From the IMG/VR virus record IMGVR_UViG_3300029319_000212, positions 1 to 34,493 of that record: DNA of 34,493 nucleotides; one strand, written 5' to 3'. This document shows positions 1 to 34,493 of this stretch, piece by piece (within the stretch, counting starts at the first letter, position 1; each line of letters begins with the position of its first letter). Position numbers and translations under genes: made by a program. The stretch is from a virus. A model generated the notes under the pieces. That model was not told where the DNA came from. It did not search any database and saw only the letters and a program-made list of their open reading frames with translations.

Positions 1-77
1 AGTAAGACAATCCAGCCGATAGGCCAGAGCAAGATCGAAGGCGACTTTTTGCGCATAGCGATGGGCCCAGGCACGCT
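1..77. repeat. Terminal direct repeat, left copy (77 bp)
   Basis: Bases 1-77 are identical to 34417-34493. The repeat lies inside the small terminase gene and merging the copies restores one uninterrupted reading frame. It is therefore best read as the overlap of a circular-mapping assembly rather than a biological duplication. Real phage ends (cos, pac or terminal redundancy) cannot be placed from it. Confidence 0.95.
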
Positions 78-483
78 GGCCGAAAAGGCAGCGATGATTG
101 GCATGCACAAGAACACGTTTGACAAGGAGCGCAAGGCGCGAGCGGACCAGATCGCGCTACAGACGCGGATTGAGCTAGACGAAAACGTCCACCACGCGAT
201 GAGTACGCTAGTGGAGCTGTTGGACTGTGACGATCCGAATGCTAGGTATAAAGCCGCCAAGGACATCCTGGACCGTGCGGGTTTCAAGCCGACAGACAAG
301 CTGGAAGTGACGGCAGAAGTGAAGCGCACGCCCAAGGAGATTGAGACGGAGATCCGGCAGCGCATGGGCGATGAAATCGCATCACGGCTACTGGGCGTAG
401 AGTTAAAGCCAGCGGCACAACCACCGGAGAGCAAGCCGGTAGTCGAAGCAGAAGACGCAGACTGGGAGCGTGTAGATGGCTGA
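1..483 (+). CDS. terS: Terminase small subunit, 3' part (gene crosses the contig join)
   Basis: Probable small terminase, which recognises phage DNA and hands it to the large subunit for packaging. The reading frame is open from base 1. Across the 77-base terminal overlap it joins the ATG at 34387, giving 170 aa. An N-terminal stretch (AEKAAMIGMHKNTF) looks like a helix-turn-helix. It is followed by an acidic helical centre that would suit oligomerisation and a Pro/Glu-rich, acidic C-terminus. Position supports the call: it is first in the late operon, with the large terminase about 2.8 kb downstream. The stop overlaps the next gene by 8 bases. A TTG at 49 could serve as a start but would discard an in-frame, well-placed ATG. 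The assignment rests on position and HTH character, because small terminases are poorly conserved. Confidence 0.72.
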   Translation, partial: SKTIQPIGQSKIEGDFLRIAMGPGTLAEKAAMIGMHKNTFDKERKARADQIALQTRIELDENVHHAMSTLVELLDCDDPNARYKAAKDILDRAGFKPTDKLEVTAEVKRTPKEIETEIRQRMGDEIASRLLGVELKPAAQPPESKPVVEAEDADWERVDG

Positions 484-730
484 GTATCGCGGGAAAAAGG
501 TGACGCTGAACAAGCCCAGGCGCACACCTGGTGCGAAGAAGAAGTTTGAAGTCTTTGTCAAGAACGATGCTGGCCGCGTGGTACGGGTAGCGTTTGGCGA
601 CCCGAAGATGTCGATCAAGAAGGACCAGCCAGCGCGTAAGCGTTCGTACTGTGCTAGGTCAGCGGGCATCAAAGGCAAGAACGACCGGACCAGTGCAAAC
701 TACTGGTCAAGGCGTATGTGGAACTGTTGA
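476..730 (+). CDS. Conserved small phage protein of unknown function
   Basis: 84-aa basic protein. I recognise the pattern from marine and other environmental phages: an N-terminal Y-x-G-K-x-V-x-L-N-K, a central V-R-V-x-FGDP-x-M-x-I-K-K-D-x-P-x-R-x-x-S segment, and a C-terminal A-x-YWS-x-x-MW. In other phages a similar segment occurs alone or at the C-terminus of capsid-associated (prohead protease-like) proteins. That makes a head-assembly role possible, but it is inference. The ATG lies inside the last codons of the small terminase gene (8-base overlap) and the end overlaps the next gene by 13 bases, which indicates coupled translation. No catalytic residues are evident. Confidence 0.75.
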   Translation: MAEYRGKKVTLNKPRRTPGAKKKFEVFVKNDAGRVVRVAFGDPKMSIKKDQPARKRSYCARSAGIKGKNDRTSANYWSRRMWNC

Positions 731-1440
731 CCGTTGCTTGGTTTTCAGCCGGTGTTTCGTCAGCAGTAGCGACGAAGCTGGCGATCAAGGAAATAGACCG
801 GATCATCTATGCTCACATTGACGATCAGCACCCAGACACTCTGCGTTTTGTAGCAGACTGTGAAGAATGGTTTTGCAAGCCGGTGGAGCGTTTACAAGGC
901 CGCTACAAGGATGTGGCGACGGCCTGCAAGATGTCTGGTGGACGCGGCTACATCAATGGTCCTTCAGGAGCAGCCTGCACGAAGTTCTTGAAGCGGCGAG
1001 TGCGCCAGGAGTGGGAGATGACGGTAAAAGTGCCGTTGCGTTACGTCTGGGGAATGGACTACGACGAAGCAGACCGCGCAGACAACCTACTGGATTCGAT
1101 GCCCAAGCAGGAGCATGTATTTCCGTTGATAGACCACCAGATGACAAAGGAGCAGGCGCACGAAGTACTGAAGGCTTCAGGCATCAAGCGCCCTGCGATG
1201 TACGATCTAGGCTACAACAACAACAACTGCGTTGGATGCGTGAAGGGCGGTATGGGCTACTGGAACAAGATACGGCAGGACTTCCCTAAAGTATTTCGTA
1301 AGCGGGCAAAGCTAGAGCGGGAAGTAGGTGCTTCCTGCATCAAGGGCGTGTACTTAGACGAACTGGACCCATTGAAAGGCCGGCATTCTAAGCCGATTGT
1401 AGGCGACTGCGGCATCTTGTGTGAGCTAATTAAAATTTAA
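718..1440 (+). CDS. PAPS reductase-like PP-loop ATP pyrophosphatase family protein
   Basis: 240 aa, GTG start. Near the N-terminus the strand-loop SAGVSS (residues 10-15) matches the PP-loop that binds ATP in PAPS reductases, DndC and related N-type ATP pyrophosphatases. Cysteines cluster at C87, the pair C171/C174 in CVGCVKGG followed by YW, C207, and the pair C231/C235. This could ligand a metal or an Fe-S cluster, as in sulfur-transfer members. Family members activate a substrate with ATP or transfer sulfur, and DndC acts in DNA phosphorothioation. Phage copies are common and their substrate is usually unknown. No DndD/E-like partner is present. The gene sits between the terminase subunits, overlapping the preceding gene by 13 bases. 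A TTG at 727 is an alternative start that would keep the PP-loop. Confidence 0.8.
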   Translation: MELLTVAWFSAGVSSAVATKLAIKEIDRIIYAHIDDQHPDTLRFVADCEEWFCKPVERLQGRYKDVATACKMSGGRGYINGPSGAACTKFLKRRVRQEWEMTVKVPLRYVWGMDYDEADRADNLLDSMPKQEHVFPLIDHQMTKEQAHEVLKASGIKRPAMYDLGYNNNNCVGCVKGGMGYWNKIRQDFPKVFRKRAKLEREVGASCIKGVYLDELDPLKGRHSKPIVGDCGILCELIKI

Positions 1441-1442
1441 GG

Positions 1443-1646
1443 ATGACAACGATTTTGGAAGTGTCACGGGAAGCTGATTTGGCGAGTAAACTTGTTGAGG
1501 ATACGCCCGTGGTCATCGGGTTCGCCACACCGTGTCGGTGCCACACTCCACGCAGAGCGCAGGAGTCAGTAACTCAAAGCGATATAACACCACCTAAGAG
1601 CAAGGTAAGGCGTGAAGCTGCACTTCCAACCCTTTATTGGGCTTGA
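1443..1646 (+). CDS. Hypothetical protein, weak thioredoxin-like N-terminus
   Basis: 67 aa, starting two bases after the previous stop. The AAGG just before the ATG is too close to be a normal ribosome site. Residues 1-35 vaguely follow a thioredoxin N-terminus: a helix, then a hydrophobic strand VVIGFATP, then a C-x-C-H where CGPC would be. The rest of a thioredoxin fold is missing and the C-terminal half (Arg/Pro-rich) resembles nothing I know. It may be a decayed remnant, a young gene or chance. It is listed because it fills an otherwise empty 200-bp slot in a tightly packed operon. Confidence 0.35.
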   Translation: MTTILEVSREADLASKLVEDTPVVIGFATPCRCHTPRRAQESVTQSDITPPKSKVRREAALPTLYWA

Positions 1647-1648
1647 GC

Positions 1649-1900
1649 ATGAACGTGGACTTGAGCCCTTTGGAGATTGATTTTTTGTTGCGTGAATTGC
1701 AGGCGAATCAAGGCATGATTGCCCCATCAGCGAGCGTCCCAGCCTGGTACCGCCATTCGATTCAAGAGACGTTACGGGATGCATTGCTAGCAGACCGCAA
1801 GCGGCGCTGGGAGTTACAAGACCAGAAGGTCCAGGCGTTGATGGAAGAAGAAGCGCGACAGAACCAGGAGCGGTTAAAACAGCAACTAGAGATACCATGA
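1649..1900 (+). CDS. Hypothetical small helical phage protein
   Basis: 83 aa from the ATG at 1649. A TTG at 1637 is possible but less likely. It begins with a LSPLEIDFLLREL motif typical of short phage proteins of unknown function and ends in a charged, glutamine-rich helix (about residues 50-80) likely to form a coiled coil. The stop shares four bases (ATGA) with the next gene, so it belongs to the same translationally coupled operon. There are no signal peptide, membrane segment or catalytic residues. Confidence 0.62.
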   Translation: MNVDLSPLEIDFLLRELQANQGMIAPSASVPAWYRHSIQETLRDALLADRKRRWELQDQKVQALMEEEARQNQERLKQQLEIP

Positions 1901-2061
1901 GCGACAACAAGCCGAACAACCCGTCTTTGTGGTCGAAAGCCAAGGCCGAAGCGAAGCGCAAGTACAAGGTCTACCCGTCAGCGTATGCGAATTCGTATGC
2001 GGCGAAACGCTACAAGGAGATGGGCGGCACCTGGTCGAAGAAGAAGAAGAAAGCCAAATGA
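1897..2061 (+). CDS. Small basic phage protein (54 aa)
   Basis: The 54-aa product is very basic and carries the conserved core KYKVYPSAYAN followed by an aromatic/basic segment and GG-x-W. This pattern recurs in environmental phages and large viruses (I believe the group labelled DUF5872, but the number should be checked). The C-terminus is a run of five lysines. The start overlaps the previous stop (ATGA) and the end overlaps the next ATG by four bases. The function is unknown. Its charge and its position among packaging genes suggest DNA contact or virion packing, which is inference. Confidence 0.75.
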   Translation: MSDNKPNNPSLWSKAKAEAKRKYKVYPSAYANSYAAKRYKEMGGTWSKKKKKAK

Positions 2062-2321
2062 AAGGCGGTCTGGACACCTGGCACAAGCAGAAGTGGGTAG
2101 ACATCAGCCGCAAGCGCAAAGACGGTTCACACCCGCCTTGTGGACGGAAGAAGGCGAGCAAGGCGAGCAAGGGCTATCCGAAGTGTGTTCCAGCAGCAAA
2201 GGCTGCCAAGATGAGTGATTCCCAGAAGGCGTCTGCGGTACGTCGCAAGCGCGCCAAGGCGCAGGGCGTCGGTGGCAAGCCGACGAATGTTTCAACCAAA
2301 CCTAAGAAACGGAGCAAGTGA
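2058..2321 (+). CDS. Small basic phage protein (87 aa), companion of the preceding gene
   Basis: The start is the ATG at 2058, overlapping the previous stop by four bases. The 87-aa, Lys/Arg-rich product contains WVDIS, PPCGRKK, GYPKCVPAAKA and SAVRRKRAKAQG blocks. In other phages and viruses these blocks follow the KVYPSAYAN segment, either fused to it or as the next gene, so the two are probably one functional unit split in two here. Two cysteines (in CGR and KCVP) could bind metal. The C-terminus is a basic tail. Function is unknown; nucleic-acid binding is plausible from charge alone. Confidence 0.75.
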   Translation: MKGGLDTWHKQKWVDISRKRKDGSHPPCGRKKASKASKGYPKCVPAAKAAKMSDSQKASAVRRKRAKAQGVGGKPTNVSTKPKKRSK

Positions 2322-2476
2322 TGCCTGGACACTATGGCGACAACAAGAAGAAAGCAGCGAAGAAGAAGAAGCCGATGACTGCGCGACAGAAGATGCTGGC
2401 AGCAATGACGCCACCGCGCAACAAGGTAACGCGTGGGGATGTGATTGCGGCCGCCAAGAAGAAAAAGAAGAAGTGA
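2321..2476 (+). CDS. Lysine-rich microprotein (51 aa)
   Basis: 51 aa with about one third lysine. It begins MPGHYGDNKKK, has a central helix with TARQKMLAAM, then a TRGDVIAAA segment, and ends in six lysines. Its ATG shares one base with the previous TGA. It is the third consecutive highly basic small protein in the terminase region. MPGHY-type peptides of this sort recur in marine phages. Function is unknown. High positive charge would fit neutralising or condensing packaged DNA, but nothing in the sequence proves this. Confidence 0.7.
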   Translation: MPGHYGDNKKKAAKKKKPMTARQKMLAAMTPPRNKVTRGDVIAAAKKKKKK

Positions 2477-2541
2477 AGCTGACACTGTGCCCAAAGTGTG
2501 GGCGCAAAGTTCGCTCTTGTGCGTGTAGTATCCGATCTTAG
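2473..2541 (+). CDS. Possible zinc-ribbon microprotein (22 aa)
   Basis: A GTG at 2473 overlaps the previous TGA in the GTGA arrangement used elsewhere in this genome. It opens a 22-codon frame containing CPKCGRK and a later CAC, which is a minimal four-cysteine zinc knuckle. It ends eight bases before the next ATG. The coupled start and cysteine spacing are suggestive, but a frame this short can arise by chance. Confidence 0.35.
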   Translation: MKLTLCPKCGRKVRSCACSIRS

Positions 2542-2548
2542 GCACGCA

Positions 2549-3277
2549 ATGATCCATTTTCACGGCACGCCCATCTCTGGCGCAGAAGCGATTGTCAGCA
2601 GGCTGTTACTAAGCCGCTTTGCCTTTGTCAGCTTTGCGCGTCCTGATCAGATGGCTTTAGTTTCTGAAACCACAGCAGGCTTTGCGCTAGACAATGGCGC
2701 GTTTAGTTTCTGGAAGCGTCAGCAAGACATTGATTGGGACTTGTACCGCAGTTGGGTCTTGGAGTGGTACCGGCACCCAGCGTATCAGTTTGCGATCTTA
2801 CCGGATGTGATTGGTGGATCAGAAGAAGAAAACGATGCCCTTTTGCAAGAATACGGCGTACCAGGTGGTGTGCCGGTGTTTCATCAAGGCGAGTCGTTGG
2901 AGCGCCTAGAGCGTCTAGCGGGTCAGTACTCGCGGGTAGCTTTGGGAGCAACCGAAGCGCACATACCCAGCGAAACTTTCTACTCTTGGCTAGATGACTG
3001 TATGACGGTCTTGTGTAACGGTGAAGGCAAGCCGATTGTCCGTATACATGGGCTACGGATGTTGAACCCTGAAATCTTTCAGCGCTATCCGTTCAGTTCT
3101 TGTGACAGCACCAATCTAGGCCAGAACTACAACACGCCAGCTCGCTGGGCAGGGACATACAATCCGGTAGGTCCAGAGATGCGCGGCCTGGTTTTACGAG
3201 ACAGGATTGAGTCATACCAAGCGCCTTGTCGTTTTGAGCCACCACGATACCAACAGATTAGTTTGTTTGCCTCATGA
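2549..3277 (+). CDS. TGT/DpdA-like (deazaguanine transglycosylase fold) protein, tentative
   Basis: 242 aa from the ATG at 2549. In-frame codons upstream overlap the preceding microprotein and lack a better start. Motifs in order: DNGAFSFW (48-55), ILPDVIGG (83-90), a strand VPVFHQGES (108-116), ALGATEAH (131-138), RIHGLRML (165-172) and PFSSCDST (181-188). Alternating hydrophobic strands each ending in Asp, His or Gly suggest a TIM barrel. The D-x-GAF and PD-x-I patterns recall tRNA-guanine transglycosylases and the phage DNA-modifying DpdA enzymes, which swap guanine for 7-deazaguanine derivatives. No queuosine-pathway gene (FolE, QueC, QueD, QueE) is present, so any precursor would be the host's. 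The stop overlaps the large terminase start (ATGA). The gene is certainly real; the fold is a moderate-confidence reading. Confidence 0.55.
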   Translation: MIHFHGTPISGAEAIVSRLLLSRFAFVSFARPDQMALVSETTAGFALDNGAFSFWKRQQDIDWDLYRSWVLEWYRHPAYQFAILPDVIGGSEEENDALLQEYGVPGGVPVFHQGESLERLERLAGQYSRVALGATEAHIPSETFYSWLDDCMTVLCNGEGKPIVRIHGLRMLNPEIFQRYPFSSCDSTNLGQNYNTPARWAGTYNPVGPEMRGLVLRDRIESYQAPCRFEPPRYQQISLFAS

Positions 3278-4785
3278 CACGCCAAGCCGCCGACCAGTGG
3301 GCTCAAGAGCAGTACCTAGACGGTCTAGATGAAGTCCTGAAGCTGCGCGATGAGTACGAAGAGTTGCGCCGCACCAATCAGATGGACTTCTATGAGCCCT
3401 ATCCGTATCAGTTGACCTTCCATGAAGCTAGGGACGATGCAGGTCAGCGAGCCCGACAGCGCTGTCTGATGGCCGGAAACAAAGTGGGCAAGACTTTTAG
3501 CGGAGCAATGGAACTCGCCTACCACCTGACGGGCAAGTATCCAGACTGGTGGACCGGACACCGCTTTGACAGAGCAATCAACGCCTGGGCCGCTGGCAAG
3601 AGTCACTACGCAACGCGCGACATTGTTCAGAGCGAGTTGATTGGCGAACCTGGCGATCCTGAAAGTTTTGGCACCGGCGCGATACCGAAGGATTTAATCA
3701 TCAAGACAGAGCGCAATCCAGGTGTACCGAACGCGCTAGGTTTCGTTTTAGTGAAGCATGTCAGTGGTTGCAACAGCCGCTTGCAGTTCAAGTCGTATGA
3801 CGCTGGTCCAGCGAGTTGGATGGGGGTCGCCGTGGATTATGTTTGGTTGGACGAAGAACCACCACAAGAAATTTATTCGCAAGCTCTACGCGCTACGCTG
3901 AAATCCGGTGGTCCGGTATCGCTGACCTTTACACCAGAAGCGGGGGTGACGGGTGTCGTCGCCATGTTTTTGAATGAGCGCAAGGGTGGTCAGGCGCTAG
4001 TGCAGGCCACGTGGGACGATGCACCGCACCTGTCCATCGAAGTCCGCGAAGAGATCTTGGCAGCGCTGCCACCGCACGAACGGTTAATGCGTTCTAAGGG
4101 CATACCGACGCTAGGCTCTGGTCAGGTCTTTCCGGTACCGGAAGACCAGATCATGGTTTCCGCGTTTGCGATACCCGATCACTTCAGCCGCATTGCCGGT
4201 ATCGACTTTGGTTTCGATCACCCTACAGCTTGTGTGTGGTTGGCGCATGACCGAGACACCGACACGGTTTATCTGTACGACGCGTATCGGGAAAAGGGCA
4301 GTGGCATGCTCCAGCACGCTGAAGCTATTAAGCACCGTGGATCTTACATACCCGTAGCCTGGCCGCATGATGGCTCTATTCACGACAAGGGTTCTGGTGA
4401 AGCGTTAGCGACACAGTACCGGCGGTCTGGTGTAAACTTCTTGGGCAGCCACTTTACGAATCCAGAAGGCGGCATTGCGGTGGAGCCTGGACTGATGGCG
4501 TTACTGACTAGAATGCAGACAGGGCGCTTCAAAGTGTTTAACCACCTGGACCAGTGGTTTCAAGAGTTTCGCATGTATCACCGCAAGGATGGCAAGGTGG
4601 TTCGTAAGCACGATGACTTGATGAGTGCAACTAGATACGCCTCTCAGTCATTGAGATACGCCACCACAGCGAACTTCCAGCCGCGCCCTAGTGTAGCAGT
4701 AGGCAGCCTATCAGACGGCAGCTTTGACCCGTTTGACTTCTGGATGAAACACCCAACTCCAGAGAGCTATGGCCCGCTCAACTGA
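3274..4785 (+). CDS. terL: Terminase large subunit (ATPase/nuclease)
   Basis: 503 aa motor that translocates DNA into the prohead and cuts it. The N-terminal ATPase has a Walker A-like AGNKVGKT (67-74) and Walker B VDYVWLDEE (187-195, acidic D193/E194). A SLTFTPEAG segment (216-224) fits the coupling motif. The C-terminal RNase H-like nuclease begins with GIDFGFDHP (D311), has an acidic PHDG (D366), and ends with KHDDLMSATRYA (D447/D448), so all three acidic motifs are present. Length is normal for podophage large terminases. It overlaps the gene before by 4 bases and the gene after by 17. Packaging mode (cos or headful) cannot be decided here. Confidence 0.95.
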   Translation: MTRQAADQWAQEQYLDGLDEVLKLRDEYEELRRTNQMDFYEPYPYQLTFHEARDDAGQRARQRCLMAGNKVGKTFSGAMELAYHLTGKYPDWWTGHRFDRAINAWAAGKSHYATRDIVQSELIGEPGDPESFGTGAIPKDLIIKTERNPGVPNALGFVLVKHVSGCNSRLQFKSYDAGPASWMGVAVDYVWLDEEPPQEIYSQALRATLKSGGPVSLTFTPEAGVTGVVAMFLNERKGGQALVQATWDDAPHLSIEVREEILAALPPHERLMRSKGIPTLGSGQVFPVPEDQIMVSAFAIPDHFSRIAGIDFGFDHPTACVWLAHDRDTDTVYLYDAYREKGSGMLQHAEAIKHRGSYIPVAWPHDGSIHDKGSGEALATQYRRSGVNFLGSHFTNPEGGIAVEPGLMALLTRMQTGRFKVFNHLDQWFQEFRMYHRKDGKVVRKHDDLMSATRYASQSLRYATTANFQPRPSVAVGSLSDGSFDPFDFWMKHPTPESYGPLN

Positions 4786-6133
4786 TTTCAACATCCGAGC
4801 AGCACTGAAGCGCAACCGACAGCTTCTAACCGGCGCCCAAGAATCCGGTAGGGCGGCGTTAGCGGGTTACGAAAAGTTAACGCCAGAATACAACAGGGCA
4901 GTGCAAGCGGCTCGTGACTACCAAGGCACGGTTACTTCCAGTTATGACGCCTACAGAAAAGCCTACGATCAAGGCGTTGGTGCATTCAACACAGAACTGC
5001 AGCGCTTGAAAGGCGTGTACGATTCAGCAGTAGCGAGTGTAGCACCGTTAAAATCAGCGCGTGATGCAGCCGCTCAACAAGCCAGCCAACTGTATTCAAC
5101 GTATTCTTCAGCCTATGAGTCGGGCGTTAGTCAAGGTCAGGCGAGTTACGAATCATCTTTGAAAAGCTTACAAGCGAGTGCCGAGGCTGCCAGCGCTGAA
5201 TATCGCAAGTCAATGGATCTGGCCAATCGGGAAGCCCGTCGCTACAACAATTTATTGGATAACGTCTATTTGTCTCCGAAGACCTACACGGGTGACGTTC
5301 AATACGATCTAGGCGGCATCGGCGGCAATATTTATGTAGGCGGCAGCCGTGTGACGATCAGCCGGTTGAGTGCCGATGCCGGTTCAGGAGCTCGCTACGA
5401 CAGCGTTTCCAACTTGTACGCTGCCACTCCATCCCGTTCAGAAGCGAGCAGGGCTTTTTTTAACCGTGGGACGGCGCGGACCTATCAAGACAGCGTGTAC
5501 GATCTCTACACCCGTGGGAAGCGCACCTATGAAGACTACCAGTCAGCCGTCGCAGAAGCCCAGCGCATAAGCAATCTAGCAGCACAAACACGCACGCAGA
5601 GTGAAACCTATTCAAAAGACGCACAGCGGTTTTTAGGGACGTACCAGACCGAAATCGGCAAGTACAATGAGTTACTGGAAGACACCGATTATGTGACACG
5701 CTTTGCTCAACAGCAATCAACCGCAGCCTTGAATACCTACAACCAGTATGTGCGCGACACTTTCAATCCGGCAGAAACAAGATTCCGTGATGCTTCATCT
5801 TCGGTAACCGCAGCCGCACAAGCCTACAACACCTTTGCGGCAGACCGCTTTAAGGTTGATGCAGCCGCATCTGCAGCCAAGCAGGTATATGACGCTAGTG
5901 TTTCACGGTATCAAGACTTACAGACGGCCTACCAGGACCTTGAGCCGCAGCTTACGGAATACACCCGTCAGGCTGAAGCAGCAAAGCAGCAGGTACTCAG
6001 TCTACAAGGCATGACACCGGAGTTACAGCGTTCGCTGGCCATTGACACCGAAGCCAGGAAGCGTGGCACACGACTAGGCTACCGGCGCTCCGTTTTAAGC
6101 CAAGACTTCAAAAGGCGTGGAGCTGCACGTTGA
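4769..6133 (+). CDS. Tyrosine- and alanine-rich coiled-coil protein, function unknown
   Basis: 454 aa, almost entirely helical, dominated by Ala, Gln, Ser, Tyr and Glu with many Y-x-x-A/Y spacings. Two long helical arms (about 1-165 and 240-430) flank a Gly/Tyr-rich non-helical centre (about 170-215: GGIGGNIYVGG). The basic C-terminus ends RRGAAR. It has no signal peptide or membrane helix. Its place between the large terminase and portal, where related podophages encode virion-associated proteins, suggests a structural role such as an internal or tail component. I recognise no family. The first 17 bases overlap the terminase, and its stop overlaps the following TTG start. Confidence 0.8.
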   Translation: MARSTDFNIRAALKRNRQLLTGAQESGRAALAGYEKLTPEYNRAVQAARDYQGTVTSSYDAYRKAYDQGVGAFNTELQRLKGVYDSAVASVAPLKSARDAAAQQASQLYSTYSSAYESGVSQGQASYESSLKSLQASAEAASAEYRKSMDLANREARRYNNLLDNVYLSPKTYTGDVQYDLGGIGGNIYVGGSRVTISRLSADAGSGARYDSVSNLYAATPSRSEASRAFFNRGTARTYQDSVYDLYTRGKRTYEDYQSAVAEAQRISNLAAQTRTQSETYSKDAQRFLGTYQTEIGKYNELLEDTDYVTRFAQQQSTAALNTYNQYVRDTFNPAETRFRDASSSVTAAAQAYNTFAADRFKVDAAASAAKQVYDASVSRYQDLQTAYQDLEPQLTEYTRQAEAAKQQVLSLQGMTPELQRSLAIDTEARKRGTRLGYRRSVLSQDFKRRGAAR

Positions 6134-6558
6134 AAGAACTCAGAGCAAGGTTTGGACCTGGACTAGCCAAGGCGCTGGTGCGCGACAAGACCAGTTACAG
6201 TCTAGATGATTTGTTTTTGCTGCTGGAAAAAGGTTCTTGGGTAGAAGCCCACACGGAAACAAGCATCGCGATAGGCGCACCGCACACCGAAGTGGACAAC
6301 GGGCGTTCAATTTATTTGCTTCACATCACAGGAACACTGCAGGACATTGTAGAAAACCTACTTCCGCAGGGTGAAGAAAAGTTTCGGCAACTAGGTTATT
6401 CAAAATTCTGTCTGTACGGCAATCCAGCCTATTTAAGAATTTTGACCAAGGTTGGTTTTGCAATAAAAGAAATCCATTTGGAGAAGGAGCTATGGGCGGC
6501 AAAGCAGAAAAACCAAAAGTTATTGAAGACATTCAGAAATCGGCAGAGGCTGAAGTAA
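6130..6558 (+). CDS. GNAT-fold-like phage protein
   Basis: 142 aa from a TTG at 6130, which overlaps the previous TGA (TTGA); no better start is in frame. The C-terminal half (residues 85-125), with Q-L-G-Y, a central LYGNPAYLRIL helix, KVGF and then LEKELW, resembles the end of GCN5-related acetyltransferases. Similar degenerate GNAT-like proteins often lie just before the portal in podophages. A clear acetyl-CoA binding Q/R-x-x-G-x-G/A loop is missing, so it may be structural rather than enzymatic. Its last 67 bases overlap the next gene. Confidence 0.6.
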   Translation: MKELRARFGPGLAKALVRDKTSYSLDDLFLLLEKGSWVEAHTETSIAIGAPHTEVDNGRSIYLLHITGTLQDIVENLLPQGEEKFRQLGYSKFCLYGNPAYLRILTKVGFAIKEIHLEKELWAAKQKNQKLLKTFRNRQRLK

Positions 6559-7409
6559 CCGGCTTGACCGAAACACTAAAAACAGAAGCTAAGGGGTTCA
6601 AAGACACTGTAGAAACAGAGTTGAAGGGCGCAGGTATTAACACCGAGCAAGACCTAAGCCCTAACATTCAAACTTTAACGCCAAATTTAGACCAGCGTCT
6701 TAATATTCCATCACTGAATCTTGAGCAGGACTTAACGAGAATTAGTCTGCCAGGACTACAAAAAGAGTTGCTAAACATTACCACGGCAGGGCAGACTGCA
6801 TTGACAAAAGCAGGTTCAGCCGGTCAGGAAGCATTAGTGCAGGCCGGTAAGGCAGCACAGGAACAGGCTGTGCGGGCAGGTGCAGCAATGCAGGAAAATG
6901 CGGTACAATTTGGCACCCAAATTAGTGGAGGGCAAAGCAATCCAACTCTGGAAGGCTACGCGGAGCAGTTGACAAAAGGGTCTGAAGAATTGTTTGACAA
7001 CACAACCCAATACGCAGAAGAAAAGGTTATACCGGCGGTAGGTGATGCGTATGCGACTGCTTTTGGTGACAAGAATCCGCAGCTCAAGTTTGTTCAAGGG
7101 TTAGTCAAGGACGCAGAAAAGAACACAAAAGGAATTGAAGCCCTACAAGCAGATATTCAAAATTTTTTTGATCCACCAAAACCAGAAGAACCACAAGCGG
7201 TAGGTGGCGACAACTTAGCATCTGCACCGACTCTGGATGATCCAGGTGTAATACCTGAAATGGAGCAAGCCAGCACAAAAGCCGGTCAGATGACAGAAGA
7301 AGAGCGCTTGCGCCGCATCCGTCGTTTAATGTTAAATCGCTATGGCCGTGAAGACACAATACTATCTGGCGTCGGCGATACTCGCAGCCGTCGAAGGTAC
7401 GCTTTATGA
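6492..7409 (+). CDS. Phage virion-region protein with conserved C-terminal tail, function unknown
   Basis: 305 aa from an ATG preceded by a strong ribosome site (AAGGAG, 6484-6489), placed inside the previous gene. Residues 1-50 are a charged helix. The middle (100-150) is an Ala/Gly/Gln-rich amphipathic stretch with repeated A-G-x-A-x-Q-E-x-A-V units. The C-terminus carries LMLNRYGREDTILSG, a tail pattern (R-G-R/G-x-x-T-I-L-x-G) seen in small proteins just upstream of podophage portals. A minor head or head-tail role is likely by position only. Its stop and the portal start share ATGA. Confidence 0.7.
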   Translation: MGGKAEKPKVIEDIQKSAEAEVTGLTETLKTEAKGFKDTVETELKGAGINTEQDLSPNIQTLTPNLDQRLNIPSLNLEQDLTRISLPGLQKELLNITTAGQTALTKAGSAGQEALVQAGKAAQEQAVRAGAAMQENAVQFGTQISGGQSNPTLEGYAEQLTKGSEELFDNTTQYAEEKVIPAVGDAYATAFGDKNPQLKFVQGLVKDAEKNTKGIEALQADIQNFFDPPKPEEPQAVGGDNLASAPTLDDPGVIPEMEQASTKAGQMTEEERLRRIRRLMLNRYGREDTILSGVGDTRSRRRYAL

Positions 7410-9061
7410 GTAGCGATGCAGCAACGCTGGTTCAGGAATACGAAGCGCTGAAAGGTGAGCGCGGCAACTGGGAAAATATGTGGCAAGATATTGCCGAGCT
7501 GATGATTCCGCGCCGTGCCGACTTTACGAATCGCTACCGCGCACCTGGGGAGCAACGGCGGGACCGAATCTATGAGTCTACAGCGGTACGTGCGTTGGTC
7601 CGTGGTGCTAGCGGCCTACACAATACTTTGACCAGTTCTACGGTGCCTTGGTTTGCTTTGGAGACCGAAGACCGCGAACTGATGAAGAACCGACAGGTAC
7701 AGCTCTGGTTAGAAGATGCGACAAGGCGCTGTAACAGCGTATTCAACGCGCCCAGGTCCATGTTCCACCAGTCGGCACACGAATACTACCTAGACCTGTT
7801 GGCTTTCGGTACGGGTGTGATGTATGTGACGCAAGAGCCTGGCATGGGCCCAGTGTTTAAGAGCTACTTCTTGGGCCACACGTACATTGCCGAAGGCAAG
7901 ACCGGCATGATTGACAGCGTGTATCGACGATTCGATGACACGGCTAGAAGTTTATACAAGCAATTTGGCAACAAGCTCCCCGATGAAATCGTCAAAGCTG
8001 CCGACAAGGAACCGTTTCGACGTTTTGAGCTACTGCACATCGTCAGACCTAGAAGCAACGCACCTGGAAAGACTGCGAAGCAGAAGCCTTTCTTGAGCGT
8101 CTATGTGCATCCAGAGTCACGCAAGATCGTGCAGGAAGGTGGCTTTGACGAAATGCCGTACATTGTGAGCCGCTGGCAGAAAAACTCGATGGAAGTCTAT
8201 GGGCGCGGTCCTGGGATTGAAGCTTTGCCCGATGTGCGGATGATTAACGAAATGGAGCGCGTTGGTTTGATCGCGCTACAAAAAGTAGTCGATCCACCGT
8301 TGTTGGTGCCGGACGATGGATTCCTTTCGCCAATAAGAACGACACCAGGTGGTCTAAACTACTACCGCGCCGGTCTTGGACCACAAGACCGGATTGCGCC
8401 GCTACAGACTGGCGGGCGAGTAGATTTGAACGAAGCCAAGATAGGACAGGTCCGCGCAGCCATAGAACGTACTTTCTATCTAGACCTGTTGGAGCTACCT
8501 GGTCCCACGGCTGCCGATGGTGACGTACTTCGGTTTTCGGCTACCGAAATCGCCGCCAGGCAGCGGGACCGCTTGAACATACTAGGGCCAATCGTCGCCC
8601 GACAGGAAGCCGAATTCTTAGGGCCATTAGTGATCCGCACGCTCAGTGTGATGCTACGCGCACAGATGCTACCACCACCGCCACAGGTCTTATTAGATGC
8701 CGACTTCAAGGTATCGTATTCCAATCCGGTAGCGATTGCTCAACGTGCAGGCGAGTTGGCTTCAATCAGTCAGTTGATCCAGTTCTTGGTGCCCTTCGCA
8801 CAGTTAGACCCAACGGTGATTCAGCGCTTCCAGACTTCCAGGGTTGCGGAGTTGGCTGCAGAAATCCTGAAAGTGAGTCCAAGCGTGTTCAAGAGTACAG
8901 ATGAAATGATGCAAGAACAGCAGGCTGAAGCAGCACAGGCGGCAGCACAGCAAGAACTGGTACAAGCAAACGCCATTGCGGAACAGCAGAACTTGATTTC
9001 GATGAGCCGCAGAAACGAAAGCGTCGCTACACTGAATGAAGCAAGGGCACAGAGCGCATGA
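7406..9061 (+). CDS. Portal protein (T7-type head-to-tail connector)
   Basis: 551 aa, the length expected for the podovirus connector that forms the dodecameric ring at the DNA entry vertex. Residues 1-60 carry the familiar opening (WENMWQDIAELMIPRR and then R-D-x-I-Y-E-S-T). LHNTLTSSTVPWF (about 70-82) and later GRGPGIEALPDVRMINE (about 270-286) are hallmark segments of this family (PF12236-type). The C-terminus is a Gln/Ala-rich helix (about 500-530). Its stop overlaps the next ATG (ATGA). Order (terminase, portal, scaffold, capsid) matches T7-like heads. Confidence 0.95.
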   Translation: MSSDAATLVQEYEALKGERGNWENMWQDIAELMIPRRADFTNRYRAPGEQRRDRIYESTAVRALVRGASGLHNTLTSSTVPWFALETEDRELMKNRQVQLWLEDATRRCNSVFNAPRSMFHQSAHEYYLDLLAFGTGVMYVTQEPGMGPVFKSYFLGHTYIAEGKTGMIDSVYRRFDDTARSLYKQFGNKLPDEIVKAADKEPFRRFELLHIVRPRSNAPGKTAKQKPFLSVYVHPESRKIVQEGGFDEMPYIVSRWQKNSMEVYGRGPGIEALPDVRMINEMERVGLIALQKVVDPPLLVPDDGFLSPIRTTPGGLNYYRAGLGPQDRIAPLQTGGRVDLNEAKIGQVRAAIERTFYLDLLELPGPTAADGDVLRFSATEIAARQRDRLNILGPIVARQEAEFLGPLVIRTLSVMLRAQMLPPPPQVLLDADFKVSYSNPVAIAQRAGELASISQLIQFLVPFAQLDPTVIQRFQTSRVAELAAEILKVSPSVFKSTDEMMQEQQAEAAQAAAQQELVQANAIAEQQNLISMSRRNESVATLNEARAQSA

Positions 9062-9351
9062 GACTAACGGAAAAAGAAAAGAAGCGGTTGGCGGACTACC
9101 GCACCATTTTTAAAGGTCCGCAAGGCGAGCGAGTCTTAGCAGACCTTTGTCACCGGCATGGTATTTTTGATCCGTGCCACGTTCCTGGCGACCCATATTC
9201 TACGGCGTACAATGATGGACGGCGGTCTGTTGTTGTTGATCTGTTGCGCTACCTGGGCACTGACTTGGAGCGGCTTGATAACCTTTTGATACAGCCCTAT
9301 GGAGACTACGACCCAAGAGGCACAAGCGACGATAGAGTCGCCGCCATCTGA
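9058..9351 (+). CDS. Bbp19-like phage structural protein
   Basis: 97 aa. The pattern Y-R-x-I-F-x-G-P-Q-G-E-R-V-L-x-D-L followed by DPYSTAYNDGRRSVVVDLL matches the short Bbp19 family, named from a Bordetella podophage and encoded beside portal and scaffold genes. The role is probably virion-associated but is not established. Start overlaps the portal stop by 4 bases. The last 53 bases are shared with the scaffold gene in another frame. Confidence 0.85.
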   Translation: MRLTEKEKKRLADYRTIFKGPQGERVLADLCHRHGIFDPCHVPGDPYSTAYNDGRRSVVVDLLRYLGTDLERLDNLLIQPYGDYDPRGTSDDRVAAI

Positions 9352-10147
9352 ATCACCAATACAGCCTAGTCAGACTGGGCTGACACCCGAAGGCACCGCG
9401 GAAGCCGTCAATGGCTTGGCGTTTGATCCGCGCAGCCTGCCAGAAGACCTAGCGAATGAACCGAGCCTGCGCAGCTTTGATGACGTATCCAAGCTAGCCA
9501 AGAGCTACGTCCATTTAGTGAAACGTCTAGGCGCACCGCCAGAGCAAATAGTACGGCTGCCCAGTTCAGAAGATGACCCATCTTGGTCTGAAGTGTATGA
9601 GCGGCTAGGGCGCCCGAATGATCCTGCTGGCTACGACATCCACGCCGACAATGAAACGACACGTCAGTTTCTTCAGGAAGCGCACAAGCTAGGACTCAAC
9701 AAAAACCAGGTCCGCAACATCTATGACTGGTACAATAAAAACAGCCAACTGAGCGAAACCGCTGCCAAAGATCAGTTTGAGCAGCAACAACAGAACTATG
9801 TCCATGCGCTGAAGCAAGACTGGGGCAGAGAGTATGAAGCCAACAGTGACATCGCCCGCCGTGCGTTCTTGCAGCTAGCTGATGGCGAAACGCTAAAGCT
9901 TGTCGAAGAAACCGGACTTGGCAACCATCCTGGGCTAGTCAAGATGATGAATAAAGTAGGCCGGATGATGGCAGAAGACGGACTTCTACAGAGCGATGTT
10001 GGCACGAACTCCAACGGCGGTAGAGTGGACATTGAAAACCGCTTGAGCGAGTTGATGGCAGCCGACGGGCCTTATTGGGACGGCATGCACCGTGACCACG
10101 ATAAGTACGTTGCTGAAGCCTTGCGCCTACGCGAAATGCTGACATGA
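9299..10147 (+). CDS. Capsid scaffold / assembly protein
   Basis: 282 aa, acidic and helical, just upstream of the capsid gene, as expected for the internal scaffold that shapes the prohead and then leaves. The N-terminus (1-40) is low-complexity Thr/Ser/Pro/Glu. The middle contains SFDDVSKLAKSYVHL, GRPNDPAGYDI and then AHKLGLNKNQV, a segment series found in many podophage scaffolds. The C-terminus has a charged helix (EALRLREM). The ATG lies 53 bases inside the previous gene, and the stop overlaps the next ATG. Confidence 0.88.
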   Translation: METTTQEAQATIESPPSESPIQPSQTGLTPEGTAEAVNGLAFDPRSLPEDLANEPSLRSFDDVSKLAKSYVHLVKRLGAPPEQIVRLPSSEDDPSWSEVYERLGRPNDPAGYDIHADNETTRQFLQEAHKLGLNKNQVRNIYDWYNKNSQLSETAAKDQFEQQQQNYVHALKQDWGREYEANSDIARRAFLQLADGETLKLVEETGLGNHPGLVKMMNKVGRMMAEDGLLQSDVGTNSNGGRVDIENRLSELMAADGPYWDGMHRDHDKYVAEALRLREMLT

Positions 10148-10323
10148 CGCAGCAGGAAATCCGTGAATTGCGCATGGAAGTACTGCGCCTAGCGGTAGAA
10201 AATGGAACGCCTGCAGACGTAAACGATCCGATTCAGCTTGCAAACAAGTACTGGAATTTTGTATGTCAAGAAGAAAGGTTCAAACTAGAACCACCAAAAC
10301 CACCGCCTAGCCGCAAGCGCTAG
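10144..10323 (+). CDS. Hypothetical small protein (59 aa)
   Basis: 59 aa coupled to the scaffold gene by an ATGA overlap. It has an N-terminal charged helix (QQEIRELRMEVLRLAVENG), an ANKYWNFV segment and a Pro/Lys/Arg-rich tail (PPKPPPSRKR). Small proteins with an L-R-L-A-x-x-x-G plus ANKYW pattern occur in the head regions of other phages, but I know no function. It is the last gene before the capsid and is followed by the only sizeable gap (131 bp) in the head operon. Confidence 0.65.
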   Translation: MTQQEIRELRMEVLRLAVENGTPADVNDPIQLANKYWNFVCQEERFKLEPPKPPPSRKR

Positions 10324-10330
10324 GCACTAT

Positions 10331-10350
10331 CCGCCATGCGATGGCTGCGG
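10331..10350 (+). other. Hairpin in the 131-bp gap before the capsid gene
   Basis: CCGCCAT and ATGGCTGCGG can pair around a GCG loop with one or three bulged bases. No U-run follows directly (GTATTTTTCG lies about 20 bases later), so it is a poor terminator. It could be an RNA processing site or attenuator separating the scaffold from the strongly expressed capsid. I see no convincing promoter in 10324-10454. Confidence 0.25.
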
Positions 10351-10454
10351 TTCGGACAATCGTCAGACCCGTATTTTTCGCAACCTACCTAGAGCCTTCA
10401 AACACGAAGACAACTCTGAATTTGAGCATGGCCGCTTAAATTTGGAGTTGACTT

Positions 10455-11336
10455 GTGTCATCACAGATAACAACGGCGTTCGTACAACAGTACAGCGCGA
10501 ACCTACAGCACTTGAGCCAACAAAAAGGCTCACGACTGCGCGGCGCTGTGCGTGTCGAAGCAGTTCGGGGCAAACAAGCCTTCTTTGACCAGATAGGGAG
10601 CCAGAGCGCTTCTGTCCGAACCACACGCGCTGCAGATACTCTGCTAAACGACACACCACACGCCAGGCGAATGGTGACGTTGGCAGACTATGAAGTAGCC
10701 GACCTCATCGACGATCAAGACAAGTTACGGATGATCGTTGACCCTACCAGCAGTTACGCACAAGCCCAGGCATTTGCAATCGGGCGTTCAATGGATGATG
10801 TCATTATCACCGCCGCCACAGGTGACGCCAAGACCGGCGAAACTGGCGGCACGACCACCGCGCTACCTAGCGGTCAGAAAGTAGCGGTTAACCTGTCAGG
10901 CTCCAATGAAGGTCTGACGATTGGCAAGCTACGGGAAGCCAAGTTCATTCTAGACAATAATAGTGTAGACCCAAGCATTCCGCGTGTGATGGTAGTCGGC
11001 CCAAAGCAGATCCAAGATTTGCTGGCGACCACGCAAATAACATCCAGTGATTTCAATACGATAAAGGCTTTAGTCCAAGGCGATGTCGATACTTTTATGG
11101 GCTTTCAGTTCATCACTAGTACCCGACTGGCTCACAATTCTGGGACAGATGTCAGAACCTGTTTCGCGTATGCAGTGGATGGGCTGACGCTAGCGGTAGC
11201 CAAGGACTTGACCGTGCGCATTGATGAGCGTCCAGACAAGGGCTACGCAACGCAGGTGTACGCCTGCATGTCCATTGGTGCTACGCGGATGGAAGAAGAA
11301 AAGATTGTTGAAATTTCTTGTGACGAATCGCCATAA
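10455..11336 (+). CDS. Major capsid protein
   Basis: 293 aa, probably the HK97-fold shell protein. It starts at GTG 10455 with GGAG at 10444-10447, seven bases upstream. Order (scaffold, capsid, decoration, tail tube) and the segment ADYEVADLIDDQDKLRM, typical of N4/T7-related environmental podophage capsids, support this. Later parts (VMVVGPKQIQDLL about 177-189, and the C-terminal YATQVYACMSIGATRMEEEKI) fit the A-domain and final strand of this capsid group. No protease-type propeptide is evident, consistent with a separate scaffold. It is followed by a strong ribosome site for the next gene. Confidence 0.88.
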   Translation: MSSQITTAFVQQYSANLQHLSQQKGSRLRGAVRVEAVRGKQAFFDQIGSQSASVRTTRAADTLLNDTPHARRMVTLADYEVADLIDDQDKLRMIVDPTSSYAQAQAFAIGRSMDDVIITAATGDAKTGETGGTTTALPSGQKVAVNLSGSNEGLTIGKLREAKFILDNNSVDPSIPRVMVVGPKQIQDLLATTQITSSDFNTIKALVQGDVDTFMGFQFITSTRLAHNSGTDVRTCFAYAVDGLTLAVAKDLTVRIDERPDKGYATQVYACMSIGATRMEEEKIVEISCDESP

Positions 11337-11348
11337 AGGAGCTAACTA

Positions 11349-11768
11349 ATGGCAAATAATAACACGACCAAAATCACCAACATTACGGCAGATCCTTCTG
11401 TCAATGTTGATGCAGCGGAAGCCCACGGGCGGATGCGAGTTTGGTATGACAGCTTTGAAGCCAGTTCTACAGCTTCAGGCGATACCATTACGTTTTCACG
11501 AATGCCGAAAGGCGCAACCATCTACCAAGTTCGGGTGATGGCGGATGCCCTGGGTAGTAGCGTGACCATCAAGGTAGGCGATGCTTCTGACGATGACCGT
11601 TTCATTACGGCCACCACGATGAACACCGCCAACCTGGTAACGGAAACCAATGCCATTGCCGGCGTTGGCTACAACTACACGGCCCAGACCGATCTGATCG
11701 CTACCGTTGGTGGCGCTGCGGCTACTGGGACCATTAAGTTCATGGTCTTCTACACACTAGGAGATTAA
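11349..11768 (+). CDS. Probable capsid decoration / head-associated protein
   Basis: 139 aa, rich in Thr, Ala, Val and Gly, predicted all-beta. It directly follows the capsid and has one of the best ribosome sites of the window (AAGGAG, 11337-11342). The segment GATIYQVRVMADALG and then TIKVGD-x-S-x-DDRFI is common in small proteins encoded after podophage capsids. High expression and position argue for a decoration or stabilising protein, but no experiment-based family is recognised with certainty. Confidence 0.65.
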   Translation: MANNNTTKITNITADPSVNVDAAEAHGRMRVWYDSFEASSTASGDTITFSRMPKGATIYQVRVMADALGSSVTIKVGDASDDDRFITATTMNTANLVTETNAIAGVGYNYTAQTDLIATVGGAAATGTIKFMVFYTLGD

Positions 11769-11770
11769 GC

Positions 11771-12367
11771 ATGTCGTCCGTCGTCCAGATTTGCAACATC
11801 GCCCTGAGTAACCTTGGTGAAGCGAAAATCGCGGCGCTGACGGACGAAAATGAGCGTGCGCGACAGTGCAATTTACGATACGAAGATTGTCGTGATGCGG
11901 TGTTGCGCAGCCATCCCTGGAACGCGGCAGTAACTCGCGTGGCTCTAGCTGCAAGCGTTACTGCTCCTGCTTGGGGTTATGCCAAGAAGTTTGCCCTTCC
12001 CGCTGATTGCTTGCGCGTCTTGGACATCGAAGACTTTTACCAGTCTTACAAAGTGGAAGGCCGCTTTGTGTTCACAGACGCGACCGCAGTCAACCTGCTC
12101 TACATTGCAAAAGTCACCGATCCAACCCAGTTCGATAGCCTATTGCTGCACGCGGTAGCGATGAAGCTGGCATCCGAAATTGCAGAAGCGCTCACAGGTC
12201 GAGCGGAGCTGCGTGACCGGATGCTATCGAAGTATCTACAGATCCTTGCTGAAGCACGTGGTGTAGACAGCCAAGAGCGCAGTCAAGCAGGCGAGTTTTT
12301 AGCGGACGGATTCATCAACGCAAGGCTTGTAGGTTCAACCTACCGACGCGCAGTACCGGCTAGCTGA
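11771..12367 (+). CDS. Tail tubular protein A (T7 gp11-like)
   Basis: 198 aa, matching the size of T7 gp11, which forms the upper tail ring below the portal. Diagnostic segments are the N-terminal ICNIALSNLGEAKIAALTDE, then A-x-QCNLRYEDCRDAVLRSHPW, and a later AVAMKLASEIAEALTG. A perfect 15-bp palindrome with 7-bp arms (GTAGGTT-C-AACCTAC, 12329-12343) lies in its 3' end. The stop shares one base with the following gene's ATG. Confidence 0.92.
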   Translation: MSSVVQICNIALSNLGEAKIAALTDENERARQCNLRYEDCRDAVLRSHPWNAAVTRVALAASVTAPAWGYAKKFALPADCLRVLDIEDFYQSYKVEGRFVFTDATAVNLLYIAKVTDPTQFDSLLLHAVAMKLASEIAEALTGRAELRDRMLSKYLQILAEARGVDSQERSQAGEFLADGFINARLVGSTYRRAVPAS

Positions 12368-15366
12368 TGCGAATTCAGGCACTTCAATCCAGCTTTGCTG
12401 ACGGGCAGATCAGCCCACGCATGCAGGGTATGGTTGAACTAGAGTCCTACAAGTCCAGCTTGGCGACCCTAGAAAATATGGTAGTGCTGCCACAAGGCAG
12501 CTTGACCCGCAGACCAGGTACGTTTTTCGCGGCAACAACGAAAGCCAACGGGCAAGCCCGACTGATCCCGTTCAGTCGCGGTCAAGGCACAAGCCTAGTG
12601 TTGGAGTTTGGCAATCTATACATAAGGTTTTTTGCCAACGATGGACCTGTGCGTACGGATGACATCGCGGCAACCTACAGCCAGACCACGACCACCGTAA
12701 CCGTCACGAAGTCCAGTCACGGCTACAGCGCAAGCGATGAAGTTTACCTGGACTTCACTTCAGGCAATGGCGTTGACGGTTTCTACACGATTGCCACCGT
12801 ACCCAACGCAAACGAATTCACGGTAACGAGTACCACAAGCCAAAGCACCAGCGGCAACGTCAACATCAGCCAGCGGTTTGAAGTAACCACGACGTACACC
12901 GCAAGCCAGGTCAACGACATTGCGTTCACCCAGAGCGCGGATGTCTTGTTCTTGGTGCATCCTGACCATGTGCCTGCCCGCCTAGAAAGAAACGCGACAA
13001 ACTCTTGGGCGTTGACCAACCTGCTGCCTTCCGTGATTAGCGGCACCTATACACGCCCGACTACTGTGCTGACCGATGGCCCGTTTAAGGCCATGAATAC
13101 CACGGACACGACCTTGACCGTGGCGCTAGCAGCAAATTCAGATTTTACAACATCCTTCAGCAATGGATCACTTAGCCTTGAAGAAGTGGGCACGGTTTCA
13201 CCTAGTAACGTCGATGTTGCGACCAACGCATTTACTTTGGCGAATCATCCGCTAGTCAACGGCCAGAAAGTGCAGTTCAGTAGCATACCGTCTGGGTTTG
13301 CCAGTACACCCACTCTATCGGCTACCACTGATTACTTTGTAGTCAGCGCCACACAGAACACATTCAAACTCGCAACCACCGCAGGCGGCACACCTGTGGA
13401 CATCACCGCCGCGCCGACTTCAGCAGATCTAACCGTCAACAAGTCTTTCGTTGATAAAGACGTTTATATCAAAGTCACCGCAAGTGCCACGACAGGCATC
13501 AACGACGACACGGGCTTCCAGACCACAGATGTTGGCCGATACATTCGGTTGAACACCGAAATCGCACCGCAAATCAAGCACGGTTACGGTGAGATTGTAG
13601 AGCGCACCAGCACAACGGTTGTTCTAGTCCAACTGAAAACTGCAATCGCCGGTGTAGGCGCAACCACAGAATGGCAGCTTGGTTCTTTCAGTGGCACAAC
13701 GGGCTACCCGCGCACTGTACAGCTCTATCAACAGCGCTTGGTTTTTGCGGGGACAGCAGAAGAAAGTCAGACTATTTTCTTTAGCAAAACTGCCGACTTC
13801 TTCAACTTTAGTGCAACGGAACCGCTAGGCCAGCAGACCGGACAGCGAGACAGCGCTGGGCGTAGTATTGTGGGTGAGCAGATTTTTGAAGACGCCGCAA
13901 TCAGTTTGACGATCAGTAGTGACACCGTGGATCAGATCGAATGGATGTCTGAAGACCAGCGGCTGACCATAGGGACTTCAGGCGGCATCTATCAGTTGTA
14001 TGGCAGCACCGACGACCTGACCCTGACACCATTTAACTTCAGTATCACGAAAGTCAGCGCCTGGGCGTGCGATCCAACCGCACTGCCAGCCAAGGTAGGC
14101 AACAACCTATTATATGTTCAAAACAACGGGCGAAAACTGCGCGAACTAGCCTTCGACAAATTGCAGGACCAATATAGCGCGGCAGACCTGACGCTGCGCA
14201 GCGAAGACATATCAGAGTCTGGTCTGATCGCTACCGCCTACCAGGACCAGCCGTATTCAGTGCTGTGGTGCCTGCGTAACGACGGTAGGCTAGCCGGTCT
14301 GACGTATGTGGACCTACTTCAAATGCGAGCCTGGCACCGGCACACGATAGGCGGTGCGCACTACGACGACACGCATGGATCACAGGCCAAGGTTGAAAGT
14401 ATCGCCAGCATACCGCGTGGTACCCACGACCAGCTCTACATGATTGTGAAGCGTCATCTACGTGCGGCAGTGCTGACTTCGATTACCTTTAATCAGACCA
14501 CAGACAAATTTACGAAATCCAGCCACGGGCTAGCCAACGGTACGACTGTGGTTTTCGACAGCACGACCATTGACGGCTTTACTGCAGACAAGCTCTATTA
14601 CGTCGTCAGCACAGCAACGAACGACTTTCAGTTATCTGAATCATCTGGTGGTGCAGCGGTCACAGTCAGCGGATCAACCAGTAGCGTCACGGTTAGCACC
14701 CTGCGGGTTGTTACTGAAAAACGCTATATTGAATTCCTGGAGCGCTACTTTGTTGCCAGTGAAATCCTGCCCAGTGACGCCCACTTTGTAGACAGTGGCC
14801 TAGAAGAACCACCGACCCGCACTACTGCAAGTACTGCTGTCAGTGCGCTGGACCATCTGGAAGGCGAAAGCGTCGCCATCTTAGCCGATGCCGCTGTACA
14901 ACCAGACAGAACCGTTAGTTCAGGTGCCATCACGCTTCAGACGGCAGCAACCAACTTTCGTGTCGGCTTCGCTTACAACAGTGACATTAAGAGTTTGCCG
15001 ATGGTGGCAATGACCGGACAGGGTACTAGCGTAGGGAACCGCAAGCGTATCCACCGTTTCACTGTGCGCCTACTGGAGTCACTGTCTTTTAAATTTGGCA
15101 CCAACGCCAACGATTTGGACGCCGCGACCATCGCCTATTTGGAAAGCCTTGGTCTGAACTTTGGCGTGAACATTAGCGACCTGACCGAAGCGGTCTTTAG
15201 AACGGCCAGCGACAACATTGGCAGCGCTTTGTCCTTCTTCACCGGCGAAAAAACGTACCAGGTCGGCGATCAGTTTTCAACAATCACACAGCTATTTTTA
15301 CGACAGGATCAACCGTACCCGTTTTCTGTCACCTTATTAGCAATTGACTACCAAACCAACGAATGA
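12367..15366 (+). CDS. Tail tubular protein B (T7 gp12-like), enlarged by inserted beta domains
   Basis: 999 aa, longer than T7 gp12 (about 790). Family features: MRIQALQSSFADGQISPRM at the N-terminus, then LPQGSLTRRPGT, RLIPFSRG, a central YPRTVQLYQQRLVFAGT and SKTADFFNF block, and ISSDTVDQIEWM. gp12-type proteins form the tail nozzle. The extra length includes three copies of a small beta module: a [SN]HG/HP-x-x-x-G-x-x-V-x-F turn followed by YYVV-x-x-T-x-N-x-F-x-L. They lie near residues 104-168, 280-356 and 702-778. They resemble repeated carbohydrate- or surface-contact modules, but that is inference. It is joined to both neighbours by 1-4 base overlaps. Confidence 0.9.
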   Translation: MRIQALQSSFADGQISPRMQGMVELESYKSSLATLENMVVLPQGSLTRRPGTFFAATTKANGQARLIPFSRGQGTSLVLEFGNLYIRFFANDGPVRTDDIAATYSQTTTTVTVTKSSHGYSASDEVYLDFTSGNGVDGFYTIATVPNANEFTVTSTTSQSTSGNVNISQRFEVTTTYTASQVNDIAFTQSADVLFLVHPDHVPARLERNATNSWALTNLLPSVISGTYTRPTTVLTDGPFKAMNTTDTTLTVALAANSDFTTSFSNGSLSLEEVGTVSPSNVDVATNAFTLANHPLVNGQKVQFSSIPSGFASTPTLSATTDYFVVSATQNTFKLATTAGGTPVDITAAPTSADLTVNKSFVDKDVYIKVTASATTGINDDTGFQTTDVGRYIRLNTEIAPQIKHGYGEIVERTSTTVVLVQLKTAIAGVGATTEWQLGSFSGTTGYPRTVQLYQQRLVFAGTAEESQTIFFSKTADFFNFSATEPLGQQTGQRDSAGRSIVGEQIFEDAAISLTISSDTVDQIEWMSEDQRLTIGTSGGIYQLYGSTDDLTLTPFNFSITKVSAWACDPTALPAKVGNNLLYVQNNGRKLRELAFDKLQDQYSAADLTLRSEDISESGLIATAYQDQPYSVLWCLRNDGRLAGLTYVDLLQMRAWHRHTIGGAHYDDTHGSQAKVESIASIPRGTHDQLYMIVKRHLRAAVLTSITFNQTTDKFTKSSHGLANGTTVVFDSTTIDGFTADKLYYVVSTATNDFQLSESSGGAAVTVSGSTSSVTVSTLRVVTEKRYIEFLERYFVASEILPSDAHFVDSGLEEPPTRTTASTAVSALDHLEGESVAILADAAVQPDRTVSSGAITLQTAATNFRVGFAYNSDIKSLPMVAMTGQGTSVGNRKRIHRFTVRLLESLSFKFGTNANDLDAATIAYLESLGLNFGVNISDLTEAVFRTASDNIGSALSFFTGEKTYQVGDQFSTITQLFLRQDQPYPFSVTLLAIDYQTNE

Positions 15367-15989
15367 GTGCATTTGCAGTTTTTGCCGCAATCACAGCGGG
15401 CAGCACTTTACTCAATATGTATGGGCAGGCCAAGTCGAATGCCCAGCAGGTCACCAATCTACGCGCTCAGGCGTCTGAATACCGCGCTAGTGCTGCAGAA
15501 AACCTAGCCTTTGCCCGCGAGCAAGCAGGTTTGTACATGCAGACCGGCCAAGAGAACGCCAGAGCCATAGAGTTTCGTGGCGCAGAGCTACTGATGCAGG
15601 AACAGATCGCCGGTCAGCGACGCATTGGTAGCATCCGCGCACGGGCAGGCGCTTCAGGCGCATCAATCAATGTCGGCACACCCGCAAACGTGCAGATTGC
15701 GCAGGCTTTTGCCAATGATTACAACCAGCGCATGATCGACTACAACACACGCTATGAAGCAGCAAGAACGCGACTGGAAGCAAAGAACAAAGCAAAGATG
15801 GAGTTGCGACGCGGACAACTGGCGTACACGCAACTGATGCGCAGAGCCGCCCTAGCGGACCAAGGCGCAGGACAGGTAGCAGGAGCGCGTGACCTTCAGC
15901 TATTCAGCACACTTTTGGGCGGTGGTGCTGATTTTGGGCAACTGTACTACCGATTTAACCAACTTGATGACACTCCAACAGGACCATAA
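15363..15989 (+). CDS. Internal virion protein (T7 gp14-like)
   Basis: 208 aa, close to T7 gp14 (196 aa), which forms a channel component ejected into the outer membrane. It has a hydrophobic N-terminus (about 2-20, AVFAAITAGSTLLNMYG), then long Ala/Gln/Arg-rich helices. A GSIRARAGASGASI-x-VGTPANV segment (about 80-105) is characteristic of podophage gp14-type proteins. It is first of four consecutive ejection-protein genes; both ends overlap their neighbours. Confidence 0.85.
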   Translation: MSAFAVFAAITAGSTLLNMYGQAKSNAQQVTNLRAQASEYRASAAENLAFAREQAGLYMQTGQENARAIEFRGAELLMQEQIAGQRRIGSIRARAGASGASINVGTPANVQIAQAFANDYNQRMIDYNTRYEAARTRLEAKNKAKMELRRGQLAYTQLMRRAALADQGAGQVAGARDLQLFSTLLGGGADFGQLYYRFNQLDDTPTGP

Positions 15990-18943
15990 TGGCTAGGCTT
16001 CCTTTCCAACAAGCCACGGTCCTGCCACAACAGAACCGTCAAAGCGCACCGAACGTACCAAACGCACCTGGCCCGATGGACATGAGTGTGCCTGGTGGTG
16101 GTGCCCAGAACCGCGCTCTGATGAGTCTAGGCGAGAGCATCGCTAGAATCGGACGCACTGCGGCAGACATCTATCTGACACAGGCGGAAAAGGAAAAGGA
16201 TCAGCAGGACAAAATCGCCATTGTTGAATACGGCCAGTTTCGTGATAGGGCACGCAACCAGTTCTTCCAAAGCCTAGAGCAAGACCCGCCTGCAGATATG
16301 GCCGCTGCGTTGGCCCGCTACGAACAATTTTATCAAGGTGTTGATCCTTTGGACCCCGAATCCAATGGGCTATATCAACAAACTCTAAAGTTTTTGAAAG
16401 GCAAATCGAAACGCGTGCAGAAAGCGGTCACGCAGATGTTTGATGACAAGCGGATTGCCGACCAGGATCTAATTGCCATGCAGGAGATCCGCAAGCAACA
16501 GCAGGCTTTAGTCGGCGATGTGCTTGATGGCGCAAAGCAAGGACTTGCTGCAAAGCTACAGTCATTGACACCAGAAGACCTAGCAGGCGCAAAAAACTAC
16601 GATTCTACTCAGCGCAGGCAACTGATTGCCACCGACTTAGAAAATGTAATTAATCCTTATTTAGACAAACTCAGCCCAGGCTTACGCAAGCAAGCAGAAA
16701 CACGCCTGCAAGCCACGATTCGCAACACGGTTCAACAGATTTATAACGCCCAGCAATCTTCAATTGACGATGCTGCGCGTGCAGACTATGTGCGGGAAAA
16801 ACAGGAAATCATTACCAGCGGCGAATCACGCGAAGAACGTTTGAAGAAGTTGGATGACATGCAGGATCGCATGTTCGCAGATGGGTTGCTATTGGCAGAA
16901 CAAGCCACCGTCAATCTGGTGAACTATGAACGGGAAATCGACAGCAGCGACATTAAGTTACTGCGCAATTCAGGTAACATTCAAGCGGTCGCAGGGCTGC
17001 TGAACGCGCTATTGAATGATGAAGAGTCCTTCCCAAGTCTGAGCCCGAACGAGCGAGCTGAACAGGCAGACGCTACCCGTAACCGTCTAGAGACACTACA
17101 AAAGCAGGCCACACAGGAAGTACGTCGCAATCTGTTACTCACCGTAGGCGCAATCCTAGACCCGAACCTGACCGAAGGGCAGCGGGCAGAAGTAGAATCG
17201 GTTGCCAACCTGGAACAGCAACTAGCGAATGTCCCAGACGAAAACACCAAGCTAGTTTTCAAAGGTCTCCATTCGTATGCGCTGCAGGCGAAGAATACCG
17301 TAGAAACGCTTCGCGAAAAGACAGAAGCCGAACTGGCGCAAGCCGAAGAAAACCTAGTGCCACCACGATTTATAGGTGGTGATCTAAACGCCGACATTGC
17401 GCACTTCAGCGGCATCTACAATGGCGTGGTCAAAGAAATCAACGCGATCCGCAAGCTGCGTGCAGACGATGGAGCCAGCTTTGCCGTCATACCAGAAGGC
17501 ACTGATCCGCTGGATGCGTCCAACCTGGACAACGTGGTAGCAACACAGTTGGAGTACAAGGGCTTTCAGAACACCAACAATCTATCACCTAGCCAGCTAC
17601 GTGGCCTGCACCAGGCAAAAGCAGTACGACTACTGAGTAAACAAACTGCAGCCAAATATCTTGAAGATTATTTAAAAACAACAAATGGCGATGAACGCTT
17701 TGAATTCATGATGGGCATAGAACGCCGCACCGGTGGCTATGGTACTTTGGTAATTACCGAGTTGGCGCGCAAGCGTAAAGAAAATGGTATTGGGTTGCCC
17801 TACTACTCACAACTCTACACCGAAGTGACAGACCCTGCGGTGCGGCAGAATATGTATGACACCGAGTTAAACAGCGAATCCAACCGTAGCCGTGTCCGCG
17901 AAATTTTTAAGGCAGACATGGGCGCTGTCCGCGCAGAAATGATGCAAAACGAAAGTTTCCAGAACTTTTACAAGAGTTTTGAAAGTGACCGTGGTTCTGT
18001 GCCGCTGATGAATGACTTTAATGAATTCATGACGGACTACGTTTTAGAAATGGGCGCACGCGGTATGGACTTGGGCGATGCGGTAGATATGGCGGCAGAT
18101 CATTTGATTGGCGTCAACTTCACCTTTATTCAGCCCAACGCAGAGACACCGCCGCTGTTGTTACGCAATGCCCAGCTTGATGGCATACCTGCAGGTAGCG
18201 CTGAAGTTGCTTTGACCAACTACACAGAAACCTTGTTAGCCGAACGCAGACAAGGATTTATAGATTTGGCAGGCAGTGACGATTTGTACACCTGGGCCAA
18301 GAAAGGTGATGACTCAGGGCTAGAGTTATTGTTCTTTAATGAAGAGCGGGCGCAGTACGTTACCACCGGCGTCATCATGCCTTTTACTCGACTGCGCGTA
18401 CTTGCTGAAAGGCACATGAACAACGAAGCTATTGATTCAAGTGATGCCATGTTTGCAGAAGACCAAGCGGTGATTGACACAATGCTGGAATCATATGGCG
18501 TTGGGCAAGAGATGCTTGGCGTGGGTGTAGGCAAGCCGATAGAGCAACCAGAAGAAGAAGTGGTTGAAGACGTTGCGGCAGACGTTGCGCCACCAGCGCA
18601 AGAAGAAGCGCAAGAGCCAGAACCAGAAGACCCAGATCTAGCGCAACTTAATGGTTTTGTTACACAGGCTCGCGCTTTCTTGGACACCGTACCTGGAGAG
18701 CAACTAGCAGAAGTCGAGCGCTTGATTGAAGGCGCGGAAGTCTTGCGGGCTAGGATTGTCTACAACAAAGGCAAAGAGGCCGCAATGAAGCAACTGCGGC
18801 TACTAGAAACGCAGCTCCAGTTACTGCAGGGCAAGACCGCATCGAAAGAGCAGATGCGCAAGTTGCTGGGCAGTTCGCCAGAGCTAGACCCAGAACTGCG
18901 GGCAAAGATGGAAGCGCTAGTTAGAAGCAGGAGAGAGCGATGA
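15989..18943 (+). CDS. Internal virion protein (T7 gp15-like)
   Basis: 984 aa, mostly helical and acidic, without catalytic motifs or membrane helices. Size and place between gp14-like and gp16-like genes match T7 gp15 (747 aa), part of the inner core that forms the periplasmic channel during ejection. Residues 1-35 are Pro/Gln/Asn-rich and extended. The following helix LGESIARIGRTAADIYL is typical of this group. Near the C-terminus (about 850-890) is a strongly acidic Glu/Pro linker, then a coiled coil rich in Leu, Glu and Gln. The final ATGA overlaps the next gene. Confidence 0.82.
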   Translation: MARLPFQQATVLPQQNRQSAPNVPNAPGPMDMSVPGGGAQNRALMSLGESIARIGRTAADIYLTQAEKEKDQQDKIAIVEYGQFRDRARNQFFQSLEQDPPADMAAALARYEQFYQGVDPLDPESNGLYQQTLKFLKGKSKRVQKAVTQMFDDKRIADQDLIAMQEIRKQQQALVGDVLDGAKQGLAAKLQSLTPEDLAGAKNYDSTQRRQLIATDLENVINPYLDKLSPGLRKQAETRLQATIRNTVQQIYNAQQSSIDDAARADYVREKQEIITSGESREERLKKLDDMQDRMFADGLLLAEQATVNLVNYEREIDSSDIKLLRNSGNIQAVAGLLNALLNDEESFPSLSPNERAEQADATRNRLETLQKQATQEVRRNLLLTVGAILDPNLTEGQRAEVESVANLEQQLANVPDENTKLVFKGLHSYALQAKNTVETLREKTEAELAQAEENLVPPRFIGGDLNADIAHFSGIYNGVVKEINAIRKLRADDGASFAVIPEGTDPLDASNLDNVVATQLEYKGFQNTNNLSPSQLRGLHQAKAVRLLSKQTAAKYLEDYLKTTNGDERFEFMMGIERRTGGYGTLVITELARKRKENGIGLPYYSQLYTEVTDPAVRQNMYDTELNSESNRSRVREIFKADMGAVRAEMMQNESFQNFYKSFESDRGSVPLMNDFNEFMTDYVLEMGARGMDLGDAVDMAADHLIGVNFTFIQPNAETPPLLLRNAQLDGIPAGSAEVALTNYTETLLAERRQGFIDLAGSDDLYTWAKKGDDSGLELLFFNEERAQYVTTGVIMPFTRLRVLAERHMNNEAIDSSDAMFAEDQAVIDTMLESYGVGQEMLGVGVGKPIEQPEEEVVEDVAADVAPPAQEEAQEPEPEDPDLAQLNGFVTQARAFLDTVPGEQLAEVERLIEGAEVLRARIVYNKGKEAAMKQLRLLETQLQLLQGKTASKEQMRKLLGSSPELDPELRAKMEALVRSRRER

Positions 18944-20112
18944 TGTACTACAGCGAACACCGCGATTACCCAGGTGCCAAAGAAGAGTTTTTGAAAAACT
19001 ACCGGCCATCTGCGGGCATGATGTTTAGTGAGGGCATAGGTGCCGGTTTTCGTGATGTTAGCTTCATGCTGATGCAGTCGGTGATGGAGATGGATAAGGC
19101 AGAGAACGCTGCACTACTCACCAAAGAAGACTGGGAAGCGAGCAAGTTCTACGACCCACAGATTAAATGGGACGAATCCTTTACAACACCGAAAGCACGA
19201 CTACTGAAAGAACGTCGTGACCGCGAACGCGAACTAGGTTTTTTGCTAGAACGTGCAGGTATGGGCGCCACTGCTAGTTTCTATGCAGGTGCATTGGTTG
19301 GGACCGTACCAGATCCGGTGAATTACTTACCCTTTGTGGGCATTGCTTCTAAAGCCAAAAGCGCCGCCGTGTTGGGCAAGATCGCACAGTCAGGACGGCT
19401 AGGTCGTGGTGCTACCACTGCCGCTGATGCGGTGCTAGGCACAGCTTTGATTCAGCCATTGGTTGCTGCCGAACGAGACACTTACCAACTGAAGTACGAC
19501 ACACGCGATGCCCTGACCGAACTAGGGCTGGCGCTAGGTCTAGGCTTTGGCCTGGGTGCTGCACTAGGGCGCGTCCATCCGAAAGATCCAGATCCTGCAG
19601 TGCGGGCGCAAGAAGGCACCGTCACAGTGAACCGCAAGGGAGAGATCGAAATCAAGGAAGGGCGGGCACCCGATCCAGAAACACCGGCCACTAGAGCTGC
19701 CGCCAACATCGCACCACAAGACGCAAAGACAGCCATTGACGTAGCTGCCGCACAGCAGGCCGCAGGCGAATCTATTAATGTCGGCAAGTTTGCACCAACG
19801 CAGCCCGTCAGACAGGCTGCTGATGGCGCTGCCGCACCAGAAGTGACGCCTGCAGAAACCTTTCAGGCTGACGCTAGGGTAGAACCGGCACCAGATCCTG
19901 TGCCCGATGACACGCCGATTGACGCCAACGAAGCACGGCTACAGCAACTAGAAGCAGAGCTAGACGAACGCATTCGCACCGAAGAAGCTGAAGGTCGCTT
20001 GAAGGAAGAAGACGCTACAGAGTTGGCGTACATCGACGAAGAAGTAAAAGAACAGGAACTTTATCACCAAGCCGTATTTGAAGTAACCGAATGTTTGATC
20101 CGCAATGGCTAG
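18940..20112 (+). CDS. Internal virion protein (T7 gp16-like, first of two parts)
   Basis: 390 aa. The start is ATG 18940 or 18943. Residues 85-135 contain the DRERELGFLLERAG helix, then a small-residue stretch with PDPVNYLPFVGIASKAKS, seen in inner-core ejection proteins of environmental podophages. Residues 185-205 are Gly/Ala/Leu-rich (ALGLGFGLGAALG) and may insert in membrane. The C-terminal third is acidic, Pro/Ala-rich and likely disordered, ending in a charged coiled coil. No transglycosylase (SLT) motif is seen, unlike T7 gp16. Together with the next gene it totals about 1,218 aa, near the length of T7 gp16, so this may be a split version. It overlaps that gene by 8 bases. Confidence 0.75.
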   Translation: MMYYSEHRDYPGAKEEFLKNYRPSAGMMFSEGIGAGFRDVSFMLMQSVMEMDKAENAALLTKEDWEASKFYDPQIKWDESFTTPKARLLKERRDRERELGFLLERAGMGATASFYAGALVGTVPDPVNYLPFVGIASKAKSAAVLGKIAQSGRLGRGATTAADAVLGTALIQPLVAAERDTYQLKYDTRDALTELGLALGLGFGLGAALGRVHPKDPDPAVRAQEGTVTVNRKGEIEIKEGRAPDPETPATRAAANIAPQDAKTAIDVAAAQQAAGESINVGKFAPTQPVRQAADGAAAPEVTPAETFQADARVEPAPDPVPDDTPIDANEARLQQLEAELDERIRTEEAEGRLKEEDATELAYIDEEVKEQELYHQAVFEVTECLIRNG

Positions 20113-22591
20113 TAAAGTAGACCCATGTCTGGGTGTAGCAAATAGCACAAAGTTTGGGCTGAAGGCGTCAGAAGCTAAGGAATTGGTAGAGGTCCTGCGC
20201 AATGAACAGCGCAACGTGCGAGCTACGGCCAAAGGTGACTACACCATCCAGTTCCGCAAGACCGCAGAAGAGTTGACCGCACGACAAAAAAAAGAACTAG
20301 CCGCCAAGCGATTGCAGCGCAAACAGCAGGTGTTTAAGAACGAAGCGCTCGATACCAAGATGGACGCAGGCAACAACAAGGAAGCAACACTCAGCCGCAT
20401 GATGGTCGGCAGCGCCAAGCGTGGGTTTCAGGCGCTGGACAGCATTGCCAGTAAACAGATAGCGATGGGCAAACTGCGGGTCGGCAGGATCTTGAGCGTA
20501 TTCGGCAAAACCAATTTACAGCTCAGTCGCCCTACCGTGTTTGGGCGTTACCCATTCGGCAAAGGCTTGTTTGATGACGAAGATTTTCAGACGGCGCTGA
20601 TTCAGGAATTATTTGACGGGCTAGGCACCAGCCGCAGCACCGAAGCGCGGGCAATGGCCGAAGCGGTGCTGAAGGAAAAGCGAGAGATGATTAACGCGTT
20701 GCAGGCCGAAGGCGTACCGATAGGCTGGCTAGATGACCATGTGACTACACAGACACATGATTCTGCAGCAATCGGGAAAGCAGGCTTTGATACCTGGTTC
20801 AATGACATTCGGCCATTACTGAATGATGACCGCACCTTTATCAGTGCCGACACGAACAAACAGCGTGAGTTTTTAGAAGCCGTCTACAACAACATCAAGA
20901 GCGGCAAGCGCAACGTGGTGGAGTTGGTCAGCGAACCAGGCGTAGGGCGAAAGAGTTTATCCACCAAGATCAGTCAAAGCCGTCAGCTTCACTTTAGGGA
21001 CTCTGCCGCCTGGATTGAGTACAACAAGAAATATGGGCACAGCAACGCGGTCCAGAGCATTGTACAAGGCGTAGAGCGACTGAGCGACAGCTTGGAATTA
21101 ATTAAAGTTTTTGGTGCGAATCCTGACGGCACGTTTAAACGTCTGTTGGAACGGCAGGACTTTGACCCAGGCCAGCGCACGATGTTGAAGTCTGAGTACA
21201 ATCAGGTAAGCGGAGCTGCATTTGAAGTAGCGAATCCAGCTTGGCACAAGTGGACTCAAGGTATTCAGGCAATACAGAATCTAAGCAAGTTGGGCAGCGC
21301 CATCTTCAGTTCTACTACTGACCCGATCTATGTGGCCTTTACCCAGCACTACCACGGCAAAAACATTTTTTCGGCCTACTACAACGCTTTTTTAAATATC
21401 GGCGTAGGGCGTCTACTGCAGCGTGGCAAGAGCAAAGAAATCGAAATGTTTGCCCGCAAGCTAGGGCTGGGCTTTGATGGAGTAATCGGTAGCGCGGCTA
21501 GTCGCTGGTCAGGTGCAAAGGACACGACTGAGTTCATGCAGGGCGCAGTCAACAATTTTTTCAGGCTAAACGGTCTGAGTGGCTGGACTAACTTCTACCG
21601 CGAAGGTGCGGCCTACTTGATGGCGTCTGACATGGCCGATGCGACCAAGCTGAACTGGGACAAGCTCGCACCAAACTACCGCCGCCTGTTGGAACGCTAC
21701 GGCATTACTGACAGCGACTGGAAAGACATTGCGGCGCTGCCCTTTGAAAAGATCAACGGCCTAGACGTCATCAGCCCAACCCGCGTTTTCGATGAAATCG
21801 AACTAGGCAACATCACCGGCGATGCGATACCACGCAGTCAGGAACTGGCCGAAAAGATTCAGCAGGTACTGATTACAGAAAACGAATTTGCGGTTCTGCA
21901 ACCTGGTGCGAATGAACGTGCTTTTATGGGCCGATTTTTTACTGGCGAAGAAGGCATCAAGTCTGGGACGCCAATGGCAATGGCGAACAAACTGTTTTGG
22001 CAGTTCCGCAGTTTCGGCCTGACGATGCTGTTTAGGCAGTGGCCTAGAGCTTATGAGATGGGGTTGCCATCGTTTTACCACCTAGTGCCGATGGTGCTTA
22101 TGGGCTACGTCGCAATGGCGATGAAAGACATTTTGAAAGCCCGTGAACTAAAAGATGTTGTAGAAGATCCAGGCAAGATTGCCGTCGCATCTGTATTACA
22201 AAGCGGTTTTGGTGGTATCGCTGGCGACTTCCTGTTTAATGACTACAGACAATACAGCACCAGTTATGTGGATTTACTAGCAGGGCCAAGCGGGTCATCT
22301 TTAAATGATCTAGCAGAGTTTGGCGCAACCATAACTGACGTAGCCACAGGCGGTGATCCAGTAGACGCAGCCGCAGCCGGTTGGCGGTCAGTTAAAGGCA
22401 ACATACCCTACGCCAACTGGTGGGCGTCACGCACGCTGTTTGACTATTTGATTAACTACCAGGTGCAAGAAATCCTAAACCCAGGATCATTACGCCGGAT
22501 GGAACGACGTTTCAAACAAAAGAACAATCAAGACTACCGGCCAGGCTGGGCACCTAGTGAAATTGTAGACTATGGAGGTGGACTTCGATGA
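20105..22591 (+). CDS. Internal virion protein D-like ejection protein (T7 gp16-like, second part)
   Basis: 828 aa, mainly helical. Conserved-looking parts include GYGRYPFGK-like FGRYPFGKGLFDDEDF (about 140-155), a long middle with STTDPIYVAFTQHYHG (about 400-415), FFRLNGLSGWTNFYREG (about 480-496), and hydrophobic helices near 645-680 (LVPMVLMGYVAMAMKDIL). Such sequences occur in the C-terminal portion of podophage inner-core proteins, which build the cytoplasmic-membrane part of the ejection channel. No enzyme motif is visible. The first eight bases overlap the preceding gene and the final ATGA overlaps the tail fibre. Confidence 0.8.
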   Translation: MASKVDPCLGVANSTKFGLKASEAKELVEVLRNEQRNVRATAKGDYTIQFRKTAEELTARQKKELAAKRLQRKQQVFKNEALDTKMDAGNNKEATLSRMMVGSAKRGFQALDSIASKQIAMGKLRVGRILSVFGKTNLQLSRPTVFGRYPFGKGLFDDEDFQTALIQELFDGLGTSRSTEARAMAEAVLKEKREMINALQAEGVPIGWLDDHVTTQTHDSAAIGKAGFDTWFNDIRPLLNDDRTFISADTNKQREFLEAVYNNIKSGKRNVVELVSEPGVGRKSLSTKISQSRQLHFRDSAAWIEYNKKYGHSNAVQSIVQGVERLSDSLELIKVFGANPDGTFKRLLERQDFDPGQRTMLKSEYNQVSGAAFEVANPAWHKWTQGIQAIQNLSKLGSAIFSSTTDPIYVAFTQHYHGKNIFSAYYNAFLNIGVGRLLQRGKSKEIEMFARKLGLGFDGVIGSAASRWSGAKDTTEFMQGAVNNFFRLNGLSGWTNFYREGAAYLMASDMADATKLNWDKLAPNYRRLLERYGITDSDWKDIAALPFEKINGLDVISPTRVFDEIELGNITGDAIPRSQELAEKIQQVLITENEFAVLQPGANERAFMGRFFTGEEGIKSGTPMAMANKLFWQFRSFGLTMLFRQWPRAYEMGLPSFYHLVPMVLMGYVAMAMKDILKARELKDVVEDPGKIAVASVLQSGFGGIAGDFLFNDYRQYSTSYVDLLAGPSGSSLNDLAEFGATITDVATGGDPVDAAAAGWRSVKGNIPYANWWASRTLFDYLINYQVQEILNPGSLRRMERRFKQKNNQDYRPGWAPSEIVDYGGGLR

Positions 22592-24585
22592 CAGTATCAG
22601 TAAAACGAAACAAGGTTCAGTACACAGGTGACAACAGCACTACCGCCTTCAGTGTGACCTTCCCATACACCGAAAGCTCTCAGGTCAAGGTCTTTCTAGG
22701 CAGCACGCTACAGACGATCACCACGCACTACACGCTGACCACACCAGGTGCTACCGGCACCGTGACGTTTGGGACCGCACCAGGAAGCGGTGTGATTGTT
22801 TCGCTAATCCGCGAGACCGATTATTTGCAAGGCGTGGATTACGTCAATAATGACGCGCTTGATGCCGAAACGCTTGAAAAGGCGTTTGATAAATTGACGA
22901 TGATGGCGCAACAGCTTGACGCCAAGATTGACGCCAGTGTGGGCTTTGATGAAACCGTTGCAGGCACGACTAGCCTGAAGCTGGCTTCCGATGCTACTGA
23001 TCTAGCGGGCAAGCTCCTAGCTTTTGATGACAGCGGGAATTTTGTGACGACTCAAGAAATCGGAACTTTTCGCGGCGCTGACAGCACCACGACTACTGCA
23101 GCTTATGTGGTGCGTGATCTAATCCGTGACAGCTCCAACGATAACGTTTACTTCACGAAGGTAGATGCCGCGTCTGGTAGCAGCCTGACCGATACGAATA
23201 AGTTTGAACTGCTGGTAGACGTAGCCACGGTGCGCACGCTGAAAACCCAAGCAGAGACTGCGAAGACGGCCAGCGAAACCGCAAAAACCGCAAGCGAAGC
23301 AGCCCTAGCTAGCTTTCAAGGACAGTATAAAACGGGCGGTAGTGACCCGTATAGCGGTAGCGCTGATGCCGGTGATCTTTGGTACGACACCAGCGCCAAC
23401 ATTCTGAAGTATTACACGGGATCCGCGTTTGAGCCGGTTACGACCAGCCTAGCTTCTGTTTCGTCAAATTATTTAACGATTTCAAACCAGGTCATCACCG
23501 CAGGCACAGTGCCGGTCAGTTTGGGTGGTACGGGCAGCACCAGTGCATCAGCAGCACGATCCGCGCTGGGAGTAGACGCCGCAGGCACAGATAACAGCAC
23601 CGATGTAACACTAGCCGGTTCATTGGACTACCTGACGATCAGCGGGCAGGCGATTACTAGAAACGCCATAGACCTGACGACTGATGTCACGGGTGCTTTA
23701 CCCGTGGCCAATGGTGGTACGGGTGCCACTTCCGCTAGTGCCGCTAGATCTGCATTGGGCGTTGATGCGGCAGGCACTGATAATTCTACCGACGTTACTT
23801 TGGCAACGGTCACTGGCAACTATCTAAGCATTTCAGGTCAGGCAATTACCGCAGGCACTGTCCCCGTTACGCTAGGTGGAACCGGAGCTACTACCGCCAG
23901 TGCCGCAAGGTCTGCGCTAGGCGTGGACGCTGCCGGTACGGACAATTCCACAGCGGTCACGCTGGCTTCCGTCACAGGTAATTATCTAACACTTTCTGGT
24001 CAAGAAATCACAGCGGGCACTGTCCCCGTGACGTTAGGCGGCACGGGTAGTACGACTGCCAGTGCCGCTAGAACCGCATTAGGTCTAGGGACAGCCGCAA
24101 CCACAGCAGCGAGCGCTTATGCGACTGCCGCACAGGGCAGCACCGCTGACAGCGCACTACAAGATGTCGTCAGCGACACGACACCGCAGCTCGGCGGCAA
24201 CCTGGATGTCAACGGCAATAGCATTGTCAGCGTATCTGCTGGGAATATCGCCATCACACCGCACACTACCGGCAAGATTATACTCGACGGGCTTTCGTGG
24301 CCTACAGCGGACGGGAGCGCAGGCCAAGTATTGAAAACGGATGGCAGCAGTAATCTTAGCTTTGTGGATCAGTCCGGTGGTGGTAGCACTGCTTCAATAT
24401 TTGAACACGACAGCACGGTCAGTGACTCGCTTGCTATGGCTAGCGGAAAACGCCGGCTTTATGTGGGTGATACAACTTTTTCAGGGAGTGGCACGATGGC
24501 AGGTAGGTTAGTCGTAGCTGGTGGTTTTGCGAACTTCACTTCGGCTAGTGCACTAAATATTACAGGAACCCTAAACGTGATTTGA
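22588..24585 (+). CDS. Tail fibre with T7 gp17-type N-terminus and internal repeats
   Basis: 665 aa receptor-binding candidate. Residues 1-115 match the T7 tail fibre N-terminal (virion-anchor) domain: a beta-rich stretch with FSVTFPY and later L-I-R-E-T-D and ALDAETLEKAFDKLTMMAQQL. A short Ala/Thr/Glu coiled coil follows (215-240), then a GDLWYDTSANILKYY module (about 264-278). Four tandem units of 54-63 aa follow (306 to about 500), carrying V-P-V-x-x-GGTG-x-T/S-x-ASAARSALG. After them comes a collagen-like, Gly/Ser/Thr-rich shaft and beta tip. There is no C-terminal chaperone domain. Small downstream genes may provide assembly or tip functions. Confidence 0.88.
   Translation: MTVSVKRNKVQYTGDNSTTAFSVTFPYTESSQVKVFLGSTLQTITTHYTLTTPGATGTVTFGTAPGSGVIVSLIRETDYLQGVDYVNNDALDAETLEKAFDKLTMMAQQLDAKIDASVGFDETVAGTTSLKLASDATDLAGKLLAFDDSGNFVTTQEIGTFRGADSTTTTAAYVVRDLIRDSSNDNVYFTKVDAASGSSLTDTNKFELLVDVATVRTLKTQAETAKTASETAKTASEAALASFQGQYKTGGSDPYSGSADAGDLWYDTSANILKYYTGSAFEPVTTSLASVSSNYLTISNQVITAGTVPVSLGGTGSTSASAARSALGVDAAGTDNSTDVTLAGSLDYLTISGQAITRNAIDLTTDVTGALPVANGGTGATSASAARSALGVDAAGTDNSTDVTLATVTGNYLSISGQAITAGTVPVTLGGTGATTASAARSALGVDAAGTDNSTAVTLASVTGNYLTLSGQEITAGTVPVTLGGTGSTTASAARTALGLGTAATTAASAYATAAQGSTADSALQDVVSDTTPQLGGNLDVNGNSIVSVSAGNIAITPHTTGKIILDGLSWPTADGSAGQVLKTDGSSNLSFVDQSGGGSTASIFEHDSTVSDSLAMASGKRRLYVGDTTFSGSGTMAGRLVVAGGFANFTSASALNITGTLNVI
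23503..24090 (+). repeat. Tandem coding repeats in the tail fibre gene
   Basis: Units begin at 23503, 23692, 23854 and 24016 with spacings of 189, 162 and 162 bp, all multiples of three. The encoded core GGTG-x-T/S-x-ASAARSALGVDAAGT is kept while synonymous codons differ between units. The duplications are therefore not recent and protein sequence is under selection. The fourth unit is truncated and diverges after the ALG. Confidence 0.85.
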
Positions 24586-24586
24586 A

Positions 24587-24823
24587 ATGGAAAATAAATT
24601 AGTGATTTTTCCTAATGATGACGGTGGCATTTCCGTGCTGCATCCAGTCATGAACTGTGGTCTGAGTGTCGAAGAAATCGCAGTCAAAGATGTGCCGAGC
24701 GGAAAACCCTTTAAATACATTACTACGAACGATTTACCTACAGATGACGATGGGTATTACGACACTTCTTTCAGATCAGCCTGGGAAGCTGATTTCAGTT
24801 CACCAGATGGGTATGGGGCATAA
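24587..24823 (+). CDS. Small tail-fibre-region protein
   Basis: 78 aa. It begins like a known class of small phage proteins after tail fibres: a strand with F-x-NDDGG-I-S-V, then NCGLSVEEIA-x-KDVP-x-GKPF, a DLPTDDD loop, and the ending F-R-x-AWEADFSSPDGYG. These are usually annotated as hypothetical or tail-assembly related. It starts one base after the tail fibre stop, and its TAA shares a base with the following ATG. Nothing indicates an enzyme. Confidence 0.75.
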   Translation: MENKLVIFPNDDGGISVLHPVMNCGLSVEEIAVKDVPSGKPFKYITTNDLPTDDDGYYDTSFRSAWEADFSSPDGYGA

Positions 24824-25044
24824 TGATTACCGTAAATTTTGATAAAGCTAAAACGCTCACAGCAAATCGTTTACGACAAGAACGACTACCCAAGCTTCAG
24901 GATTTGGATGTGCAGTATCAAAGAGCTCTGGAGACAGGTGTAGACACAACAGAAATTGTACGACAAAAACAAGTGCTTAGAGATTTACCAGCACAGGTGG
25001 AAACTTGTACGACACTTACTGAACTCAAAAATCTAAAGGCATAA
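24823..25044 (+). CDS. Small tail-region protein (companion of preceding gene)
   Basis: 73 aa helical protein with the recurring phage pattern V-N-x-DKA-K, then R-x-x-R-x-P-K-L-x-x-LD-V-x-Y-x-x-A-L-E, then K-Q-x-L-R-DLPA, ending in a T-x-x-E-L-K-x-L helix. Similar short proteins follow fibre genes in many phages and often pair with the preceding type; function is unproven. The one-base overlap indicates coupled translation. Confidence 0.75.
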   Translation: MITVNFDKAKTLTANRLRQERLPKLQDLDVQYQRALETGVDTTEIVRQKQVLRDLPAQVETCTTLTELKNLKA

Positions 25045-25045
25045 A

Positions 25046-25474
25046 ATGGCAGGTGAAATTCAATTAAATAGTGTGAGTTTAGCTACTGAATCGAGTGGCA
25101 CGGTAACGCTAAATTCAAACACTAATATCAAAGGATGTCTAAATGCTTCCGGTTCTGCTCCGATTTACGCATGTCGTGCGTGGATTAATTTTGATGGGAC
25201 TTCTGCCAGTATTGGAACAGGTCGGGCTAACGGTAATGTTAGCGGAGTTACTGACAACGGCACAGGAGACTATACTATAACATTTACAACTGCTATGCCG
25301 GATGCAAATTATGCTTTCTGTGGTTCCGGTGGGAAGTTAACTACAAATTCAATCGCTGATATTTCAGTGGCAAGAGTAAATGAAGATGCATCTACTATAA
25401 GAGTTGAAGTAGTGAGAGGTAGTGATAACATAAAAACGAATTTTGAAACAATTAATGTTGCGATTTTTCGCTAA
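25046..25474 (+). CDS. Possible tail fibre tip / receptor-contact protein
   Basis: 142 aa, all-beta, rich in Asn, Thr, Ser and Gly. The central part (ACRAWINFDG, then GNVSGVTDNGTGDYTITFTTAMPDANYAF) is a module often found at the C-terminus of phage tail fibres. Here it stands as a separate gene behind the fibre, so it may be an exchangeable adhesin tip. The DNA is clearly more A/T-rich than the head genes, which suggests recent acquisition. Two cysteines (residues about 31 and 43) are unusual for this module. It starts one base after the previous stop. Confidence 0.7.
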   Translation: MAGEIQLNSVSLATESSGTVTLNSNTNIKGCLNASGSAPIYACRAWINFDGTSASIGTGRANGNVSGVTDNGTGDYTITFTTAMPDANYAFCGSGGKLTTNSIADISVARVNEDASTIRVEVVRGSDNIKTNFETINVAIFR

Positions 25475-25501
25475 CATAAACTTAGTAAACAGGCCGAGCA
25501 T

Positions 25502-25786
25502 ATGCCAGAAGATTTTGTAGCAATACTAGGCGACCTTGGAGGCACGATGGCCTCGCTCGCTTTTGCTGGGTATCTGATTGTATATCTTCTGCGCGGTTTT
25601 GCCGAAGAGCGAAAAATACATCTGGATAAAGACAGTAGAAATGATGATGAACTTCGATCACTAATGCGTGAAAGCAATGCAGCTCTGATCAAAACAATGG
25701 AACAAACAAATATCACGCTTTCAGAAATGCGGGTAGCGATTAGCCAACTTCATGAATCAATTATGAACATGGAACGTAAATCTTAG
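25502..25786 (+). CDS. Holin-like small membrane protein
   Basis: 94 aa with one predicted membrane segment near the N-terminus (residues 12-31, LGGTMASLAFAGYLIVYLL). A charged helix and coiled-coil tail (35-94) follows. Directly downstream lie a secreted protein and an M15 endolysin, so a holin or pinholin role fits. A single membrane pass and long cytoplasmic coiled coil also resemble phage haemolysin XhlA-type proteins. A 27-base gap precedes it and the next ATG follows its stop without spacing. Confidence 0.6.
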   Translation: MPEDFVAILGDLGGTMASLAFAGYLIVYLLRGFAEERKIHLDKDSRNDDELRSLMRESNAALIKTMEQTNITLSEMRVAISQLHESIMNMERKS

Positions 25787-26098
25787 ATGAAAACGCTACT
25801 CGCCCTGCTGTTGCCCGCCACGCTCTACGCATCCGAACCCGCCGAACTGGAATACAAAACTGCGTATTTGTGGCAGTGGGTGACGGCTTGTGCGCAGGTA
25901 ATGGCACCAGAATTTGAACGCCAGGGCATGCCACGGCACTTTGCCATGAATTGGGCAGTCACGGGCTGTAGCTGTGTTATTGACGGCTTTCGTAAAGATT
26001 ATCCATTCGAAAGCATTATCCAATTAACATCTGAAGAACGTCGCGCTGCAGGCGCATTCTACGCAGATCAATGTGGAAAGGGCGAAATCACATTATGA
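25787..26098 (+). CDS. Secreted small protein in the lysis cassette
   Basis: 103 aa. Residues 1-15 form a classical signal peptide (MKTLLALLLPATLYA, cleavage before SEP), so the mature protein of about 88 aa should act in the periplasm. It has four cysteines (near residues 35, 64, 66 and 98) that may form disulfides, and no lipobox, so it is not a typical Rz1. The mature part is helical with LTSEERRAAGAFYADQC near the end. The family is not recognised. Position between a holin candidate and the endolysin suggests a lysis accessory or spanin-related role, or a superinfection factor. The end overlaps the endolysin start (ATGA). Confidence 0.6.
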   Translation: MKTLLALLLPATLYASEPAELEYKTAYLWQWVTACAQVMAPEFERQGMPRHFAMNWAVTGCSCVIDGFRKDYPFESIIQLTSEERRAAGAFYADQCGKGEITL

Positions 26099-26517
26099 TT
26101 GTAGACAGCACTGAAACTGTTGAATGTTCCAAGCACTTTAGCCGCGATGAGTTGAAGTGTTCGTTTGCGCCTGACGCGCCCGTGTTGATGGACTCGCTGT
26201 TCATGGCAGCCCTGGAAGAACTGCGTGAAGAGTGGGGGAAGCCGATGCACCTCAGTAGCGCATTTCGGACAGAAGAGCATCCGCGCGAGCGCACCAAGCC
26301 TATTAAATATGATCATCTGGGCAACCCACTGCCAAAGGGCGGTATGCATGCACGCGGACGCGCCGTAGATGTCCTAATCGCAGGTAGTGATGCTGTTGCG
26401 TTCTTACGGCTCGCGCTCAAGTATTTTTCAGGTGTGGGCCTAAGTCAGAAGGACAAAAATTGGTCAAATCGCTTCATACATTTGGATGACGGCAAACAAC
26501 GAATCTGGACGTACTGA
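26095..26517 (+). CDS. Endolysin, peptidase M15A-like
   Basis: 140 aa zinc peptidase of the M15A/VanY-like group, which cuts peptide cross-links in peptidoglycan. Motifs: SRDEL-x-CS (16-23), SSAFRTEEH (54-62), the first zinc pair in GGMHARGRAVDV (H85 and D92), and the last zinc histidine in FIHLDD (H129). The start is the ATG at 26095; an upstream in-frame ATG at 26071 lies inside the preceding gene. There is no signal peptide, so release should depend on a holin. Confidence 0.88.
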   Translation: MIVDSTETVECSKHFSRDELKCSFAPDAPVLMDSLFMAALEELREEWGKPMHLSSAFRTEEHPRERTKPIKYDHLGNPLPKGGMHARGRAVDVLIAGSDAVAFLRLALKYFSGVGLSQKDKNWSNRFIHLDDGKQRIWTY

Positions 26518-26675
26518 TGGAACTATTCAACGCAATTGTAGACAGTGGCGGGCTGGAGCTGATACTGGCAGCAACCGGCATGGGCGCAGCGATACCTGCT
26601 GTAGTCATGTATAAGAAGGTGCGCAAAGCAAAAGAAACCGGTGAGCAGGTCAAAAAACGCTTTGGCTTTTTTTAG
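26517..26675 (+). CDS. Small membrane protein (52 aa), possible second holin
   Basis: 52 aa coupled to the endolysin by a one-base stop/start overlap. It has one hydrophobic segment (about 12-32, LELILAATGMGAAIPAVVMY) followed by a basic tail (KKVRKAKETGEQVKKRFGFF). Such a membrane span plus a cationic C-terminus fits a holin, antiholin or other small lysis modulator; no named family is recognised. It is the last gene of the rightward late operon, and its final codons overlap a possible terminator. Confidence 0.65.
   Translation: MELFNAIVDSGGLELILAATGMGAAIPAVVMYKKVRKAKETGEQVKKRFGFF
26652..26673 (+). terminator. Candidate terminator ending the late operon
   Basis: Six A's, a bulged C, a GC/GC pair around TTTG, then a run of seven T's can form an A-U-rich hairpin with a U-tract. 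The hairpin is weak, but it lies exactly where rightward late and leftward integrase transcription must be separated. It overlaps the end of the last coding region. Confidence 0.35.
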
Positions 26676-26682
26676 GCTTTGT

Positions 26683-26885
26683 TTGTTGTCAGTGTTGCCA
26701 GTGTGGACAGTAACCGTTTGGCTAGTCTTTGTTGCGCTAAGTTACTGTAATTATTGGTAGCAGAGGGGAGACTTGAACTCCCGACCTTGCGATTATGAAT
26801 CGTAAATCCACAGAGCCGCTAGCCCGCTGACTGTCTAGCTTTGACCGACTGACAACAAGTTGTGTTGCCAATGGATTGACAACAC
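26683..26885. other. attP: attP region with core and five arm-type repeats
   Basis: A tRNA-like core (26755 to about 26804) lies just downstream of the integrase gene. It is flanked by five 9-bp sites of consensus [TG]TGTTG[TC]CA: 26683-26691 and 26692-26700 on the left; 26850-26858 (reverse), 26862-26870 and 26877-26885 (reverse) on the right. The outer sites include a perfect 11-bp inverted repeat (26683-26693 with 26848-26858). Core plus distal repeated sites is the architecture of lambda-type attP, where integrase binds arm sites with its N-terminal domain. No host boundary is in the window, so the crossover point is inferred. Confidence 0.8.
26755..26828 (-). tRNA. tRNA-Met(CAU)-like sequence, 3' half intact (attP core)
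   Basis: Read leftward it has an anticodon stem-loop with CAU (complement at 26795-26797) in a TTCATAA loop. It also has a perfect T-stem (GGGAG 26766-26770 with CTCCC 26778-26782) around TTCAAGT, a 3' acceptor strand CTCTGCT, discriminator A and an encoded CCA. The 5' half is poor: a possible acceptor strand AGCGGGC pairs only with two G-U and one mismatch, and no D-stem forms. It is therefore probably a piece of the host tRNA gene used for integration, not a working phage tRNA. Confidence 0.55.
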
Positions 26886-27953
26886 TTAGAGCTTATTCAC
26901 TAGATCTTGCACTTCGACAGTCTGGCTATTCAAGTAGCCCAGCGTTGTGGTTAGTTGCTGGTGCCGTAGTAGCTTCTGAACAAGCACAGGCGACTCACCC
27001 GCAGCGAGTAATTCCGTAGCCACGGTAGCCCGAAAGCCGTGCAATACCTTTGGCCCTTTCAAGCCTAGTTGATCCAACATCTTCTGAAAGCTGTGCCCTG
27101 CACTGCTGTAGTCTCGCCAGAACTTTCCGCCAGAACCATCATCACAGACAAACACTTCGCCGTCATGCGCTTCTGCGTCTAGAAACTGACGCAGCGGTCT
27201 GGCTACCGGCAGGATTGCATCCGCTCTGCCTTTTGTCTGCCAATCTTTATTGCTTTCCAGCCAAATGCCTTGGTGGCTGATGTGGTTCCAACGTAGGTGG
27301 ATCAACTCGCTGGCCCGCATGCCGGTGTAGCGGAACAGGTAGAACGCCCTACGAAGCACCAAGAAGCGCCGTGAACCGGTTTCTGTCAGCTTGCGTTCGA
27401 TGTACTCGCGCATCAGCTCCAACTGGTCACGGCTCCAGGTCTGCGGCACTACCGTGACGGCGCGGAGCTGCTTCAGTTTGTAAGGCCGGTCAACCAGTTC
27501 TTCTTCAAAAGCCCAGTTAAAAAAGCGCTGCACATTTCGGATGTGGTGGTTGATCGTGCGGTCATTTAGGCCACGCTGTCGCTCCTGGGCGATGTAGTTA
27601 TCAAGCTGACTGCGCTGGTAGTCTTGAACACAAGGATTGCCGTTCGCCTGTTGCCAGCGTTTCAGACTGTCGCCGTAGGTGTAAACCGTTCTTGGGCTGT
27701 TGCGGGTTTTACAGTGACCTAGAAAGCGCTCAACTGCCTTCTGGAAGGTTACTAGCGTGCCTTCGTTCTGTAGCCCTAGTTCTTGACGAAGCGCTTCCAA
27801 ACGTTCGGACAGAATCAGCGCCCGCTCCTGTGGGCTCATGCCGACAAACTCTGCCGCTGTGCCTAGCTTCTTACGAATCCGCTTACCGCCAACGTAGAGC
27901 TGCGCAATGTGAATGCCGCGCTGCTTGTTAAACGTGACCGTCTGCCGCTTCAC
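26886..27953 (-). CDS. int: Tyrosine recombinase (integrase)
   Basis: 355 aa. Catalytic residues are complete: R213 in TGMRASEL, a likely K near 241, H305 and R308 in HGFRAT, H331 in LLRH, and nucleophile Y340 in GYLN. The N-terminal part (1-60) carries a basic arm-binding-like region, and residues 70-160 a SAM-like core-binding domain with TINHHIRNVQRFFNWA. It starts at GTG 27953 without a Shine-Dalgarno; an in-frame TAA lies four codons upstream, so no longer start is available. attP follows directly after the stop. Start and candidate promoter positions suggest a leaderless mRNA. No excisionase is recognised. Confidence 0.95.
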   Translation of the reverse strand: MKRQTVTFNKQRGIHIAQLYVGGKRIRKKLGTAAEFVGMSPQERALILSERLEALRQELGLQNEGTLVTFQKAVERFLGHCKTRNSPRTVYTYGDSLKRWQQANGNPCVQDYQRSQLDNYIAQERQRGLNDRTINHHIRNVQRFFNWAFEEELVDRPYKLKQLRAVTVVPQTWSRDQLELMREYIERKLTETGSRRFLVLRRAFYLFRYTGMRASELIHLRWNHISHQGIWLESNKDWQTKGRADAILPVARPLRQFLDAEAHDGEVFVCDDGSGGKFWRDYSSAGHSFQKMLDQLGLKGPKVLHGFRATVATELLAAGESPVLVQKLLRHQQLTTTLGYLNSQTVEVQDLVNKL

Positions 27954-27961
27954 AATATTTA

Positions 27962-27993
27962 ATTATCGAAACATTTGTGGGGGGGGGGGACAA
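27962..27993 (-). promoter_or_regulatory. Candidate integrase promoter containing an 11-G tract
   Basis: On the minus strand, TTGTCC (27988-27993, -35-like) and GATAAT (27962-27967, -10-like, 5 of 6 to consensus) are separated by 20 bases. Nine of the eleven C's (G's 27979-27989 on the plus strand) lie in that spacer. The predicted start would be within a few bases of the GTG at 27953. A homopolymer between -35 and -10 changes promoter strength when its length slips. Confidence 0.45.
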
Positions 27994-28011
27994 CTTTGTA
28001 ACACTTTGAAT

Positions 28012-28036
28012 AAACGACTGCCGAAGCAGGCCGTTT
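28012..28036 (-). terminator. Hairpin terminator after the repressor gene
   Basis: Immediately beyond the repressor stop, the minus strand forms AAACG...CGTTT, an internal loop, and CTGC-TTCG-GCAG with a C(UUCG)G tetraloop. The U-run after it is weak (ATTC), so termination may be partial, letting some transcripts continue into the integrase gene. Confidence 0.5.
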
Positions 28037-28037
28037 C

Positions 28038-28451
28038 TTACATGACAGCGCTATCTGTCCGCAACGGTACGATTTTGCTGTTCGTGCGTTTCGTTACTGT
28101 CCCCAAGTCTTTTTTTAGTTGCTGCTCCAATAAAGCGTTTTTTTCTTTCAACAGCGCGATTACTTCATCTTTGCTAGCTAGCAGCTCATCACGCAAGTCC
28201 GTAGCCTGCTCTTTTTCTACTGCCGATGTCGGCAAATACGGCTCACCTTCGCCCTTCATCAGCCATTCCGTATTGTAACCATTTTTGACCGCGTTCATTA
28301 ACATTGTTGGGGAAACATTCCGTTGCCCTTTCAAGACTACAGTCAAATGACTTGGATGCACTCCCCAGTCTCTGGCTAATGCGGACTTGTTTCCACCTTT
28401 TTGCCGCACATAGAAATTTATTCGCTCAATGATTTCAGTGTTTTCTGCCAT
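28038..28451 (-). CDS. CI-like lysogeny repressor without S24 peptidase domain
   Basis: 137 aa from the ATG at 28451. Residues 19-45 form a helix-turn-helix (KSALARDWGVHPSHLTVVL). The segment NGYNTEWLMKGEGEPY (58-72) is the hallmark of the phage CI repressor N-terminal domain. Residues 80-115 form a Glu/Lys/Leu coiled coil for dimerisation. The Ala-Gly cleavage site and Ser/Lys catalytic domain of lambda-type CI are absent, so RecA-stimulated self-cleavage is not expected. It is divergent from the Cro-like gene, with an operator-like region between. A frame extension above 28451 lacks support. Confidence 0.85.
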   Translation of the reverse strand: MAENTEIIERINFYVRQKGGNKSALARDWGVHPSHLTVVLKGQRNVSPTMLMNAVKNGYNTEWLMKGEGEPYLPTSAVEKEQATDLRDELLASKDEVIALLKEKNALLEQQLKKDLGTVTKRTNSKIVPLRTDSAVM

Positions 28452-28587
28452 ACATGGCCCACGCAGATAAAAATTGTACTTGAAAGTAATCCGCTGTTTA
28501 CATAAAGTCATGAACAAGCTTTAAACTTTTGCAAACAACATTAGCTTCGATAAAAAACAATCATACACAGAAGCAACTCCTTTGCCA
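28452..28587. promoter_or_regulatory. Genetic switch: divergent promoters and operator-like repeats
   Basis: Between repressor and Cro-like genes. Leftward, TACAAT (28473-28478) fits a -10 with a weak -35 near 28497-28502. Rightward, TTGCAA (28529-28534) and A-rich -10-like GATAAA/TAAAAA (28549-28556) are weaker. A dyad TACTT-GA-AAGTA (28477-28488) overlaps the leftward promoter. AAAGT half-sites occur at 28483, 28504 and, inverted, 28525, exactly 21 bp apart, i.e. on the same DNA face. These are likely operators for the two regulators. Confidence 0.6.
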
Positions 28588-28785
28588 ATGAATTTGTTGA
28601 AAGAGTGCCAGTTTTATGGCGTCCGTGTGAGACAGTTAGCCGACGCCAGCGGCTTTACCCAGTCGTATGTACGCCAGGTACTGCTGAATGAACGACGAAA
28701 TGACGAAATCAAACAGTTAGCGCACGCGGCTTTACACAACCGCAAGGAAGAATTGCTAACCGCGCTCTTAAAGGAGTCCGCATGA
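28588..28785 (+). CDS. Cro-like helix-turn-helix protein
   Basis: 65 aa from the ATG at 28588; a TTG two codons upstream is possible. Residues 11-35 (VRVRQLADASGFTQSYVRQVL) form a helix-turn-helix, followed by two short helices. Divergent orientation to the CI-like gene, small size and first place in the rightward early operon fit a Cro-type repressor that shuts off CI. There is no good ribosome site before the start. Its last codons (KESA-stop) contain the ribosome site of the next gene. Confidence 0.72.
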   Translation: MNLLKECQFYGVRVRQLADASGFTQSYVRQVLLNERRNDEIKQLAHAALHNRKEELLTALLKESA

Positions 28786-28982
28786 CTGACCTGTCTGCTG
28801 AACTCGCGGAGATCAAGGCTCTGTTACATGGCCTACGCATGGATGTGAATCATCTGGCGAAGTCTCAAGGGCTGCCGCTGATGACGCATAACTTGAAAGA
28901 GCGTGCGCAGAAACAGCGGTTAGCTGATTTAGAATCAGCTCTAGACTCTGTGCGTAAGGCGCAGAATCTAGGGTACGACTGA
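28782..28982 (+). CDS. Hypothetical early protein (66 aa)
   Basis: 66 aa, helical and charged, with two heptad-like stretches (3-25 and 38-62) that could form a coiled coil. It has an excellent ribosome site (AAGGAG, 28771-28776) inside the preceding gene and an ATGA overlap. No motif beyond the helices is visible and I do not recognise it. Early-operon position suggests a regulator or host-takeover peptide, unproven. Confidence 0.65.
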   Translation: MTDLSAELAEIKALLHGLRMDVNHLAKSQGLPLMTHNLKERAQKQRLADLESALDSVRKAQNLGYD

Positions 28983-29040
28983 CCTCACCGGCCCGCCGAC
29001 GCCGCATCAGCGCCCACCTGTTGAAAGTCGGCCACACACT

Positions 29041-29123
29041 TGGGAAGGAAACACCGTTTTTTATGGGCGGAGGGGTCTGCCCGCAGCTTAACGGTGTGCA
29101 GACATTGAACAGTCGCCTTCCCA
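29041..29123 (+). ncRNA. Structured RNA element upstream of the zinc-finger gene group
   Basis: Three nested perfect or near-perfect helices: TGGGAAGG 29041-29048 with CCTTCCCA 29116-29123 (8 bp); ACACCGTT 29051-29058 with AACGGTGT 29090-29097 (8 bp); and GGGCGGA 29065-29071 with TCTGCCC 29076-29082 (7 bp with one G-U) closed by a GGGG loop. The interval codes for nothing recognisable. The base of the structure is 11 bases before the GGAG of the next gene, so it may be a leader that controls translation or transcription. Being a free small RNA is also possible. Confidence 0.5.
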
Positions 29124-29145
29124 CCACCATACATGGAGTTGCTCA

Positions 29146-29307
29146 ATGACCCGCGTTGAATACCTGTTTGATTTAGAAGTGCAAAGCACAAAGTCCCGCC
29201 TACTTAGACCCGTCAAGCCTTACCAACTACGACGCCTTTACTGGTGGGTCCGCCTGAAGTACCTGACGGTCAAGTGGTGGTGGCGTAACCGCAGGAGGGC
29301 GGTGTGA
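29146..29307 (+). CDS. Hypothetical basic early protein (53 aa)
   Basis: 53 aa with GGAG at 29134-29137 and ATG nine bases later. The composition is striking: many Arg/Lys and six Trp (YWW and KWWW clusters), so it is strongly cationic and amphipathic. It lacks a signal peptide. Its stop overlaps a GTG start (GTGTGA), which couples it to the next zinc-binding gene. Function is not recognised; nucleic-acid or membrane contact is possible from composition. Confidence 0.62.
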   Translation: MTRVEYLFDLEVQSTKSRLLRPVKPYQLRRLYWWVRLKYLTVKWWWRNRRRAV

Positions 29308-29639
29308 CCGAAGAACAGGTCGAAGAGTCACGGCTGCGGGCTCAGTTTCGCTTCCAAGCGTTTTTAGATGAGACGGCAAGGCTGGAGCGACAGAACAAGT
29401 ATTGGGACAACCAGGCGCGTTACGCACTAAAGCGCATCTGTTTTCTGTACGAGTGCAGTGATTGCGGCAAGCTAGTAGGCGCGAAGCACGCGCTAAACTG
29501 TCCAGACCGTGACTTGACACCCGTGATGCCGTCAGAACTGTCACTGAGTGAGCGCCTGCAGCGTCGCGAAGATATATTCAACGATTGGAACTGGGATTAC
29601 GACGCCAACGTTGCCAAACTTGCGGAGTTGCTGACTTGA
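29304..29639 (+). CDS. Early protein with a small zinc-binding cysteine motif
   Basis: 111 aa, GTG start overlapping the previous stop. The N-terminus (1-50) is a charged helix. Around residues 52-72 the motif C-x5-C-x2-C with a following H-x4-C (CFLYECSDCGK...HALNC) resembles a zinc ribbon. The C-terminal part is acidic with several Asp/Asn. The family is not recognised. The stop overlaps the next TTG start (TTGA), so three small genes here are translationally linked. Confidence 0.65.
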   Translation: MTEEQVEESRLRAQFRFQAFLDETARLERQNKYWDNQARYALKRICFLYECSDCGKLVGAKHALNCPDRDLTPVMPSELSLSERLQRREDIFNDWNWDYDANVAKLAELLT

Positions 29640-29887
29640 AGCGCCTGAGTGAGCGTTTGAGTGAGCGGCTGGCACAGCGTGACATGTCACGATTGGCGCT
29701 GGAACCCGCCAGACCAGCCGCTACGCAGCCTACTGGCAAAAACTTGGACATAAGCGTGACATGTCACGATTCAAAACTGCGCTATTGCCCTGGTTGCGAT
29801 AACTACAAAACGCCGAAACCACCACTTTGGGTATTTGGTAGCAAGGTCTGTCGTTTCTGTCAGCGAATGAGCCGCCTTGGCCGGTGA
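29636..29887 (+). CDS. Zinc-finger-like early protein carrying two palindromic DNA elements
   Basis: 83 aa from a TTG at 29636 overlapping the previous stop (TTGA); this choice gives the same coupling seen elsewhere. The N-terminus repeats RLSERLSERLAQR, a basic amphipathic helix. The C-terminus contains YCPGCDNYKTPK and VCRFCQR, a four-cysteine zinc ribbon (C-x2-C...C-x2-C) common in small phage proteins. The DNA holds two copies of a 19-bp palindromic element in different reading frames. The end overlaps the next gene by 11 bases. Confidence 0.68.
   Translation: MKRLSERLSERLAQRDMSRLALEPARPAATQPTGKNLDISVTCHDSKLRYCPGCDNYKTPKPPLWVFGSKVCRFCQRMSRLGR
29676..29771. repeat. Pair of identical 19-bp palindromic elements
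   Basis: AGCGTGACATGTCACGATT occurs at 29676-29694 and 29753-29771, with a perfect 14-bp palindrome CGTGACATGTCACG at its heart (29678-29691 and 29755-29768). The copies are 77 bp apart and lie in different codon phases: the first reads R-D-M-S-R, the second V-T-C-H-D. Conservation is therefore of DNA, not protein. It looks like a binding site for a dimeric protein. Confidence 0.85.
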
Positions 29888-30731
29888 AAAGAATCGAACT
29901 TGCTTCCCAAAGCCCTGCGTCTGGTGTGGGAAGGAGTTTACACCACGGGAAGCCAAGATAAGGCATTGCAGTCGCAAATGTGGCTATCTTAACGTAAGCC
30001 GCGAACAGCGAGCTAGGAAGATGAAACGCTGCGTTCAGTGCGAGCGGATGTTCTATAACAGGAACAGCAACGCTAAGTATTGCAACCAGGACTGCTATTA
30101 CGAAGCCGCAAGGTCTAGGCGCGTCAAGAACTACATGGGCTGGACAGCACAGCAAGTCCAGTGTCCGCACTGTACAGCGTTTTTCACGCAGCGCAGTGTC
30201 AACCATAAATACTGTACGCGGAGCTGCTACAAAGCCATGAAGCGGCACCAGACGTACATCCGTCTGAAGGCCACCAGCCGCACCGAGTGCAAGCACTGCT
30301 TGCAACCGCTGAAGGAACTCGGCCGCGTCTTCTGCAGTAAGAAATGTAGTGACAAGCATAAGTACATCGCCCACCAGATTTATCAAATAAAGTGCGCGAT
30401 TTGTGGGACTGAGTTCAAGACCAAGAAGAAGCACAGACTGCACTGCAGTAAAAGCTGCAGTAACAAGGCGACGAACCGCAAGAAGGCCGATGAAGCCGCC
30501 ATGCGGCAAGAAGCGTATCACAAGCGTGAGGGGCGCTTGCGTGAGACGATGGAAAGGCGGGTCAAGCACAGTAAGATGATGCCACTGGAAACCGCTCATG
30601 CTGATGCGATCAAGGCATTCCTACAGCGTGGTGGCACCATAAAGCAGTTTCAGCCACAGGATGCAGAGCAGGCGAATACCGCTGTACCCGAAAACTTTTG
30701 GTCCTTCGACCAGTACGACCTAGAAATTTAA
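29877..30731 (+). CDS. Protein with five tandem zinc-finger modules
   Basis: 284 aa from TTG 29877, the only start that keeps the first module. Five consecutive modules of pattern C-x2-C-x(10-14)-[HYF]C-x3-C: CVWC...HCSRKC (about 14-35), CVQC...YCNQDC (52-73), CPHC...YCTRSC (95-117), CKHC...FCSKKC (138-158) and CAIC...HCSKSC (173-195). Each repeats a [KR]-x-C-S/T-x-x-C end, like treble-clef or FCS/MYM-type fingers found singly in phage endonucleases and regulators. The modules are spaced about 20-43 residues apart by basic linkers. The C-terminus (196-284) is a charged helix and a short domain. It probably binds DNA or RNA. Other zinc genes lie directly upstream. Confidence 0.75.
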   Translation: MAGEKNRTCFPKPCVWCGKEFTPREAKIRHCSRKCGYLNVSREQRARKMKRCVQCERMFYNRNSNAKYCNQDCYYEAARSRRVKNYMGWTAQQVQCPHCTAFFTQRSVNHKYCTRSCYKAMKRHQTYIRLKATSRTECKHCLQPLKELGRVFCSKKCSDKHKYIAHQIYQIKCAICGTEFKTKKKHRLHCSKSCSNKATNRKKADEAAMRQEAYHKREGRLRETMERRVKHSKMMPLETAHADAIKAFLQRGGTIKQFQPQDAEQANTAVPENFWSFDQYDLEI

Positions 30732-30860
30732 AGCTACCGGCTAAGGTGTTTGTGCGGTCCTCCCACTGGCGTAATCTCACCAGTCAAATCGCACTACTCA
30801 TGTGGCACTGAAGCAATACGCACGAGCATTAGTCTGTCGAGTGCAACGCTGTCGGTAGCT
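30732..30860 (+). ncRNA. Structured intergenic element (branched RNA)
   Basis: It occupies the gap between two genes. The outer helix AGCTACCG (30732-30739) pairs perfectly with CGGTAGCT (30853-30860) and starts on the base after the upstream stop codon. Inner helices: TTGTGCG 30750-30756 with CGCACGA 30819-30825 (7 bp with one G-U), enclosing ACTGG 30765-30769 with CCAGT 30780-30784; and AGC-A-TT 30825-30830 with AA-C-GCT 30845-30850 (one mismatch, shares base 30825). The next ATG (30878) lacks a clear ribosome site, so the element may control its translation. Alternatively it is a processed RNA. Confidence 0.4.
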
Positions 30861-30877
30861 CCGAATTCATCTATTGA

Positions 30878-31366
30878 ATGCAGATCAAACTTACGCCAGC
30901 AGAAATTCAAGTAGGCGCTTTCGTTGGCCTTCAACGGCACAAGTATGCCATAGAGCAAAAAATTGAGTACCCAGACGGATACGAATTCCCGTGGCAGCGT
31001 CATATTGAAGGCGCACTGGCAGAGATGGCTTTTGCCAAAATCATGACTTTGCATTGGGACGCCAAGCCGGACCAGTTTACCAAGAATGATGTTAGCGGAT
31101 GGGAAGTCCGCTGTACTGAGTACAAAACCGGCCATCTGCTTTTAAAGGATACCGACTTAGATTATTCGCCGTATGTCCTGTTAGTAGGGAAAAACGGTGA
31201 TTACGTTGTGCGTGGTTGGATTTTTGGGTTTCAGGGCAAGCTAGATAAGTATTGGGGGACACTGGGCACCCAGAATCGGCCTTGCTATCGTGTTCCACAA
31301 GACAGGCTGCGCCCAGTCCAAAGGCATGACGATTTTCTTAACAGCTCATACAAGGAGTCCGCATGA
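30878..31366 (+). CDS. PD-(D/E)XK nuclease-like phage protein
   Basis: 162 aa. Recognisable features: a helix with HIEGALAEMAFAKIM (43-57), then KNDVSGWEVRCTEYKTGHLLLKD. The E44/E49 helix, D70-V followed by W-E-V-R (E75, R77 in place of E-x-K), and the later strand with YVLLVG give the core of a PD-(D/E)XK fold. Phage proteins with this arrangement are widespread and usually annotated as hypothetical or nuclease-like. E-x-R instead of E-x-K makes activity uncertain. It ends with KESA-stop, whose DNA is the ribosome site of the next gene; ATGA overlap. Confidence 0.65.
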   Translation: MQIKLTPAEIQVGAFVGLQRHKYAIEQKIEYPDGYEFPWQRHIEGALAEMAFAKIMTLHWDAKPDQFTKNDVSGWEVRCTEYKTGHLLLKDTDLDYSPYVLLVGKNGDYVVRGWIFGFQGKLDKYWGTLGTQNRPCYRVPQDRLRPVQRHDDFLNSSYKESA

Positions 31367-32160
31367 GCAACCTTACTGACTGGGGACTACCCAAAGATTA
31401 TGTCAATCCAAGCAAGATTGGCCCTTACTTGAAACTAGATCCGGCGAACAAGCTGGGAGTCCGTTTGCGGATACTTGGTTCATTTAAAGATCCAAGGCTG
31501 GCAATTCGTGGCTTTGAAGGCTGGGAGTACACCATTGATGATGTGACCGGCCAGGAAATAAAGCGACCACACCGCGTACCGATGTCCAACCGCAACGATC
31601 TGGTCCGCGCAGGCCGTGAAGAGATTAAACACTTTTGGGCGCTGGCTATCTACAACTACACCTTGGACTGTGTGCAGTGCTGGCAGATCAACCAGTCTAC
31701 CATTCAAACTAGGATTGAAGACCTAGTTGAAATACATGGTGCGCCCAACGGCTACGACTTGCAGGCTATCCGCACTGGCACCACTAAAAAAGACACAAAG
31801 TATGTAATTGAAAAAATAGAACCGAAAGGCGATGAGCATTTGGCAATCAATGCCCTAGAAGAGTCTACAATCGACCTTAGACAGCTTTTTGTTGGCGGGG
31901 ACGTCATGACACCCTTGGAAGAAAAAGACAGTGACAGCGATTATGGAAAGCCTAGCAGGGCAAAACGCGATGACCTAGTGCCTTTTGAGTTAATCCGCAA
32001 TCAGATTGAAGCGGCACAGACTTTCAAAGAATTAGATGACGCTCTGATGTTGAAGAAATCCTACGTTGAACGCGGTGAAATACCAAAGTCAGAACAGATG
32101 CGTCTGAAGTCGATTGAAGCCAAGGTCAAGGAGCGCCTGTCTGACGAAGAAGTGGCTTAG
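31363..32160 (+). CDS. Probable single-stranded DNA-binding protein
   Basis: 265 aa, coupled to the previous gene and preceded by AAGGAG (31352-31357). The centre (about 85-150) alternates beta strands with aromatic residues: KHFWALAIYNY, VQCWQINQSTIQTRIEDLV, a NGYDLQAIRTGTT-x-KDT-x-Y loop, KYVIE and I-x-P-KGDEH. This is the pattern of phage OB-fold ssDNA-binding proteins that protect replication and recombination intermediates. The C-terminal 60 residues are helical and acidic, as is usual for protein recruitment. Neighbours (origin/initiator, RusA) agree. The exact family is inferred from pattern. Confidence 0.6.
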   Translation: MSNLTDWGLPKDYVNPSKIGPYLKLDPANKLGVRLRILGSFKDPRLAIRGFEGWEYTIDDVTGQEIKRPHRVPMSNRNDLVRAGREEIKHFWALAIYNYTLDCVQCWQINQSTIQTRIEDLVEIHGAPNGYDLQAIRTGTTKKDTKYVIEKIEPKGDEHLAINALEESTIDLRQLFVGGDVMTPLEEKDSDSDYGKPSRAKRDDLVPFELIRNQIEAAQTFKELDDALMLKKSYVERGEIPKSEQMRLKSIEAKVKERLSDEEVA

Positions 32161-32162
32161 TC

Positions 32163-33038
32163 ATGATTCACAAGCAAGTCCCTGAAGGGCAGCGCTACAC
32201 GCAGATCAGCAATGAAGTCCTGCAATCAGACCATCTTAGCCTGCTTGCCAAGGGCTTGCTTGCCGTATTGCTTTCACATCCACCTAACTTCAAGGTCACC
32301 GCTGACTGGATTCACCGCCACTGTGATGAAGGTCGGTTGCGTGTCCGCAAAGTCCTAGCCGAACTACAAGAAGCGGGCTACCTGGAAAAGCGTTCTGAAC
32401 GCAACGATAAAGGCCATGTCACTGAGTGGGTCTGGGACGTTAACCAGGGAGATAAAATGATCCGAACCATAGACGAAATTACAGAGCCAGAAAGTCCAGA
32501 TGTCCAGAAGGTCGTTTCTGGTCAAGTAGGTCCAGATGTCCAGAAGTCAACTTCTGGTCAAGTTACACCTTATAATGAAAAACAAACTAATAAAGAAAAA
32601 GTAAACCAAAAAGAAAGAACAAAACAGACGCCGTTACCGGCTTGGTTGTCTGAAGAGCTTTGGGAAGATTTCAAGGAACACCGAAAGTTACTTCGAAAAC
32701 CGCTTACGCCGTTAGCCGCAACGCGAATCCTGAAAACGCTGAACCAAGTAGCGGCTGACTATTCAGAAGCCGAAGCACGACAGTGCTTGGATACTTCGAT
32801 AGCCAACGGCTGGCTGGGCGTGTTCCCGCCCAGAACTCAGAACGAAACGTCACCACGCTACCAGAGCGCTGATGAAAAGAACCAATCTGTTTTAGACGCA
32901 TTTTTGAAGGGAGATGCCAATGGCAAGCAGGGAAACGATAGTCCAAGTGCTGACCGAGTTTTCAGCCAGCACCGGAAGGACGATACCAAGCGAGCTGCCC
33001 TTAGTCTGGTTGCGGGACTACAAAGACGTACCGGATGA
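32163..33038 (+). CDS. Replication initiator-like winged-helix protein
   Basis: 291 aa. Residues 25-85 form a winged helix (LSLLAKGLLAVLLSHPPNFKV, WIHRHCDEGRLRVRKVLAELQEAGYLEKR, then a wing with VWDV), as in phage replication O-like and plasmid initiator proteins. A flexible linker (115-155) contains a duplicated 12-aa unit PDVQK-x-x-SGQV and a Lys/Asn/Thr-rich part. The DNA there forms the candidate origin. The C-terminal domain (160-225: LWEDFKEHRKLLRKPLTPLAATRIL) is the segment seen in DnaD/O-like initiators before helicase loading. The gene order initiator then small loader-like gene parallels lambda O-P. It overlaps the next gene by 119 bases. Confidence 0.72.
   Translation: MIHKQVPEGQRYTQISNEVLQSDHLSLLAKGLLAVLLSHPPNFKVTADWIHRHCDEGRLRVRKVLAELQEAGYLEKRSERNDKGHVTEWVWDVNQGDKMIRTIDEITEPESPDVQKVVSGQVGPDVQKSTSGQVTPYNEKQTNKEKVNQKERTKQTPLPAWLSEELWEDFKEHRKLLRKPLTPLAATRILKTLNQVAADYSEAEARQCLDTSIANGWLGVFPPRTQNETSPRYQSADEKNQSVLDAFLKGDANGKQGNDSPSADRVFSQHRKDDTKRAALSLVAGLQRRTG
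32487..32628. other. ori: Candidate replication origin inside the initiator gene
   Basis: Two 36-bp units (32494-32529 and 32530 to about 32563) each hold a dyad: CCAGAA...TTCTGG (32504-32521, 6-bp spacer) and CCAGAAG-TCAA-CTTCTGG (32540-32557, perfect 7-bp arms). Two further CCAGA half-sites precede each other at 32487 and 32496. Directly after comes an A-rich, strand-biased tract (32568-32628) with almost no G/C, like a DNA-unwinding element. Iterons plus an A/T tract within the initiator gene is the layout of lambda ori in gene O. Confidence 0.6.
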
Positions 33039-33366
33039 CGCCTTCGTCGCAGGCATGACCGCGCTTCTGCACAGCACTACGGAACGGCAGTTCCCGATGA
33101 AAGGCCAGTTCCTGGAAGCGCTACAGACTACGCGCTTTCGGCACTACCGCTTGGGTAGCAGCGCACAGAGCAACACCGACGCCACCACACACCAGCGCCC
33201 TGAACTGATTGATCCAGAAACCACCAAGCAAAAGCGACAGGCTTTTTTTAGCCGCTTGCGAGAGCAAGCCAAGACCAAGAGCGCCAGCAGTGGTGTGCGT
33301 CACCACGACGATCCACGCTACCAGGCGCTGCTGGAGCTGGGCGAACAACTTGCCAAATCTTGCTGA
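32920..33366 (+). CDS. Possible helicase-loader-like replication protein
   Basis: 148 aa. The start at 32920 is preferred over ATG 32914 because GGGAG (32909-32913) sits six bases before it and only touches 32914. The first half contains W-L-R-D-Y-K-D-V-PDDAFVAGMTAL and then a QFPMKGQFLEAL motif. This resembles the W...L...D...F-x-x-A....FPP...E arrangement of small phage loader or loader-interacting proteins. The second half is basic and flexible with a C-terminal YQALLELGEQLA helix. No Walker motif is present, so it would not be a DnaC-type ATPase. The gene lies between the initiator (119-base overlap) and RusA (one-base overlap). Confidence 0.5.
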   Translation: MASRETIVQVLTEFSASTGRTIPSELPLVWLRDYKDVPDDAFVAGMTALLHSTTERQFPMKGQFLEALQTTRFRHYRLGSSAQSNTDATTHQRPELIDPETTKQKRQAFFSRLREQAKTKSASSGVRHHDDPRYQALLELGEQLAKSC

Positions 33367-33779
33367 TGTTGGAGTCAGCCACCTACGTTTTCCAAGTCCC
33401 ACCACAGACCGCGCCGCGCATGACACGCCGTGATCGCTGGAAGAAACGGCCTTGTGTTCAGCGCTACTTCGCCTATCGCGATCAGTTGCGCGCTAAAGCC
33501 GTCGAGTATGGCATCACGCTCCCGAACGCTTTCACCGTCACGTTTTACATGGCTATGCCGAAATCATGGAGCAAGAAGAAGAAAGCCGCGCATGTTGGCA
33601 AGCCGTGCCAGTCGAAACCAGACCTAGACAACGTTCTAAAGGGCTTCATGGATGCGCTGCGGACTAACGATGCTAGCGTTTACGCCGTGAGCGCTTCGAA
33701 GTTTTGGAGCGAGCAGCCTGGCGTCGTTCTAAGCGTTCGCGTGCCTTCGCCCGCTTGGCGGCCAAAGTGGGCGGTATGA
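33366..33779 (+). CDS. rusA: RusA-like Holliday junction resolvase
   Basis: 137 aa from ATG 33366, which shares one base with the previous TGA. It carries the RusA family core: a basic strand-turn, then YMAMPKSWSKKKK (61-73), KPDLDNVLKGFMDAL (84-98, catalytic D86 and D88) and NDASVYAV (101-108, third acidic position D102). It ends with a strand-rich VVLSVRVP segment. RusA resolves four-way junctions as a dimer, which helps remove branches before packaging. Its 3' end overlaps the opposite-strand XRE gene by 107 bases, so antisense interference is possible. Confidence 0.9.
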   Translation: MLESATYVFQVPPQTAPRMTRRDRWKKRPCVQRYFAYRDQLRAKAVEYGITLPNAFTVTFYMAMPKSWSKKKKAAHVGKPCQSKPDLDNVLKGFMDALRTNDASVYAVSASKFWSEQPGVVLSVRVPSPAWRPKWAV

Positions 33780-33978
33780 GCATTTCCTGCAGGATGCTGA
33801 CTGGTGCGTCGGGTGGTAGGCTGTGGATCGAATACAAGAGCGCTACCTGGTGCAGCGTGCGGTCTGCTACTTCCAGGTGCGAACACTCTTGCAGGCTGAT
33901 ATGAGTCTCTGAAACGCTCAACAGTTCCGCCAGTTCCTTTTGCGTCAACTGCATGGCTGTACGCCAGGTGCGCATCAT
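33673..33978 (-). CDS. XRE-family regulator, convergent with rusA
   Basis: 101 aa from ATG 33978 (33975 also possible). A TTG at 34029 would add 17 residues without a better ribosome site. Residues 5-45 hold a clear helix-turn-helix: LTQKELAELLSVSETHISLQE followed by a recognition-like helix. The C-terminal 40 residues are very basic (RAKARERLERRQAARSKTSKRSRRKR-type). It is the only leftward gene here besides the lysogeny genes and faces a 400-bp control region before the terminase operon. It may repress late or early transcription, or its own promoter. The tail-to-tail overlap with rusA is unusual. Confidence 0.78.
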   Translation of the reverse strand: MMRTWRTAMQLTQKELAELLSVSETHISLQECSHLEVADRTLHQVALLYSIHSLPPDAPVSILQEMLIPPTLAAKRAKARERLERRQAARSKTSKRSRRKR

Positions 33979-34029
33979 ATCGGCGCGGATTGCAGTATTT
34001 AATGCGTTTCGTGGCGGAAGACCGGTCAA

Positions 34030-34314
34030 GGCAGGTAAATGCTAGGGTTGTTGTGATTTTCACACAGCCGAAAAGCGGTCATATGTTCGCCCGCCGCCAA
34101 AATATTATCAGCGCCAGCCCAGTATTTATGCAGGTTTGCGCTTGCTATGAGTTCCATATCCAATATTATCGAACATATAGCGCGGTCCTACTTAGCCCGA
34201 TTTTGTCAGGCCGTGGGCACAAAACGCGGCGTCGCTGCTAGGTAGGTCTATCACCTCCCCCAAACGGGCCGGATTTGAACGTCGCCCACTTCGCTGGCCT
34301 TTGTTAGCCCACCG
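34030..34314. promoter_or_regulatory. Control region between XRE regulator and terminase operon
   Basis: No gene seen. A rightward promoter candidate is TTGCTA (34142-34147), 16-bp spacer, TATTAT (34164-34169). Operator-like repeats surround it: ATATGTTCG (34081-34089) inverted with CGAACATAT (34170-34178), a related GTTCCATAT (34151-34159), and the direct repeat AATATTATC (34101-34109, 34162-34170). The site at 34170 would cover the transcription start, so binding there should repress. Downstream, GTGGGC (34213-34218) pairs with GCCCAC at 34284 or 34307, so the leader RNA can fold in alternatives. Confidence 0.5.
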
Positions 34315-34376
34315 CATAAGCCGAATCAGCAAACCGCTTGTGTTCTTTGCGGCTGCGTGTTTGGTTCTGGCTTATG
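34315..34376 (+). other. Leader stem-loop before the terminase operon
   Basis: CATAAGCC (34315-34322) pairs perfectly with GGCTTATG (34369-34376). Inside, CAAAC (34330-34334) pairs with GTTTG (34359-34363) and CGC (34335-34337) with GCG (34349-34351). The right base overlaps the GGAG ribosome site (34376-34379) of the small terminase, whose ATG is at 34387. Folding could therefore control translation or, as in HK022 put sites, transcription. Confidence 0.45.
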
Positions 34377-34386
34377 GAGTTACCAC

Positions 34387-34493
34387 ATGCCTAGACGTAG
34401 CGCAAGCAGTGCGCAGAGTAAGACAATCCAGCCGATAGGCCAGAGCAAGATCGAAGGCGACTTTTTGCGCATAGCGATGGGCCCAGGCACGCT
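34387..34493 (+). CDS. terS: Terminase small subunit, 5' part
   Basis: ATG at 34387 with GGAG at 34376-34379. The 35 complete codons run off the window and continue at base 78, because the last 77 bases equal bases 1-77 in the same frame. The N-terminus starts MPRRSASSAQSK, a short basic/serine-rich arm. See the entry at base 1 for the whole protein. Confidence 0.72.
   Translation, partial: MPRRSASSAQSKTIQPIGQSKIEGDFLRIAMGPGT
34417..34493. repeat. Terminal direct repeat, right copy (77 bp)
   Basis: Identical to bases 1-77. It shows that the contig is circular or circularly permuted and complete at 34,416 bp. Confidence 0.95.

Follow-up and report, generated by a model that had tools for sequence, protein, structure and literature searches.

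A pure cytosine tract in the integrase control region of three phage integrase families may form part of a slippage-tuned promoter

The described control regions closest to the one examined here each resemble it in part. The upp, codBA and pyrBI genes of E. coli and pyrG of B. subtilis, all of nucleotide metabolism, carry runs of U or G in their first transcribed bases; slippage on such a start-site homopolymer is established for upp and pyrG and occurs widely in S. agalactiae (PMC4448216). In N. meningitidis, a pure tract of about 10 C in the control region of a single gene, opc, differs in length by one C at a time, and its size within the promoter sets expression—homopolymers of at least 8 residues being predominantly variable in that species (PMC5084427). 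Finally, bacteriophage lambda transcribes its integrase gene from a dedicated promoter, pI, whose CII site is a short direct repeat, TTGC-N6-TTGC, with its halves one helical turn apart. Lambda pI contains no homopolymer. Our search of the literature on homopolymers at phage integrase promoters found nothing relevant.

The locus described here lies in a 34,493-nucleotide phage sequence from IMG/VR (record IMGVR_UViG_3300029319_000212), the whole of which was analysed and is hereafter called the window. Its features are collected in Table 1. The tract, 11 G on the plus strand and C11 on the strand of the integrase gene (int), is exact, as originally predicted, and no other G/C run in the window reaches 7; of 400 sequences simulated under a first-order Markov model of the window, 0.25% contained a run of at least 11. 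From the tract to the integrase GTG downstream the distance is 25 bp, the minus strand reading ...AAAGTGTTACAAAGTTGT-C11-ACAAATGTTTCGATAATTAAATATT-GTG. A protein search with the window integrase, which contains the Phage_integrase catalytic domain, identified six IMG/VR integrases at 72–88% identity, and all five close relatives with upstream DNA carried a run of 9–12 C at the same place. Two further integrase families were added by a pattern scan followed by a profile search; the resulting families A, B and C are only 33–39% identical to each other at the protein level, and the element is common to all three. In the profile-based set, for which the tract was no selection criterion, a C8–12 run was found upstream of int in 40 loci. 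Ten loci with enough upstream sequence had no such run: six with an S24 repressor upstream, three with an extra gene, and one (L062) in which the run had been lost. In assigning the tract to the control of the integrase, the original prediction is supported. In the phage collection, no cultured relative was closer than about 24–30% identity, and no DNA match was found. Long or similar runs in two other contigs (L148 and L156) proved unrelated to the element; the former, at positions 530–640, reads TTGACA-17-TACAAT and then A(C)7 T(G)7, a promoter close to consensus in which the tract has the same geometry, perhaps by chance.

Table 1. Features of the integrase control region and its surroundings (window coordinates)
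Feature	Position	Strand	Basis
Pure C tract, 11 C (8–12 in relatives)	27979..27989	-	Sequence and relatives
Conserved block 5' of the tract, TTTATTCAAAGTGTTACAAAGTTGT	27990..28016	-	Alignment, between-family identity
First half of the GYTAC-N6-GYTAC direct repeat	27998–28002	-	Inside the conserved block
Proposed extended -10, TG-T-TACAAA (TG 28003–28002, TACAAA 28000–27995)	27995..28003	-	Inferred; fits canonical extended -10, weight-matrix scan
Weak -35-like TCGGCA, 18 bp from TACAAA	28019..28024	-	Weight-matrix scan
GATAAT (-10 of the original prediction)	27962..27967	-	This phage only; gap in relatives
TTGTCC (-35 of the original prediction)	27988..27993	-	Unconserved
Tyrosine integrase, 355 aa, GTG start	26886..27953	-	PF00589 E 1.7e-14; phrog_1 E 4.8e-39
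attP core, 48 nt common with the 3' part of a host tRNA-Met gene	26755..26802	-	Relatives and host match
Short repressor-like regulator, 137 aa (MAENTEII...)	28038..28451	-	PHROG 2328 at E 8e-7

The purity and length of the tract set integrase loci apart. A scan with the pattern TGYTNCAANNNNGYTACCCCC, which required just 5 C, returned 63 contigs, and all 23 distinct integrase-side contexts among them had C8–C12. The 21 other contexts comprised 15 C5, four C6, one C7 and one C12, so that 20 of these 21 fell at C5–C7 (Fisher p 1e-11). The minimum in intact type I loci is 8 C, the same lower bound as the threshold given for N. meningitidis (PMC5084427). Purity is not seen in a decayed family C prophage (L138 5500–6100, NYTS01000036.1, from a genome labelled Deltaproteobacteria; GTDB), where stop codons and a frame change disrupt the integrase, the flanks are still recognisable and the tract reads CTCTTCTCCTC; the simplest reading would be that purity was lost once the phage was dead. 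Maintenance of the tract by selection is supported. In assembled contigs, 10 versus 9 C is the sole difference among three contigs of one lineage (a single gap and no mismatch over 4,649 bp), and six of seven near-identical pairs are equal in tract length. Tract length may thus change by one C between otherwise identical genomes. Six loci (L085, L087, L094, L093, L065 and L109) show promoter alleles 5' of the tract (alpha, beta, gamma) and leader alleles 3' of it (x, y, z) in shuffled combinations. The combinations alpha-x, alpha-y, beta-y and beta'-x fail the four-gamete test across the tract, which indicates that recombination happened there.

Sequence conservation is confined to one side of the tract. 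Mean identity between families A, B and C is 70% in the 5' flank and 28%, about the chance level, in the 3' flank, and the distance from tract to start codon ranges from 12 to 49 nt across relatives; it is thus the 5' side that serves as the anchor, with the tract placed behind it. The conserved block, located between a short non-S24 repressor-like gene and int in the three families, ends in TGYTACAAA-N3-GYTA, after which come the 8–12 C. When eight A/B/C representatives are right-aligned at the tract, positions -15 to -9 read G-Y-T-A-C-A-A in every one, position -20 is an A, and TTT is likewise common to all; G/A-Y-T-A precedes the first C in nearly all of them. Since the conserved sequence lies wholly 5' of the tract, the tract would be downstream of the probable promoter, near +1. 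Setting +1 at the A of GYTA yields T-15 G-14 Y T-12 A-11 C A-9 A-8 A-7, which fits the canonical extended -10, and a weight-matrix scan placed TTGGCA 17–18 bp upstream in family A, including the close relatives of the window. TACAAA has no T at -7, and four B loci read TTCAAA; most B members have no good -35, and in most of them the sigma70 matrix fails to single out the predicted site. In the window, the predicted +1 (about 27988) is a C, where nearly all relatives have an A. The tractless L062 has at the corresponding site a better -10, TGTTAAAATTATTACGCAATG, and almost no leader.

We tentatively favour the reading that the block is an extended -10 promoter for int, that its first transcribed bases are A(C)8–12 and that int output is tuned by slippage and CTP, although we give it somewhat less than an even chance. 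The tract would then be the 3' end of a control element that drives int as a unit apart from the repressor. Host RNA polymerase would recognise TGYTACAAA, most members having hardly any -35 or none, and would initiate at the A of GYTA, giving a message that starts A-C(8–12) about 12–50 nt before an int start without a Shine-Dalgarno sequence; the predicted 5' end is ACCCCCCCC, with the x, y or z leader after it. On a run beginning at about +2, the polymerase may slip and add C reiteratively, whereby int output would follow the CTP level, and over phage generations the length of the tract would also set that output. A pure run of at least 8 C from about +2 is the layout of slippage, which makes slippage-dependent int output the likeliest purpose of the tract. 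Against this reading, C runs are less slippage-prone than A or T runs during transcription. The role of the block as a promoter, the start position, the slippage and the effect on lysogeny are all inferred. The wider proposal—that this phage family, with a repressor devoid of the S24 self-cleavage domain, sets integration and excision by slippage on C8–12, reading the CTP pool, with slow length change serving as hedging—is possible but, in our judgement, rather unlikely.

The genes upstream of int offer a further view of the element. In loci that carry the element, a short HTH regulator without S24, in at least three HTH versions, is encoded upstream; where an S24-type repressor gene precedes int, the element is absent. 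In loci of the latter kind, int abuts or overlaps the repressor gene (L081, L095 and L122–L137) or begins 55–90 nt behind it (L074, L078, L102 and L103). The shorter integrases (L122–L137) have no run, and an S24-type repressor lay upstream in all seven examined. On the integrase tree, family B shows five or more independent appearances of the S24 module, as seen upstream of int in L074, L078, L081, L095 and L103, where a family B int follows an S24 repressor and the element is missing. This repeated absence suggests that the element acts as a part needed when int is no mere appendage of an S24 repressor. The window regulator, in which no Peptidase_S24 domain was found, had been called as a 159-aa ORF from TTG 28517, and its 137-aa start was placed by comparison with relatives. 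The element is unlikely to be the operator of the upstream HTH protein, given three HTH types with one element. The regulators of L019, L046 and L057 have a common coiled-coil C-terminus, but their HTH N-termini are of at least three kinds, as though the half that binds DNA, and with it immunity specificity, had been swapped. The three loci with an extra gene (L088, L089 and L106; run C7 or broken) encode an 89-aa cysteine-containing protein (MSDNHQNSGFFG...), with its own Shine-Dalgarno sequence, between the element and int, so that the element there heads a two-gene unit. Additionally, the early region of the window holds a 284-aa ORF (29877–30731, plus strand) with many repeated Cys-Cys zinc-finger-like motifs, and similar genes occur in relatives.

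At the opposite end of int, in the 3' end of a tRNA, lies attP, and the tract is accordingly not part of it. ARAGORN calls a tRNA-Met at 26755–26831 on the minus strand, of which relatives conserve only the 3' 48 nt. The 45 nt of the attP core that were tested match exactly a tRNA-Met of genome G010 (G010:C51:360-404), the only one of 41 genomes of its order with this match; the other 40 had none. The same genome carries the decayed relative L138. For family B, attP corresponds to a tRNA 3' end with anticodon GTT, probably tRNA-Asn, present in G010 and five other genomes of its order. These matches to G010 tRNAs suggest that the phages probably infect the lineage of G010; no intact element was found in 52 genomes of its class. 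In three relatives (L002, L004 and L007), a 5-codon ORF, ATG TTG CGT AAR YCG TGA, precedes int and its stop overlaps the int GTG, possibly allowing reinitiation at int; the window has no such ORF.

Of the alternatives, the spacer model of the original prediction would have the tract separate a -10 from a -35 or activator site, with its length setting promoter strength as at Neisseria opc and with random switching between lysis and lysogeny as a possible outcome. Its TTGTCC and GATAAT are present in the window, with 20 bases between them (27987–27968) and nine C inside, and its arithmetic is right in that GATAAT predicts a start about 2 bases before the GTG. The one-C difference between otherwise identical contigs and the lower bound of 8 C, at which runs are mostly variable in N. 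meningitidis (PMC5084427), also favour a phase-variable spacer of the opc/porA/fetA type. However, the bases of GATAAT are gaps in all five aligned relatives, the position of TTGTCC reads TTATTAC, TTATCAC or GCTAC in relatives, and the tract of L006 is just 12 nt from its ATG; with no consistent -10 after the tract in relatives, its placement in a promoter spacer is unsupported, and we consider this explanation quite improbable. The newer GATAAT may possibly have taken over in the lineage of the window. An unlikely though more serious competitor keeps the promoter of the favoured reading and makes the tract a contingency locus in the leader, where replication slippage would change its DNA length stochastically and thereby alter int initiation or translation, as bet-hedging. 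Tract purity, the 8-C minimum, lengths of 8–12 among relatives and the lone 10-versus-9 difference in 4,649 bp all suit it, but assembly error might account for that difference, tract length is the same in six of the seven near-identical pairs, and one C gained or lost in a leader has no obvious effect. Translational phase variation, considered for L010 because its int ORF is open through C9, is rejected as a general mechanism, as every frame of the x leader contains stops.

Other explanations look to the RNA or to proteins that bind the DNA. A single-stranded C run in the leader could bind a host protein—ribosomal protein S1, Rho or another—and so replace the Shine-Dalgarno sequence or control message survival. 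No such sequence precedes int in the window, where more than half of the listed genes have one; all eight predicted leader folds leave the C run unpaired, pairing with its own message being thereby rejected; and a decayed tract is seen in L106 and L088, where the following gene does have a Shine-Dalgarno sequence. Such binders nonetheless accept mixed pyrimidines (cf. the mixed run CUCUUCUCCU), whereas intact members keep pure C, and we see only a small chance for this role. Smaller still is the chance we assign to an activator or operator site, in which a phage or host protein would bind GYTAC-N6-GYTAC as CII binds at pI and the tract would be an appendage. This direct repeat, of 11-bp period, occurs in A (degenerate), B and C, once per phage genome and at int, and the G and Y of its second half, unneeded by a promoter, may hint at a protein site; yet it is independent of the upstream regulator, one element going with at least three HTH types, and the tract is left unexplained. 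An antisense promoter giving a G-run transcript was rejected, nothing being conserved on that side of the run. Finally, the tract might be a linker at which repressor and integrase modules are exchanged, as the failed four-gamete test would allow, but recombination needs no pure C run and longer homologous coding blocks nearby would suffice, so that this explanation is very improbable.

Were the favoured slippage reading true, a phage would integrate or excise according to a nucleotide pool, read through a homopolymer at the transcription start, the simplest possible sensor. Lysogeny in these phages of uncultured aquatic bacteria, with their S24-free repressors, would then be tied to the metabolic state of the host in a way open to testing. 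Whatever the mechanism, we found no description of this strongly conserved sequence for integrase control, by whose short DNA signature such phages could be found. Its likeness to upp, codBA, pyrBI and pyrG lies in a homopolymer within the first transcribed bases, predicted here from about +2, whereas the gene served is a phage integrase, the run is C8–12, and both slippage and start are predicted. With opc, it has in common a pure C tract in the control region of one gene and length differences of one C, but its tract stands 3' of the conserved block and is followed by no consistent -10. Like lambda pI, the predicted promoter is specific to the integrase and carries a short direct repeat one helical turn apart, although GYTAC-N6-GYTAC, repeating at 11 bp, differs from the CII site in both sequence and period.

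Follow-up and report, generated by a model that had tools for sequence, protein, structure and literature searches.

A covarying pseudoknot and junction RNA in the early operon of an uncultured temperate phage and its relatives

Temperate phages without a recognised N protein must still express long early operons, and a highly regular hairpin in the early leader of one such phage raises the question of whether it belongs to a working RNA and, if it does, whether this RNA acts on transcription, on translation or in some other way. The window, i.e., the whole stretch of DNA analysed here, comprises positions 1-34,493 of IMG/VR record IMGVR_UViG_3300029319_000212 (34,493 nt), which derives from an uncultured temperate phage. 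The reported hairpin is one half of a larger element, RNA1, which begins upstream at 28983 and runs, 5′ to 3′, from the stop codon of a 66-aa gene through an H-type pseudoknot and a junction closed by helix P1 to the ribosome site of a 53-aa gene (Table 1).

Table 1. Positions of RNA1, its parts, the adjoining genes and the two further structured RNAs (window coordinates unless a relative is named).
Feature	Position	Strand	Remarks
66-aa gene	28782-28982	+	ends where RNA1 starts; the other lineage has unrelated genes there
RNA1, entire element	28983-29145	+	163-nt gap between the 66-aa and 53-aa genes; alignment A6, covariation, covariance model
CCTCACCGG	28983-28991	+	same in 9/9 aligned members; 0 nt past the stop codon TGA (28980-28982) in the window
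Pseudoknot stem S1	28989-29004	+	28989-28992 with 29001-29004
Pseudoknot stem S2	28995-29032	+	28995-29000 (GCCGAC) with 29027-29032 (GTCGGC); 6 bp, 4/6 pairs covary, 100% paired
Pseudoknot loop L3	29007-29026	+	3′ end AAA; the other lineage has one of two longer hairpins instead
P1 and everything enclosed (reported hairpin)	29041-29123	+	closing helix 29041-29048/29116-29123; covaries in relatives
P2	29051-29097	+	29051-29058/29090-29097; CACC/GGTG common to the relatives' module A
P2b	29064-29083	+	29064-29071/29076-29083, loop GGGG; window's version only
P3, third arm of the junction	29101-29114	+	29101-29103/29112-29114, GAC/GTC; weak, 3 bp, from the fold
TACATGGAG, ribosome site of the 53-aa gene	29130-29138	+	same in 10/10 aligned members
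53-aa protein, basic, tryptophan-rich	29146-29307	+	always next 3′ of RNA1; no family match
RNA2, second structured RNA, three-way junction	30733-30859	+	covariation, covariance model
RNA3	L021 6983-7186; L022 6976-7177; L019 6855-7054; L030 4748-4955	-	strong fold

The initial annotation had described three perfectly paired nested helices. P1 and P2 are indeed perfect over 8 bp each, and the inner helix, P2b, is present in the fold with its GGGG loop, but it contains two G-U pairs. Since a small stem that had gone unmentioned, P3, is also present, the hairpin is more accurately regarded as a three-way junction with a closing helix. CACC...GGTGTG and GAC...GTC are common to this module and to module A of the relatives, in which GAC..GTC likewise closes the third arm; the window's module carries P2b as an added tier together with a short third arm. 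In each of the nine distinct members that possess the 5′ half, CCTCACCGG is followed by a 2-nt loop and a 6-nt strand, then directly by GCCGTG or a similar sequence, a variable loop with an A-rich end and a second 6-nt strand. Two crossing helices, which define an H-type pseudoknot, are kept across the relatives; in 9/9 members, the 5′ half of RNA1 is such a pseudoknot, in which loop 1 spans 2 nt and loop 2 is lacking. S1 spans 4 bp in the window and 6 bp in the remaining eight aligned members. As the parts are delimited here, a 6-nt linker joins S2 to the P1 strand, and in the window P1 ends 6 nt 5′ of TACATGGAG; across members, the length of RNA1 is 140-196 nt (start codon included).

Relatives were collected by scanning viral_contigs with the 66-aa, 53-aa and cro-like proteins together with sequence patterns, which yielded a group of 15 virus records, the window included. 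RNA1 occurs in 14 of them (13 whole copies and one clipped by the contig end), whereas the contig of the fifteenth, L013, starts inside the 53-aa gene, too late for RNA1; the 13 whole copies represent 10 distinct sequences. By gene content, the group falls into lineage X (the window, 022198, 009124, 044723, 044512, 021958_000312, 030098 and 037558, with L013) and lineage Y (025151, 021958_007479, 021959, 005512, 034374 and 034418). A covariance model of RNA1 matched 14 of 16 sources at E below 1e-6, the misses being L013, for the reason given, and the HK022 control, and the element is single-copy in each record. Beyond this group, the region, the 111-aa protein, the 53-aa protein and the L030 element gave only short chance pieces in cultured phages, the region gave only such pieces in plasmids, and no prophage in genome_contigs was found to encode a relative.

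Selection on the fold is visible in these relatives. Alignment A6 holds nine distinct sequences; absent from it are the identical elements 044512, 021959 and 034374 (for which 034418 stands in), the cut-off 021958_000312 and 030098, which has no pseudoknot, and the window's 3′ P1 strand is misaligned in it, so that the window's P1 pairs score as gaps or as unpaired. Among the named pairs, 98.5% of cells are paired compared with 86.7% in shuffles (0/500 reaching this value), and two-sided changes occur at 8 of the 23 pairs, in 26 cells versus 8.9 in shuffles (0/500). The further pair types number 10, which is not above shuffles (433/500). Since related sequences inflate counts of pair changes, most weight is placed on the slid controls, in which only 24-43% of cells pair. 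S2 takes four sequences across the members, every one fully paired; P1 takes four among the relatives in addition to the window's own; and S1 is 96.3% paired with one of its six pairs covarying (C-G to U-A in 025151), the window keeping four of the six. The element of 030098 retains P1 and a module in the absence of the pseudoknot, which indicates that the junction domain can stand alone. With respect to strand, shuffle z-scores are better on the plus (sense) strand in nine of the ten distinct members, 037558 being the one that prefers the minus strand; raw energy is lower on the minus strand in several members, and plus-strand P1 holds G-U pairs in four. The structure of RNA1 is kept by compensatory changes, i.e., by selection on the fold, and RNA1 is very probably a working RNA that forms part of an undescribed family. 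The compensatory changes in homologues on which the initial annotation had staked its reading are thus present, at the 8 base pairs given above, and its reading of a structured RNA in the early transcript, lying directly 5′ of a ribosome site and with its pairing under selection, is supported.

The hairpin is also more stable than shuffled sequences: the 81-nt hairpin has z = -4.0, with 1 of 1000 dinucleotide shuffles equally stable, and the 106 nt around it have z = -2.9, with 2 of 200 shuffles as stable. By energy it is not unique, as 15 of 6882 stretches of 86 nt in the window fold at least as well; it is the covariation in relatives, not energy alone, that lifts the hairpin above chance.

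Within RNA1, S1, S2, P1 and the invariant CCTCACCGG and TACATGGAG form a constant frame, in which the tips recombine while the frame itself stays fixed. In lineage Y, the pseudoknot loop is one of two hairpins, a or b, and the junction carries module A or B. All four combinations occur: aB (021958_007479, 021959), aA (034374, 034418), bB (005512) and bA (025151), with frame identity of 83-100% around the exchanged parts; two of the four each rest on one contig, and for these assembly error remains conceivable. Both modules are found in lineage X as well. Module A of 022198 (lineage X) and of 034374 (lineage Y) is identical at 53 of 60 positions, while the 53-aa genes of the same two records match at 95 of 173 (about 55% DNA identity). 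Additionally, a 13-nt GATGAAAGCGGTT loop is kept in 021958, 030098 and 037558 though the surrounding stems differ. A switch pairing the S2 strand CCCAGT with the P1 strand ACTGGG was discarded because only one lineage could form it. Outside the family, the patterns of modules A and B hit two and 13 further stretches in viral_contigs, respectively, all of them frameless and judged by eye to be chance; the module B pattern was poorly built and misses the true members L011 and L020-L022, so its scan says little.

The genes that flank RNA1 behave differently on its two sides. Upstream, an ORF ends 1-5 nt 5′ of CTCACCGG in 9/9 members; the two lineages have unrelated ORFs in this place, and a whole extra gene is present at the RNA1 5′ edge in 009124. 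RNA1 therefore belongs to no single upstream gene, although the tight packing of phage genes may, on its own, explain where its upstream edge lies. Downstream, the 53-aa gene follows in every record showing both; the predicted structure of its protein consists of two helices (pLDDT 78.5, pTM 0.38) and is silent on function. In all members, RNA1 lies 3′ of a cro-like gene and 5′ of the remaining early genes.

The statement that the hairpin occupies the only gap of the early operon was wrong, since there are two real gaps, of 163 and 146 nt, and the second (30732-30877) holds the covarying RNA2. In alignment A8 (eight sequences, without L011 and L013, which were found later by the model), 99.3% of RNA2 cells pair, compared with 80.8% in shuffles (0/500) and 32-56% in slid versions, and 9 of 17 pairs show two-sided changes. 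The covariance model matched 12 of 16 sources, including L011 (E 3e-17) and L013 (E 4e-24) from outside its training set; of the four misses, three are contigs that end short of the site and the fourth is the HK022 control. RNA2 has no Rfam match, starts within a few nucleotides of the upstream stop codon and has neighbours that vary among records on both sides, as expected for an element that works at the level of the transcript. RNA3, a further folded segment about 200 nt long, lies 3′ of RNA2 in the four lineage-Y records that were inspected; searched from L021, it is not in Rfam, the best hit being a below-threshold microRNA model on the opposite strand. The gene preceding RNA2 in the window (29877-30731) encodes a protein of 284 aa, in which CxxC pairs recur and which gives weak HNH and NinG-like matches, and L011 has extra genes inserted between this gene and RNA2.

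Further features were observed elsewhere in the window. CGTGACATGTCACG, a 14-base perfect palindrome, occurs twice within a 100-aa gene (29678-29694 and 29752-29768) and may be an operator or binding site. Adjoining the integrase gene, whose matches are remote only, is a tRNA-Met-like stretch with anticodon CAT (26755-26831, minus strand), without a match in plasmids; as relatives keep just its 3′-end half, it is probably an attachment site in a host tRNA gene. Near the integrase, GTGTGGACAGT at 26701 repeats a piece of module A, is not kept there in relatives and is attributed to chance. A stretch of ten consecutive G residues between the integrase and repressor genes (27980-27989) may be a sequencing or assembly oddity, and a queuine tRNA-ribosyltransferase-like gene (2498-3277; PHROG 887, E 3e-60) lies just 5′ of the large terminase gene.

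Comparison with known RNAs yielded no family for RNA1. Across the whole window, nothing reached the gathering threshold of any of the 4227 families in Rfam release 15; permissive Rfam searches with RNA1 of the window, L012, L030 and L022 gave no matches or matches far below threshold, and searches of open-licence papers for phage structured RNAs, riboswitches and pseudoknot leaders turned up no description of RNA1. An HK022 put-type RNA had been suggested for the hairpin. In PMC9378689, put RNA is described as about 70 nt long with two stem-loops side by side, putR as lying about 270 nt from PR in HK022, and put antitermination as independent of phage proteins and blocked by mutations in the zinc-binding domain of the polymerase beta′ subunit. 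In HK022, putR sits between cro and cII, and it scores 35 against putL (0/500 shuffles). The window element scores 14 and 12 against putR and putL, values reached by 302 and 488 of 500 shuffles, and the best of 16 comparisons involving eight members is 20 (15/500 shuffles), which is not convincing. RNA1, at 163-196 nt, is longer than put, is built as a pseudoknot plus a closed junction, and occurs once per operon beside the unrelated RNA2; its membership of the put family is rejected on both sequence and layout. What the two have in common is that each is a structured early-operon RNA downstream of cro in a phage without a recognised N and, if our guess holds, a nascent RNA acting on polymerase.

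The reading that we favour, with a probability of somewhat more than one in three (about 0.37), is that RNA1 acts in cis in the early rightward transcript, with a put-like action on transcription. RNA1 would fold on the nascent early transcript; once folded, it would bind either the elongating polymerase or a factor that the polymerase carries; and, thus bound, it would let transcription run through the early operon, which is the role of put and nut RNAs in this same position downstream of cro. The exchangeable tips may set which factor or rival gets recognised. The covariation and the plus-strand preference described above point to a functional RNA, its place after a cro-like gene is that of putR in HK022, and its independence of any one upstream gene is consistent with action on the transcript. 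Furthermore, neither a plus-strand terminator-like site near 28983-29145, as an attenuating riboswitch would have, nor an extended complement of the ribosome site was found, which argues against a simple attenuator or trap. However, RNA1 does not resemble put in sequence, the 53-aa gene is its constant downstream neighbour, which better fits a gene leader, intrinsic-terminator-like sites in the early operon are scarcer than in shuffles (five found versus 8.2 expected), and tips exchange in RNA1, whereas we know of no exchangeable tips in put.

That constant downstream neighbour brings in control of translation, a possible if doubtful alternative that ranks close behind a put-like action. RNA1 would here be bound by a repressor or activator, perhaps the 53-aa protein, or by a ligand, and would tune translation of the 53-aa gene and its followers, much as in the leader of T4 gene 32, in which an H-type pseudoknot lies upstream of a phage mRNA ribosome site. 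RNA1 shares this arrangement, its pseudoknot is compact, and P1 stops, in the window, 6 nt before a ribosome site that is the same in all ten aligned members; it differs in having a second domain between the pseudoknot and the ribosome site, and in that none of the libraries searched identifies the 53-aa product as a single-strand binding protein. Sequestration of the ribosome site receives no support, given that no complement of at least 6 bases was found in 10/10 members (the longest being 5 nt), and the same 53-aa protein type accompanies module A or B, i.e., the tips do not track the protein.

The tips are central to a further, unlikely explanation, in which they are targets of a phage-specific trans-acting protein or antisense RNA (of immunity, exclusion or antitermination types) and would be exchanged under frequency-dependent selection. 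The four combinations, the occurrence of A and B in both lineages despite the divergence of the 53-aa genes, and the loop kept amid differing stems are in line with this. Lambda-type nut sites likewise present phage-specific boxB hairpins in a constant context, and RNA1 shares with them this arrangement and the operon position. It differs in that no N was named among the ten proteins scanned here, as the initial annotation had also held, which is weak evidence since N proteins are short and diverse. Speaking against this explanation, no trans partner was found, the module B loop has no second copy or antisense match in 11 records (one mismatch allowed), repressors 79% alike accompany A or B, and the exchange is supported by four sequence combinations only.

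Less probable still is a stable small RNA cut from the early transcript that would act in trans on a host or defence target, with RNA1-RNA3 as three such RNAs. The sharp edges at stop codons, the large compact folds and the changing RNA2 neighbours on both sides fit such a product, yet RNA1 leads straight into a conserved ribosome site and has no known processing site. Finally, short conserved sequences at gene joints may serve gene exchange and be structured only incidentally, which would account for gene exchange exactly at the 5′ edge (the extra gene in 009124) and for frame DNA that is 97-100% alike in parts between one-lineage records with differing neighbours, but compensatory changes between lineages and the strand bias need selection at the RNA level, so that as a full explanation this very improbable reading is largely refuted, while it can coexist with the others.

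In this phage group, two or three RNA structures, strongly conserved and unrelated to one another, thus occupy gene joints of the early operon, and none of them is in Rfam. If RNA1 acts on polymerase, it would represent a novel means of antitermination; action on translation would instead make it a new leader. We also propose, speculatively and as an idea that is itself unlikely, a two-part RNA code, in which a fixed scaffold would engage the machinery of transcription or translation and exchangeable tips would confer a specificity of its own on each phage, with RNA2 and RNA3 as further scaffolds; if true, the phages of this group would recombine RNA tips as they do repressor genes. Tip exchange on a constant scaffold would offer a direct and testable example of how RNA specificity evolves through recombination.

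Follow-up and report, generated by a model that had tools for sequence, protein, structure and literature searches.

A paired palindrome in a viral early gene belongs to a phage site class probably bound by PHROG 536-type proteins

Two identical palindromic elements inside a small zinc-ribbon gene of a viral contig are probably protein-binding sites of the class YGTGAC-N2-GTCACR, whose natural binders would be phage proteins of the PHROG 536 family and diverged forms of them, supplied to this phage in trans and acting by a block to transcription; we consider this composite reading the likeliest account of the pair while leaving appreciable room for error. The contig (hereafter the window: a linear IMG/VR virus sequence analysed over its whole 34,493 bp, possibly a fragment) would thereby draw on a widespread class of phage sites whose strongly implied protein partner is absent from the record. 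Judged from sequence comparison, it is almost certain that the word is a true signal for protein binding and did not arise by accident of coding, and the same comparisons bring out the site class itself, its tie to the PHROG 536 family and its conservation. The proposal provides a candidate DNA target for a widespread phage family known only as 'transcriptional regulator', and the presence of PHROG 536 in the named phages epsilon15, N15, phiV10 and ZF40 makes it testable at once. Neither the 12-bp core of the class, GTGACATGTCAC, nor PHROG 536 was found in open-access text.

The 19-bp element AGCGTGACATGTCACGATT occurs twice on the plus strand of the window, at positions 29,676-29,694 and 29,753-29,771, with starts 77 bp apart. 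Each copy is built around the perfect 14-bp palindrome CGTGACATGTCACG (29,678-29,691 and 29,755-29,768), which is of the form YGTGACNNGTCACR with AT as the central dinucleotide and exactly 2 bp between the GTGAC and GTCAC half-sites; the 12-mer is flanked by C...G in both copies and in all relatives, in agreement with the Y/R flanks of the class, and a pair of copies sharing one centre accords with the two or more sites, usually alike in the central dinucleotide, expected of a phage using the class. Both copies fall within a gene at 29,636-29,887 (plus strand) in different codon phases, copy 1 being read as (Q)RDMSR(L) and copy 2 as (S)VTCHD(S), and a scan of the window for GTGAC-N(0-6)-GTCAC returned nothing beyond them. 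A sequence-only reading of the window had reported the two copies, their spacing and location in this gene, their palindromic centre, their different phases and the lack of a third copy, all of which are borne out. The expectation from shuffled sequence is 0.03 matches; two occurrences of the 12-mer in 34.5 kb have a Poisson p of about 2e-6, and a random window of equal size should by chance contain about 0.002 repeated 19-mer pairs.

The 83-aa product of this gene comprises a helix-like N-terminus (MKRLSERLSERL), a variable linker that holds the copies and a C-terminal CxxC...CxxC zinc ribbon; its start codon is TTG in the window, an assignment supported by the ATG that relatives show there. 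The early operon containing the pair is headed by a Cro-like gene (28,582-28,785, plus strand), and the pair is located downstream of that gene and upstream of zinc-finger, recombination-type and replication-initiator-like genes. Immediately downstream, 29,877-30,731 (plus strand) encodes a 284-aa multi-CxxC protein with weak similarity to PHROG HNH endonucleases and NinG, and a RusA-family resolvase gene is found at 33,360-33,779 (plus strand). No promoter-like sequence was found near the copies, both of which are inside the coding gene. Convergent to the RusA gene is that of a helix-turn-helix protein (33,673-34,029, minus strand) which is present too in the relative L135. Elsewhere in the window, a tRNA-Met gene (26,755-26,831) adjoins the integrase gene (26,886-27,953), whose product has only distant relatives among named phages; the tRNA gene is a likely attachment site and could identify the host. 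The replication-initiator-like gene at 32,163-33,038 carries repeated tccagatgtccagaag / ttctggtcaag words at 32,480-32,580, which make this a candidate origin of the phage.

Four IMG/VR contigs encoding a 90-91% identical protein retain both copies, 77 bp apart in all of them, at a DNA divergence of about 22% from the window. In an alignment of the window with the relatives L123, L124 and L126, the palindromes are invariant in both phases, third codon positions included; outside them, the window departs from these three by 9-14% within the spacer and by 21-26% across the upstream gene. In the relatives copy 2 is preceded by CTCGCG, such that the element common to all is GCGTGACATGTCACGATT. 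That the DNA itself is under constraint, as had been proposed, is thus upheld by copies that stay unchanged in four related contigs while the flanking DNA drifts. The expected persistence of the palindrome in homologues held in those four contigs and failed in three more distant relatives: L129 encodes a homologue of 74 aa and L127 one whose zinc ribbon is diverged, the linker being shorter and the sites absent in both, and L128 is devoid of both the sites and the zinc-ribbon gene. The sites thus occupy a variable linker, bounded by a conserved N-terminal segment on one side and the zinc ribbon on the other, and belong to one clade, which is consistent with selection on DNA and speaks against a zinc-ribbon protein dedicated to binding them. 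The pair would be best described as YGTGAC-N2-GTCACR sites placed where a small early gene encodes a tolerant linker.

The same word recurs outside this family. A scan of IMG/VR for two GTGACATGTCAC words 50-80 bp apart identified nine contigs, four of the window family and five others, against none for a reversed-palindrome control in the same scan, and a further scan turned up Pseudomonas-type phages in which the two words lie 120 bp apart. Among phage records the word may overlap a start or a stop codon, lie between genes or fall within coding sequence, where two frames are seen; both orientations occur, and some sites are in gaps between convergent genes or in extended intergenic regions. 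Its recurrence in unrelated phages in other frames and settings argues that the DNA itself is recognised, as the sequence-only reading had supposed. The base following the 12-mer, taken in both orientations, is a purine at 99% of 57 phage or prophage sites and at 98% of 24 Providencia sites, from which we derive the class consensus YGTGACATGTCACR. Flank composition separates the real class from look-alikes: this rule is obeyed by the window copies and by the pairs in L130, L131, L133, L134 and L146, and broken by arrays in Akkermansiaceae, Streptomyces and Zoogloeaceae. Across 369 genomes, pairs of the same class were found only in Providencia burhodogranariea.

Raw counts of the longer 15-mer GCGTGACATGTCACG were considered as a sign of a universal site; it is present in at least 120 IMG/VR stretches, a number near the rough chance expectation, and the matches include leviviral replicases (L048, L075, L081) in which RDMSR resembles protein homology. 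For both reasons we set the raw counts aside and relied on pairs and on unselected gene-based tests. In Q-antiterminator genes (L093, L022 and L005-type loci) CVTCHGKG, the zinc motif of one Q-like family, is encoded by the word, as is the start, MRDMSR, of another (RDMSR being codons 2-6), so that the frame of the word differs between two unrelated Q-like genes; these coding motifs may be partly coincidental and were left aside as main evidence.

A search for genes near the sites yielded a protein of about 113 aa in about 37 loci, often touching the site, which corresponds to PHROG 536; Pfam and NCBIfam gave no usable match. The protein features a basic arm, AERKAAQRARQ (with invariant RKA.QR.R), a ribbon-helix-helix (RHH)-like segment and a C-terminal cysteine cluster. 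An AlphaFold2 model (mean pLDDT 75.6) places helices at residues 5-18, 30-43 and 52-75, and its best structural matches, with weak scores, are the RHH domains of NikR (Z 5.1, 1.9 A over 48 residues) and ParD (Z 4.0); Foldseek alone returned nothing significant. Because the structural scores are weak, we describe an RHH fold with its beta-alpha-alpha unit at residues 21-75 as probable. The class would be bound by such small phage proteins, including the diverged Pseudomonas and Vibrio forms, through a basic N-terminal arm and a probable RHH domain, presumably as dimers with one half-site per RHH unit. This predicted beta-alpha-alpha unit, together with a palindromic word of two half-sites, likens PHROG 536 to the RHH repressors NikR, ParD, Arc and MetJ, from which it differs in its extra basic helix, AERKAAQRARQ, its C-terminal cysteine cluster and the position of its sites at gene ends, over stop codons and inside genes rather than mainly at promoters.

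The link between protein and site was assessed in 15 named phages picked for encoding PHROG 536 or its Pseudomonas form and not for the site. All 15 contain GTGAC-N2-GTCAC, with 35 sites in total against 0.58 expected, counts that are not all independent given that the set includes close relatives (epsilon15-like phages), and Y/R flanks are present at 35/35 sites. Other spacers are rare (none of 0 bp, one of 1 bp, two of 3 bp and none of 4-8 bp), and GTGAC tops all 5-bp arms, occurring in 15/15 phages as against 7/15 for the next best. In eight phages the centre of a site is 2.5 bp past the last base of the regulator stop codon, the TGA of which is part of GTGAC; with ZF40, whose site is a few bases further downstream of the stop, such phages number nine. 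N15 encodes a diverged gp46 and has three identical GTGACTGGTCAC sites, one of them over the gp46 stop, while in Pseudomonas phages the regulator gene has sites within it or at its end; a third site of Tyrion is visible only with the record ends joined. Central dinucleotides are AC/GT in Vibrio phages and GC in the P. aeruginosa phages Spike and JBD24, so that the sites vary with protein lineage as the half-sites stay fixed. Around 14 PHROG 536-type genes taken from unselected genomes, GTGACATGTCAC is found within 1.5 kb at 7/14 loci, compared with one for every other 12-bp palindrome, and the other half of these loci have no site within that distance.

Bacterial chromosomes offer a further comparison. 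Among 119 genomes of the family of P. burhodogranariea (gene call at E <= 1e-5), the gene is present in 12, the exact word in 17 and both in 10 (Fisher p = 1.1e-8), and each genome with two or more copies of the word also has a PHROG 536 gene; the reversed-palindrome control is somewhat enriched too (4/12 gene-positive versus 3/107 genomes), never with more than one copy per genome. The chromosome of P. burhodogranariea (G005) bears 87 exact copies of GTGACATGTCAC against none of the control (loci L143, L154-L173, L215 and L250-L269) and a single chromosomal PHROG 536 gene (C1:1098022-1098354) with a site 21 bp upstream, and two other Providencia species have 36 (G165) and 10 copies. Within the genus, the co-occurrence of gene and site is 14/15 versus 2/9 (p = 7e-4), and copy number is species-specific, from 0 to 87, and tracks PHROG 536. 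Of 21 Providencia sites inspected, 19 are intergenic (eight between convergent, eight between tandem and three between divergent genes) and two are inside ORFs; the prevalence of convergent and tandem settings, with just 3/21 between divergent genes, led us to reject a promoter-operator role.

Taken with the phage data, these patterns suggest that PHROG 536-type proteins bind the class. As to the outcome of binding, a roadblock or architectural block to transcription would be most likely, rather than promoter repression, because the sites lie at gene ends, stop codons and terminators and inside genes; a location over stop codons and at operon ends is not what a classical promoter repressor would show and favours control at boundaries or by a roadblock. 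In epsilon15-like phages they are over the regulator stop codon, beside terminators and between convergent operons, and in ZF40 they are inside early or regulatory genes. Adjacency to terminators is enriched (12/54 versus 5.5%, p = 3e-5), a result that we take as suggestive because it is driven by the closely related epsilon15-like phages. A protein seated on the site would block or delimit elongating transcription, or organise the DNA; at the window pair, which follows the Cro-like gene, it could reduce expression of the zinc-finger, recombination and replication genes further downstream. More tentatively, and with the balance of probability against it, PHROG 536-type, RHH-like proteins may constitute a phage system of sequence-specific transcription boundaries, marking their own stop codon and operon ends with YGTGACNNGTCACR sites, which some Providencia species have adopted on the chromosome (up to 87 sites) and of which the window phage is a satellite user devoid of the protein. 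If true, the Providencia sites would form a second chromosomal site system of the MatP/matS kind, distinguished by its 2-bp spacer, and their chromosome-wide use would represent a new phage-related global regulator or nucleoid factor beside MatP/matS.

The genes of epsilon15 gp49, N15 gp46 and phiV10p55 carry and accompany the site; the window differs from these family members in that no recognisable PHROG 536 member was found in its record (E <= 1) or in those of relatives (L125, L135) that jointly cover int to terL, all of these records being partial. The early proteins of the window were tried as PHROG 536 relatives by hhalign and rejected, with probabilities <5% as against 93-95% for positive controls. 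There is likewise no regulator stop-codon site to assess in the window, as no regulator gene was found in the record, and the arrangement of Pasteurellaceae phages, where the PHROG 536 gene is a few genes downstream of the RusA counterpart, is not seen in the window family. The phage would presumably be served in trans by a family member of the host or of a co-resident prophage, or by a diverged protein. A PHROG 536 member also went undetected in 18/30 site-bearing phage records, many of them partial, and these absences, in the window family and elsewhere, make another binder possible. One such candidate would come from the phage itself without belonging to PHROG 536: the zinc-ribbon, Cro-like or five-module zinc-finger protein, or the helix-turn-helix protein of 33,673-34,029, might act at a local autoregulatory operator. 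Besides the absences just described, the location of the sites inside the zinc-ribbon gene, like that of the Pseudomonas-phage sites relative to their regulator gene, speaks for this unlikely reading, which nevertheless needs the identical 14-bp class to have arisen independently and conflicts with the homologues in L127 and L129 that occur without any GTGAC-N(0-6)-GTCAC. The self-contained system of neighbouring zinc-finger proteins and operator suggested by the sequence-only reading is not supported on the same grounds: zinc-ribbon homologues persist in site-less relatives, PHROG 536 tracks the site instead, and the zinc-finger genes are poor binder candidates.

Host nucleoid factors with related sites also deserve consideration. 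The SlmA-binding site, GTGAGTACTCAC, is a 12-bp palindrome which shares the outer GTGA/TCAC with the present class and differs in its central bases. MatP is an RHH-type protein, and use of the word by MatP or a relative, after the fashion of matS in the E. coli terminus, would be in keeping with the many chromosomal copies in some Providencia species. The half-sites GTGAC/GTCAC are identical to those of the matS consensus, GTGACRNYGTCAC, the spacer of which is however 3 bp (PMC6907758). N2 accounts for 35 sites and N3 for two in the 15 phages, copy number in Providencia follows PHROG 536, and the class occurs in phages, beyond the terminus region and with a different protein family, all of which makes MatP a very improbable user. 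matS itself, the nearest published motif, is absent from the window and was discarded as the identity of the window sites on account of its spacer. About as improbable is an action in RNA, whereby copy 1 folds onto copy 2, or each forms a hairpin, to control translation or processing: the copies can pair in mRNA and do so in the predicted minimum-energy fold, yet this fold is just 1.2 sd below shuffles, and the occurrence of sites elsewhere in either orientation, in convergent-gene gaps and in long intergenic DNA suits recognition of double-stranded DNA. We give the smallest chances of all to two further accounts. A recent micro-duplication or gene conversion devoid of function would explain why the copies are alike over 18-19 bp, slightly beyond the palindrome, but not why both are in place in contigs as diverged as the four described above, nor why the site recurs as pairs or multiples in unrelated phages. 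A cleavage or recombination site, for instance for a phage HNH or Holliday-junction enzyme, would agree with the weakly HNH-like downstream protein and with the RusA genes that are common near sites; the protein that tracks the site is nonetheless PHROG 536 rather than HNH or RusA, and cutting at 87 chromosomal copies would be costly to a host. The nuclease-site alternative raised by the sequence-only reading accordingly gained no support.

Other arrangements of the same half-sites or core were encountered in the course of these searches. Dense arrays of GTGAC/GTCAC half-words are present in phages of differing composition (L072, L115, L059, L062, L035, L045, L118, L119), several of them in replication-initiator-looking genes, and may be origin iterons, related or unrelated to the present site. 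An Akkermansiaceae MAG (L139, L141, L142) contains 65-66 bp tandem repeats, each with GGTGACATGTCACC, whose flank is unlike that of the phage class and suggestive of a different element. Finally, Streptomyces sp. ATexAB-D23 (L140) displays a cluster of five GTGACATGTCAC copies in about 180 bp, and the genome of Sorangium cellulosum (L144) has 25 copies, often 21-33 bp apart; these clusters suggest separate regulators sharing the same core.

Follow-up and report, generated by a model that had tools for sequence, protein, structure and literature searches.

A predicted five-module zinc protein in a temperate phage

The locus examined here raises the question of what a phage protein with five tandem zinc modules binds, and what it does for the phage that encodes it. 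The window, by which we mean the whole stretch of DNA that was analysed, comes from a virus record and is 34,493 bases long. It is probably circular because its first and last 77-78 bases match. The window is a temperate phage with the gene set expected of one, including a head-tail connector, large terminase, integrase, RusA resolvase, replication-initiation-like protein, and peptidase M15. Two scans of genome contigs revealed no prophage copies of the locus. The protein, which we call Zn5, is encoded as follows.

29877..30731, + strand: Zn5, an open reading frame of 284 aa with a TTG start; five predicted treble-clef-like zinc modules, basic array, acidic C-terminus
29916..30458, + strand: the five modules (aa 14-194), with 20 cysteines invariant in six orthologues
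30570..30728, + strand: conserved C-terminus (aa 232-284), with a SutA-RBD-like stretch at aa 241-262 and the tail AVPxNFWxxDQYDxE

The modules lie at aa 14-35, 52-73, 96-117, 138-157, and 173-194 and follow the pattern C-x2-C-x(11-13)-C-x3-C. When the Zn5 sequence was shuffled, at least one module arose in just 9% of trials. The array is strongly basic, residues 1-204 having a pI of 9.9 and a net charge of about +38. We found no HNH or other recognizable nuclease in a Pfam search of the whole protein or a PHROGs search over the C-terminus. We also looked for a clear full-length match to a characterized family and found none. An AlphaFold model computed from four sequences was confident only around modules 4-5 and the helix that follows (mean pLDDT 60), so the zinc geometry is one that we infer. 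In a Foldseek comparison of this model, itself poor, with the PDB, most matches were to C2H2 arrays and RING domains, at TM-scores below 0.3.

Zn5 is conserved among related phages

Orthologues of Zn5 are found in five other related phages and share 48-82% identity with it. Three of these (L001, 82%; L002, 64%; L010, 48%) were found directly or via a neighboring gene, and L032/L033 and L034 (48%) were found by searching with the 111-aa gene described below. The five tandem modules reported by a first-pass annotation of this DNA held up, since all 20 module cysteines, and with them the four putative zinc ligands of each module, are invariant in six distinct orthologues. Compared with its nearest orthologue, that of L001, Zn5 has a dN/dS of approximately 0.10 (NG86, 0.134/1.33), a ratio that could be estimated for this one pair only, with dS saturated against the other orthologues. 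Thus, Zn5 is a real and conserved protein. The invariant cysteines are consistent with zinc binding by the modules.

Corresponding modules of different phages are more alike (62% on average) than non-corresponding ones (31%), with a small margin for the most distant pair tested. By this comparison the array is old and not the product of a recent duplication. Zn5 is present at a constant place in every contig that reaches its locus; the contigs L031 and L042 end short of it. We had considered L042 as a phage without Zn5 and RNA2 (described below), but it is uninformative because the contig stops before the region. We rejected the idea of a homing endonuclease gene, which is disfavored by the constant position of Zn5; sporadic presence among relatives was not seen. 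All members come from related phages that share gene order, so the fixed gene order is weak evidence, and six sequences are few.

Small genes and a repeated palindrome lie upstream of Zn5

Three features are found just ahead of or overlapping the start of Zn5.

29304..29639, + strand: 111-aa neighboring gene, used as a query for more relatives
29636..29887, + strand: 83-aa gene with two CxxC-type pairs, overlapping the start of Zn5
29679-29690 and 29756-29767, no strand assigned: two copies of the perfect palindrome GTGACATGTCAC, a possible operator

The TTG start of Zn5 is backed by the relatives. In L010 the TTG overlaps the upstream stop codon as TTGA, and L002 has a CTG at the equivalent position with GAGGAG ahead of it. 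The stop/start overlap between the 83-aa gene and Zn5 is also found in L001 and L010, and the two genes are likely to be translationally coupled. Two of three small upstream genes had been said to carry zinc-binding motifs. This is the case for the 83-aa gene, but the CSDC...C motif of the 111-aa gene is not strictly kept and is replaced by CEC in L002, L031, and L032. The repeated palindrome noted earlier is indeed present, its copies lying 77 bp apart inside the 83-aa gene and in different reading frames. The pair is common to the window, L031, L032/L033, and L034 and is absent from L001, L002, and L010.

Tandem zinc modules occur in other phage proteins

The first-pass annotation had considered five such modules in a row unusual. 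This holds only in part, as tandem arrays of the same module are found in other phage proteins. Gaia gp136 of a Mycobacterium phage has five modules, a protein of Sinorhizobium phage NV1.1.1 has four, and GAL1_80 of a Gordonia phage has three, and each of these three proteins has an HNH domain, which Zn5 does not. In DotProduct gp55 of a Mycobacterium phage, three modules follow a WhiB domain. We also observed a 502-aa protein among phage genes (L003, 5938-7446) that combines ten tandem modules with a DUF559/MTES_1575 nuclease at its C-terminus. By sequence comparison, therefore, an array of the Zn5 type is a known kind of part and not unprecedented. What sets Zn5 apart is the absence of a nuclease domain, a SutA-RBD-like motif in an acidic and strongly conserved C-terminus, and the fixed company of covarying RNAs.

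The HNH endonucleases of PHROG 1271 match the Zn5 array with an E value of 4.6e-16. They share with Zn5 three to five C-x2-C ... C-x3-C modules and basic linkers but end in a clear HNH domain (PF01844), whereas Zn5 has a different C-terminus. DotProduct gp55 is comparable to Zn5, and a precedent for it, in that its modules are joined to a part from a transcription-factor family; its partner is an N-terminal WhiB domain and that of Zn5 is a C-terminal SutA-like tail. The multi-site nucleic-acid binding proposed earlier is consistent with the charge of the array and with the joining of the same modules to nucleases or WhiB elsewhere; the charged C-terminus that had been cited in its favor is acidic. 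Nothing found here speaks for host toxicity of Zn5.

To characterize the module itself we built a profile from 31 modules. It gave weak matches to Polyhomeotic-like 1 (E 0.011) and eL24 (E 0.017), both of which were outscored by classical C2H2 arrays through the CxxCG-x-x-F half alone. The last module of the L003 protein touches the zf-FCS and TRASH families. These weak contacts with the Polyhomeotic-like FCS finger, eL24, zf-FCS, and TRASH point to a treble-clef-like module. The FCS, TRASH, and eL24 treble-clef modules have the C-x2-C ... CS-x2-C pattern in common with Zn5, but there is no full structural match.

Module 5 and the helix that follows it match the N-terminal part of the Pfam NinG family in each of the four members that were scanned; the E value is 0.0093 for Zn5 of the window and 2.9e-5 for the best-scoring member. 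PHROG 171 (NinG/Rap) matches three of the four. The NinG/Rap protein of lambda (PF05766) resembles Zn5 in having a charged helix behind an N-terminal module.

The C-terminus of Zn5 resembles the RNA-polymerase-binding domain of SutA

With a pI of 4.5, the last 53 residues of Zn5 are acidic, and they are also its best-conserved part (mean identity 74%, compared with 54% for the array). The stretch HADAIKAFLQRGGTIKQFQP, which lies in this tail, is similar to the domain by which SutA of Pseudomonas aeruginosa binds RNA polymerase (PF20661; PDB 7f0r, 7xl3, 7xl4). We confirmed the SutA stretch used for comparison against PDB 7f0r. The two proteins have A-hydrophobic-x-x-F-L-x-R-G-G-x-[IV]-x-x-x-x-P in common. 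The Pfam match of Zn5 to SutA-RBD (18 bits, E 0.0019) falls under the curated cut-off of 29.3 bits. The domain was matched in four of the four Zn5 members scanned (best E 0.0019, all below cut-off), and in four phage records Zn5 was the sole SutA-RBD match of its record (16-21 bits). When scored against SutA without gaps, Zn5 reached 43, a value attained by none of 20,000 shuffles of its C-terminus. One unrelated open reading frame of 1,048 scored 42, so the likeness may still be due to chance.

Changes in SutA at L67, M71, F74, L75, V81, I84, K60, R64 or G78/G79 are reported to impair binding (PMC9300723). Within the sub-cut-off match, M71, F74, L75, G78, G79, V81, and I84 are identical or similar in all six Zn5 members. 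Most contact residues are thus retained, but the polar contacts K60 and R64, along with L67, are lost. The proteins also differ overall, with Zn5 lacking the acidic N-terminal region of SutA and SutA lacking zinc modules. In a search of the PDB with a profile of the Zn5 C-terminus, SutA itself was absent from the matches. Two other matches were set aside as chance. One was LAG-3, which matched FLxRGGxIxQxQP and serves as a warning about short motifs. The other was PDB 8fje 'E8', presumably a designed repeat protein, with several short repeats that each scored below 10 bits.

Two structured RNA elements accompany Zn5

Two structured non-coding elements had been noted near Zn5 by the first-pass annotation, and both proved to be conserved. 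RNA1 is a hairpin far upstream of Zn5 and RNA2 is a three-way junction just downstream.

28983..29040, + strand: RNA1, conserved element just past the stop codon of a 66-aa gene; hairpin 28995-29000/29027-29032
30733..30859, + strand: RNA2, three-way junction supported by covariation
30733-30741/30851-30859: RNA2 helix
30745-30749/30805-30809: RNA2 helix
30753-30757/30789-30793: RNA2 helix
30765-30769/30780-30784: RNA2 helix
30812-30814/30848-30850: RNA2 helix
30820-30823/30841-30844: RNA2 helix

The RNA1 hairpin is 100% paired in six phages, with double changes in three of its six pairs; L002 does not have RNA1 in this form. For RNA2, a first structure drawn from four sequences was replaced by the three-way junction, which has more compensatory pairs. 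Across six sequences the junction is paired in 95.7% of cells, compared with 24-48% in sliding controls, although this figure is biased towards structure, the alignment having been made with a model derived from four of those six sequences. Eight pairs show compensatory changes. In 500 shuffles, neither the percentage of paired cells, nor the count of compensatory cells, nor the covariation score was matched. Thus, RNA1 and RNA2 are real structured elements with compensatory base changes. Each begins right after a stop codon, both contain ACCGGC and GTCGG, and an Rfam search of the window gave no match. The internal loop of RNA2 at 30757-30763 contains a conserved UCCUC(C) that resembles the 16S anti-Shine-Dalgarno sequence.

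RNA2 starts 0-2 nt past the Zn5 stop codon in five of six phages. Because of this spacing, a terminating ribosome would be expected to overlap the first helix of RNA2. The exception is L002, where RNA2 lies 396 nt after the stop with a gene in between. A pattern scan of IMG/VR located RNA2 in five contigs, all with Zn5; because the pattern allows no deviation in the closing helix, diverged copies would have escaped it. Closing-helix matches in L012, L014, L015, and L016 were dropped as RNA2; those in L014-L016 sit within an intact 251-aa frame of a phage tail region, and L012 has near-identical sequence. Two extra genes are located beside RNA2 in L001 (1610-2211), and a CapR-like gene (below cut-off) and a T5orf172/MUG113 gene flank it in L002 (5252-5641, 5795-6409). 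The RNA2 spot seems to take up genes.

Proposed function of Zn5

We favor, with a probability of about 0.4, the reading that Zn5 is an early RNA-polymerase-associated regulator of this temperate phage group with a zinc array that binds phage RNA or DNA. The basic array would bind a specific phage nucleic acid, most simply RNA2, perhaps RNA1, or else operator DNA. The C-terminus would use the SutA-RBD-like helix and the R-G-G-x-I after it to dock on the RNA polymerase beta protrusion. The likely outcome would be altered transcription of downstream co-directional genes, with Zn5 acting as an antiterminator or activator. A change in RNA polymerase made early could act far downstream because the replication and late genes are co-directional with Zn5. 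This is the reading that draws on every part of the locus. Counting against it, we saw no intrinsic terminator downstream of Zn5 on the + strand. We infer zinc binding, nucleic-acid binding, docking, and the effect on transcription from sequence, and the link between Zn5 and RNA2 is purely positional. If this reading is correct, phages would have in tandem zinc modules an exchangeable arm for binding nucleic acid, open to fusion either with nucleases or with RNA-polymerase-binding parts, and the docking groove of SutA would be used by a phage too. The covarying RNA1 and RNA2 are directly testable candidate partners of Zn5.

The best-placed alternative, which we regard as doubtful, is that Zn5 arose from an endonuclease with tandem modules, has lost the nuclease part, and now serves only as a DNA-binding regulator or architectural protein that makes no contact with RNA polymerase. 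The likeness to SutA would then be chance, and the twin palindrome might be the binding site in part of the group. The PHROG 1271 match favors such a descent, as does the finding that HNH endonucleases with arrays are the nearest known proteins whether sequences or models are compared. The palindrome is also kept in four phages even though its copies lie in different frames. Its absence from three Zn5-bearing phages argues against it as the site, and descent from a nuclease offers no reason for the strong conservation of the C-terminus.

A narrower form of the polymerase-associated reading is unlikely to hold in full. Here, Zn5 would recognize RNA1, RNA2 or both and use its SutA-like tail to carry a modified RNA polymerase across the replication and late genes.

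In the antitermination systems lambda N/nut and HK022 put, too, a temperate phage has structured RNA elements in its early transcript, as is the case for the conserved RNA1 and RNA2. However, the RNA structures and protein of those systems are unrelated to RNA1, RNA2, and Zn5, and antitermination here is putative.

It is also quite unlikely that Zn5 is an RNA-binding autoregulator that, by binding RNA2, sets its own abundance, the stability of its message or how well the next gene is translated, with no action on RNA polymerase. The close spacing of RNA2 behind Zn5 and the failure of the exact-helix scan to find RNA2 apart from Zn5 would fit this, but the intervening gene in L002 does not, and neither RNA1 nor the C-terminal motif is explained by it. 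A NinG/Rap-type recombination accessory that binds branched DNA is very unlikely, given that the NinG match of the window's Zn5 scores 16.2 bits against a cut-off of 25.4 and covers 79 of 193 positions with the nuclease half missing, that NinG has one zinc module and not five, and that the phage already has RusA as a Holliday-junction resolvase.

Other features of the genome

The single exception to the shared direction of Zn5 and the replication and late genes in the open reading frame map is a small HTH gene (33676-34029, - strand). This gene overlaps the end of RusA at the early/late junction and has counterparts in L001, L002, and L010. A gene with a PAPS-reductase domain (718-1440, + strand; E 3e-5, just above cut-off) lies near the terminase gene. 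A tRNA-Met (CAT) at 26755-26831 (- strand) adjoins the integrase and is a possible attachment site.
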